Shown here piece after piece: positions 1-41,496 of a DNA stretch of 41,496 nucleotides. A program made the position numbers and the translations under genes. The notes beneath the pieces were generated by a model. The model was given only the letters and a program-made list of their open reading frames with translations. It did not search any database and had not been told where the DNA came from. Source of the DNA: Faecalibacterium sp. (GTDB taxonomy: Bacteria; Bacillota; Clostridia; Oscillospirales; Ruminococcaceae); the NCBI GenBank assembly GCA_022652735.1, contig JALCRP010000016.1, positions 1 through 41,496 on the forward strand, read 5' to 3'. Every line of letters starts with the position of its first letter. Position 1 is the stretch's first letter.

Positions 1-11
1 TGTTGAAATGG

Positions 12-1148
12 TTACACCATTTTCATGCCCTGCTGTTCAACCTGAAACGGTTCGCTCTTGCAGCGAACAAGCCCAAATTCCGTCTGCACCACGCCGTCCA
101 TCTCTGCGCGATATTTTCCGTAGGCTTCGTAGTCCATAAAACCGTCAATATCGTCGAGAATGTCGATATTACGGTCACCGGCCTCCAAGAGCACTGACCG
201 TCCGTATTCCTCCATGTCTGGCGAAACGCGCTCATAATCGTCAATATCCATCGCATAGCGCAGGGCATCCTGAAAGGTTTCGGGCTGCTCCACCTCCAAA
301 ACAGAGAGGTATTTCAGCAGCTCGCCGTCCACTTTGTTCATTTGCTCAATGCACTGCGCCAGCTCATTTGCATCCTCGACGGTGATGCAGTCCTGCGGAA
401 CACGGGTTGCCAGATACGGAAACGGGTAATCCACCGTGACAATCCCCGCTTCAGCAAATTCCTCGCAGACCAGCTTTGCTTTGGTCATTTCAAGCTGCGA
501 TTCCGTCGCAGGGAGCAACAGACACAATTCGTTGCCGCAATGCGTTTCATCGCGGTTTTCCCGCAGGAACAGAGTCATGATTGCCGCTTCCTCCTGTCGG
601 ACATCAAAAAACTGTTCAGGGAGTTCTTCTCTCCGAACCACATACCCGCCACGGCAGAACGCGCCGCCGTGCTCGGCATCAAATTCAGTGCCGATGATGG
701 AATAATTGAGATGGGGTCTGACGCTTTCGGGGAATGATACGATATCGTTTTCTACAAGATAGCGTCCGAGCTTGCTGCCGATCTCCGCGTCCGGCAGGAG
801 GGCGTAATCGTCCAGCGAATCCGAGAGCCGCAGAACATCGTCAATGCCGTTCACGCTGTTGGCATCCAAAACGCCCTCAAACTTGAGACAGGACTCACGG
901 TCCATCGTCTGAAGCTTCTGTGTGAGAGCAATGATTTTGTCCAACTCACCGGGCTTGTCGATGTTCACATTCTTGAGATATCCACTGAGATTGTAAACAT
1001 TGCTGACAGCTTCCGCGATTTTGGTGGGAGCTGTCGTGCTGATATTGTCGAGCAGACGGAAACACTCAGAAATCTCCGCTTTCGAGGCGGGAATTTTTAG
1101 GTACACACCCTCCGGATCATCGGCGCGGGTAATGTTGAGTGTGATCAT
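12..1148 (-). CDS. Tandem-module ArdA/YodL-like antirestriction protein (ICE cargo)
   Basis: This 378-residue acidic protein resembles the ArdA/YodL-type proteins carried by Firmicutes conjugative elements. ArdA proteins mimic DNA and block type I restriction enzymes when the element enters a new host. Two similar halves are visible, roughly residues 1-178 and 200-365. Each half starts with a short strand ending in L-P-A and ends with a segment rich in Asp/Glu, Tyr-Gly or Leu-Gly, and a G-[YL]-V strand (near residues 111-170 and 301-361). The ATG overlaps the stop of the upstream gene in an ATGA, and GGGAGG lies 6 bases before it, so the two genes are translationally coupled. The antirestriction role is inferred from family resemblance. 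The homology to the next gene's C-terminal module is visible by eye but was not computed. Confidence 0.7.
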   Translation of the reverse strand: MITLNITRADDPEGVYLKIPASKAEISECFRLLDNISTTAPTKIAEAVSNVYNLSGYLKNVNIDKPGELDKIIALTQKLQTMDRESCLKFEGVLDANSVNGIDDVLRLSDSLDDYALLPDAEIGSKLGRYLVENDIVSFPESVRPHLNYSIIGTEFDAEHGGAFCRGGYVVRREELPEQFFDVRQEEAAIMTLFLRENRDETHCGNELCLLLPATESQLEMTKAKLVCEEFAEAGIVTVDYPFPYLATRVPQDCITVEDANELAQCIEQMNKVDGELLKYLSVLEVEQPETFQDALRYAMDIDDYERVSPDMEEYGRSVLLEAGDRNIDILDDIDGFMDYEAYGKYRAEMDGVVQTEFGLVRCKSEPFQVEQQGMKMV

Positions 1149-2326
1149 GACTGTCCTCCCATCTGAAAATCCTGCTCCGCAGGGTCTTCCATCATCAGCT
1201 CGTCAAGGCTGAGCGTGCCGTGATAGCTGACGTAGCCGCGATCTGTGAACGTACCGCCGTCCCATTCTATGCGGTCAGCGCCGTACTTTTTAAAGTCGAT
1301 GTAGTCGACAAGATTTCCGTCGTACTCGAAATGACCTGACTCCATGATGATGGCTTTTCCCAATTCCTCGGCGGTATGTACCTTGGGGACGAGTTCAAAA
1401 AGGTCGATGTTTTCGGCAAGCTGACGAATCTGCGAGGCGTATTCCGGCTGCGCCAGCATCACCGCTGCGCCCAGCTTTTCTCTGCTGCCAGCGTCGAGCT
1501 TGGCAATCGCCGCGCACATTTCATTCAGAGCGTCAAGGCTCTCATGCTCCATATCCAGCGCGACATCGACCTCTGAGGGCAGCTCACTTTCAATAAATCG
1601 GAGCTGCATCTCTCCATAGCTGTCAATACCGGCGCGGAGCATGGCACGCTCGATCTGCGCCTGCGTCATGGGTAGATAGAGATAGGAAGCAGGAGCATCC
1701 TCGGATGCAGATTGCGGGGCTATTTCGACCGTCAGTATGCTGTCATCATAGCGATATTCGGGAAAGAACCGCCCGTCATAGCACTCAGCGTATTGAAAGC
1801 CATTGTCATAGACAACGCCGTAGGGTGTAACCCTGCCTACGGCTCCTTCCAGCACTTCAAGCGCAATGCTGTGGAAGTCCACTTTCTGCATTTCGTCCGG
1901 CGATGCGCCACCATTCATTGTCAGGTAATGCCTGCGGCCCAGCGTTTCGAGGTCGTTGAAGTCCGTGACCACAGTGACTTCCTGACAGCCAAAGGTCAAG
2001 TTGATAAGCTCGTCGGTGCTGCATACGCCCAGCCGGTACGCCATGCCCTCGAACTGCGTTTTCTCGTATTCGTCGAAGCTGTCCAGCCGCTTTGCAAGGT
2101 AATCCAGCTCATCGACATTGACGCGCGTATGCACCATGTGCTTGAGGACGGAAAAATCTCCGCGTATTTCGTCCAGCTTACAGTCCTGCATGACTGCGTC
2201 GCCGATTTCAATTTGGTCGAGCATTCCGATGATTTCGTCATACTGTTCGCGGGGAATGGGGAACGGCACCGACACAACGCCGTATTCGGGATGGTCGGGG
2301 TTGGATAAAACCGCTTTGAATATCAT
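1145..2326 (-). CDS. ArdA-like antirestriction protein
   Basis: From the Met at 2326 this is a 393-residue protein. Its opening (a PDHPEYGV motif, then PFPIP and a LDYLAKRLDSF segment) matches my memory of the ArdA-type antirestriction proteins on Tn1549-like conjugative elements. It again contains two ~190-residue modules. The family inhibits restriction of incoming DNA by mimicking the DNA double helix, and this sequence is strongly acidic, in agreement. The frame does not begin at 2326: it is open without a stop from 2908, so the protein is fused in frame behind a fragment of a DNA methyltransferase. The codon at 2326 is probably the original start, but no Shine-Dalgarno sequence remains before it. 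It is coupled to the downstream gene by an ATGA overlap. Confidence 0.75.
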   Translation of the reverse strand: MIFKAVLSNPDHPEYGVVSVPFPIPREQYDEIIGMLDQIEIGDAVMQDCKLDEIRGDFSVLKHMVHTRVNVDELDYLAKRLDSFDEYEKTQFEGMAYRLGVCSTDELINLTFGCQEVTVVTDFNDLETLGRRHYLTMNGGASPDEMQKVDFHSIALEVLEGAVGRVTPYGVVYDNGFQYAECYDGRFFPEYRYDDSILTVEIAPQSASEDAPASYLYLPMTQAQIERAMLRAGIDSYGEMQLRFIESELPSEVDVALDMEHESLDALNEMCAAIAKLDAGSREKLGAAVMLAQPEYASQIRQLAENIDLFELVPKVHTAEELGKAIIMESGHFEYDGNLVDYIDFKKYGADRIEWDGGTFTDRGYVSYHGTLSLDELMMEDPAEQDFQMGGQS

Positions 2327-2908
2327 GTTCCAACCGCTATATCTCCAGATGATTTCGTTCTGGAAGTTGTCCACCCCAAAAATTTCATCCAATAACACCT
2401 TAAAGTAATGTGACTCGTTTTGATCAAGCTGAACATAAATCGAACCAGTCGGAGATAATAGCCTTTTTGCGATTTCCAACCTGTTTTTCATAAACACAAG
2501 CCAAGTAGAGTGGTTGAAAGAATCATTATAACGGAAAGAATCTCCGTTTGTGTTGTAAGGAGGATCCAAATAAATTAAATCTATCTTGCCCTCATAGCGT
2601 TTCAGAAGCGATGCAATAGCAAGAAGATTGTTCCCCTTAATGAGAAGGTTGTCACTATCGCTGAAGTCAACAGCAGGGGTGGCGGTGATACAATCGTCGC
2701 CACCTGTCGGTATTCCAGTCAGGTCTGTTTCGCCCGTATAACTGTATCGTGTTGCACCAACAAGCACTTTGGGGTATAACAGTCTGTCCACTTCGTCTGG
2801 AGCAAGCGTTTCATTGAAAAAGACTTCACTTCGCTTTTGTTCGTCCTTGGTCTGCCCCCCCTCAAGAATACAGTCTTTGTATGGAAACGAAAGAACTACA
2901 TCAATAGT
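2327..2908 (-). pseudogene. Internal fragment of a type III DNA methyltransferase (Mod)
   Basis: The reading frame from 2908 down to the ArdA start encodes about 194 residues of a beta-class adenine methyltransferase of the type III restriction family. The recognisable order is a VVLSFPYKDC segment, a GGQTKDEQKR stretch, NETLAPDE, the IKGNNLLAL helix, the catalytic DPPYNT motif, the FNHSTW segment, and NEIIWRYSGWN. The fragment lacks about 60-100 residues at the N-terminus, where a TAA at 2909-2911 interrupts the frame. It also lacks the whole C-terminal half: the target-recognition region and the FxGxG-type AdoMet motif that follows DPPY in this class. It is therefore very unlikely to methylate DNA. 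A GTG at 2791 could start translation, but no good ribosome binding site is seen. The fragment looks more AT-rich than the ArdA portion. Confidence 0.8.
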
Positions 2909-3102
2909 TTACATCTCATATGCAGAAATCGCAGCGTTCATATGTTATAATTAAAAAAACATGAGTTTTCTCGGTGTCTTTTAATAGAACGATTAATTGA
3001 AGCCACATATAAACGCTACAGCAGATAAAGACGCATTTAGCAAAAGAAAAAGTAAAAGACCAATGCAGTTCTCCATATGTGTTGGTACAGAAAGGAGAAA
3101 AT

Positions 3103-3684
3103 ATGTCACAGGTAACAAAGCGGGCGCTGGAAGCTTCTCTTAAAAATTTGCTGCTGAAAAAACCGTTGGATAAAATTACAATCAGCGATATTGCAGAGGA
3201 CTGCGGCATCAACCGCATGACTTTTTACTATCATTTTAAAGATATTTACGATTTAATCGAATGGTCCTGTGTCGAAGATGCAAGCAAGGCCTTGGAGGGC
3301 AAAAAGACGTATGGCGCATGGCAGGAAGGCTTTTTGCAGATTTTTGAAGCCGTTCGGAACAATAAGCCTTTTATCATGAATGTCTACCACAGCGTCAGCC
3401 GCGAGCAGGTGGAGATTTATCTCTACAAGCTGACATATAATCTTCTCTTTGGCGTTGTGGAGGAGAAGGCGGCAGGCATGAATGTAAGCGATGAGGATAA
3501 AAAGTTTATCGCCGATTTTTATAAGTTTGCCTTTGTGGGTCTTATGCTCGACTGGATACGAAACGACATGAAAGAAGATCCCAATGTCATCATTGATCGA
3601 CTCAGCACGTTGATGCGCGGGAATATGACAAAGGCACTGGAAGCGTACAGAACTGACAATCCTTTATCAAAACCGTCCATTTGA
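3103..3684 (+). CDS. TetR/AcrR-family transcriptional regulator, probable ohyA regulator
   Basis: This 193-residue protein has an N-terminal TetR helix-turn-helix (residues 1-50) containing KITISDIAEDCGINRMTFYYHF, followed by an all-helical ligand domain of the DhaS-like type. I chose the ATG at 3103 because AAAGGAG sits 7 bases upstream; the ATG at 3079 has no such site. A strong terminator follows the gene, and the oleate hydratase gene begins 139 bases downstream with its own promoter, so the two are separate transcription units in the same orientation. TetR neighbours commonly control fatty-acid-responsive genes. That it senses oleate or another fatty acid and represses ohyA is inference from adjacency. 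Confidence 0.85.
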   Translation: MSQVTKRALEASLKNLLLKKPLDKITISDIAEDCGINRMTFYYHFKDIYDLIEWSCVEDASKALEGKKTYGAWQEGFLQIFEAVRNNKPFIMNVYHSVSREQVEIYLYKLTYNLLFGVVEEKAAGMNVSDEDKKFIADFYKFAFVGLMLDWIRNDMKEDPNVIIDRLSTLMRGNMTKALEAYRTDNPLSKPSI

Positions 3685-3699
3685 TAAGTTTATCCTCAA

Positions 3700-3742
3700 A
3701 TTCTGCGCCGTGATAAGACTTTCATCACGGCGCAGAATCTGT
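3700..3742 (+). terminator. Rho-independent terminator after the tetR gene
   Basis: A perfect 15-bp inverted repeat (ATTCTGCGCCGTGAT at 3700-3714, its complement at 3724-3738) encloses a 9-base loop and is followed by a short T-rich stretch. It separates the regulator gene from the ohyA promoter. Confidence 0.75.
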
Positions 3743-3745
3743 TTA

Positions 3746-3796
3746 TTGTGGCTTTGTGGGTGCGCAATTACAATATGACCATAAGGTAATTCACCT
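3746..3796 (+). promoter_or_regulatory. ohyA promoter with a possible operator
   Basis: TTGTGG at 3746-3751 and TACAAT at 3769-3774 are separated by exactly 17 bases and give a good vegetative promoter. Just downstream, at about +1 to +15, the dyad AGGT-N5-ACCT (3784-3796) is a candidate binding site for the adjacent TetR protein. The promoter is well supported; the operator is a guess from position and symmetry. Confidence 0.55.
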
Positions 3797-3823
3797 GAAA
3801 TAAAATTTACAGGAGGTCATATT

Positions 3824-5599
3824 ATGTATTATTCAAGCGGTAACTATGAAGCCTTTGCGCGTCCCGAAAAGCCGGAAAACGTAGAGCACAAGTCGGCATA
3901 TCTGATCGGAAGCGGCTTAGCCTCCCTTTCTGCGGCCTGCTTTCTTGTGCGCGACGCCCAGATGCCGGGGGCGCATATTCATATCTTTGAAAAAGGCCCT
4001 ATTCCCGGCGGCGCTTTGGACGGAGATCAGATGACCAATGTGGGCTATGTCATGCGCGGCGGACGCGAAATGGACAATCACTTTGAGTGCATGTGGGACT
4101 TGTTCCGTTCCATTCCCTCCATCGAAACCGAGGGCGTCAGCATCCTTGACGAATATTACTGGCTGAACAAAAAGGACCCCAACTATTCTCTTTGCCGCGC
4201 CACCCTGAACCGGGGTCAGGATGCCCATACCGAAAACAAGTTTGGCCTCTCTGACAAGGGCGCTCTGGAAATCATGAACCTGTTCATGACGCCGGATGAG
4301 AAGCTGGAAAATGTCAAGATGACAGAGCTTTTTGACGACGAGGTATTCAACACCAATTTCTGGATGTACTGGCGTACCATGTTCGCGTTTAAGGACGATC
4401 AAAGCGCCCTTGAGATGAAGCGCTATATGCAAAGATACATTCATCACATCGGCGGTCTGCCCGACTTCAAAGCGCTGCGCTTCACCAAATACAACCAGTA
4501 TGAGTCCATGGTGCTGCCCATGATCAAGTACCTGGAGGAGCACGGCGTCCAATTCCATTACAACACACAGGTCATGAATGTGATATTTGACATTCTGCCT
4601 CAGAAGAAAACCGCAAAAACAATCGTAATTGAGCATGACGGTCAGACAGAAAACATTGATCTCACATCGGATGATTTTGTTTTCTACACAAACGGCAGCA
4701 ACGTGGAAAATTCCACCTACGGCAGCCAGACTAAGGCGAGCGGTATGGACAGCGAAATTCACGAGGGCGGCACGTTTGATTTGTGGCGCAAGATTGCCAG
4801 GCAGGATGCATCCTTCGGTCGTCCCGACAAATTCTGCACCGATCCTGAGGACAGCAACTGGGTCAGTGCCACTGTCAACACCCTTGATGGAAAAATTCTG
4901 CCCTATATCAAAAATATCTGCAAACGCGATCCGCTGTCCGGCAAGGTGGTCACCGGCGGCATCGTCACCGTAACGGATTCCAAGTGGCTTCTCAGCTGGA
5001 CGATTAACCGCCAGCCGCAATACCGGAATCAGCCCAAGGGTCAGGTGCTTGTGTGGCTTTACGGAATGTTCTCCGACCGTCCCGGCGACTTCATCAAGAA
5101 GGCCATGCGCGACTGCACCGGCATGGAAATCTGTGAAGAGTGGCTTTATCATCTGGGCGTTCCCGAAGATCAGATTGAGGGTCTGGCAAAAAACAGCGCC
5201 AATACGGTGCCTGTCATGATGCCCTTTGCCAGCGCGTACTTCCAGCCGCGTGAGGCGGGCGATCGTCCCGACGTCGTGCCCAAGGGCTGTGTCAATTTCG
5301 CGTTTATCGGCAATTTCGCGGAAACGCCGAGAGATACCGTCTTTACCACCGAGTATTCCATTCGCACCGCGATGGAGGCGGTCTACACGCTGCTGAATGT
5401 GGATCGCGGTGTGCCGGAAGTCTGGGGCAGTGTCTATGATGTCCGCGATCTTCTCAACGCAACGATTGCTATGCGCGACGGCAAGCCGATTACCGAAATG
5501 AAGCTCGATATCAAGCAGAAAATTGCGGTCAAAGAGCTTCTCAAAAAGGTGGAAGGAACCGAGGTCGAAAAGCTTCTCAATGAGTATCACGTGATCTGA
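3824..5599 (+). CDS. ohyA: Oleate hydratase (FAD-dependent fatty acid hydratase)
   Basis: This 591-residue protein is full length for the oleate hydratase (formerly myosin-cross-reactive antigen) family. Oleate hydratase adds water to the cis-9 double bond of oleic and related acids to give 10-hydroxystearate, using FAD structurally. The nucleotide-binding motif G-S-G-L-A-S is at residues 29-34. The FEKGPIPGGALDG segment follows, and the conserved NGSNVENSTYG and FIGNFAETPRDTVFTTEYS stretches lie further on. In gut bacteria the enzyme detoxifies unsaturated fatty acids. AGGAGGT lies 9 bases before the ATG. Its own promoter and terminator make it monocistronic, and the upstream TetR gene is its likely regulator. 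It lies between damaged mobile-element genes, which suggests it was acquired as cargo. Confidence 0.95.
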   Translation: MYYSSGNYEAFARPEKPENVEHKSAYLIGSGLASLSAACFLVRDAQMPGAHIHIFEKGPIPGGALDGDQMTNVGYVMRGGREMDNHFECMWDLFRSIPSIETEGVSILDEYYWLNKKDPNYSLCRATLNRGQDAHTENKFGLSDKGALEIMNLFMTPDEKLENVKMTELFDDEVFNTNFWMYWRTMFAFKDDQSALEMKRYMQRYIHHIGGLPDFKALRFTKYNQYESMVLPMIKYLEEHGVQFHYNTQVMNVIFDILPQKKTAKTIVIEHDGQTENIDLTSDDFVFYTNGSNVENSTYGSQTKASGMDSEIHEGGTFDLWRKIARQDASFGRPDKFCTDPEDSNWVSATVNTLDGKILPYIKNICKRDPLSGKVVTGGIVTVTDSKWLLSWTINRQPQYRNQPKGQVLVWLYGMFSDRPGDFIKKAMRDCTGMEICEEWLYHLGVPEDQIEGLAKNSANTVPVMMPFASAYFQPREAGDRPDVVPKGCVNFAFIGNFAETPRDTVFTTEYSIRTAMEAVYTLLNVDRGVPEVWGSVYDVRDLLNATIAMRDGKPITEMKLDIKQKIAVKELLKKVEGTEVEKLLNEYHVI

Positions 5600-5642
5600 C
5601 GAACGGAGTACAAATTGAGGTTGCAAGCCTATTGAGTAAATG

Positions 5643-5697
5643 AAAAGCCGTCCGTGCTGGCATCCTACAATGCCACACAGACGGCTTTTTTGCTTTT
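5643..5697 (+). terminator. Terminator after ohyA
   Basis: A long stem joins AAAAGCCGTC (5643-5652) to GACGGCTTTT (5680-5689). An inner stem of TGGCAT with ATGCCA lies inside it, and a T-run follows. The A-run on the left allows it to serve the convergent minus-strand remnant as well. Confidence 0.8.
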
Positions 5698-5821
5698 ACT
5701 CTTCTCCAAGATAATATCTGGGCTTCCCCTGCGTTTTTTTACCGTATTCAATCGCCTCGGAAGGACATCCAGCGATGCATGCCATACAGTGGGTACAATC
5801 ATTACCCCATGTAGGTTTAGC
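5696..5821 (-). pseudogene. C-terminal remnant of a flavodoxin/ferredoxin (EFR1-like) protein
   Basis: Reading the minus strand from 5821 to the TAA at 5696-5698 gives 41 residues. They contain a clean 4Fe-4S motif (C-x2-C-x2-C-x3-C-P), then SEAIEYGKK and a short charged tail ending LGEE. This is the typical ending of EFR1-type flavodoxin-ferredoxin proteins and similar two-cluster ferredoxins. There is no start codon or first cluster; a TAG at 5822-5824 precedes the homologous stretch in frame, and the DNA beyond it does not continue the family. It is a leftover 3' end, not a functional gene. Confidence 0.75.
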
Positions 5822-5845
5822 CTACCCGACCACTTTTAATATTAT

Positions 5846-5905
5846 TATCTGGAGGTTTTATGATGACAACGGAAAAACACATACTTGATTCTCAACAAGT
5901 AGCTC
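5846..5905 (+). other. Orphan translation start (truncated gene 5' end)
   Basis: A strong ribosome binding site, CTGGAGG, lies 6 bases before two consecutive ATG codons at 5860-5865. These open a frame beginning MMTTEKHILDSQQV that soon runs antisense into the S-layer-homology gene and has no recognisable homology. The composition changes from AT-rich to GC-rich at about 5895-5905. I read it as the first few codons of a gene whose body was lost at a recombination junction. Confidence 0.4.
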
Positions 5906-6209
5906 CGCCCTTACCTGACAACATCGGGATAGGCGTTTCTTTTTCTTCACATATCGTGTCGATCTCCAGATACCGGGCAAGCAGGGCGCAAAACTCGCCC
6001 CGCGTGATGATATTGTCCGGCTTGACCGTCCCGTCCGGGTAACCCGCAATTATGCCGCGTTCGGCAAGCTCCTGAATAATGTCCTCCGCCCAATGTCCGG
6101 CGCTGTCCGAAAACATGCGGTTGGCGGCGTAGGCGCTGCCCAAACACAAGGATAACGTCAGGCAGAGCGTAAGCAGCAAGCTCGAAAGCCTTTTCATTTT
6201 TCTTTTCAT
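5892..6209 (-). CDS. Truncated S-layer-homology (SLH) domain protein
   Basis: The 105-residue product has a basic N-terminus and a hydrophobic signal peptide ending near SAYAA. One SLH domain follows, with the conserved F-x-D-x(4)-W-A, GIIAGYPDGTVKPD and TRGEFCALLARYLEI segments. SLH domains bind secondary cell-wall polymers and anchor exported proteins to the envelope; functional anchors normally have three copies. Here the protein ends about 20 residues after the first copy in an unrelated-looking tail, so the gene is probably cut at its 3' end near 5895-5945. I prefer the ATG at 6209, with GAGG 6 bases upstream. A GTG at 6221 would overlap the upstream stop. Confidence 0.6.
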   Translation of the reverse strand: MKRKMKRLSSLLLTLCLTLSLCLGSAYAANRMFSDSAGHWAEDIIQELAERGIIAGYPDGTVKPDNIITRGEFCALLARYLEIDTICEEKETPIPMLSGKGGATC

Positions 6210-6217
6210 CAGCTTCC

Positions 6218-7054
6218 TCACATTCCGCCCATGGTCTGAGTCTGCTGGGTGGTGGGTGCATCGCTCTGCGCCTGAGACTGTTTCTGATTGAGCGCCTGCT
6301 CATAAGCTTTCATGACGGCGGCATTAAACTGTTCACGGGATTCCTTGGTACAGGGAAAGCAGATGTCCTTATACTCGGAGCCTACCTTATTCATTTGCTG
6401 GGTCTGCTCCTGCGCCGTAGCCTGTTCCGCCACATCCGGCAGGACGCATTCGATCTGCTCGCGGATGCCGTCAAGCATTTTGTACTGCTTGTCACTGAGG
6501 ATGACTTCGTCCTCCAACAGGGTGCAGCTCTGATGGATTGCTGTGAGCTGCTGGTCGGAGAACAGTCTGTGCTTGTCCACCAGACCACAGCGGACGGCGA
6601 AGTCCTGCTTTGCGGCATTGTAGTCATTGCCAGCGTAGTGCCCCTGATTCACGCCCTTGCGGTCATAGTCCCAATCCCACGTGACGAACTGAACGCCGCT
6701 GGTTGCGCCGGAACGTCCGGCAAGAACAACACCGTTGAAATCGGCGAGGAGCCTATACTGCTCGTCCAATCCGCTGGCTTTCAAAAAGGGCGCTGACTCC
6801 ATGAGAGCCATGTATTCCTTGACACGGGCCACGGTGTTTGCCACACGGTCACAGGCTTTTTCTTTCTCTGTGCTGTTGACGTCGGCGGGGAAGTAGCGGA
6901 TGCCGTTTTCAGTGGCGCTGCACAACGGCTCACCGCCATAGTGGACAGGGGGAACATCGTCCTCCAGAGCTTGAGGCTCGAAGCCCTCGCGGGTGAGAAC
7001 ACAGGCAAGTTCCTCGAAGTAACGGGTGCGGGGTGTGGATTCGGTTTTTTCCAT
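6218..7054 (-). CDS. Conserved ICE-associated hypothetical protein
   Basis: This 278-residue protein resembles a family I recall next to antirestriction genes on Tn1549-like conjugative elements of gut Firmicutes. Shared features include an N-terminal RYFEEL segment, LKASGLDEQYRLLADFNG, VQFVTWDWDYD, GHY-x2-NDYNAAKQDFA, and a Gln-rich tail that here ends in QTMGGM. No enzymatic motif, signal peptide or membrane segment is visible, and its function is unknown. AAGGAGGT lies 7 bases before the ATG, a strong site. The gene is preceded by a long structured leader (7088-7197) and followed closely by the SLH gene, so the two probably formed one transcription unit. Confidence 0.7.
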   Translation of the reverse strand: MEKTESTPRTRYFEELACVLTREGFEPQALEDDVPPVHYGGEPLCSATENGIRYFPADVNSTEKEKACDRVANTVARVKEYMALMESAPFLKASGLDEQYRLLADFNGVVLAGRSGATSGVQFVTWDWDYDRKGVNQGHYAGNDYNAAKQDFAVRCGLVDKHRLFSDQQLTAIHQSCTLLEDEVILSDKQYKMLDGIREQIECVLPDVAEQATAQEQTQQMNKVGSEYKDICFPCTKESREQFNAAVMKAYEQALNQKQSQAQSDAPTTQQTQTMGGM

Positions 7055-7087
7055 GCTCTTGACCTCCTTATTTTTGTTGTAGAACGC

Positions 7088-7133
7088 AAAAAAGCCCGAC
7101 AGTTTGTTCCGTCATTGACGGTAAACTGCCGGG
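7088..7133 (-). terminator. Terminator-like hairpin in the leader of the ICE gene (attenuator candidate)
   Basis: On the minus strand an interrupted stem (CGGG/CCCG, AAACTG/CAGTTT, GACGG/CCGTC around a 3-base loop, 7095-7133) is followed by six T residues (complement of 7088-7093). It lies about 34 bases before the start codon at 7054 and would stop transcription into the gene unless prevented. Confidence 0.6.
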
Positions 7134-7142
7134 TTGATTATT

Positions 7143-7197
7143 TTAGCGCCCTTTTTGAATTGGGCGCATTTGATATTGATTTCAAAAAGGGCGCTAA
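7143..7197. repeat. Perfect 17-bp inverted repeat with a third half-site
   Basis: TTAGCGCCCTTTTTGAA at 7143-7159 and its exact complement at 7181-7197 are separated by 21 bases. The spacer carries a further GGGCGC at 7162-7167 that could pair with the same GCGCCC in a competing short hairpin. It lies just upstream of the minus-strand terminator-like hairpin. Possible roles are a protein binding site, part of a transfer or integration region, or one half of an RNA switch. Confidence 0.7.
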
Positions 7198-7225
7198 CCC
7201 TGAAAAAGCTGTATTTTGACTGGTC

Positions 7226-7250
7226 GAGGGTTCGAGTCCCCCCAGTTACT
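7226..7250 (+). other. tRNA 3'-end-like fragment, candidate attachment-site remnant
   Basis: The stretch GAGGGTTCGAGTCCCCC followed by CAGTTAC has the form of a tRNA T-arm (loop TTCGAGT) plus the 3' acceptor strand. No D-arm, anticodon arm or CCA precedes or follows. Genomic islands commonly end in such tRNA 3' pieces because integrases target them, and this one is at the border between the ICE debris and core genes. The stem has one A-C mismatch, so the call is tentative. Confidence 0.4.
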
Positions 7251-7310
7251 TGAAAATCGCCATTTTCATCTATGATTTTGATTCTTGAAATCCGGACGTA
7301 AAAAGTCCGA

Positions 7311-7348
7311 AAAAGGTCGATGCCATCGGCGTTTGAGCCGATGGCATC
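7311..7348 (-). terminator. Terminator after tRNA-Ala
   Basis: A perfect 12-bp stem (GATGCCATCGGC at 7319-7330 and its complement at 7337-7348) with a 6-base loop is followed on the minus strand by a T-rich tract. It ends the tRNA-Ala transcript. Confidence 0.8.
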
Positions 7349-7366
7349 TATAATGACCTCTTAGGA

Positions 7367-7442
7367 TGGTGGAGATGAGGGGGATCGAACCCCTTACCTC
7401 CTGCATGCCATGCAGGCGCTCTCCCAGGTGAGCTACACCCCC
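7367..7442 (-). tRNA. tRNA-Ala (anticodon GGC)
   Basis: The minus strand folds into a complete cloverleaf: acceptor GGGGGTG with CATCTCC (two G-U pairs), a normal D-arm, and an anticodon loop ATGGCAT with anticodon GGC on a 5-bp stem. The T-arm contains TTCGATC, the discriminator is A, and the CCA is encoded. It is 76 bases long. A consensus promoter lies 34 bases upstream and a terminator just downstream. Confidence 0.95.
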
Positions 7443-7475
7443 AAAAGTGGCCGCCGTTCTCGCGGCTGCTTGATT

Positions 7476-7504
7476 ATAATAGCACCGGCCCCGGGGATTG
7501 TCAA
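7476..7504 (-). promoter_or_regulatory. Promoter of tRNA-Ala
   Basis: On the minus strand TTGACA (7499-7504) and TATTAT (7476-7481) are separated by exactly 17 bases. The arrangement matches that of the tRNA-Thr promoter at 12813-12841. Confidence 0.8.
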
Positions 7505-7630
7505 GCCTGTTTTCTCTGGATTTCGCAAATTGTGAAGTTGCACAAATTGAGGGTGCCGCAAGGCGGATTTTCCTGTACCACGCGCCACCGCCGCCGCGCA
7601 CACAAAACACACGGGCGGCCCGGGCCGCGT

Positions 7631-8998
7631 TTATGCGCGGCAAAACCACAGGCAGCATTCTACGTGCTTTGTCCGCGGGAAAAGATCGACAGGCTGCACC
7701 TGCTGCGGCGCATAGCCGTGTTCGGTGAAGAAACGCGCATCGCGCGCGGCCGTTGCGGGGTTGCAGCTAATCATGACGATGCGGCGCGGCGCCATCGCAA
7801 CGACGGCCTCGAGCGTGGCAGCATCGCAGCCCTTGCGGGGCGGGTCGAGCACGATCACATCCGGGCAAAAGCCCTCTGCGGCAAACTGCTGGGCGGCCTG
7901 CCCGGCATCGGCGCAGAGAAAACGTGTTTTTGCCGCGGCTTCCGGCCCTAGCGCGGCCGCATTCTTTTGGGCGGCGGCTACCGCTTCGGGCACAACCTCT
8001 ACGCCTGTCAGCGAAGCGCAGGCGCTGAGCATCGAAAGCCCGATCGTGCCCATGCCGCAGTAAAGATCCAGCAGAGAATCCGTCGGGCGCAGCGCGGCAA
8101 AATCTGCCGCCACATGATAGAGCAGTTCGGCGGCGGGGGTGTTTACCTGATAAAAGGAAAGCGGCCCGAGCGTGATTGGCACACCGCACATTGTATCCGA
8201 GATCATGCCGGGGCCATATAGCGTAAGATTTTCCTCGCCGAGGATTACATTGGTGCGGCGAGTGTTTACGTTTAGCACGACAGTTTTGACAGCGGCAAAA
8301 CGCGCACACAGCGCGGCGATAATCTCCTGTGCATGCGGCAGCTTGCGCGCCGCGGCGACAAGGCACACCATAATTTCTCCGCTGTGTGCGCCGCGCCGTA
8401 AAAAGATATGGCGGATCAGGCCTTTGCCTGTGATTTCGTCATACGGCGCGATGCCGTATCGGGAAAAGCAATCGCAGAGAAAACCGGCGATTTGATTCAA
8501 TTCTTCAGGCTGCAGCAGGCAATCCGGGCAGGGAACGATACGGTGGGTGCGCCCGGCATAAAAGCCGGCACAAACTTTTCCGGCGGAATCCGTGCCGACC
8601 GGGAACTGCACCTTGTTGCGGTATCTGTCGGCCTGTGGGGAAGCAAGCGTTTCGGCGACAGGCACCGCCAACCCGCCAATGCGGCGAAAAGCGTCGGCGA
8701 CAAAATCGCGTTTGGCGGCCAGCTCGGCCGCATAATCCAGATGGCGAAAGCAACATCCGCCGCAGGGCGCCGCCACGGCACAATCTTCCGCACGGCGGGC
8801 AGGGGAAGGCGATAAAACCTTTTCCACGATGCCAAAGGCGTACCGGCCGCAATCCTTGACGATGCGCACTTGAAGCGTATCGCCGGGGGCGGCGCAGGGC
8901 ACAAAAATCGCCTCGCCCGCATAGCGGCCCACGCCGCTGCCGTCGCTGGAAAGGCTTTCGATCAAAAGCGAAATGCTTTCATTCTTTTTAACAGGCAT
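7631..8998 (-). CDS. rlmD: 23S rRNA (uracil-5-)-methyltransferase, RlmD/RumA type
   Basis: This 455-residue protein is an AdoMet-dependent RNA m5U methyltransferase. An N-terminal TRAM RNA-binding domain (about 1-60) is followed by the 4Fe-4S cysteines C73-x5-C79-x2-C82 and a further CPDC at 157-160. Then come the AdoMet site DLYCGMGTIGL, the DPPRKGC motif, and the catalytic Cys in SCNPATAARD. Members modify U1939 or U747 of 23S rRNA (RlmD, RlmCD) or tRNA U54; the exact target cannot be told from sequence. I chose the ATG at 8998 because GGAGGG precedes it by 4 bases; the frame is open further upstream without signals. It starts 13 bases after the substrate-binding protein gene and is probably cotranscribed with it. 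Confidence 0.9.
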   Translation of the reverse strand: MPVKKNESISLLIESLSSDGSGVGRYAGEAIFVPCAAPGDTLQVRIVKDCGRYAFGIVEKVLSPSPARRAEDCAVAAPCGGCCFRHLDYAAELAAKRDFVADAFRRIGGLAVPVAETLASPQADRYRNKVQFPVGTDSAGKVCAGFYAGRTHRIVPCPDCLLQPEELNQIAGFLCDCFSRYGIAPYDEITGKGLIRHIFLRRGAHSGEIMVCLVAAARKLPHAQEIIAALCARFAAVKTVVLNVNTRRTNVILGEENLTLYGPGMISDTMCGVPITLGPLSFYQVNTPAAELLYHVAADFAALRPTDSLLDLYCGMGTIGLSMLSACASLTGVEVVPEAVAAAQKNAAALGPEAAAKTRFLCADAGQAAQQFAAEGFCPDVIVLDPPRKGCDAATLEAVVAMAPRRIVMISCNPATAARDARFFTEHGYAPQQVQPVDLFPRTKHVECCLWFCRA

Positions 8999-9011
8999 AA
9001 TCCCTCCGGCA

Positions 9012-10169
9012 TCAGCTCTGCGCGGCGCTGGCGCTTGCGCTTGCAGCGGAGCTATCGGTATCGGGCACCGCGGCAGGCGTATTGTTTTCTGCACTGGAAT
9101 ACAGCTGATAGGGCACCCACAGCGCGTCGTTTTCGTCCAGCGATAAACCCGTGCTTTCGGCAATATAGTTCTGCTGGATCACATTAAGAATCATGTGCGA
9201 GACGGCGGCGCTGGCGGCGTCTACATCATAATAGACGATCGTGCCGCAGGTGCCGTCGTCGGCCTGCTGCGCTTCAACAAGGCTTTGCGTAAAGCAAATG
9301 AACTGTACAGGACAGGCACGATCCATCCAGCCGCTGCATTGGGCGTATTCCTCGGCGCTTTGCAGCGCAGGGGCACCGAAGCAGTAAAGGATTTCCGGCT
9401 CATATTCAAGATCAACCCAAGCGGCCTGCAGCGCAGCCGCGCCCTCGCTGAGAGAAGAATAATCCGGCGTAAAGGCGGCGCTTTCGGCTGTGCCGGTATG
9501 CAGGCCAAGCTCCGTTTCCAGCGAAGTGCCCGCCTCGCTGGATGCGCTGGAATCCGCAGCGGCATGCGGCGTCAGGCTGGATTCGGAATAAACGCCGTAA
9601 TGTTCGCATTCGGCCAGCGTATAGCGCAGCAGCGTTTTTTCTGCGTCCGCATTAAGCGGGGTCGAGAGATAATCCAGCAGCGCGTTGCCCGTCTGGTCGG
9701 CGATCACGCCGTTGCGGTAGATCATCGCGGCGGCCTTGCCGGCCAGCTCGCCGCCGTATTCCGCATGCGAGCCGATATAATAGGCTTTATCGTAGCTGTT
9801 CAGGTAATCATCGCCGGGATACGCCCCGACAAAAAACAAATTGGCGTTTTTAGCGTTTGCCGCCTGCAAAAGCGAATCATCTTCGGGCGCCTGATCCAGC
9901 CCGATCACGAGAACCGTGGCCCCGGCGTCCAGATGACGTTTTGCCGCGGCAAGTACATCATCTTCGTTTGGATCAAGCGTGGCGGCGATGCCGGCCTCAT
10001 CCAGCGTTTGCACGACGCTTTCATAATCCAGCGCCGGCGCGGCACTGGGCGCATATACACAGACAGCGCTTTCGGCGTTTGCACCGGCATGAACCCATGT
10101 ATGGACGGCAAAAACTGTCAGCCCGGCCAGAAGGAGGGCTACCAAGGCGGCTTTCAAAATTCGTTTCAT
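9012..10169 (-). CDS. Galactose-binding-type periplasmic (solute-binding) protein, orphan
   Basis: This 385-residue exported protein has a basic N-terminus and a hydrophobic segment (residues 5-22), but no lipobox cysteine. The body resembles type I sugar-binding proteins of the MglB/ribose-binding family: VLVIGLDQA, then SYDKAYYIGSHAEYGGELAG, which matches the hinge region of galactose-binding proteins. Two low-complexity Ser/Ala/Glu stretches interrupt it, one near residues 200-240 and one at the C-terminus. No permease or ATPase is encoded nearby. It overlaps the AraC regulator stop by 4 bases (ATGA), and a galactokinase-like gene is divergent. A sensing role for galactose or a related sugar is plausible but unproven. 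Confidence 0.7.
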   Translation of the reverse strand: MKRILKAALVALLLAGLTVFAVHTWVHAGANAESAVCVYAPSAAPALDYESVVQTLDEAGIAATLDPNEDDVLAAAKRHLDAGATVLVIGLDQAPEDDSLLQAANAKNANLFFVGAYPGDDYLNSYDKAYYIGSHAEYGGELAGKAAAMIYRNGVIADQTGNALLDYLSTPLNADAEKTLLRYTLAECEHYGVYSESSLTPHAAADSSASSEAGTSLETELGLHTGTAESAAFTPDYSSLSEGAAALQAAWVDLEYEPEILYCFGAPALQSAEEYAQCSGWMDRACPVQFICFTQSLVEAQQADDGTCGTIVYYDVDAASAAVSHMILNVIQQNYIAESTGLSLDENDALWVPYQLYSSAENNTPAAVPDTDSSAASASASAAQS

Positions 10170-11047
10170 ACAAGCGGCTCTCCTTCCGGGCTCGGTGCGG
10201 CCTCGGCGGCCGAAGGCTGTGTATGCGAAGCCACATATTTGCTGGGCGGCATGCCGACGGCCTTTTTGAATACGCGGGAAAAATAGAACTGATCGAAAAA
10301 GCCTACAGAAATGGCAACTTCCGCGATGGAAAGGCTGGAACTGCGCAGAAGGTTGCAGGCTTCATTGATGCGGTATTCCGTCAAATAGTCGATCGGGCTT
10401 TTTCCGACGTTGCTCATAAATACACGATAAAGATGGCTGCGCGAAACGCCGACATTTTTGGCGACGTCGTTGATGGAAATATCGTGTGAATAGTTAAACT
10501 GGATAAATTTAATGGCGCTCAGCACATATTGGCTGGAGGAACTGGCCGTATGGGCCTCACTTTCATGCGTCTCCTTCATCAGCGCGGCAATAAAAAGGTA
10601 CAGCCACCCGATCATGGCGGCTTCATCCTGCGGCTCGATGCCGCGGGCCTGATAGATGCGTTTCATCGCCTCTTCAAGCACGGCACTGTCACGCGCATGA
10701 TGGATAGGGGCGAGATCCGTAAAAGGCAGCTGCGCGGCAAGCTTGTTTGCGCAAGCGCCGTTAAAACCGACCCAGCAGTACTCCCACGGGTCCTGCGCGT
10801 CGGCAGAATAGACGATCAGCTGGCTCGGCTTGACCAAAAAAAGATCCCCGGCGCGCAGATGCCACGTTTCGCCGTTTACCTTATAGGTGCCCTTACCGCT
10901 TAAAACCAGATGGATCAGGTAATGGTCCCGGATACCGGGGCCCCATGTATGGGCAGCGGCGCATTTCTCGTTGCCGCAGTTATAGATCGAAAGCTCGACA
11001 TTATCGGTATAGTTCTGCTTGAAAGACTGCTTGTATACTTCCGCCAT
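10166..11047 (-). CDS. AraC-family transcriptional regulator
   Basis: This 293-residue protein has an N-terminal cupin-type sensing domain (about 1-160, containing HYLIHLVLSGKGTY and LRAGDLFLVKP). Two AraC helix-turn-helix motifs follow in residues 185-285, with DISINDVAKNVGVSRSHLYRVF and LSIAEVAISVGFFDQFYFSRVFKK. Such proteins usually sense sugars and activate adjacent catabolic genes. The Met at 11047 has GGGAGG 9 bases upstream, while the Met at 11056 has almost no spacing. It is divergent from the galactokinase-like gene and coupled to the downstream sugar-binding protein gene by an ATGA overlap. Control of galactose-type metabolism is inference from this context. Confidence 0.88.
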   Translation of the reverse strand: MAEVYKQSFKQNYTDNVELSIYNCGNEKCAAAHTWGPGIRDHYLIHLVLSGKGTYKVNGETWHLRAGDLFLVKPSQLIVYSADAQDPWEYCWVGFNGACANKLAAQLPFTDLAPIHHARDSAVLEEAMKRIYQARGIEPQDEAAMIGWLYLFIAALMKETHESEAHTASSSSQYVLSAIKFIQFNYSHDISINDVAKNVGVSRSHLYRVFMSNVGKSPIDYLTEYRINEACNLLRSSSLSIAEVAISVGFFDQFYFSRVFKKAVGMPPSKYVASHTQPSAAEAAPSPEGEPLV

Positions 11048-11215
11048 CTCAGGCATCCTCCCGTGTGCATTTCCCGGTATCCGGCTCTTCGCCCGCCGGT
11101 GCGCAAAAACAGGCCGACGGCCAAAAACGAAACCAGCCGGTTGGCACCGCATATGCGGCTATTGTACCATGAAATTCAACAAAAGTACATCTCGTGCAGA
11201 AAAACAGAAAAAGAT

Positions 11216-11244
11216 TTGCTTTTGCCGGCAAAAAGCTATAGAAT
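11216..11244 (+). promoter_or_regulatory. Promoter of the galactokinase-like gene with an internal palindrome
   Basis: TTGCTT (11216-11221) and TAGAAT (11239-11244) are spaced by 17 bases. The perfect 14-bp palindrome TTTTGCCGGCAAAA (11220-11233) lies between them, a typical place for a repressor operator. Confidence 0.6.
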
Positions 11245-11310
11245 ACAACTAAAATACAGGGCAGGCAGCAAGAAGCACCCCGGGAAATTCTGCGGTAAGG
11301 AGTGTAGGAA

Positions 11311-12618
11311 ATGGCTACCAGCGGCGAACTTTTTCGGCAGTTTTCCTGCGGCGGGCAGGACGCGCTTTTACGGCGGCTTTACGGCACAGCCCCGGCGCAG
11401 CTGGCGCGCCAGCGGGCGCGCTACTGTCATGTGCTGCAGCGCTTTGAGCAGTATTACGGCGCAGGGCGGCAGGTGCGGATCTTTTCGGCGCCCGGCCGGC
11501 TGGAGCTTGGCGGCAACCACACCGATCACCAAAACGGCATCGCGCTGGCAGCCGCGGCCAATCTTGACATTATCGCCGTGGCGGCGCCTGCGCGCGGCAG
11601 CTTGGTGCGCGTGAAATCTTATGGCTTTGATAAGCTCGATGTCGTCGATTTATCGGAGCAGGCCCCGCAGGCACAGGAAAGTACCCACTCGGCAAGCCTG
11701 ATCCGCGGCATCGCGGGCGAAATCCGGCGCTGCGGCGGCACAGCAAACGGGTTTGATGCCTATACGGCAAGCGACGTGCTGCGCGGCTCGGGGCTTTCGA
11801 GCTCGGCTGCGTTTGAAACCTGCATTGCTACGATCTGGAACGCGCTGGATAACCAAGGGCACTTTTCGCCGTTGGATACGGCGCGTTTTGCGCAATATGC
11901 GGAAAATACCTTTTTTGGCAAACCCAGCGGCCTGCTCGATCCGCTCTCCTGCACGGAGGGCGGCGTGATCTGCGTCGATTTTGCCGATCCGAAAGCCCCG
12001 CGCATCCGCCGCGGCAAGTTGGACCTTGCCAAAGCGGGATACTGTCTGTGCGTGACGGATACCCGCGGCAGCCACAGCGAGCTGACCGGCGAGTTTGCGC
12101 GCATCCGCACCGAGATGGAATCTGTTTCGCGCTACTTTGGCGCGGACGTGCTGCGGCAGGTGCCGGAAGAAACTGTCCGGCAAAATATCGTGCCGCTGCG
12201 CAAAGCCTGCGGAGACCGCGCTGTGCTGCGCGCACTGCATTTTTACGCCGAAAGCCGCCGCGCCGAGCGGGAATACCAGTGCCTTTTACAGGGCGATTTT
12301 GCGGGCTTTCTGGCGCTTGTGGCGGAAAGCGGACATTCTGCCTTTGAATATAACCAAAATGCCTACTGCATCCATACGCCGGACAAGCAGGCCATTCCGC
12401 TGGCGCTGGCTATCTCGCAGGAAGTGCTGCGCGGCCGGGGCGTATACCGGCTGCAGGGCGGCGGCTTTGCGGGCACGATTCAGGCGTTTTTGCCGCAGAC
12501 GCTGCGCGAAAACTACTGCACGGCGATGGATGCCGTGTTTGGCGCAGGCAGCTGCCATGCCGTGACGGTACGCGAATCGGGCGCACAAGAGCTTTTGCCC
12601 GAAGAAAGCCTTTCGTAA
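11311..12618 (+). CDS. galK: Galactokinase-like GHMP sugar kinase
   Basis: This 435-residue protein carries the three GHMP kinase motifs. The substrate motif is PGRLELGGNHTDHQNG (residues 61-76), the ATP loop is LRGSGLSSSAA (near 154-164), and the C-terminal motif is GGGFAGT. Galactokinase phosphorylates galactose at C1 in the Leloir pathway. In place of the usual GEHTDY signature this protein has GGNHTDH, a variant I associate with a clostridial galactokinase subfamily, so the true substrate could differ. AAGGAG lies 8 bases before the ATG. It is divergent from the AraC/sugar-binding operon, with no other Leloir gene in the window. Confidence 0.82.
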   Translation: MATSGELFRQFSCGGQDALLRRLYGTAPAQLARQRARYCHVLQRFEQYYGAGRQVRIFSAPGRLELGGNHTDHQNGIALAAAANLDIIAVAAPARGSLVRVKSYGFDKLDVVDLSEQAPQAQESTHSASLIRGIAGEIRRCGGTANGFDAYTASDVLRGSGLSSSAAFETCIATIWNALDNQGHFSPLDTARFAQYAENTFFGKPSGLLDPLSCTEGGVICVDFADPKAPRIRRGKLDLAKAGYCLCVTDTRGSHSELTGEFARIRTEMESVSRYFGADVLRQVPEETVRQNIVPLRKACGDRAVLRALHFYAESRRAEREYQCLLQGDFAGFLALVAESGHSAFEYNQNAYCIHTPDKQAIPLALAISQEVLRGRGVYRLQGGGFAGTIQAFLPQTLRENYCTAMDAVFGAGSCHAVTVRESGAQELLPEESLS

Positions 12619-12668
12619 AGGCGGGCACCGAAAACGGCATTCGGCCGCCAAGCTGCAAAATGCACATA

Positions 12669-12711
12669 AAAAAGCAGGCCCCTCGGGAAAATCCCGAGGG
12701 GCCTGCTTTTT
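12669..12711. terminator. Bidirectional terminator between galK and tRNA-Thr
   Basis: A perfect 20-bp stem (AAAAAGCAGGCCCCTCGGGA at 12669-12688 and its complement at 12692-12711) with a 3-base loop and T-runs in both directions serves the convergent galK-like gene and tRNA-Thr gene. Confidence 0.92.
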
Positions 12712-12715
12712 GCAT

Positions 12716-12791
12716 TGGAGCTACTGATCTGATTCGAACAGACGACCTGCTCATTACGAGTGAGCTGCTCTACCAGCTGAGCCACAGTAGC
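12716..12791 (-). tRNA. tRNA-Thr (anticodon CGT)
   Basis: A complete cloverleaf is visible on the minus strand: acceptor GCTACTG with CAGTAGC (7 perfect pairs), D-arm, and anticodon loop CTCGTAA with anticodon CGT on a GCTCA/TGAGC stem. The T-loop is TTCGAAT, the discriminator is T, and the CCA is encoded. It is 76 bases long. Confidence 0.95.
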
Positions 12792-12812
12792 ATAACCAAA
12801 ACAGCAAGGATG

Positions 12813-12841
12813 ATTATAATCGGCTTTTGCCGAATTGTCAA
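12813..12841 (-). promoter_or_regulatory. Promoter of tRNA-Thr
   Basis: On the minus strand TTGACA (12836-12841) and TATAAT (12813-12818) are spaced by exactly 17 bases, a perfect vegetative consensus. Confidence 0.88.
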
Positions 12842-12877
12842 GCGCCAAATGGGAAAATTTCGGGGCCGAAGAAAGAT

Positions 12878-13108
12878 TCATTCCTCGAGGGAAAAATCTT
12901 TGGGCGAAAAGCCGGGCAGCTTGGGCTGGCGCTTCGGGATGCGCAGAAGCGGATCATACTGATAGCTGCGGCAGTGCGATTCCGGCGTGACAACGCCGCG
13001 CTTTTTGCATAAGATCATGCGCGGGTCGACAGCGGGCTGGCCGTGGACACAGTAGGCGCAGGCCGGGGCAATCGTCTGGCCACAGATCGGTTTGCGGAAA
13101 AAACCCAA
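12878..13108 (-). CDS. Small conserved cysteine-rich protein
   Basis: This 76-residue protein has the order RKPICG, C-x2-C in PACAYCVHG, a later C in ILCKKRGVV, SHCRSYQYDPL and a Pro/Lys-rich end (RIPKRQPKLPGF). Four to five cysteines in this spacing suggest a small metal-binding (zinc-ribbon-like) fold. Proteins of this look are widespread in Clostridia without assigned function. The gene begins 33 bases after the YlbJ-like gene on the same strand, so they are probably cotranscribed. No membrane segment or signal peptide is present. Confidence 0.75.
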   Translation of the reverse strand: MGFFRKPICGQTIAPACAYCVHGQPAVDPRMILCKKRGVVTPESHCRSYQYDPLLRIPKRQPKLPGFSPKDFSLEE

Positions 13109-13141
13109 ATGCAGGACCCTCTTTCGTTTCGGATAATTCTA

Positions 13142-14329
13142 TTATAAAGGGTTTTGCTCCGGGTGTAAAGCGCGGGCAAGCTGCGCCGCACAAAAACAGC
13201 AGGCCAGCAGCAGCCAGAGCGCCGTGCCCGGCCCACAGCGCGCAAGCGTAAGTACCCGCGGCGAAAGGCTGCTGTATACCGTCTGCGCGGGCACAAGGCG
13301 CAGCAAAAAGTGCAGCAGCAGCAGCGAAAGCGGCAGATGTACGAGGCGTGCAGCCAACAAAGGCCGAAAGGAAACTTTCTGCGGGACAAGCGAGCGCACC
13401 TGCATCAGCACGGAAAAGCTTTGCAGGCTGAGCACCGCGCAGCACCAGTATGCGGCCTGTGGCCCCAGCCCGGCCGCCGCGGCACATCCGGAGCTGACTT
13501 CGCACAGCATGACGGGAAAAGCAGCCCACTGCGGCGGCAAAAAGGCGGCGATCCCGCCGGAAAGAAAGCGAAAATAGACGACACAGCCGCACAGCCGCAG
13601 AAAGATCAGCGTGGCGTCGCCGAGCGAACGGTAAAGCGACGGCGCCTGTGCTGCGCCGGCGCCCGGCGCAGAGACAGGCTTTGCGCCGCCGCGGGCTGCG
13701 GCGGAAAACAGCGCCGCCTTGGCGGCAGAAATCTCCCCGGCACGCTGCGGGGCTGCGGCCTGCGGTGTACCCGTTTGCCCATGCCGAAAAAGGGCCGGTG
13801 CGCCTATGAGGCTTTTCACAAGCCGCAGAAAAATGCCGCATCCGAGGCAGGCCGCCGCTTGGCATAAAAATAATAGTGCGCCCAGCATTTCGCTGCCAAG
13901 CATGGCGCTGCCGACCGCCAAAATCACAAACGATGGCCCGGAACAGATGCATGCGGGCAGCAGCCGGGCGGTTTCGACGGCGTTCAATTCGCCGCGGCGG
14001 TACAGCCCGCCGGCGGCGGCCGCCGCGGGCGCAAAGCCGCCTGTCAGCCCGATCAGCAATACGCCGCCGGCCGCATCGGGCAGGCCAAGCAGGCGGGCCA
14101 CGGGCCGCAGCAAAATGCCCAGCGAGGCAGATGCGCCGGTATCTACGATCAGCGAGGAAACGATTAAAAACGGAAACAACGCCGGCAAAAGCGAACGCCC
14201 GCACAGGGTAAGCGCCTGCACGGCGCCTTCGCGGCATGCATCGGGCTGGGCAAACGCGAGAAAAGCCGTCAGCAGCGCAAGCGCCAGCAGCGCGCCCCGC
14301 CCGGAAAGAGGACTTGTGCTTCGATTCAT
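13142..14329 (-). CDS. ylbJ: Sporulation integral membrane protein, YlbJ-like (nucleoside-recognition/gate domains)
   Basis: This 395-residue polytopic membrane protein shows the YlbJ layout: an N-terminal helix, a GRSLLPALFPFLIVSSLI gate-type segment, and a helical pair around PVARLLGLPDAAGGVLLIGLTGGFA with PACICSGPSFVI. The C-terminal half repeats gate-like helices. In Bacillus and Clostridia YlbJ is a mother-cell, sigma-E-dependent protein needed for normal spores. A hydrophilic Ala/Gly-rich insert of about 50 residues separates the halves (about residues 185-230). The ATG at 14329 has AGGAGG 8 bases before it. It is divergent from yqfC/yqfD, also sigma-E genes elsewhere. Assignment to YlbJ over other nucleoside-gate proteins rests partly on context. 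Confidence 0.75.
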   Translation of the reverse strand: MNRSTSPLSGRGALLALALLTAFLAFAQPDACREGAVQALTLCGRSLLPALFPFLIVSSLIVDTGASASLGILLRPVARLLGLPDAAGGVLLIGLTGGFAPAAAAAGGLYRRGELNAVETARLLPACICSGPSFVILAVGSAMLGSEMLGALLFLCQAAACLGCGIFLRLVKSLIGAPALFRHGQTGTPQAAAPQRAGEISAAKAALFSAAARGGAKPVSAPGAGAAQAPSLYRSLGDATLIFLRLCGCVVYFRFLSGGIAAFLPPQWAAFPVMLCEVSSGCAAAAGLGPQAAYWCCAVLSLQSFSVLMQVRSLVPQKVSFRPLLAARLVHLPLSLLLLHFLLRLVPAQTVYSSLSPRVLTLARCGPGTALWLLLACCFCAAQLARALHPEQNPL

Positions 14330-14416
14330 AACCAACGCCTCCTGCATAATATATATGAGACAAGGCCCGGCCTTTTGTCCGTCGCCGGGAATTTTGGTAC
14401 GGGAGGGGAACATATC

Positions 14417-14707
14417 TTGCCAAAACGCAATCGCCGGCAGGCAGGCCGCCCGCACCATACCTTAAAAAATCTGCTGGCTCAGCCGCCCGCGCCGCTGTAT
14501 GAGCAGCCGTCGCTGTATTGGTGCGGGCAGGAGATCGAGATCGAACACTTTCTCCGCGTGACGGATTTTGCGCCGGAGCGAATTCAGGTGAGTACGCGCA
14601 AGGGGACGCTGACGATAACGGGCGATGCCCTTGTGCTGACGGCGCTGGAAAAAGGGCGCGCACTGATCCGCGGGCGTTTTCTGAAAATCGAATTTTCCTA
14701 TCAGTGA
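14417..14707 (+). CDS. yqfC: YqfC/YabP-family sporulation protein
   Basis: From a TTG at 14417 (GGAGGGG 8 bases upstream) this is a 96-residue beta-rich protein. A basic N-terminus is followed by the YabP/YqfC pattern of short strands (IEIEHFLRVTDFAPERIQVST, then GTLTITGDALVLTAL and GRFLKIEF). YqfC is a small mother-cell protein of unknown biochemical role, usually encoded directly before yqfD, as here (12-base gap). The ATG at 14375 has no ribosome binding site, so the TTG start is preferred. Confidence 0.82.
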   Translation: MPKRNRRQAGRPHHTLKNLLAQPPAPLYEQPSLYWCGQEIEIEHFLRVTDFAPERIQVSTRKGTLTITGDALVLTALEKGRALIRGRFLKIEFSYQ

Positions 14708-14718
14708 GGTGACAGCAC

Positions 14719-16017
14719 GTGCAGGCACAGATGCTATGGACAGGGGTTTCCTTTTCGGCAATGGGCGGCCGCACGGAGGCCCTGCTGCAAAGCGCATCGG
14801 AGCATCGCCTGCAGCTGCGCGCCATCCGGGCGCGGCCGGGCGGGTTTACGGCCCGTTGCACGGCGCGGCACTATTTGCAGCTCGCCCGGCTGGCGCGGCA
14901 CTACCGCGCCCGGCTGCATATCTTTCGGCGCAGAGGTATATATTTCGGCCTGCGCAATACGCTGCGCCGCGCAGGGCTGTGGGCCGGGCTGATCCTGTTT
15001 GGGGTGATGCTGGTGTATGCGCAGCGCTTAATCTGGCATATCACGTATGTTGATTTTACCGCCGGCCAGCAGACGCGCGCGGCGGCGATCCTGCGGGAAA
15101 ACGGCCTTGTGGAAGGCGCCGTCGTCCGGCCCGAAATGCTGACGCTCGGCGAGACGGCGCTGGTGGAAAAAACCGATGAATTCGGTTGGGCCAGCCTGAA
15201 TTTTACGGGCGGCCGCCTGACTGTGGAGGCCGCGCCCGCAGAGCCTGTGCCGGCCATCGAGCAAAGGCGCTACACCGATATTTGCGCAAAAACGGCGGGT
15301 ACGATCGTTTTGATGAACGTCGAGCAGGGGACGGCGGCGGCCGCCGTAGGCCAAACGGTGGCCGCCGGGCAAGTGCTGATCGCCGTGAACCGTGCAGACC
15401 GTCAGGGCAACCCGGTTTCGGGATGCGCATCCGGAACGGTACAGGCCCGCTTTTTATGGCAGTATGAAACCGAACAGCCCCTTACATATGAGGCTTCCGT
15501 GCCAAGCGGGCAGGTGGAAAGCCGATGGACGCTGCTTTGCGCAAACCGCCTTTTGCACTTTCCCGCACAGAAAAGCGGCACCGTACAGGCGCCGGAGAAA
15601 GAAAACTCTCCGCTTTTAGCGCCGGAAAACCCGCAGGCCGTTACCGCCCCGGCCGAGGACACGGACGGCGCAGAATCGGGCACAGCGGATGCCGGCGGGC
15701 AGGCCGCGCCAAAGGATACAGCGCTTGCCCAAACGCCGGGCGAAGTGCATCAGCGGCACGGCGCGCTGGCCTTTTTGGGCTTGACGCTGCCGGTTTCTTT
15801 CTGCGAGACGTCGCAGGTGATGTGCCATACTGAAACCGTTACCCTCACAGAGACCCTTGCGCTGGATAAAGCGCGCTTGGCGGCGCGCCGCGCGTTGGCC
15901 GAGGCGTGGCCGGACGCCGAAGTACGCACCGTACAGGAGACAAGCGAAGTTGTGGACGGTGTACTGCACTATACGGTTGCACAGCAAATTGAGGCAAATA
16001 TCTGCGACAACGGATGA
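14719..16017 (+). CDS. yqfD: Sporulation protein YqfD
   Basis: This 432-residue membrane-anchored protein has one transmembrane segment near residues 90-107 (WAGLILFGVMLVYAQRL). A POTRA/FtsQ-like extracellular region follows, with beta-strand repeats such as TAGTIVLMNVEQGTAAAAVGQTVAAGQVLIA. YqfD is a sigma-E-dependent mother-cell membrane protein also called a stage IV sporulation protein; its mechanism is unknown. Translation starts at GTG 14719. A Pro/Glu/Ala/Asp-rich low-complexity insert at about residues 285-340 is not part of the usual domain. It follows yqfC by 12 bases; PhoH follows after a 169-base gap with its own promoter-like element. Confidence 0.85.
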   Translation: MQAQMLWTGVSFSAMGGRTEALLQSASEHRLQLRAIRARPGGFTARCTARHYLQLARLARHYRARLHIFRRRGIYFGLRNTLRRAGLWAGLILFGVMLVYAQRLIWHITYVDFTAGQQTRAAAILRENGLVEGAVVRPEMLTLGETALVEKTDEFGWASLNFTGGRLTVEAAPAEPVPAIEQRRYTDICAKTAGTIVLMNVEQGTAAAAVGQTVAAGQVLIAVNRADRQGNPVSGCASGTVQARFLWQYETEQPLTYEASVPSGQVESRWTLLCANRLLHFPAQKSGTVQAPEKENSPLLAPENPQAVTAPAEDTDGAESGTADAGGQAAPKDTALAQTPGEVHQRHGALAFLGLTLPVSFCETSQVMCHTETVTLTETLALDKARLAARRALAEAWPDAEVRTVQETSEVVDGVLHYTVAQQIEANICDNG

Positions 16018-16146
16018 GGGCACAACTTGGCGGCGCATACGCCCTTTGCCTACAGTAGGCCGCGCGCAGCGCATACGCAGCGAGAAGCTGCCGAAAAGAA
16101 AAACAAATTTTGTGGAAGTTTAACAGTTTCTTTTATGGAATTTTGG

Positions 16147-16155
16147 TGATATACT
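16147..16155 (+). promoter_or_regulatory. Extended -10 promoter element before phoH
   Basis: TG-A-TATACT (16147-16155) is an extended -10 element 32 bases before the phoH start. The -35 region is weak (TTTCTT-like), which such promoters tolerate. This suggests a separate start for the phoH-ybeY-era block. Confidence 0.45.
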
Positions 16156-16186
16156 GAAAGTACATCTACAAAAAAGAAGGGGTCGT

Positions 16187-17149
16187 ATGGCCGAAAAACA
16201 GATTGAACTGAACAGCGTGGAGATTGCGGCGGCAGTTTTTGGCAGCGGAGACCGCAATATCCGCCTGTTGGAGCGTGAGTTCTCGGTAACGGCGGTGTGC
16301 CGCGGCACACTTTTGAAGCTGACGGGCGAAGCGGGAAATGTTGCGTCCGCGGCGCGCGCCGTGGATGGCATGCTCTTGCTGCTCGAAAACCATACGCCGC
16401 TGGAAGAGCAGACGGTGAGCTACTGCATCGGCCTTGCGCGCGACGGCGAGGAAAAACGCATCCGTGAGCTGACGGAGGATTTTGTGGCCGTAACCGCGAA
16501 GGGCCGGCCCATCCGCCCCAAAACGCTCGGGCAGAAGGAATATTTGCAGGCCATCCGCAAATGCACGATTACTTTTGGCGTCGGCCCGGCCGGCACAGGC
16601 AAAACCTATCTTGCCGTGGCGATGGCCGTCAAGGCGTTTAAGGCAAAGGATGTTTCCCGCATCATTTTAACGCGCCCCGCCGTCGAGGCGGGCGAAAAGC
16701 TGGGTTTTTTGCCCGGCGACTTACAGCAGAAGGTGGATCCGTATCTGCGCCCGCTGTATGATGGGCTGTTTGATATGCTCGGCGCGGAAACCTATGAGCG
16801 CCTTGTCGAAAAACAGGCCATCGAGGTAGCGCCGCTGGCGTACATGCGCGGCCGCACTTTGGATGATTCCTTCATCATCCTTGATGAAGCACAGAACACC
16901 ACGCCTGAGCAGATGAAGATGTTTTTGACGCGCATGGGCAACGGCTCGAAGGTCGTCGTGACGGGCGACATCACGCAGATCGATTTGCCGGACAAGGCCC
17001 GCAGCGGCCTTGTCGATGCGCTGGGAATCCTGAAAGGCATCGACGGCATCGCCGAGGTGCGCTTCAGTGAAAAGGATGTTGTGCGGCATCGCCTCGTGCA
17101 GGACATCGTAAAGGCTTACGAGCGCGCCGCCGAGGCAAAACAGAAGTAA
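16187..17149 (+). CDS. phoH: PhoH-family ATPase (PhoH-like, YbeY-associated)
   Basis: This 320-residue protein has an N-terminal KH-like region (1-110) and a C-terminal P-loop ATPase domain. Walker A is GPAGTGKT (133-140), Walker B is FIILDEAQN, and VVTGDITQIDL follows. PhoH proteins are RNA-linked ATPases or helicases; the gene is nearly always next to ybeY, as here, pointing to a joint role in rRNA maturation or RNA quality control. The ATG is preceded by AAGAAGGGG. YbeY begins 24 bases after its stop. Confidence 0.92.
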   Translation: MAEKQIELNSVEIAAAVFGSGDRNIRLLEREFSVTAVCRGTLLKLTGEAGNVASAARAVDGMLLLLENHTPLEEQTVSYCIGLARDGEEKRIRELTEDFVAVTAKGRPIRPKTLGQKEYLQAIRKCTITFGVGPAGTGKTYLAVAMAVKAFKAKDVSRIILTRPAVEAGEKLGFLPGDLQQKVDPYLRPLYDGLFDMLGAETYERLVEKQAIEVAPLAYMRGRTLDDSFIILDEAQNTTPEQMKMFLTRMGNGSKVVVTGDITQIDLPDKARSGLVDALGILKGIDGIAEVRFSEKDVVRHRLVQDIVKAYERAAEAKQK

Positions 17150-17173
17150 AAAGCAGGGAGGCTTTTCAAGATT

Positions 17174-17674
17174 ATGTCAAACAAGGTTTTGATTACAAAC
17201 GACCAGAAAGCAGTAAAGGTGCCTTCCGGCCTGCGCATTTTGATCCGGCGCGCCTGCACGGCCGTGCTGGAATACGAGCATTTCGGCATGCCGGCCGAGA
17301 TCAGCGTGACGTTTGTCGATAACGCGAAGATCGCCGAGTTGAACAACCAGTACCGCAACAAGCCGATGCCGACGGATGTTTTGAGCTTTCCGCTGGGCGA
17401 AGACGGCAAATATGACACGGACGAATCCAACGGCTGCGCGCTGCTGGGCGACATCGTTATCAGTATGGAGCGCGCGATGGAACAGGCAAACCTCTACGGC
17501 CATCCGCTGCAGCGCGAAGTGGCCTTTTTAACGGTGCATTCCATGCTGCATCTGCTTGGGTACGACCATGAGGCCGGCGGCCTTGCGGCCATGCGCATGC
17601 GCGAAAAAGAAGAGGCCGTGCTGCTTCAGCTCGGCCTGCCGCGTACCGTCAGCTACACCGCCGAAGAAGACTGA
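17174..17674 (+). CDS. ybeY: Endoribonuclease YbeY (rRNA maturation factor)
   Basis: This 166-residue metalloprotein has the signature H-S-M-L-H-L-L-G-Y-D-H (H-x3-H-x5-H) that binds the catalytic zinc. The upstream segments TFVDNAKIAELNNQYRNK, PTDVLSFP and LLGDIVIS also match. YbeY acts in 16S rRNA 3'-end processing and ribosome quality control. The order phoH-ybeY-era is conserved in Firmicutes and present here with short gaps, though the usual dgkA/cdd genes before era are absent. Confidence 0.95.
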   Translation: MSNKVLITNDQKAVKVPSGLRILIRRACTAVLEYEHFGMPAEISVTFVDNAKIAELNNQYRNKPMPTDVLSFPLGEDGKYDTDESNGCALLGDIVISMERAMEQANLYGHPLQREVAFLTVHSMLHLLGYDHEAGGLAAMRMREKEEAVLLQLGLPRTVSYTAEED

Positions 17675-17693
17675 CAGAAAAGGAACGTATACA

Positions 17694-18617
17694 TTGACAC
17701 AAACAAAACAGACCCCTTGCGCAGAAAACACATCCTCCGTTTTTGTGGCCGTCGTAGGGCGGCCGAACGTGGGAAAATCAAGCCTTACGAACCTGTTGGT
17801 AGGCGAGAAAGTTGCCATTGTGACGGCAAAGCCCCAGACGACACGTACCCGCATTACGGGCATCGTGACAAAAGGGCCGGTTCAATATGTGCTGATGGAT
17901 ACGCCGGGCGTACATCCGGCCCGCAATAAGCTTGGCCAGCGGATGGACAAGACCTCGACGGATACGCTTGCGGATACCGATGTTACCATGATGCTGTTCG
18001 AGCCGTATGGCGCGCTGAACGAATCTGAGCTGGCGCTGATTGAGGCCATCCACGGCCCGGCCATTGCCGTCATCAATAAGACGGACATTGTGCGCGCGCC
18101 CGAAGATCTTGCCGCGCGCACGGCCCAACTTGAAGCGCTGGGCAAATTCGCGGGGGTATATCCCGTCAGTACGGTAAAAAAAGAAGGCTGCGAGACATTG
18201 TTCGCCGTGCTGCAAACTTACGCGCAGGCAGGCCCGCACTATTTTGACGACGATGCCTACACCGATACGCCGGAAAAGCAGCTTGTGGCTGAGCTGATCC
18301 GCGAAAAGGCGCTGCTTTTCATGCGGGACGAAGTGCCGCATGGGTTGGCCGTTGTGGTGGAAAGCTTTAAGGAGCGGCCCGAGAAAGCCCTTGTCGACAT
18401 TCAGGTGACGATTTACTGCGAGCGTGAAAGCCACAAGGGCATGGTGATCGGCAAGAGCGGCGCGATGCTGAAAAAAATTGCCAGCGCGGCCCGCACCGAT
18501 TGTGAGGACTTTTTGGGCTGCAAGGTGAATTTGCAGTGCTGGGTAAAGGTCAAGCCCGATTGGCGCGATAATGAATTTCTGCTGAACAGCTTTGGCTTCA
18601 AACAGGAAAAGAAATAA
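17694..18617 (+). CDS. era: GTPase Era
   Basis: This 307-residue protein carries the G motifs GRPNVGKSS (G1), TTRTRITG (G2), DTPG (G3) and NKTD (G4), followed by the C-terminal KH domain (KGMVIGKSGAMLKKI). Era binds the 3' end of 16S rRNA and assists 30S assembly. No ATG precedes the GTPase domain at a sensible distance; I chose the TTG at 17694, with AAAAGGA about 9 bases before it. It follows ybeY by 19 bases. Confidence 0.95.
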   Translation: MTQTKQTPCAENTSSVFVAVVGRPNVGKSSLTNLLVGEKVAIVTAKPQTTRTRITGIVTKGPVQYVLMDTPGVHPARNKLGQRMDKTSTDTLADTDVTMMLFEPYGALNESELALIEAIHGPAIAVINKTDIVRAPEDLAARTAQLEALGKFAGVYPVSTVKKEGCETLFAVLQTYAQAGPHYFDDDAYTDTPEKQLVAELIREKALLFMRDEVPHGLAVVVESFKERPEKALVDIQVTIYCERESHKGMVIGKSGAMLKKIASAARTDCEDFLGCKVNLQCWVKVKPDWRDNEFLLNSFGFKQEKK

Positions 18618-18705
18618 TCTCGCTTTCGGCTTAGCAGGACAAATTTCCCAGCCCACCCGCGCTATGCTTTTGGCAACACTAGACAGGGAAAGGGTGGTGC
18701 TCCGT

Positions 18706-18879
18706 ATGGACACACAGAACGCCTGTTGGCAGGCTTTTGTCAGGACAGGCAATATCCTGTCCTATCTGGACTATCGCAAGCAGGAAATGACGGCGGACGG
18801 CACAGCCGCCGTGCAAGAGGATTATGGCTATGGACCCAATCGTAACGACGGGACTTGTGCTCCGGGAGACAAAGTATAA
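18706..18879 (+). CDS. yqzL: YqzL-like small protein
   Basis: The first ~28 residues of this 57-residue ORF (W-x-A-F-x-R-T-G-N-I-x-S-Y-L at residues 7-20) match the YqzL pattern, a short conserved protein of unknown role encoded between era and recO in Bacillus and relatives. The position here is identical. The last 50 bases overlap the recO start in another frame, giving a longer, probably unimportant tail than in Bacillus (about 47 residues there). Confidence 0.65.
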   Translation: MDTQNACWQAFVRTGNILSYLDYRKQEMTADGTAAVQEDYGYGPNRNDGTCAPGDKV

Positions 18880-19573
18880 GGAATCCGACCGGATTCTGGC
18901 AATCCTTTCGCCGCAGCTGGGCGTGATTTCGGCCGCGGCCAAGGGCAGCCTGCGGCTGAAAAACAAACTTTTCAGCGCCTGCGGGCTTTTTTGCTATTCG
19001 GAGTTCACGCTGTATCCCGGCAAAAATATGTATACCGTCGACGACGCCGAAGTAAAAACGGTGTTCCACGGCCTATCGGAATCGGTGGAGCGCATGAGCC
19101 TTGCAATGTATCTGGGCGAAATCGCGCTCATGCTTTCTCCGACAGGCGCAGAGGCCGATACGGTGCTGCGCCTGCTTTTGAACAGCCTGTATCTGGCCGG
19201 TGAAGGCAAAATGCCGCTCAAACAGATCAAAGCGGTATATGAGCTGCGCCTGTGCGGCGAATGCGGCTTTTTACCTCAACTTCTGTGCTGTAAAGCGTGC
19301 GGGCTTTACGATGGAAAAAATTTCTATTTGGATGAGCAGGACGGCGAACTTCTTTGCGCCGACTGTGCGGCTAAGGCGGGCAAAAAGCCAAACCTTGATC
19401 CCGGCGCGCTGTATGCCGTGCGACATATCTGTTTGGCCGACGAAAAAAAGATTTTTGGGTTCCGCATCTCAGAAGAAAGCGGGAAAAAGCTGGCTGCCGT
19501 GGCCGAGCGCTATGCCCTTGTCCATCTTGACAGCATCCCGAAAAGCTATGCTTTTTTGAAAACGGTTTTGTAA
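18830..19573 (+). CDS. recO: DNA repair protein RecO
   Basis: This 247-residue protein has an N-terminal OB fold (VTTGLVLRETKYKESDRILAILS; residues 1-80). A helical domain follows, with a four-cysteine zinc site of the form C-x2-C about 10 residues apart from C-A-D-C (CKACGLYDGK, later LLCADCAAK). RecO loads RecA on SSB-coated DNA together with RecR. The Met at 18830 has AGAGG 9 bases before it; the Met at 18824 is too close. It overlaps yqzL and is followed after 18 bases by mutS2. Confidence 0.9.
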   Translation: MDPIVTTGLVLRETKYKESDRILAILSPQLGVISAAAKGSLRLKNKLFSACGLFCYSEFTLYPGKNMYTVDDAEVKTVFHGLSESVERMSLAMYLGEIALMLSPTGAEADTVLRLLLNSLYLAGEGKMPLKQIKAVYELRLCGECGFLPQLLCCKACGLYDGKNFYLDEQDGELLCADCAAKAGKKPNLDPGALYAVRHICLADEKKIFGFRISEESGKKLAAVAERYALVHLDSIPKSYAFLKTVL

Positions 19574-19591
19574 AACATAAAGGAACATGCT

Positions 19592-22006
19592 ATGGAACAA
19601 TCCTATTTGAAAACACTTGAACTGGATAAAATTATCGAAAAGGCCGCGGGCCGCTGCGTCTGCCGCGAGGCGGCCGCGCGCCTGCGCGAAATGCAGCCCC
19701 TGACGGACGCGGACGAAGTGCGTTATGCCCTCAGCCAGACGAACGCCGTCAACGCGCTGCTGATCCAAAACGGTTCGCCGCGCTTTGGCGGCGTAGAGGG
19801 CGTGGACGCGATCGCCGCGCGCGCGGCCAAAGGTGGCGTACTCTCGATGGGCGAGCTGCTGGAAGTGGCCGGCGCGCTGCGCAACTTCCAAAATCTTTCC
19901 GATTGGTACCACTCTGGCGATCACGAAATGCTGCCGTCTGACGATCTTTTTTACGCGCTGAACCCGCAGCCGGGGCTGGAAAAGCAAATCTCCGATTCCA
20001 TTCTTGCGCCGGATCAGATGGCCGATACCGCCAGCCATACGCTGGCGGACGTGCGCCATAAGATTCATGTGACGGAAAATAATATCCGTGATCGTCTCGA
20101 AGGCATCATCCGCAATTCCGATACGTCAAAGTATTTGCAGGAGACGGTCGTCTCCATCCGCAACGGGCGCTATGTCGTGCCCGTAAAAAGCGAATACCGC
20201 GGCGAGGTCGGCGGCGTGATCCATGATGTATCCTCTACGGGCGCGACGGTATTCATCGAGCCGCAGGCCGTGGTGGAGGCCAACGCGCGTATTTTGCAGT
20301 ACCGCGCGCAGGAGGCGCAGGAGATCGAGCGCATTTTGACCTCGCTCTCCAGCCAAGTGGCGTCGATCGAAACACAATTCCATTATGCCTACAACGCGAT
20401 GCTGGAAATTGACATTCTGCTGGCAAAGGCGCGGCTGGCGCTGGAAATGAAGGCCTTTTTGCCACAGGTTTGCGGCACACACACATTTCATCTGGAAAAG
20501 GCGCGCCATCCGCTGATCGACCCGGCCAAGTGTGTGCCCATTGATATTGCGATGGGGCAGGAGTACGATACGCTCGTCATCACCGGCCCGAACACGGGCG
20601 GCAAAACGGTTACGCTGAAAACGGCGGGCCTATTGTGTGCAATGGCGCAGTGCGGCTTTTTGATCCCGGCCGCCGAAACCAGCACAGTCTGTGTTTTTCA
20701 CGAATTTCTGGTGGACATCGGCGACGAGCAGAGCATTGAGCAAAGCCTTTCGACCTTTTCCGGCCACATGACGAAGATCGCCGGCATTTTGCAGCGCGCG
20801 CGGGAGGGGACGCTTGTCCTGCTCGACGAGCTGGGCGCCGGAACCGACCCTGCCGAGGGCGCGGCGCTGGCGGTTGCCATCATCGAGCAGCTGCGCCGCA
20901 CCGGCGCGCTGATTCTCGCGACGACGCATTACGCCGAAATGAAGGTGTATGCTCTTGAAACGCCGGGCGTTGTGAACGCCAGCTGCGAATTTGACGTTGA
21001 AACATTGCGCCCGACCTATAAATTAAGCGTTGGTGTGCCCGGCAAATCGAACGCCTTTTTAATCAGCGAAAAGCTCGGTATCCCGGTGCAAGTGATCGAC
21101 GGCGCGCGGCGCCACATGTCGAGCGATGATAAACGCCTTGACGCGGTATTAAGCCAGCTTGACGCGCTGAAAGGCCAGCTGAAGGAAAGCCAAGCGGAAG
21201 TGGAAAGCCTGCGCTATGAAGCGGCGCATCAGCTGGAAAGCGCCCAGAAAAAGCGCGATGCACTGATCGAACAGGGCGAAAACGAGCTGGAGGCCGCGCG
21301 CGAAAAGGCACGGCAGCTTGCGCAAAACGTGCAGGATCAGGCATATACGCTGACGGATGAGCTTCGCCGCCTGCAAAAGGATGATAAGATGTCGGCGCAG
21401 CAGCGCGCAATCCGTGCGCGCGAAATCGCCAAAAAGGAAACGGAAAAGCTGCTGGCCGGCACCGATGTAGTGCACAATCCCGTTAAGGTTTTTGTGCCGC
21501 TCAAAGAAGTGGCTGTCGGGCAGGAGGTATGCATCGCCGAGCTGGGCCAGACAGCCACGGTTTTGGCCCTGCCCGATAAAAACGGCGAGGTTTTGGTGCG
21601 CGCGGGCATTTTGAAAACCAAAGTGCCGCTGGCCGGGTTAAAGCAGCCGGATAAGCTGCAAAAGAACGCCGCCGCGGCCCCGCAGACGAAGGCCCAAAAA
21701 CGCTATACGCGCCAGACGGGCAGCGGTACGGGCGGCGGCCATGTCGAGCGGGTAAAGCGCGACGCCAAAATGGAGCTGAATCTGCTGGGCATGACGGTTG
21801 ACGAGGCTTTGTATGAGGTTGATCTTTTCTTAGATCATGCTGTGCTGAACGGCCAGACGATGGTGTACCTCATCCACGGCAACGGTACCGGCGCGCTGCG
21901 CACGGCGATCCAAAAGCATCTGCGCGGCCACAGGCAGGTGCAGAGCTTCCGCCTCGGCAGCTACGGCGAGGGCGAAAGCGGCGTGACGGTGGTCGAGCTG
22001 AAGTAA
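19592..22006 (+). CDS. mutS2: Endonuclease MutS2
   Basis: This 804-residue protein has the MutS core and clamp, then the ABC-type ATPase (Walker A GPNTGGKT near residue 331, Walker B LVLLDELGAGTDP, and LILATTHYAEMK). A long coiled coil (about 520-620) and a C-terminal Smr nuclease domain (MELNLLGMTVDEALYEVDLFLD, VYLIHGNGTGALR) follow. It lacks the mismatch-recognition domain of MutS. MutS2 suppresses recombination and, in Bacillus, rescues collided ribosomes by splitting them. The ATG follows AAAGGA. A terminator closes the phoH-to-mutS2 block. Confidence 0.96.
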   Translation: MEQSYLKTLELDKIIEKAAGRCVCREAAARLREMQPLTDADEVRYALSQTNAVNALLIQNGSPRFGGVEGVDAIAARAAKGGVLSMGELLEVAGALRNFQNLSDWYHSGDHEMLPSDDLFYALNPQPGLEKQISDSILAPDQMADTASHTLADVRHKIHVTENNIRDRLEGIIRNSDTSKYLQETVVSIRNGRYVVPVKSEYRGEVGGVIHDVSSTGATVFIEPQAVVEANARILQYRAQEAQEIERILTSLSSQVASIETQFHYAYNAMLEIDILLAKARLALEMKAFLPQVCGTHTFHLEKARHPLIDPAKCVPIDIAMGQEYDTLVITGPNTGGKTVTLKTAGLLCAMAQCGFLIPAAETSTVCVFHEFLVDIGDEQSIEQSLSTFSGHMTKIAGILQRAREGTLVLLDELGAGTDPAEGAALAVAIIEQLRRTGALILATTHYAEMKVYALETPGVVNASCEFDVETLRPTYKLSVGVPGKSNAFLISEKLGIPVQVIDGARRHMSSDDKRLDAVLSQLDALKGQLKESQAEVESLRYEAAHQLESAQKKRDALIEQGENELEAAREKARQLAQNVQDQAYTLTDELRRLQKDDKMSAQQRAIRAREIAKKETEKLLAGTDVVHNPVKVFVPLKEVAVGQEVCIAELGQTATVLALPDKNGEVLVRAGILKTKVPLAGLKQPDKLQKNAAAAPQTKAQKRYTRQTGSGTGGGHVERVKRDAKMELNLLGMTVDEALYEVDLFLDHAVLNGQTMVYLIHGNGTGALRTAIQKHLRGHRQVQSFRLGSYGEGESGVTVVELK

Positions 22007-22085
22007 GGCGGCGGTTTTGGCGCTGGTGTGCTTTGGCGGAACGGTTCAAGATGCACCGAGAATTTGCCGTAAAACGAAAAATAGC

Positions 22086-22122
22086 AGGGCTGCCGCACGG
22101 TTTGTGCGGCAGCCCTTTCTTT
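22086..22122 (+). terminator. Terminator after mutS2
   Basis: A perfect 13-bp GC-rich stem (AGGGCTGCCGCAC at 22086-22098 with its complement at 22104-22116) and 5-base loop is followed by TTCTTTT. It separates the repair block from spoIIGA. Confidence 0.9.
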
Positions 22123-22232
22123 TGTGCCTTTTCTTTTTCTTACGGCTGCCGCAGAAAATGTGGCGGCCGGTTTTGGTTTCCGACAGCGTTTTTTTGTGTA
22201 AGGCGGTATCTTGAGAACACGGAGGCGCTGCC

Positions 22233-23162
22233 ATGAAAACCGTGATCTATTTAGATGTACTGCTGCTTGTCAATTTTGTGGTGGCAGCCTTTTTGCTGGC
22301 GGGCTGCGCGGTGCTGTGCGGCGCCGAGTGCAGGGTGCTGCGGCTGCTTGCGGCCAGCGGCTTGGCGGCGTTTTGCAGCCTGATTTTGCTGGCACCGAAA
22401 CTGCCGCTTGCCGTACAGTTTTTATATCAGGCGGCCACGGCGGCGACAATTTTGCGCCTTGCCTTTTGCTGGCAGGGCCGGCGCGCGTTTTTGCGGCAGT
22501 GTGTGTGGTACCTTTTATTGAACCTGACGATGACGGGCATCGTGATTTTTGCCTCGATGCAAGGGTTCGATTTTGTGCAGACGAATAATTTGGCCTGCTA
22601 TTTCGGTATTTCGCCGCTGCTGCTGTTTGGGTGTGTGGCGGGGCTTTACTTTTTGCTGCGGCTGCTGGTGATGCTTTTTGGCAAACCGGCAGGCGGCGCG
22701 CGCTGGCAGCTGACGCTGTGCCTTGACGGGCTGCCGCTTACGGCGGCCGCCTGCTATGATACGGGCTTTGCGCTGGAAGACGCTTTGACCGGGCGCCCTG
22801 CCGTACTGTTTCATTACCCGCAAGTAAAAACGCAGCTGGCGCCGGCGCTGTGCGGCTATCTGGACGCTGCCCTTTCCGGCGGGGCCGCAAAGGCGCCGCC
22901 GCCTTCGGCCGCGCTGCATGTGCGTTTTGTCGAGTGCCGCACGGTGACGGGCACGGCGCTTCTGCCGGCCGTGACGGCGGAAACTTTTTGCATACAGTGC
23001 GGCCCGGCGCATTATCGGGGCGAAAAGATTCTGGCAGTGTTCAGCGGCGAGGCTGCGCCGGATACACGCTGCCCCGCGCTGTTTGGGCCGGGATTACTTG
23101 ATTATAGCCACAGAAGGAGAGAAGAACATGCTTTTCACAGCTGTAAACACGCTTCGGTATGA
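22233..23162 (+). CDS. spoIIGA: Sigma-E processing peptidase SpoIIGA
   Basis: This 309-residue membrane protease has five hydrophobic N-terminal helices (residues 1-150) and a cytoplasmic aspartyl protease domain whose catalytic motif is YDTGFAL (near residue 173). SpoIIGA cleaves the pro-sequence of sigma-E in the mother cell after a signal from the forespore. The C-terminus overlaps the sigE start by 35 bases, closer than the tandem arrangement in Bacillus. GGAGG lies 7 bases before the ATG. Confidence 0.9.
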
Positions 23163-23856
23163 GCTGAGCCGGTTAGCTCGGCTGTGGCGCAGGGTATGCT
23201 TTGGGGCGGGCGCCGATTATATCACCAGCCCGCAAACGCTGCCCGCGCCGCTTTCTCCGGAAGAGGAAAAGCAGGTTTTCGCACGGCTCGAACAGGGCGA
23301 CGCCTCGTGCAAAAACCTGCTGATTACCCACAATCTGCGTTTGGTCGTCTACATTTCCAAAAAGTTTGAATCCAGTGGCGTGGCCATCGAGGATATTATT
23401 TCGATCGGCACGATCGGCCTGATTAAGGCCGTGAACACCTTCAGCCCCTCGAAAAACATCAAGCTGGCCACCTACGCAAGCCGCTGCATCGAAAATGAGA
23501 TTTTGATGTATCTGCGCAAAACCTCCAACCGCCGGCAGGAAACCAGCATCGACGAGCCGCTGAATGTGGACGGCGACGGCAACGAGTTGCTTTTATCGGA
23601 CGTGCTGGGCAGCGATTCCAACATGGTAAGCCAGCGCTTGGAACAGGATGCCGAGCGCTCAACGCTGCGGCAGGCTGTGGCTGGGCTCGACCCGCGTGAG
23701 CGGCAGATTATGGAGCTGCGCTATGGCCTGCAGGACGGCGTTGAACATACACAGAAAGAGGTTGCGGATGCCATCGGCATCTCGCAAAGCTACATTTCGC
23801 GCTTAGAAAAGCGCATCATACGAGATCTTCGCCGTCGGCTGGAGCAGGACGACTAA
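23128..23856 (+). CDS. sigE: RNA polymerase sporulation sigma factor SigE
   Basis: This 242-residue sigma-70 member begins with a short hydrophobic/basic pro-region (residues 1-30). Regions 2 ([47 protein letters not shown]) and 4 ([28 protein letters not shown]) follow. Sigma-E directs early mother-cell transcription during sporulation and is activated by SpoIIGA encoded just upstream. The Met at 23128 has AGAAGGAGA before it. The 3' end overlaps an oppositely oriented small gene by about 40 bases. Confidence 0.95.
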
Positions 23857-24085
23857 CTGCTTCACCGCACGGCACGTCTTCTTCCGGCTGTGGCCGCATC
23901 GTGAGCACGATTGCGCCATTTTTGGATTCCAGCGTCACTTCCGTCTGTTTTCCGGCCATTTCCGGCGGGCGCAGCGTCAGGCGGATGCAGCCGGCCTGCT
24001 CTTCCCGCGCGGCGAGCCATGCGAGCAGCAAAGCGAGACATAACAAAAAGACAACCATCAGAACGATACAAATGCTCGAATTCAT
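23816..24085 (-). CDS. Small predicted membrane protein, unknown function
   Basis: This 89-residue ORF on the opposite strand from its sporulation neighbours starts with a hydrophobic segment (about residues 3-23, [21 protein letters not shown]). A beta-rich cytoplasmic-type region follows ([28 protein letters not shown]) and then an acidic/Pro-rich tail. AAGGGGG lies 8 bases before the Met at 24085. Its last ~40 bases are antisense to the end of sigE. The sequence and ribosome binding site look like a real gene, but I do not recognise a family. A chance ORF cannot be excluded. Confidence 0.5.
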
Positions 24086-24165
24086 GCCCATTTCCCCCTT
24101 TTGCCCATGCTATGCGCGCCGGCCGCCGGCTGTGCGCCGCATAGGCTAGGAGAAATTTGCCAGCC

Positions 24166-24183
24166 CGCGGCATGCATGCCGCG
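24166..24183. repeat. Perfect 18-bp palindrome upstream of sigG
   Basis: CGCGGCATGCATGCCGCG is a fully symmetric palindrome about 50 bases before the sigG start and between the divergent promoters of sigG and the small membrane protein. It could be a dimeric regulator site or a small stem with no loop. Confidence 0.6.
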
Positions 24184-24234
24184 CCAGGCCGCACCCCATA
24201 CTCCGGATAACGAAAAAAGATCCGGGGTGTGTAG

Positions 24235-25005
24235 ATGTATAACAAGGTGGAACTCTGCGGCTTGGATACGGCAAAGCTGCCCATTCTCACGGAAGATGAA
24301 AAGCAAAAGCTGCTGATGCAGATCCGTGCGGGGGACCGTGAAGCCCGCCGCAAAATGATCGAGGGAAATCTGCGCCTCGTGCTCAGCGTCGTGCAAAAAT
24401 TTTCGGGCCGCGGCGAAAGCCTCGACGATCTGTTTCAGGTAGGTTGCATCGGGCTGATTAAGGCCATTGACCATTTCGACCCGACGCTGGATGTGCGATT
24501 TTCCACCTATGGGGTGCCAATGATCGTCGGCGAGATCCGCCGCTTTCTGCGCGACGACAACAGCCTGCGCGTAAGCCGGTCGGTGCGGGATGTGGCATAC
24601 CGCACGATGCAGGCGCGCGAGCAGCTTGAAAAAGAGCTGGGCCGTGAGCCGAATCTGGCCGAGACGGCCGAGCGCGTCGGTTTGCCGCGGCGCACGATCA
24701 CGCTCGCGCTGGAATCTGTCGTCGAGCCGATCAGCCTGTACGAACCCGTCTATTCCGATGGCGGCGATACGCTTTATGTAATGGATCAGGTGAGCGACGA
24801 GACGGGCGAGGAAAGCTGGATCAGCGGAATCCAGTTCCGCGAAACGGTGCATGCGCTGCCCGCGCGCGAAAAGCGCATTATGGAGCTGCGGTATCTGGCG
24901 GGCAAAACGCAGATGGAGGTTGCCGAGGAAATCGGCATCAGCCAAGCACAAGTAAGCCGCCTTGAAAAAGATGCCATGCACCATATCCGCGGCGACGGAG
25001 AATAA
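24235..25005 (+). CDS. sigG: RNA polymerase sporulation sigma factor SigG
   Basis: This 256-residue protein begins MYNKVELCGLDT-x-KLP, diagnostic for sigma-G. Region 2 (LDDLFQVGCIGLIKAIDHFD), region 3 (LGREPNLAETAERVGLP) and region 4 (YLAGKTQMEVAEEIGISQAQVSRLE) follow. Sigma-G controls late forespore genes. It normally follows spoIIGA-sigE, as here. A short dyad (CCGGAT...ATCCGG) sits just before the start codon and could affect translation. A long terminator follows. Confidence 0.95.
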   Translation: MYNKVELCGLDTAKLPILTEDEKQKLLMQIRAGDREARRKMIEGNLRLVLSVVQKFSGRGESLDDLFQVGCIGLIKAIDHFDPTLDVRFSTYGVPMIVGEIRRFLRDDNSLRVSRSVRDVAYRTMQAREQLEKELGREPNLAETAERVGLPRRTITLALESVVEPISLYEPVYSDGGDTLYVMDQVSDETGEESWISGIQFRETVHALPAREKRIMELRYLAGKTQMEVAEEIGISQAQVSRLEKDAMHHIRGDGE

Positions 25006-25019
25006 AAGACAGGCATAAA

Positions 25020-25096
25020 ATAAGAGGCCGGGAATCTCTCGTGCGCCTTTATGGCATATCGGCACGAAGAGGGCACCCGGCCCCTTATCTTGTTTT
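25020..25096. terminator. Long bidirectional terminator between sigG and the HAD gene
   Basis: ATAAGAGGCCGGG (25020-25032) pairs with CCCGGCCCCTTAT (25076-25088), with an inner stem TCGTGC/GCACGA and CTC/GAG. A T-run follows on the plus side, and T-rich sequence also follows on the minus side. It lies between convergent genes. Confidence 0.8.
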
Positions 25097-25107
25097 TTGT
25101 TTTTTGG

Positions 25108-25719
25108 TCAGCGCACCTTGATGCCGCAGGAGGCAAGATTTTTGATGAGGCTGCCGATGGTACGCATCGGAATGCAGGTAATGCCAAGCTTGAAAGCCGG
25201 CTTCATGTTTTCTTCATCGTCGTCGATGAAAATGCATTCCTTCGGGTCCAGCTCGTAGGTATCCAGCAGTTTATGGTAGATCTTCGTGTAGGGCTTTAGA
25301 ACATGCACATCGCACGAAGCCCCGCCGCCGTCAAACAGGCGCCAGAAGCTGCGGCGCTGCAGCAAAAGCAGCGTATCCGAAGCAATATTGCTCAAATAGT
25401 AAATGCGGAAGCCACGGCCTTTCAGCCGTGCGGCGATCTCGGCAACGCGATAGCGCGTGTGCAGAATCGTCGTCCAATCGTCGATCACTTCCTGCACTTC
25501 AAAGGCATAGCCGGCGGCCTGCGCGTTTTCCAGCATGGCCTTGCTCGCCATAAAACGCGAAATTTTCCCGGCGTCGAGATCTTTCCATTCCGGGCTGCCA
25601 AATGTCAGCTCGTATACATGTTTTTCGGTGATGGCGTTGCGAAAGCGCTCCATCAGATAATCCTGCGGCTTCCATTCAACCATGACGCCGCCCAGATCAA
25701 AAATAATATTTCTATACAT
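25108..25719 (-). CDS. HAD-superfamily hydrolase (subfamily IA, phosphatase)
   Basis: This 203-residue protein has HAD motif I as FDLGGVMVEW, motif II near YYLSN, the motif III Lys in LKPYTKIYHKLL, and motif IV FIDDDEEN. In motif I the second Asp is replaced by Gly (D-L-G-G-V), the pattern of the YihX/epoxide-hydrolase-like HAD group, which mostly dephosphorylates small sugar phosphates. The substrate is unknown. A perfect TATAAT on the minus strand (25753-25758) with a weak -35 (TGGAAT) at 17 bases is the likely promoter. Confidence 0.85.
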   Translation of the reverse strand: MYRNIIFDLGGVMVEWKPQDYLMERFRNAITEKHVYELTFGSPEWKDLDAGKISRFMASKAMLENAQAAGYAFEVQEVIDDWTTILHTRYRVAEIAARLKGRGFRIYYLSNIASDTLLLLQRRSFWRLFDGGGASCDVHVLKPYTKIYHKLLDTYELDPKECIFIDDDEENMKPAFKLGITCIPMRTIGSLIKNLASCGIKVR

Positions 25720-25832
25720 AGCTTCGGCACCTCTTACTGCGTGTTAGCACTCATTATACACGATTTGGGCATGATATTCCAGAAATCCGGATATAGATTA
25801 GGGAAAAAGTTTTTGGAAAGAGGGGAGTATGG

Positions 25833-26108
25833 ATGACATTTCGGGAATTACGGGAAAAACAGGTCGTCCAGCTGGCGACGGGAACATGCCTTGGGAGAGT
25901 GGATGACATCGTGTTCGATACGGCTACCGGGAAGATCGAAAGCTTTATTATGCTGGGGCGGCCACGCTTTTTCGGCCTGCTCGGGCGGGAAGACAGCCTG
26001 TATCTCCGCCGGGAAGAGATTCAAAACTACGGGCAGGACGCACTTCTGGTGACGACGCCGCTGCCCGATGTGCCGCAGCGTACATGGCAGTGGCCGTGGA
26101 AAAGGTGA
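25833..26108 (+). CDS. YlmC/YmxH-family PRC-barrel sporulation protein
   Basis: This 91-residue PRC-barrel protein (FRELREKQVVQL...G-x-CLGRVDDIVFDTATGKIESFIM) matches the YlmC/YmxH family. Members are small proteins expressed in sporulating Firmicutes under sigma-E or sigma-G, with no known biochemical role. AGGGGAG precedes the ATG by 5 bases. It is followed after about 100 bases by an LTA-synthase-like gene that has its own TATAAT, so cotranscription is uncertain. Confidence 0.85.
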   Translation: MTFRELREKQVVQLATGTCLGRVDDIVFDTATGKIESFIMLGRPRFFGLLGREDSLYLRREEIQNYGQDALLVTTPLPDVPQRTWQWPWKR

Positions 26109-26159
26109 CAATTCCAAGAAAAAAGGGAGGCAAGACTGGAAATAGGAAAAGAATGCAAC

Positions 26160-26165
26160 TATAAT
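26160..26165 (+). promoter_or_regulatory. -10 element before the LTA-synthase-like gene
   Basis: A perfect TATAAT lies 44 bases before the start codon. The -35 at 17 bases (TGGAAA) is only a partial match. Confidence 0.4.
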
Positions 26166-26209
26166 ATAAGACTGTTGATTTTGACGAGAAAATTTTGGGA
26201 AGAAGTGGA

Positions 26210-28117
26210 ATGATGCAAACCAATGAAAAACAGCAACCGCTGTGGCTGCAAATCAGCCGATGGGTTTTCCCGGCGGCGGTGTGTGCGGTTTTTTTGCTGC
26301 TCTGCGAATGGGCGGCGCGCGGAACGCTGAAAGATTTTGAAAGCCAGTATTTTTCCGTGCACACGGAAAGCTATATTTTGGCGTGGATTTTCTTGCTGGC
26401 CGTCTATGCGGTGCTGGATGGGCTACTGCATTTTGCGCCGGCGGCCACCTTTTTAACGGGCGCGCTCGCCATTGTTCCGGGCACGATCAATTATTATACA
26501 CTGGCGCTGCGCGGCGAGCCTTTTCTGCCGTGGGATCTGGCGCAGGTGGGCGAGGCCACGGGCGTAATGGGTGCGGCGGGAATTGTCGTGCAGACAAGTA
26601 TGATTGTTTCGGGCGTGATCCTTCTGGCGCTGACGATATTGTCATTCTTTTTGTACCGCGGCCGGGCGAAAATCACAATCCGGCAGCGCGCCTGCTATAC
26701 AGTGGCGGCGCTGATCCCGTTTGCGGCCGTCATCGCCATTTATTTGACGCCGGCCGCCACGGAAGCCGTCGGCATTCAGGCGGATGCATGGATGCAGGAC
26801 CGATACTACCGCAACTACGGCGTAATCTCCGCCTTTATGTCGAACCTGCAAAACCTTGAGATCAGCAAGCCGGACGGCTACAGCGAAAAGGCCGTGGATG
26901 CCGTTTTGGATGCGACCGAAACGGCAGCGGCGGATGCTCGGCCCGTGTATGATACGAGCTATGCCGCCGCAACGGCGGCGCCGGAAAAGACACCGACCAT
27001 TATTTATGTAATGGACGAATCGTACTGGGATGTCAGCGAGCTGGAAGATTACGGTGTTGCGTTTGATACCGATGTCTCGGCCAATTTGCACCGCCTGCAA
27101 AAAACCTCGGCTTACGGGCGCAGCTACAGCCCAAGCTTCGGCGGCGGGACATGCGATGTCGAGTTTGAAGCGCTGACGGGCTATTCAAAGGAGTTTTTGC
27201 CCTCTGGCTCAAAGCCTTTCCAGCAGCATGTGACGCATACGATGTTCTCGCTGCCGAACTATTTGAAGGGTATGGGCTACCAGACGGCAGCTGTGCATTG
27301 TTTTTATGCCAAATACTGGAGCCGCAATACAGCTTATCCGAACCTTGGCTTTGACGACTTCATCAGCCTCGAGGATATGACGGGCCTGCACGAAAAAGTA
27401 CGCAGCTATTATTGGAAAACCGGCCTTGTCTCCGACGCGGATATGGGCGAGCAGATTATCCAGAAATACCAGACGCTTTCGGATACATCCGATGCACCGA
27501 TTTTCCTGCATGCGGTCACGATGCAGAACCATACCAACTATAATGCGGCCAATTATCCCGATTCCGAGCGTGTACACGTGACAAGCGCGCCCGACGGCAT
27601 CGACGACGAGACAATCGGCGCACTGGAAGATTTTGCTACGGGCGTCCGCGATGCGGATACGCTGCTCGGCACACTGACGGATTATTTCTCGAAGGTGGAT
27701 GAGCCGGTGATCCTCGTGTTTTGGGGCGATCACTACAATCCCATCAACTCGAACTATAAAGTGTTTACGGAAACGGGCTATGCTTCCGGCGATTCAAGCG
27801 ACCCGGCGCTGCATGAGACGACGCTTTTATTCTGGTCAAACTACAGCGAGCAAAGCGTGGATGTCGGCACAATCGCGGCCTATGAAATCACACCTGTGAT
27901 GATGGACCTGTACGGCCTTGATAAGCCTGTCTACTACGAATATTTGACGCAGCAGCTTTCCAGCTACCGCGCCCGTACCTTGGGCGTAACCGTCGAGCCG
28001 GACGGCACGACCACCGATACCTTGACGGAGGCCCAGCAGCAGTGGTACGAAAACCATCAGCTGCTGCAGTATGATTTGATGTTCGGCAAAGAGTATACGC
28101 TGGATTATACCGCGTGA
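26210..28117 (+). CDS. LTA synthase family protein (sulfatase-fold phosphoglycerol transferase)
   Basis: This 635-residue membrane protein has five predicted helices in residues 1-185, followed by an extracellular sulfatase-fold domain. Metal and catalytic motifs are IIYVMDESYWD, a GGGTCDVEFEALTG segment with the likely nucleophile Thr (near residue 312), and VFWGDHYNP. LTA synthases polymerise glycerol phosphate from phosphatidylglycerol onto a lipid anchor; related enzymes modify other envelope polymers, so the exact product is uncertain. ATG codons at 26210 and 26213 are both possible starts. It stands alone between a PRC-barrel gene and rpsB. Confidence 0.85.
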   Translation: MMQTNEKQQPLWLQISRWVFPAAVCAVFLLLCEWAARGTLKDFESQYFSVHTESYILAWIFLLAVYAVLDGLLHFAPAATFLTGALAIVPGTINYYTLALRGEPFLPWDLAQVGEATGVMGAAGIVVQTSMIVSGVILLALTILSFFLYRGRAKITIRQRACYTVAALIPFAAVIAIYLTPAATEAVGIQADAWMQDRYYRNYGVISAFMSNLQNLEISKPDGYSEKAVDAVLDATETAAADARPVYDTSYAAATAAPEKTPTIIYVMDESYWDVSELEDYGVAFDTDVSANLHRLQKTSAYGRSYSPSFGGGTCDVEFEALTGYSKEFLPSGSKPFQQHVTHTMFSLPNYLKGMGYQTAAVHCFYAKYWSRNTAYPNLGFDDFISLEDMTGLHEKVRSYYWKTGLVSDADMGEQIIQKYQTLSDTSDAPIFLHAVTMQNHTNYNAANYPDSERVHVTSAPDGIDDETIGALEDFATGVRDADTLLGTLTDYFSKVDEPVILVFWGDHYNPINSNYKVFTETGYASGDSSDPALHETTLLFWSNYSEQSVDVGTIAAYEITPVMMDLYGLDKPVYYEYLTQQLSSYRARTLGVTVEPDGTTTDTLTEAQQQWYENHQLLQYDLMFGKEYTLDYTA

Positions 28118-28125
28118 ACCCGAAA

Positions 28126-28160
28126 GGCCCCGGCACCGAAAAAGTGCGCGGGGTCTCTTG
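28126..28160 (+). terminator. Terminator after the LTA-synthase-like gene
   Basis: GGCCCCGGCAC (28126-28136) pairs with GTGCGCGGGGTC (28144-28155), with one bulge and a G-U pair, around a short A-rich loop. The following sequence is only modestly T-rich. Confidence 0.55.
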
Positions 28161-28211
28161 ATTTTCGTGCCGCAGTATGCTATTCTTACTCGGTACTACA
28201 CACGTACACTA

Positions 28212-28296
28212 TGCCTTTTTGTGCCCTTTTTTAGGGTGAAAGGCAGTTTTTCTCCGTCCGATACGGCTGAAAAATCACGGTGTACGGAGGAAAAAC
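28212..28296 (+). promoter_or_regulatory. Structured leader of rpsB-tsf
   Basis: Two hairpins lie in the rpsB leader. The first (28212-28245; TGCCTTT with AAAGGCA and CCCT with AGGG) is followed directly by GTTTTT, so it is terminator-like. The second (28246-28296) pairs GTTTTTCTCCGT with ACGGAGGAAAAAC. The U-run of the first forms the 5' arm of the second, so they are adjacent. S2 operons are autoregulated through their leaders in several bacteria; whether this element works that way is inference. Confidence 0.5.
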
Positions 28297-28317
28297 AATT
28301 TTTGGAGGTATTTTATC

Positions 28318-29049
28318 ATGGCAGTAGTTTCTATGAAACAGCTTCTCGAGGCCGGTGTCCATTTCGGCCATCAGACCCGCCGCTGGAACCCGAAAATGGC
28401 GAAGTATATCTTCACCGAGCGCAATGGTATTTATATCATTGACCTGCAGAAGACGGTCAAGAAGCTGGACGAAGCGTATAACTTTATGAAGAGCGTTTCC
28501 GCCGAGGGCGGCGAAGTTCTGTTCGTCGGCACCAAAAAGCAGGCGCAGGATTCGATCCGTGACGAAGCAACCCGCTGCGGCATGCACTTTGTCAATGCCC
28601 GTTGGCTGGGCGGCATGCTCACCAACTTCCGCACGATCCGCAAGCGCATCGAGCGTATGGATCAGCTGAAGAAAATGCAGGAGGACGGCACGTTCGACCT
28701 GCTGCCGAAGAAGGAAGTTGCCAAGCTGGAACTCGAGATGGAAAAGCTCGACAAATATCTGGGCGGCGTTAAGGACATGAAGGGCCTGCCGAAGGTTATG
28801 TTCATTGTGGACCCGCACAAGGAGCGCATCGCTGTCTCCGAAGCGCGCAAGCTGCACATTCCCATCGTTGCAATCGTCGATACCAACTGCAACCCGGATG
28901 AGATCGATTACGTGATCCCGGGCAACGACGACGCGATCCGTGCTGTCAAGCTGATTGCCGGCGCAATGGCCGACGCTGTGCTGGAAGGCAAGCAGGGCGA
29001 GCAGGAAGCTGCCGCCCCGGCCGAGGCCGCTGCTACTGCAGAGGCCTGA
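28318..29049 (+). CDS. rpsB: 30S ribosomal protein S2
   Basis: This 243-residue protein is full length for S2 and carries its hallmarks: [54 protein letters not shown] and [23 protein letters not shown]2 binds 16S rRNA late in 30S assembly together with S1. GGAGG lies 10 bases before the ATG. Translation elongation factor Ts follows after 49 bases, the standard operon. Confidence 0.98.
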
Positions 29050-29098
29050 TTTGGCCCGGATCGGCACATTTACAACGAAAAAAAGGGAGATTAATACA

Positions 29099-30019
29099 AT
29101 GGCTATTTCTGCAAAAGACGTTATGGAACTGCGCAAGCAGACCGACTGCGGCATGATGGAGTGCAAGAAGGCTCTGACCGAGGCTGACGGCGATTTCACC
29201 AAGGCCATTGAGCTTCTGCGTGAGCGTGGCCTTGCTACGGCCCAGAAAAAGGCCGGCCGTATTGCCGCTGAGGGCATGGTTTACGCCGATTACTGTGACG
29301 AGTGCAAAGCCGGCGTTGTGATCGAAGTCAACGCCGAAACCGATTTTGTGGCGAACAATGATCGCTTTGTCGGCTTCGTGAAGAAGCTGGCCGGCGTAAT
29401 TATGAAGCAGAACCCGGCCGATGTCGAAGCTCTGCTGGCCTGCAAGATGGACGACGAGACGGTGGGCGATGCGCTGAACGGCCTGATCCTTGTCATCAAG
29501 GAGAACATCAAGATCCGCCGCTTTGTCCGCTATGAGGGCCACTGCGCCGCGTATGTGCACGGCGGCGGCACCCATGCTGTCCTCGTGAATTTCGAGACGA
29601 GCGATGCAGTTGCCGCAAAGCCGGAGTTTATCGCATACGCCAAGGATGTCGCGATGCAGATCGCTGCCGCGAACCCGGCTTACACCTGTCAGGAAGAAGT
29701 GCCGGCCGAAGTGCTGGAAAAGGAAAAGGAGATCATGCTGGCGCAGATGGCCAATGATCCCAAGACCGCTTCTAAGCCGGACGCCGTGAAGCAGAAGATG
29801 ATTCTCGGCAAAGTAAACAAGTATTACAAAGAAAACTGCCTTGTCGATCAGGAGTTCATCAAGGATTCCAGCATGGACGTCAAGGGCTATACGGCCAAGG
29901 TCGCCAAGGAGCTTGGCGGCGACATCAAGATCGTGAAATATACCCACTACGTTAAGGGCGAAGGCTTGGAAAAGCGTCAGGATGACTTCGCTTCCGAAGT
30001 GGCGAGCATGGTCAAGTAA
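29099..30019 (+). CDS. tsf: Elongation factor Ts
   Basis: This 306-residue protein has the N-terminal UBA-like motif (DVMELRKQTDCGMMECKKAL), then EVNAETDFVANND and the two core subdomains, ending as usual with a helical tail. EF-Ts exchanges GDP for GTP on EF-Tu. AAAGGGAG precedes the ATG; the frame is open further upstream but only inside rpsB. A strong terminator follows. Confidence 0.97.
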   Translation: MAISAKDVMELRKQTDCGMMECKKALTEADGDFTKAIELLRERGLATAQKKAGRIAAEGMVYADYCDECKAGVVIEVNAETDFVANNDRFVGFVKKLAGVIMKQNPADVEALLACKMDDETVGDALNGLILVIKENIKIRRFVRYEGHCAAYVHGGGTHAVLVNFETSDAVAAKPEFIAYAKDVAMQIAAANPAYTCQEEVPAEVLEKEKEIMLAQMANDPKTASKPDAVKQKMILGKVNKYYKENCLVDQEFIKDSSMDVKGYTAKVAKELGGDIKIVKYTHYVKGEGLEKRQDDFASEVASMVK

Positions 30020-30057
30020 GAATTCTTTTAACAATCTCTAAAAATCAGCAGCAGCAA

Positions 30058-30088
30058 AGCCCCCGCCCGAAAAGGCGGGGGCTTTTTG
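30058..30088 (+). terminator. Terminator after tsf
   Basis: A perfect 10-bp stem (AGCCCCCGCC with GGCGGGGGCT) around a 6-base loop is followed by TTTTTG. Confidence 0.92.
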
Positions 30089-30096
30089 ATAGGGGG

Positions 30097-30125
30097 TTGA
30101 TTTTTACACTTTCAAGTGCTAAAGT
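30097..30125 (+). promoter_or_regulatory. Promoter of the YerC-like gene
   Basis: TTGATT (30097-30102) and TAAAGT (30120-30125) are spaced by 17 bases, 35 bases before the start codon. Confidence 0.6.
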
Positions 30126-30160
30126 ATGAAAGACAAAAACACACCGAGACGGAGGCACAC

Positions 30161-30463
30161 ATGGCAGAACGTAACGGCATTCAAAGCGCAGCCACAGATG
30201 CGCTGTTTGATGCGATATTGACGCTGAACACGCGCGAGGATTGCTACAAATTTTTTGAGGATCTGTGTACCATCAAAGAAATTTCGGATATGGCACAGCG
30301 CTTGGAGGCCGCCAAAATGCTGCTTGGCGGCGCGACCTATGAGCAGATCGTCAAGCAGGTGGCCATCAGCACGGCAACAATCAGCCGCATCAACCGCTGT
30401 ATCCAGTATGGCGAGGGCGGCTATCGCGCCACGATCGGAAAAGCAGAAGCGCAAAAAAAATAA
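30161..30463 (+). CDS. yerC: YerC/YecD-family TrpR-like regulator
   Basis: This 100-residue protein is a small TrpR-superfamily DNA-binding protein. The DLCTIKEISDMAQRLEAAKML helix and the helix-turn-helix YEQIVKQVAISTATISRINRCIQYG define the YerC/YecD family. Members are widespread in Firmicutes and of unknown regulon; some bind DNA near tryptophan or nucleotide genes. GGAGG lies 6 bases before the ATG at 30161. A separate small protein gene follows after 130 bases. Confidence 0.88.
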   Translation: MAERNGIQSAATDALFDAILTLNTREDCYKFFEDLCTIKEISDMAQRLEAAKMLLGGATYEQIVKQVAISTATISRINRCIQYGEGGYRATIGKAEAQKK

Positions 30464-30593
30464 GTACGATGCGCGCATTTCGGGCGTGGTATCCTTGGTG
30501 GGCGGATGTTTTGTGCAAGGCGTTTGCACACTTTGCACACGGCGGGCATAATCTGGCGTAACACAACACATTACGACCGGGAGGAATGCACGT

Positions 30594-30902
30594 ATGTCGA
30601 TGCCTGTTATTAAGATGCCCGATGATCCTATCTCTATGTGTCAGGCGGTTACAGACCTGATCGAGAGCATTGCGCTGGAAGAAACGGCGATGAGCCACAT
30701 CCTGAACGCCGAGGGCGAGAAGCTGCAAAAAGTAATTTCGATGGATGTGGATGTCTGCAAGCTGTTGGAAGTGAACGATTCGGCCACCGATATGGTTCAC
30801 GCGATCGCCAATTTGGAGCTGGTGCTCAAAGATAAGCTGGAATTCGTTTCCAACAATCTCTATTATCCTTCGCGCGAAGATACCTCTTCTAACGAGAGCT
30901 AA
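30594..30902 (+). CDS. Small conserved protein of the IALEE-x-HILNAEGEK type
   Basis: This 102-residue, mainly helical protein contains SIALEETAMSHILNAEGEKLQKVI (residues 24-47) followed by a second helix rich in Asn/Leu (VNDSATDMVHAIANLELVLKDKL). I recall this motif in small proteins and N-terminal segments of collagen-like, spore- or surface-associated proteins of Firmicutes; no function is assigned. There is no signal peptide. A GGGAGG lies 9 bases before the ATG. A terminator follows. A role in spore-surface assembly is a guess. Confidence 0.7.
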   Translation: MSMPVIKMPDDPISMCQAVTDLIESIALEETAMSHILNAEGEKLQKVISMDVDVCKLLEVNDSATDMVHAIANLELVLKDKLEFVSNNLYYPSREDTSSNES

Positions 30903-30913
30903 AGCGCCTTATC

Positions 30914-30941
30914 AAGCCCGCGGCATATTTGCCGCGGGCTT
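30914..30941 (+). terminator. Terminator after the small conserved gene
   Basis: A perfect 12-bp stem (AAGCCCGCGGCA with TGCCGCGGGCTT) and 4-base loop; the T-tract behind it is short. Confidence 0.8.
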
Positions 30942-30980
30942 TGCATTTATTAAGAAAGTGTGGATTTTTAGGCCCTCGGA

Positions 30981-31009
30981 TTGTTCCCGCCCTGTTTCGG
31001 TGGTATAAT
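30981..31009 (+). promoter_or_regulatory. Promoter of the HAD-SGNH pair
   Basis: TTGTTC (30981-30986) and a perfect TATAAT (31004-31009) are spaced by 17 bases. Confidence 0.75.
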
Positions 31010-31049
31010 AAGGTTGTATTTGTGATACAGGATGTGAGAATGCTTGGGA

Positions 31050-31700
31050 ATGTACGATGCGGTGCTGTTCGACGTGGACGGGACGCTGACGGATTCTGCG
31101 CCCGGGATCTTCCATGCGCTGCGCGATGCGCTTGCGGCGATGGGAACAGATCCGGCAGGGGTGGATCTGTCAAAGTATCTTGGCCCGCCCCTGCGCAAAA
31201 CCTTTGCGGATTTCTATACGCGCGAAAGCGACATCGAAAAAGCGGTGGCACTGTACCGCGCCAGCTACAGGGAAAAGGGCGCGCATGAGTGCCGCCTGTA
31301 CCCGGGCGTACAGGAAATGTTGGCTGCGCTAAGCGCGGCGGGCGTTCTGCTGTTCACGGCAACTTCCAAGCCTGTCGAGGTTGTGACGCCGATTTTGCAC
31401 GAGCAGGGCATCGCCGAATATTTCCGTGTGATCGGCGGCGCCTCGATGGGAAAATCACGCGATACCAAAACCGATGTGATCCGCTGGCTGCTTGCTCGGC
31501 CGGAGCTGCAGGGGAAACGCATTCTCATGGTAGGCGACCGAAAAGATGATATGCAGGGCGCAAAGGATTGCGCGCTGGATGCGGCGGGCGCTTTATACGG
31601 CTACGGCAGCAGAGAAGAGCTTCTGCCTTTTGGGCCGGTCTTTCTGGCCGGTTCTTGCCCGGAACTGGAACATTTTATATTGGATGGTGAAACAAAATGA
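31050..31700 (+). CDS. HAD hydrolase, phosphoglycolate-phosphatase/5'-nucleotidase type
   Basis: This 216-residue HAD-IA protein has motif I FDVDGTLTDS, motif II in LLFTATSKP, the motif III Lys near KTDVIRWLL, and motif IV MVGDRKDDMQGA. The IGGASMGKSRDTKTDVI stretch is typical of the 5'-nucleotidase-like (Gph-type) group that dephosphorylates small phosphoesters. The start is uncertain: ATG 31050 or TTG 31044, neither with a strong ribosome binding site. The stop overlaps the ATG of the SGNH protein gene (ATGA), so the two are coupled. Confidence 0.85.
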   Translation: MYDAVLFDVDGTLTDSAPGIFHALRDALAAMGTDPAGVDLSKYLGPPLRKTFADFYTRESDIEKAVALYRASYREKGAHECRLYPGVQEMLAALSAAGVLLFTATSKPVEVVTPILHEQGIAEYFRVIGGASMGKSRDTKTDVIRWLLARPELQGKRILMVGDRKDDMQGAKDCALDAAGALYGYGSREELLPFGPVFLAGSCPELEHFILDGETK

Positions 31701-33421
31701 GCAATAAGAAAGGCTTTTGGGAGGATATGACGCCGAAACAGCGGCAGGCTGCCATCGTGTGCGCGGTTTGCGCGCTGGCGGTTGTGCTGACGGCGAGTAT
31801 TACCGGAGTACTGGTTTCTAAAAAAATCAAGGCGGTTAAGGGCGTGGATGAAAGCTCGATCGCCGCGCAGGACGGCTACGATAGCTCAGCCTACGTGGTG
31901 ACGGCTGGCGCACTTCTGCCCGAAACCGATGATGCCGGCGACGATTATGTGAAGGATACGCTGTTTATCGGCGATTCCAACACGGTGCGCATGTACAATA
32001 ACGGCCTGATTACGCTGCAGCAGTTCTGTGCAGAGGAAGGCCTTGGCATTCAGGATGCCGCTACGAAAAAGATCGTAGCCTTCAAGGGCGATTCGCAGCA
32101 GTATGCCATCCCGGACGCCGTTGCGATGATGAAGCCGCGCCGTGTGGTTATCACGCTGGGCACCAATAACTGTGACGGCACCATGAGCAAAGATGATTTC
32201 ATCAACGATTATAAGACGCTGGTGCAGGCGATTCAGGAAAAATATAAATACACCGATATTATTGTCAATGCGGTCCCGCCGATCCCGGCGTCGCACGCGA
32301 ACTATCCCAACGCCGATCAGGGCACGATCGACCAATACAATATGGCGCTGGCAGATATGTGCGATGAGCTGAACGTGAAGTTTTTGAACAGCGCCGAAGC
32401 GCTGAAGGACGAAAACGGCTACGGCAACTCGAGCTACTATGTCGAAAACGACATTCACTTTACGATGAACGGCTTGAAAGCCGTACTGAAGTATTATCGT
32501 GCGCATGCCTATACAACGGACGATCAGCGCCCGGATACCAGCAACATCCCCACGCGCACCCAGAGCTTTACCTCGGGCACATCCGGCACCGCAAACAATA
32601 AGGCGACAGCTACGCCGACCGCGACGGCGGGCAAGTATAAGGCCTCTTATTATGTCGATTCCAGCGGCGGCGGTACGCTGAGCTGCGGCAATGATACCGG
32701 CAAAACCAAACTGGAATACGATGTGACAGACGACAACAATTCGTTTACCGTTAAGGCTGTGCCGAATGATGGCTCCTTCTTTATCAAGTGGAGCGACGGC
32801 GTAAAGACGGCCGAGCGCACGGATAAGGACTTTAAGCAGAACGTGAACGTGACGGCCGTGTTCGGTACGCTGACGCTTACGATCGAAGAGGATAACGGCC
32901 TGACAACGGCCACGGCGGGCGCAGGGCTGAATTATACTGTCAAGCTTTCTTCGGATAAGTATGCCTCGAGCGACAGTGTGATCTGGTATGCCAACGATAC
33001 GCAGGTGGAAACCGGCACTCACGGCACTTTCCATCTGGATACGCCGGGCGACTATTCGATCTACGCGGCCATTACCGTAAACGGCGTGACGATCAAATCG
33101 AAGCCTGCGGCCATGAAGATCACGGCCGCGCCGACGCCGACCCCGGCGCCGACGGCTGCGCCGACACCTGCGGTGTCGATCAACGTCGGCGGAAATGCCG
33201 GCGACCAAACGATTACGGCTGGGCAATATGTTAACTTCGCGGCTTCTATTTCAAATTGCAGCACCTATTCTATCGTATGGCTGGTAAATGGCCAGTCGAG
33301 CGGAACCAGCGCAAGCTTGAATCAACAGTTTGATACAGCAGGTACCTACCCCGTAGTTGCACAAATTACGGTGAATGGTACTACATACTCCTCGAATACA
33401 ATTAACGTAACGGTATCCTGA
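31697..33421 (+). CDS. Exported SGNH/GDSL hydrolase with C-terminal Ig/PKD-like domains
   Basis: This 574-residue protein has a membrane segment at residues 19-41 (IVCAVCALAVVLTASITGVLV). An SGNH hydrolase domain (about 85-275) follows, with block I FIGDSNTVRMYNNG, block III GTNN and block V DIHFTMNG. After a Thr/Ser-rich linker come beta-rich repeats, then a Thr/Pro/Ala linker (PTPTPAPTAAPTP) and a final PKD/Ig-like domain. SGNH enzymes deacylate carbohydrates, lipids or peptidoglycan; the anchored, multi-domain design suggests action on the cell wall or extracellular polysaccharide. It is coupled to the HAD gene upstream and closed by a strong terminator. Confidence 0.82.
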   Translation: MSNKKGFWEDMTPKQRQAAIVCAVCALAVVLTASITGVLVSKKIKAVKGVDESSIAAQDGYDSSAYVVTAGALLPETDDAGDDYVKDTLFIGDSNTVRMYNNGLITLQQFCAEEGLGIQDAATKKIVAFKGDSQQYAIPDAVAMMKPRRVVITLGTNNCDGTMSKDDFINDYKTLVQAIQEKYKYTDIIVNAVPPIPASHANYPNADQGTIDQYNMALADMCDELNVKFLNSAEALKDENGYGNSSYYVENDIHFTMNGLKAVLKYYRAHAYTTDDQRPDTSNIPTRTQSFTSGTSGTANNKATATPTATAGKYKASYYVDSSGGGTLSCGNDTGKTKLEYDVTDDNNSFTVKAVPNDGSFFIKWSDGVKTAERTDKDFKQNVNVTAVFGTLTLTIEEDNGLTTATAGAGLNYTVKLSSDKYASSDSVIWYANDTQVETGTHGTFHLDTPGDYSIYAAITVNGVTIKSKPAAMKITAAPTPTPAPTAAPTPAVSINVGGNAGDQTITAGQYVNFAASISNCSTYSIVWLVNGQSSGTSASLNQQFDTAGTYPVVAQITVNGTTYSSNTINVTVS

Positions 33422-33430
33422 TTTGCTGTA

Positions 33431-33464
33431 AAATCCGCCCCGCGGTGCGGGGCGGATTTTTTTG
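33431..33464 (+). terminator. Terminator overlapping the gpsA ribosome binding site region
   Basis: A perfect 13-bp stem (AAATCCGCCCCGC with its complement, 3-base loop) is followed by seven T residues. The T-run ends at 33463, directly before GGAGGGA, the gpsA Shine-Dalgarno sequence. Confidence 0.9.
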
Positions 33465-33474
33465 GAGGGAAACG

Positions 33475-34437
33475 ATGAAAATTTCTGTCTTGGGCTGCGG
33501 CCGGTGGGGCACCTTCCTCGCGGCATACCACAGCCGCAAAAACGATGTGATGCTGTGGGGGCGGCCTTCCTCCGCACATTTCGCCGCCCTGTGCAAGGAG
33601 CGCAAAAATGAATATCTGACGCTGCCCGCGGCGCTGCGCCTCTCTTCCGATCTGGCCGAGGCGCTGGCTTTCGCGGATACGGTCATTATTTCGATCGGCG
33701 CGCAGCAGCTGCGCAGCCTCGCCGCGCAGATCGAGGCGCAGCCTGTGGCGGGCAAAACCTTTATTTTGTGCATGAAGGGCATCGAGGCCGATACCGGCCG
33801 CCGCCTGACACAGGTTTTCCGTGAAGTAGTGCACCAGCCTGTCAAGCTGGCCGTGTGGGTAGGCCCCGGGCACGTCGAGGATTTTGAGGCGGGCATCCCA
33901 AACTGCATGGTCGTCGATTCCGACGATCCATCCGTCGTCGATGCAATCGTGGAGGGGCTTTCCTCCGATTTGATCCGCCTGTATAAGGGCCACGACCTGA
34001 TCGGAACCGAGGTCGGCGCGGCGGCTAAAAATGTGATCGGCATCGCGGCGGGCATGTTGGACGGGCTGGGTTATTCCAGTATGAAGGGCGCGCTGATGGC
34101 GCGCGGTGCGCGCGAAGTGGCCCGCCTGATCCGCGCGATGGGCGGCGACGAGCTTTCAGCTTACGGCCTGTGCCATTTGGGCGATTACGAAGCAACGCTG
34201 TTTTCGGCGCACAGCCACAACCGTATGTTTGGCGAGCAGCTTGTGCAGGGCAAGCCCTACGATAAGCTTGCCGAGGGGGCTTTTACCGTCAAGGCGATGG
34301 TTCGCCTGGGCAAACAATATGCCGTCGAGCTGCCCATCTGCGCCGCTGTCGATCATATTCTGTATGAGCATCTGGCCCCGCGCGAAGCCCTTCAAATTTT
34401 GTTCGCGCGCTCCGTTAAAGGAGAATTCGATACCTGA
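33475..34437 (+). CDS. gpsA: NAD(P)-dependent glycerol-3-phosphate dehydrogenase, GpsA-like
   Basis: This 320-residue protein has the N-terminal Rossmann motif (VLGCGRWGTFLA; G-x-G-x2-G), the CMKGIE segment, the catalytic Lys in VGAAAKNVIGIAAGM, and LCHLGDYEATLFS. GpsA makes glycerol 3-phosphate for phospholipid synthesis from dihydroxyacetone phosphate. The N-terminal loop lacks the usual N-x-H-E-V insertion and the protein is a little short, so it may belong to a divergent subclass. GGAGGGA lies 4 bases before the ATG; a terminator stem ends immediately upstream, so its promoter must lie within or before that hairpin. Confidence 0.85.
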   Translation: MKISVLGCGRWGTFLAAYHSRKNDVMLWGRPSSAHFAALCKERKNEYLTLPAALRLSSDLAEALAFADTVIISIGAQQLRSLAAQIEAQPVAGKTFILCMKGIEADTGRRLTQVFREVVHQPVKLAVWVGPGHVEDFEAGIPNCMVVDSDDPSVVDAIVEGLSSDLIRLYKGHDLIGTEVGAAAKNVIGIAAGMLDGLGYSSMKGALMARGAREVARLIRAMGGDELSAYGLCHLGDYEATLFSAHSHNRMFGEQLVQGKPYDKLAEGAFTVKAMVRLGKQYAVELPICAAVDHILYEHLAPREALQILFARSVKGEFDT

Positions 34438-34491
34438 TTTCACGCGCCGCCGCCCTGCCGCATAGGATGGCAAAAGGAGGCGGCATGCGCA

Positions 34492-34728
34492 ATGGCAGAA
34501 ATCTTTATCGGCGGGAACCCCTATACGGACCCGGAAGCGAACAATGTCACGGACGGCAGCGTGGATTACTATGATTTCAACTGGGGCGACCCGGTATTTC
34601 ATGATGAAAGTGAAATGGAAACCAATGTAATCAACTGCGATTCTACCTGCCCGACCCCAACTTCGGCATGTGGCGATAACACCCCGGAGCAAACGGACGA
34701 ACAGGCCTATGTCATCATTGACGTCTGA
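34492..34728 (+). CDS. Small acidic orphan protein
   Basis: This 78-residue protein is strongly acidic (many Asp/Glu, almost no Lys/Arg) with three cysteines in NCDSTCPTPTSACGDN near residues 48-63. It has no signal peptide or membrane helix, and I recognise no family. AAAGGAGG lies 11 bases before the ATG and a terminator follows, so it looks like a real gene and not a random ORF. It could be a spore or coat component or a secreted small protein without a canonical signal; neither is supported beyond composition. Confidence 0.6.
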   Translation: MAEIFIGGNPYTDPEANNVTDGSVDYYDFNWGDPVFHDESEMETNVINCDSTCPTPTSACGDNTPEQTDEQAYVIIDV

Positions 34729-34733
34729 ACGCG

Positions 34734-34768
34734 GCGGAGCGGCCCAAAAGGGCGGCTCCGCATTTTTG
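34734..34768 (+). terminator. Terminator after the acidic small gene
   Basis: GCGGAGC (34734-34740) pairs with GCTCCGC (34755-34761), with an inner GCCC/GGGC; ATTTTTG follows. The next promoter begins right behind it. Confidence 0.8.
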
Positions 34769-34797
34769 TTGACATTGCCCCCAAAACATCGGATAAT
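34769..34797 (+). promoter_or_regulatory. Promoter of the YjjG-like HAD gene
   Basis: A perfect TTGACA (34769-34774) and GATAAT (34792-34797) with a 17-base spacer. Confidence 0.85.
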
Positions 34798-34827
34798 AGA
34801 AACTGCAAGGAAATGAGGGATAACTTT

Positions 34828-35565
34828 ATGGCTAAATATTACTGCATCCTGTTCGATGCGGATAACACGCTGCTCGATTTTGACGCGGCCGAAACCAAGG
34901 CCCTGACCGAAACGCTGGAGCACTTTTCTATCCCGGCCGAAGCGGCTACAATGGAAACCTACCGAAAGGTAAACGCCGAACTGTGGGCGAACCTCGAAAA
35001 AGGCGAGTTCTCGCGCGAAAAACTGCTGGCCGAGCGCTTCCCGCGTTTTCTGCGCCAAGCCGGTATTACGGCGGACGGCGCCGAAATGGGCCGCTATTAC
35101 CTCGATAGGCTCGCCACCCATGCAGATGTCTTGCCCGATACGCTCGAGGCATTGGACGAGCTGGCCGAGGTGGCGACGCTGGCGGTGATCTCAAACGGCG
35201 TGGAGCGTGTACAAAAGCAGCGCTTGCAGGATTCCGGCGTTGCAAATTATATGGAAGAAATCTTTATTTCGGAAAAGCTTGGCTGCGAAAAGCCGAACCG
35301 CCGCTTTTTTGATACGGCGCTGCGCACCCTCGGCATCGAGGACCGCCGCCGTGTGCTTGTGGTGGGCGATAGCCTGACGGGAGATATTCAGGGCGGCGCA
35401 AATGCGGGCCTTGCCACCTGCTGGTTCCACCCCGGCAGCGAGGAAACCCCGGCAGCGCTTACTCCGACGTATGTGGTACACCAGCTTTCGCAGCTGTATC
35501 CGATCGTAATGGAGGAGGATGAACTTGCCAATGTCGGAAACAAAAATCGAAAACATTCGCTTTGA
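34828..35565 (+). CDS. HAD phosphatase, YjjG-type pyrimidine nucleotidase
   Basis: This 245-residue HAD-IA protein has motif I FDADNTLLDF, a cap helix starting DAAETKALTETLEHF, motif II VISNG, the motif III Lys in LGCEKPNRRFFDTAL, and motif IV VVGDSLTGDIQGG. The D-A-D-N-T-L-L-D-F start is the hallmark of YjjG-like enzymes, which remove phosphate from noncanonical pyrimidine nucleotides. Its 3' end overlaps the alpha/beta hydrolase gene by 35-47 bases. Confidence 0.88.
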   Translation: MAKYYCILFDADNTLLDFDAAETKALTETLEHFSIPAEAATMETYRKVNAELWANLEKGEFSREKLLAERFPRFLRQAGITADGAEMGRYYLDRLATHADVLPDTLEALDELAEVATLAVISNGVERVQKQRLQDSGVANYMEEIFISEKLGCEKPNRRFFDTALRTLGIEDRRRVLVVGDSLTGDIQGGANAGLATCWFHPGSEETPAALTPTYVVHQLSQLYPIVMEEDELANVGNKNRKHSL

Positions 35566-36490
35566 ATCCAGCTTTCAGGGCCAGCCTGTCGCAGGGTATT
35601 TTGTAAGCTGCCCGGATGTGGCCCCGCGCGCCGTTTTGCAAATCACGCACGGCATGGCCGAATACTGGCTGCGGTATGCGCCGTTTGCGCGCTTTATGGC
35701 AGAGCACGGCTTTGTCGTCTGCGGCCACGATCACTTGGGCCACGGCGCAACGAGCGGCACGGAATATCCCGACGGCTTTTTTGCCCCGAAAAACGGCAAT
35801 GTCTATGTGCTGCGCGACATCCACCGCATGACGGAACTGGCAAAGGAGCGTTACCCTTCGCTGCCGCTGATTTTGTTCGGCCACAGCATGGGCAGCTTTT
35901 TTGCGCGCTGGGCGACCGAAACGTGGCCCGACGCACAGGTAGCCGCGATCTACTGCGGCACAGGCGGGGCCAACCCCGCAGCGCCGGCGGGCTTGGCGCT
36001 GACAGCGCTGCTTTCGGCCGTGCGCGGGCCGCAGTACAAATCGAAGCTCGTGGATAAAATGGCGTTCGGTGCTTATCAAAAGCGCATCCCTGAAGCAAAA
36101 ACGCCGTTCGATTGGCTGAGTACGAATGCCGAAAATGTGGCACATTACATACAGGATCCAAAATGCGGCTTTTTGTTTTCTGTCAGTGCCTTTCATGATT
36201 TGATGGCGACCGTACAGCAGGTGAACACCGACCAATGGGCCGCTGCCATCCCGAAAGCGATGCCGGTGCTTGTTGTGGCCGGCGCAGAGGATCCTGTCGG
36301 CAATTACGGCGAAGGCCCGCGCGAAGTGGCGCAGCGGTTGGTTGTGGCCGGCGGCAAGCACGTTACGCTTCAGCTGTATGATGGCATGCGCCATGAGATT
36401 TTGAATGAGACCGGCCGGCAGGCCGTATGGGACGATCTGCTGGCGTGGTGCACACAGGCTGCCGGCATACCGGCGAAATCCGAAGTCTGA
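35531..36490 (+). CDS. Alpha/beta hydrolase, monoacylglycerol-lipase/lysophospholipase-like
   Basis: This 319-residue protein has the alpha/beta hydrolase fold with nucleophile GHSMG (residues ~118-122). The GHDHLGHGATSG segment is typical of the hydrolase_4 group of lysophospholipases and monoacylglycerol lipases; a catalytic Asp lies in GAEDPVG and the His in GMRHEI. Two starts are possible: ATG 35531 (GGAGGAGG 12 bases upstream) or ATG 35519, which overlaps that site. It is cytosolic and translationally coupled to the YjjG-like gene. The natural ester is unknown. Confidence 0.85.
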   Translation: MSETKIENIRFESSFQGQPVAGYFVSCPDVAPRAVLQITHGMAEYWLRYAPFARFMAEHGFVVCGHDHLGHGATSGTEYPDGFFAPKNGNVYVLRDIHRMTELAKERYPSLPLILFGHSMGSFFARWATETWPDAQVAAIYCGTGGANPAAPAGLALTALLSAVRGPQYKSKLVDKMAFGAYQKRIPEAKTPFDWLSTNAENVAHYIQDPKCGFLFSVSAFHDLMATVQQVNTDQWAAAIPKAMPVLVVAGAEDPVGNYGEGPREVAQRLVVAGGKHVTLQLYDGMRHEILNETGRQAVWDDLLAWCTQAAGIPAKSEV

Positions 36491-36515
36491 TATTACACGA
36501 TTACACTGGCCCCTC

Positions 36516-36546
36516 GGCAGGCACAGCTTGGCTATGCCTGCCTTTT
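36516..36546 (+). terminator. Terminator/attenuator-like hairpin before the ABC-F gene
   Basis: GGCAGGCA (36516-36523) pairs with TGCCTGCC (36535-36542) and is followed by TTTT. It is 28 bases before the ABC-F start codon. It may simply end the hydrolase transcript or act as a leader attenuator. Confidence 0.6.
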
Positions 36547-36573
36547 CATGCGGGGCAGAACGGGAAAACATCC

Positions 36574-38472
36574 ATGTTCATTGATCTGGAAAATTTAGGA
36601 AAAACCTTTGGCGAGAAAGTTGTTTTACAGCATGTCAGCGCCCGCGTGGAGCAGGGCGACCGTATCGGCATCATTGGCGAGAACGGCACCGGAAAAACCA
36701 CGCTGCTGAAAATATTGACCGGGGAATATACGGACTATGACGGTGCGTTCTCGCTGGCGCGCGATACACGTCTGGGCTATCTTGAACAGAACGCCCAACT
36801 GGACCCAACTCTTGACGTCTACGCCGCGATGAAAGAGGCCTTTGCGCCGGTGCTGGATGCGCTGGCACAGATGCAGCAGATCGAGCAGGCGCTGGCCGCC
36901 GCCCCGCAGAGCGAAACGCTTTTGCAGCAGCATACTGCCCTGCAGGCGATTGTAGACGCGGCAGACGGGTACAATATGGACGTCAACATCAAAAAGGTGC
37001 TGAACGGCATGGGCTTCCCGCAGGAGACATGGAAAAAGTGCGTAGGCGTCCTTTCCGGCGGCGAGCTGACGCGCCTGCGCATTGCGCGGCTGCTGCTGGA
37101 AAAGCCGGATGTCTTGCTGCTTGACGAGCCGACAAACCATCTCGATTTCGAGACGATGGAATGGCTGGAAGGCTACCTGAAAACCTACAGCGGGGCTGTG
37201 CTGGTCGTCAGCCATGACCGCTTTTTTTTGGACCACGTTTGTACCAAGATCTGGGAAGTGGCGGATTGCACATTGGCCGAATACAGGGGTAACTTTTCGG
37301 CCTATCTGCCGCAGAAAGAGGCCGCAGACGCTGTGCAGCAAAAGCAGCACGATGCGGATGTGGCGCTGGCCGAAAAGCTGCAGGATTATGTCGACCGCAA
37401 CCTTGTGCGCGCCTCGACGACCAAAATGGCGCAGAGCCGCCGCAAGCAGCTGGAAAAGCTTGAGATTACCGACGCGCCCACGGGCCGCAAAAATCAGCTC
37501 AAGTTCCGCTTTGCCTACGATTTCGAGCCGTGGAACGAACTGGTGATGCTAAAAAACGTCTCGATCACGATCGAGGGGCGGACTCTGCTCGAACCGTTCA
37601 GCTATATCGTCCACCGCGGCGAGCGTCTTGTAATCGCAGGGCCGAACGGCACGGGAAAATCGACGCTGATGCAGGTACTGGACGGCAAACGCCGGCCTTC
37701 GGGCGGCATGGTGCGGCTTGGCACAGGCGCAAAGCCGAGCATTTTTGTGCAGCAGCAAAGCCGCCGCGGCGGCCGCGTAGTCGATGCGATCTGGGATAAA
37801 TACCCGAAATTTACGGAGCTGGAAGTGCGCAGCCACTTGGCGACGCTGGGCTTCCGCGGCGAAGATGTATTTAAGGATTGTGCCTCGCTTTCCGGCGGCG
37901 AGCTGGCGCGTCTGCGCTTTGCCGAAATCGTGCTCGAACGGCCGAATCTGCTGTTTCTGGACGAGCCGACAAACCATCTGGACATCTACACGCGTGAAAA
38001 TCTGACGGAAGCGCTGAAAGCCTACACGGGCACACTGCTGCTGGTTACGCACGACCGCTATCTGATGACAAGCCTGTCCTGCCCAATTTTGTATCTGGAA
38101 AACGGCAAGGTGACGCTTTACCCGAGCTATGAGGCCCTGATGGGCCGCAATGCGCCGCAGGCGGCCCAGAAGCCGGCAGCCGAAGCCAAGGCGCCCGCCT
38201 ATGGGAAAGAGCAGCGCCGCCGCAGGGCCGAGCTGCGCGCCAAAGTAAAGGCGCTGGAAGAGGAAATGGAAGCGCTGGGCGCGCATCAGGTGGAGCTGGA
38301 AAACGACATCAATACGCCAGAAGTATATAACGATCCGGCCACGCTGCGCGAAAAAAGCGATGACCTCGACGATACCAAAGCCCGGCAGGAAGATCTGTTC
38401 AATGCATGGGCCGCGGCCGTAGAGGAGCAGCAGCAATATGAGCAAGCCGCCGAAGAGGCGGGCGAGGAGTGA
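36574..38472 (+). CDS. ABC-F family ATPase (ribosome-associated)
   Basis: This 632-residue protein has two ABC ATPase domains without membrane segments. Domain 1 has Walker A GENGTGKTT, signature LSGGELTRLRIAR and Walker B LLLDEPTNHLD. A linker follows (about 240-310), and domain 2 has GPNGTGKST, LSGGELARLRFAE and LFLDEPTNHLD. A C-terminal coiled coil covers residues ~550-630. ABC-F proteins bind the ribosomal E site and rescue stalled or antibiotic-bound ribosomes. The architecture fits a housekeeping type (Uup/YdiF/YkpA-like); resistance is not indicated. The Met at 36574 begins the first domain. Confidence 0.92.
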   Translation: MFIDLENLGKTFGEKVVLQHVSARVEQGDRIGIIGENGTGKTTLLKILTGEYTDYDGAFSLARDTRLGYLEQNAQLDPTLDVYAAMKEAFAPVLDALAQMQQIEQALAAAPQSETLLQQHTALQAIVDAADGYNMDVNIKKVLNGMGFPQETWKKCVGVLSGGELTRLRIARLLLEKPDVLLLDEPTNHLDFETMEWLEGYLKTYSGAVLVVSHDRFFLDHVCTKIWEVADCTLAEYRGNFSAYLPQKEAADAVQQKQHDADVALAEKLQDYVDRNLVRASTTKMAQSRRKQLEKLEITDAPTGRKNQLKFRFAYDFEPWNELVMLKNVSITIEGRTLLEPFSYIVHRGERLVIAGPNGTGKSTLMQVLDGKRRPSGGMVRLGTGAKPSIFVQQQSRRGGRVVDAIWDKYPKFTELEVRSHLATLGFRGEDVFKDCASLSGGELARLRFAEIVLERPNLLFLDEPTNHLDIYTRENLTEALKAYTGTLLLVTHDRYLMTSLSCPILYLENGKVTLYPSYEALMGRNAPQAAQKPAAEAKAPAYGKEQRRRRAELRAKVKALEEEMEALGAHQVELENDINTPEVYNDPATLREKSDDLDDTKARQEDLFNAWAAAVEEQQQYEQAAEEAGEE

Positions 38473-38476
38473 CACG

Positions 38477-39010
38477 ATGCAGAACCGTTCCGGCAAAACC
38501 AAGCAAATCGCGCTTTCCGGGCTGCTGTTCGCGCTGACGATGGCGCTTTCCTTTCTTGAGGGCATGATCGCTATCCCGGGCCTTGTGCCGGGGATGAAGC
38601 TTGGGCTGGCCAATATCGTCGTGATGTACGCTTTGTTTTTTATGGGCACGCGGCAGGCGCTGATCCTTGATGTGCTGAAGGCGGGCTTTGTGTTTCTCGT
38701 CAGCGGCGCGACGGCCGGCTTTTTATCGCTGTGCGGCGGCCTTGTAAGCCTTTTGGTGATGTGGGCACTGTACTTTTTGCCGCGCCGGCGGCCGACATGG
38801 TTCATCTTGTCCGTCTGCGGCGCGTTGGCACATAACGTCGGCCAGCTTCTTGGCGCCAGCGTGATTTTGTCTTCCGCTATTTCGCTTTACTACGCGCCGG
38901 TTTTGCTGATATTGGGGCTTATTATGGGCAGCGTGACGAGCGTTACGCTGCGCGCCATCCTACCCGCTATGGCAAAGCTCGGCTATGCCACGCACGAGCG
39001 AAAAGAATAG
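38477..39010 (+). CDS. Gx transporter family protein (heptaprenyl-diphosphate-synthase component I-like)
   Basis: This 177-residue membrane protein with about five to six helices contains GLLFALTMALSFLEGMIPI-like and PGMKLGLANIVVMYALFFMG segments. These are characteristic of the Gx transporter/HepS-I family, related to S-components of ECF transporters. The substrate is unknown; in Firmicutes it often sits with an NusG-like gene, absent here. The ATG lies 4 bases after the ABC-F stop with GAGGAG before it, so the two genes are cotranscribed. Confidence 0.82.
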   Translation: MQNRSGKTKQIALSGLLFALTMALSFLEGMIAIPGLVPGMKLGLANIVVMYALFFMGTRQALILDVLKAGFVFLVSGATAGFLSLCGGLVSLLVMWALYFLPRRRPTWFILSVCGALAHNVGQLLGASVILSSAISLYYAPVLLILGLIMGSVTSVTLRAILPAMAKLGYATHERKE

Positions 39011-39090
39011 GCTTGCTGCCGCGATGCATGGCGCGGCAAAGAAGATATTTCCAAAAATTGAAAAAACTTCAAAATAAGAAGAATTCCTAC

Positions 39091-39119
39091 TTGACATTAG
39101 TGTACCAATATGGTACTGT
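39091..39119 (+). promoter_or_regulatory. Promoter of the reverse rubrerythrin gene with operator dyad
   Basis: A perfect TTGACA (39091-39096) is followed after 17 bases by TACTGT (39114-39119). The perfect dyad GTACCA-ATA-TGGTAC (39102-39116) fills the spacer and covers the start of the -10. This placement predicts repression by a dimeric regulator, perhaps redox- or metal-responsive; no regulator gene is adjacent. Confidence 0.65.
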
Positions 39120-39181
39120 ATAGACGCACCAAGAAAAACACAAAAAACATACTGATAGAAAAGATTGAGAGGCTAAATATT

Positions 39182-39715
39182 ATGGCGAAATATGTTTGCA
39201 CGATTTGTGGTTATATTGCAGAAGGTTCCATCCCCGAAAAGTGCCCGCAGTGCGGCGCGCCGGCGGCTAAGTTTATCGAAAAGAAAGATAACACGTATGT
39301 GACGGAGCATGTCATCGGCATTGCCAAGGATGCGCCGGAAGACATCAAGCAGGGCCTGCGCGAGAACTTCCAGGGTGAATGCAGCGAAGTTGGCATGTAT
39401 CTGGCGATGAGCCGTGCAGCCGAGCGCGAGGGCTACCCCGAGATCGCCGAGGCTTACAAGCGCTATGCTTTTGAGGAGGCAGAGCATGCTTCCAAGTTTG
39501 CCGAGCTGCTTGGTGAAGTGCTGACGGACAGCACGAAGAAGAATCTGCAGATGCGTGTAGACGCCGAGTGCGGCGCATGTGCCGGCAAGATGATGTTGGC
39601 CAAGAAGGCGAAAGAGCTGAACCTCGACGCGATCCATGACACCGTGCATGAGATGGCAAAGGACGAAGCCCGCCACGGCCGCGGCTTTGAGGGCTTGCTG
39701 AAGCGGTACTTCTGA
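39182..39715 (+). CDS. Reverse rubrerythrin (NADH peroxidase)
   Basis: This 177-residue protein has an N-terminal rubredoxin-like iron site (C-T-I-C-G and C-P-Q-C-G, residues 5-9 and 21-25). A ferritin-like di-iron domain follows, with E-x6-Y-x-x-M ([24 protein letters not shown]), EEAEHASKF and DEARHGRGF. Reverse rubrerythrin reduces hydrogen peroxide and oxygen in strict anaerobes using NAD(P)H-derived electrons. The Met at 39182 begins the rubredoxin domain; the frame is open further upstream within the leader. A strong terminator follows. Confidence 0.93.
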
Positions 39716-39733
39716 TTTTAACATGGCATAATG

Positions 39734-39766
39734 AAAGCGGCGTAGCAAAAACTACGCCGCTTTTTG
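39734..39766. terminator. Terminator after the rubrerythrin gene
   Basis: A perfect 12-bp stem (AAAGCGGCGTAG with CTACGCCGCTTT) and 6-base loop is followed by Ts. The gene to the right is convergent, and the hairpin may serve both. Confidence 0.9.
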
Positions 39767-39837
39767 CTGTATTCAAGATGCGCGGTAACAAAACACGAAA
39801 AGCCGGATGCAGGATACCGCATTTTGTGCCGTGTGTA

Positions 39838-40545
39838 TTACGGTTCAAAAATGGATTTCTTTTTTTGCGGCGTAGGGATGCGGCAGGCGCGGAAGTTGCC
39901 ACAGGCATCGCAGCAGGCGAAAAATACTTCGCTGATCTGGCCGATGCCGGCCGTGTGCAGCTCGGCGCGCAGCCACTGCATGTCTTTCCCGAAAGATTCA
40001 AGATTTTGCTGCAATACTTTTCCGTCGAAGATCAGGCTGACAAACACGGTTTCCGGCTCGGGCTTCTGAGAAAGATCCTTCGGGGTGACGGGGCGTTGAT
40101 CGGATTTCGGCAAAAAGCTGATCTGGCCGTTCGTCTCCATAATGGCGCATTGCAGCTGGAATAAATCATAATAGCCCGCCACGCGGCACTGCGTCAAAAA
40201 TTCGTTGAGGTCGATTTTTACTTTCAGCAGATTTTCTTTCAGGATTGTATCGTTTTCGTACAGGATTACCGGCTTGCCATTGAAAAATTTGCGTATCGGA
40301 ATACTTTTGCAGGTGGCCCAGTCAATCAGGGCCGTGAGCAGGCCGAAAAGGATCATCGCGGTAAGCGGCTCCTCCCACTCTTCGAGGTCTGTGGCAAGCT
40401 CGGCCGCGATCGAGCCGATCGTGATGCCGTTGATATAATCGAACAGGTTCATCTGATGAATCGAGCGCTTGCCCATGATGCGCGTCAGGATAAACAAAAC
40501 GGCTACAGAAAGGATGCTTTGCAAAACCACTTTCAGAATATTCAT
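39838..40545 (-). CDS. YetF/DUF421-family membrane protein
   Basis: This 235-residue protein starts with three membrane segments (SILSVAVLFILTRI, LFDYINGITIGSIAAELA, MILFGLLTALIDW). Two cytoplasmic YetF subdomains follow, with GKPVILYENDTIL and VFVSLIFDGKVLQQNLESFGKD. The family (YetF, YcaP, YrbG) is found in many Firmicutes, sometimes in sporulation or stress regulons; its function is unknown. Its C-terminal tail is unusual in carrying four cysteines in ACCDACGNFRACR. AGGTT lies before the ATG at 40545. It is divergent from the lipid kinase. Confidence 0.85.
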   Translation of the reverse strand: MNILKVVLQSILSVAVLFILTRIMGKRSIHQMNLFDYINGITIGSIAAELATDLEEWEEPLTAMILFGLLTALIDWATCKSIPIRKFFNGKPVILYENDTILKENLLKVKIDLNEFLTQCRVAGYYDLFQLQCAIMETNGQISFLPKSDQRPVTPKDLSQKPEPETVFVSLIFDGKVLQQNLESFGKDMQWLRAELHTAGIGQISEVFFACCDACGNFRACRIPTPQKKKSIFEP

Positions 40546-40647
40546 AAAAACCTCCGATGGGCAGATTTTTGAAAAACCTTGCGGCATTCGACATTTTGCG
40601 ATACTATGTAACCAGCGAGAAGCAGCGTAAGGCGGAGGAAAAGCATC

Positions 40648-41496
40648 ATGCGGTATTTGTTTTTGATTAACCCGATCGCCGGGAAAAACGATCGAAGCGG
40701 GGCGATGATCCCACAGGTGCATGCGGCGGCCGCCGCGGCGGGGATTGCAGAAAGCGACTTGCAGATTGTTCGCACCGAATATAAAGGCCATGCCCATAAG
40801 CTGGCCGAACAGGCCGCTTGCCTCGAGGGCGAGGTACGGATTTATACCATCGGCGGCGACGGCACCTTTAACGAGGCGCTTTGCGGGGCGATGGGGCATG
40901 ACAATGCGGCAGTCGGGTGCCTGCCTTATGGCAGCGGCAACGATTTTGTGCGCAGCTTTTCCGATAATCGTGCCGATTTTCAGGACATTCCCGCGCAGCT
41001 TGCCGGCGGCACGATTCAGATCGACATGATCCGTACTCAGCGCGGCTATGCGGCCTCGATTACCTCGGCCGGGCTGGATGCGCAGGTTGCCTACGGCATC
41101 CCGAAATTTCGCCGCATTCCGTTTTGCGGCGGCGAAGCCGCCTATAAATTGAGCCTCGTGAAAGAGGTTCTCGGCAAGCGCGGGCGCCGGCTGCAGTTTA
41201 CGATCGATGACCAGACGTTTACCGAAGATTGCCTGATGGTTGCCGCCTGCAACGGCCATGCCTACGGCGGCGGCTTTCTGGCGGCGCCCGAGGCGCGCCT
41301 CGATGATGGCATTCTGGACATTTTCGCCGTGCGCACCGTGCCGCTGCGGCGCATCGCTTCGCTTGTGCCGCCCGAGCTGGCCGATACGATTCTATATTTC
41401 CCCGGAAAGCACGTAGAGATTCATCCCGTGGACGATGCACGGCCGTTTATTGTAAATGTGGATGGCGAGTGTGGGCCGGATACAAGCTTGACAGCG
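40648..41496 (+). CDS. Diacylglycerol-kinase-type lipid kinase (partial, runs off the window)
   Basis: The frame from ATG 40648 (GGCGGAGG 9 bases upstream) stays open to the window end, giving 283 residues without a stop. It has the YegS/DagK fold: FLINPIAGK, GHA, the nucleotide motif IGGDGTFNEAL, PYGSGNDF and, late, VAACNGHAYGGGF and APEARLDDGILDI. Enzymes of this family phosphorylate diacylglycerol or related lipids for recycling. Only the last few residues should be missing, since family members are about 290-310 residues. Confidence 0.9.
   Translation, partial: MRYLFLINPIAGKNDRSGAMIPQVHAAAAAAGIAESDLQIVRTEYKGHAHKLAEQAACLEGEVRIYTIGGDGTFNEALCGAMGHDNAAVGCLPYGSGNDFVRSFSDNRADFQDIPAQLAGGTIQIDMIRTQRGYAASITSAGLDAQVAYGIPKFRRIPFCGGEAAYKLSLVKEVLGKRGRRLQFTIDDQTFTEDCLMVAACNGHAYGGGFLAAPEARLDDGILDIFAVRTVPLRRIASLVPPELADTILYFPGKHVEIHPVDDARPFIVNVDGECGPDTSLTA

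Follow-up and report, generated by a model that had tools for sequence, protein, structure and literature searches.

ArdA proteins are typically 166-177 residues long, and some homologues of ArdA carry long extensions and could be active, as set out in the relevant passages of PMC3906837. Among the Firmicutes, passages of PMC5512222 describe ArdA in mobile-element proteins, together with the LPD28 domain. Literature consisting mostly of titles and the beginnings of abstracts yielded no description that we recognised of an ArdA-Mod fusion, or of an element inside a mod gene.

Here, we describe a computational analysis of an open frame in which a fragment of a type III Mod protein runs directly into a complete ArdA-like protein. 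The window, that is, the whole stretch of DNA that was analysed, is an entire contig (C16) of 41,496 bases from a 35-contig, 2.2 Mb draft genome, and a tandem pair of ArdA-like genes lies at its very end. In our assessment the fusion is most likely a rearrangement scar, in which element DNA carrying an intact antirestriction gene lies inside a decayed mod-res locus.

A Mod fragment in frame with an ArdA-like gene

A single open frame on the minus strand extends from 2908 to a stop codon at 1147-1145 and comprises 587 residues from stop to stop, or 548 residues counted from a GTG at 2791. The uninterrupted frame from Mod to ArdA that was reported in the preliminary description of this DNA is thus confirmed: 587 codons are open, with residues 1-194 (2908-2327) belonging to a type III Mod fragment and residues 195-587 to a complete ArdA-like protein that begins at its own ATG at 2326. 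The in-frame state of the join would carry little weight, because one in three random joins would be in frame. The features at this end of the window are as follows.

12..1148, minus strand: ArdA-like gene 2, complete (Pfam; same tandem order in contig C6 of the same genome)
1145..2326, minus strand: ArdA-like gene 1, complete from ATG to TGA (Pfam; 11 aligned relatives)
2318..2335, minus strand: Mod/ArdA junction (the closest intact Mod, locus L223, diverges right after EIIWR)
2327..2908, minus strand: internal fragment of a type III mod gene (Pfam, PADLOC, mapping on full Mods; GC 42.4%)
2905..2911, minus strand: second break, where the start of the Mod fragment adjoins a stop codon (own-genome search with full Mod)
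3079..3684, plus strand: TetR-family regulator, chromosomal flank (relatives adjoin oleate hydratase in congeners)
3824..5599, plus strand: oleate hydratase, chromosomal flank (sequence matches)

The Mod fragment is identified by a Pfam N6_N4_Mtase match at residues 109-194 (E 1.1e-18) and by the PADLOC MTase_III profile PDLC03635 (positions 162-324 of 708, E 5e-73), and it retains the catalytic motif IV (DPPYNT). On the 661-residue Mod of locus L031 it corresponds to residues 112-277 by significant match, or to about 289 if extended to its end. It is cut at both ends: full Mods hold some 105-111 more N-terminal residues, and they differ past the junction, the closest intact copy that continues there with different sequence being that of genome G682. 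With a full Mod as query, the own genome gave no match at this place upstream of the fragment. The 5' truncation, like the fact that the window is a whole contig, is additional to what had been observed earlier, while mapping on full Mods bears out the earlier statement that the Mod part is devoid of the target-recognition region and the AdoMet motif; in the L031 Mod a motif I-like FLGSGT lies at about residue 500, inside the part that has no match in the own genome. The fragment is the sole N6_N4_Mtase match above cut-off in that genome. An intact mod elsewhere in the genome was rejected, since the full-Mod search returned two pieces only. A second Pfam methylase match (C13:420-578) is below cut-off; its frame was read by eye as an rRNA methyltransferase, presumably of the RlmD kind.

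The ArdA-like part matches Pfam ArdA at residues 410-560 with 41.6 bits against a curated cut-off of 27. When 11 ArdA relatives of 40-62% identity are aligned, their starts fall within 0-2 residues of its ATG at 2326, in agreement with the earlier claim that the frame enters the native start of an ArdA-like gene. The protein is acidic, with a net charge of -46 over 393 residues (75 acidic and 29 basic, by D/E/K/R count), and the stop of its gene overlaps the start of gene 2 in an ATGA. Contig C6 holds the same tandem pair at DNA identities of 70% and 67% over 1040 and 762 aligned bases, respectively. On C6 the pair adjoins a chloramphenicol acetyltransferase family gene (PF00302, L190:11259-11972), which is situated between ardA gene 2 and DNA matching an LPD28 gene of a further contig, C28. 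The ArdA-like protein (window 1148-2326, minus strand) may hold two ArdA-like units, as its predicted order of strands and helices repeats; a profile comparison of its halves gave a probability of 7 and E 0.005, which is weak sequence support. From their intact reading frames, the two genes may act as an antirestriction operon, and translation of ArdA could still begin at its native start codon.

An AlphaFold model of the fused frame was built on a 40-row alignment. Ten-residue blocks of the ArdA part (residues 201-520) were modelled at pLDDT 84-96, and the model predicts an ArdA fold there: the top Foldseek match is 2w82 (E 2.2e-6, TM 0.68 by target length, 177 alignment columns), which we take to be Tn916 ArdA. 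The next matches are the Mod-type methyltransferases 6k0w, 4zcf and 7dsu. The Mod part is uneven, with pLDDT 72-89 in most blocks between residues 91 and 180, and pLDDT 33-66 over residues 1-80, 41 at residues 121-130 just after DPPYNT, and 52 at residues 181-190. Eleven of its first 19 ten-residue blocks fall below pLDDT 70, and residues 8-46, 67-76, 122-130 and 186-192 fall below 50.

The exact base of the junction is not fixed, in that GGTTGGAAC could derive from either side; the sequence common to both sides would amount to about nine bases or fewer. Repeats sought within each border region separately gave short matches only. The ribosome-binding match at ATG 2326 is weak (-6.4). The best in-frame start inside the Mod part is a TTG 22 codons before the ardA ATG, with a match of -5.8, and starts early enough to retain most of the Mod part have a score of 0.0; the Mod fragment is without a convincing start. 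A scan for promoters yielded an uninformative 4 matches, one of them on the minus strand, where 2.0 would be expected. The preliminary description had taken it as evidence against a fusion if all relatives showed the same ArdA gene behind a normal ribosome binding site and without Mod. The relatives inspected mostly conform to this: they carry other DNA upstream, and in 9 of 11 the ribosome-binding match is stronger than that of the window, the other two scoring weaker (-3.3) as measured at an ATG directly behind GGAGG.

The remainder of the mod-res locus

The full Mod of L031 matches two places in the own genome, C16:2902-2357 (residues 112-277) and C28:7321-7710 (residues 520-659), and both pieces match PDLC03635, at positions 162-324 and 558-704 of 708. 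The Res of the same relative has one own-genome match, C28:7725-8180, which covers residues 1-150 and follows immediately after the mod end. No intact res gene was found downstream, Res being represented by these residues on C28 only. Mod residues 278-519 of L031 match nothing in the own genome, and a search of that genome likewise recovered neither the start of mod nor the end of res.

Base composition forms a mosaic that follows these pieces. The two mod pieces have GC contents of 42.4% and 46.0% and the res piece 42.6%, as compared with 52.2-55.2% for element genes and 56.5-57.7% for the chromosome; within the window, the 42.4% of the mod fragment stands against 56.5% for positions 3801-41496. 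The 170 bases beyond the 5' break of the Mod fragment have a GC content of 32.4%.

Upstream of the mod end, C28 carries element-type genes in one direction from position 263: LPD28, DUF4314, two ArdA-like genes (the second below the Pfam cut-off), YpsA/SLOG and half of a VirB4/TraG-like P-loop gene. The frame of the last (L192:5548-6681) begins at the P-loop part; its N-terminal half is taken as missing, and the half gene is taken to be another sign of a degraded element. A low-GC stretch of about 630 bases separates it from the mod end and holds a small frame on the other strand (L192:6688-7047, minus strand, no Pfam match), and the border near the mod end is not one clean join. On the far side, the frame continues beyond Res residue 152 or so into sequence with no Pfam match, followed by chromosomal-type genes, NA37 first. 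The Res stump is in frame with about 120 residues of this sequence (L192:7725-8531), a second apparent fusion at a border; an extra Res match past residue 152 (35%, about 64 residues, E 7e-4) is probably due to chance. At the end of C28 there is a small zinc-ribbon-like frame (L192:2-175, minus strand), below Pfam cut-offs.

The order of genes in genome G048 relates the two contigs. There, ardA, the start of an ardA-2-like stretch, and then LPD28-gene DNA and the genes following it are arranged in one direction, an order that matches C16 read backwards and then C28 (274-4164 matched), and C16-type DNA gives way to C28-type DNA between 8477 and 8616 of locus L191. It is therefore probable that C28 follows on from C16 when the latter is read backwards. 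We infer this adjacency rather than observe it because the contig ends share no sequence (no common 15-mer within 1500 bases) and blastn finds no counterpart of C28 1-252 in the stretches of C6 and G048.

Search for the junction in other genomes

The preliminary description had proposed searching genomes for the same junction; it recurred in none of those compared. In the order, 41 of 394 genomes match the fused protein at E <= 1e-20, with up to three candidates scored per genome. The row of the own genome alone spans both halves, and none of the 393 others does so; ArdA rows begin no more than 14 residues before Met 195, and Mod rows end by residue 206. At E <= 0.001, 19 of the 31 genomes of the genus (own included) match the fused protein, and none of the 30 others spans both halves. 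When window 1-3000 was compared as DNA with 297 family genomes, 11 matched and the own genome alone spanned the junction. The fused frame as a conserved family was rejected, there being no spanning match beyond the own genome in genus or family. Among 193 loci with flanks of differing length, a count that excludes loci fetched later, 132 match Mod, 44 match ArdA and five match both, all five being copies of the window. The 30-base junction sequence occurs in no viral contig. A known plasmid or phage feature was also rejected: a distant blastn search with window 1-3800 returned records from plasmids (14) and phages (6), in all of which coverage of the query stayed below 80%, and among the matches listed no stretch spans the Mod/ArdA junction.

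Both contigs show an unmatched mod-res part beside matched DNA. Window 2327-3089 is unmatched at the DNA level in the 30 other genomes of the genus, whereas the genes beside it do match, 25 of the 31 genomes (own included) giving some match. Similarly, C28:7300-11900 is matched in part in all 31 (own included), with its mod/res part unmatched in the others, where the lowest query position is 1320 of 4601. At E <= 1e-30, Res is found in three of the 394 genomes of the order, namely the own genome, G682 and G475; the latter two also provide the best Mod-half rows of the order-wide search with the fused protein, and in G682 mod and res adjoin. An empty site in relatives was sought and rejected. 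TetR relatives are present in seven of seven fetched stretches and oleate hydratase in six (the remaining one stops at that point). Upstream of TetR the gene content varies, and the original left flank was not recovered from these relatives.

Origin of the join and comparison with known systems

The deletion scar that the preliminary description had offered as its sober alternative is supported by the colinear mod pieces and the res stump, by the GC mosaic and by the gene order of the relative. In the sequence of events that we envisage, a low-GC type III mod-res operon would once have stood at this place. A GC-richer piece of a conjugative element, extending from just upstream of ardA to the half VirB4-like gene, would have replaced the middle of mod, and the outer ends of the locus, i.e., the start of mod and the end of res, would have been lost as well. 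One border would have come to lie only a few bases ahead of the start codon of ardA and, by chance, in frame. What works today, if anything, would be the ArdA pair, translated from its own starts with the ATGA overlap leading into gene 2 and acting as DNA-mimic inhibitors of restriction enzymes.

An assembly chimera was also raised in the preliminary description. In such an assembly or binning error, the assembler would have joined Mod and ArdA DNA from different molecules. The genome is a draft of 35 contigs, the ArdA pair is located at the end of the window, itself an entire contig, and the junction is found in no other compared genome or locus, nor its 30 bases in any viral contig. A chimera is nonetheless rather improbable, since the same genome has the matching mod end and res start on the seemingly complementary C28, in the same direction and at the same low GC. 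Such matching ends would be surprising after a random chimera, and the few bases that the two sides could share would be short for an assembler join. An unlikely variant is that mod-res was ordinary cargo of the element and was broken by a deletion inside it. This is a form of the scar reading, and its probability overlaps with that of the main one. The interleaving of element genes and restriction-modification pieces favors such an origin, but Mod and this ArdA occur together only in the five copies of the window among the 193 loci, and the GC contents of the two sets of genes differ by about 10 points.

The preliminary description put forward a working fusion, in which the Mod half would bind a Res partner or DNA, the ArdA half would mimic DNA, and the whole would act as a dominant decoy. 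Apart from the 587 open codons, nothing supports such a protein, although ArdA proteins with long terminal extensions are known and are argued to be possibly active in passages of PMC3906837. The start signals are poor (-5.8 at the late TTG and 0.0 at Mod-keeping starts, with -6.4 at the ardA ATG), the target-recognition and AdoMet parts are missing, and several Mod stretches fall below pLDDT 50. In addition, Res is represented in the genome by a single match, a stump of 150 residues, no N6_N4_Mtase match other than the Mod fragment itself lies above cut-off, and the fusion does not recur in the genomes or loci compared. We consider a functional decoy very improbable. It is just as hard to credit that, in one translated protein, the Mod remnant would guide the ArdA DNA mimic towards type III enzymes; if true, an antirestriction protein would have been newly built, by accident, from a piece of its own target.

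A rearrangement scar, which we prefer, implies that a striking in-frame domain fusion can be a product of decay, and that seeking the other end of a broken gene in the same assembly can go a long way towards settling the matter without reads. It would also provide a single case of mobile-element antirestriction genes within a restriction locus that is itself dead, as might plausibly result when elements and restriction systems are in conflict.

Among known systems, the Mod fragment shares the DPPYNT motif and the conserved block following it with EcoP15I Mod (PDB 4zcf). Full Mods comprise some 560-660 residues, whereas the fragment has 194 and is without the start, the target-recognition domain, the AdoMet motif and the C-terminus. 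The likeness to the ArdA family (PF07275; PDB 2w82) consists of the above-cut-off Pfam match, the top Foldseek match and the acidic character of the protein. In contrast to a typical ArdA, the ArdA-like protein has about 393 residues, and its predicted secondary structure suggests two units in a row. As in the ArdA proteins with N-terminal extensions that figure in passages of PMC3906837, the ArdA unit is preceded in frame by other sequence; here, however, that sequence is a truncated piece of a gene, which is without a convincing start and does not recur in the genomes and loci searched. Finally, the ArdA and LPD28 treated in passages of PMC5512222, which make no mention of the DUF4314 found on C28, are both present on C16 and C28. 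Unlike the domains of the large polyvalent protein described there, they are encoded here by separate genes.
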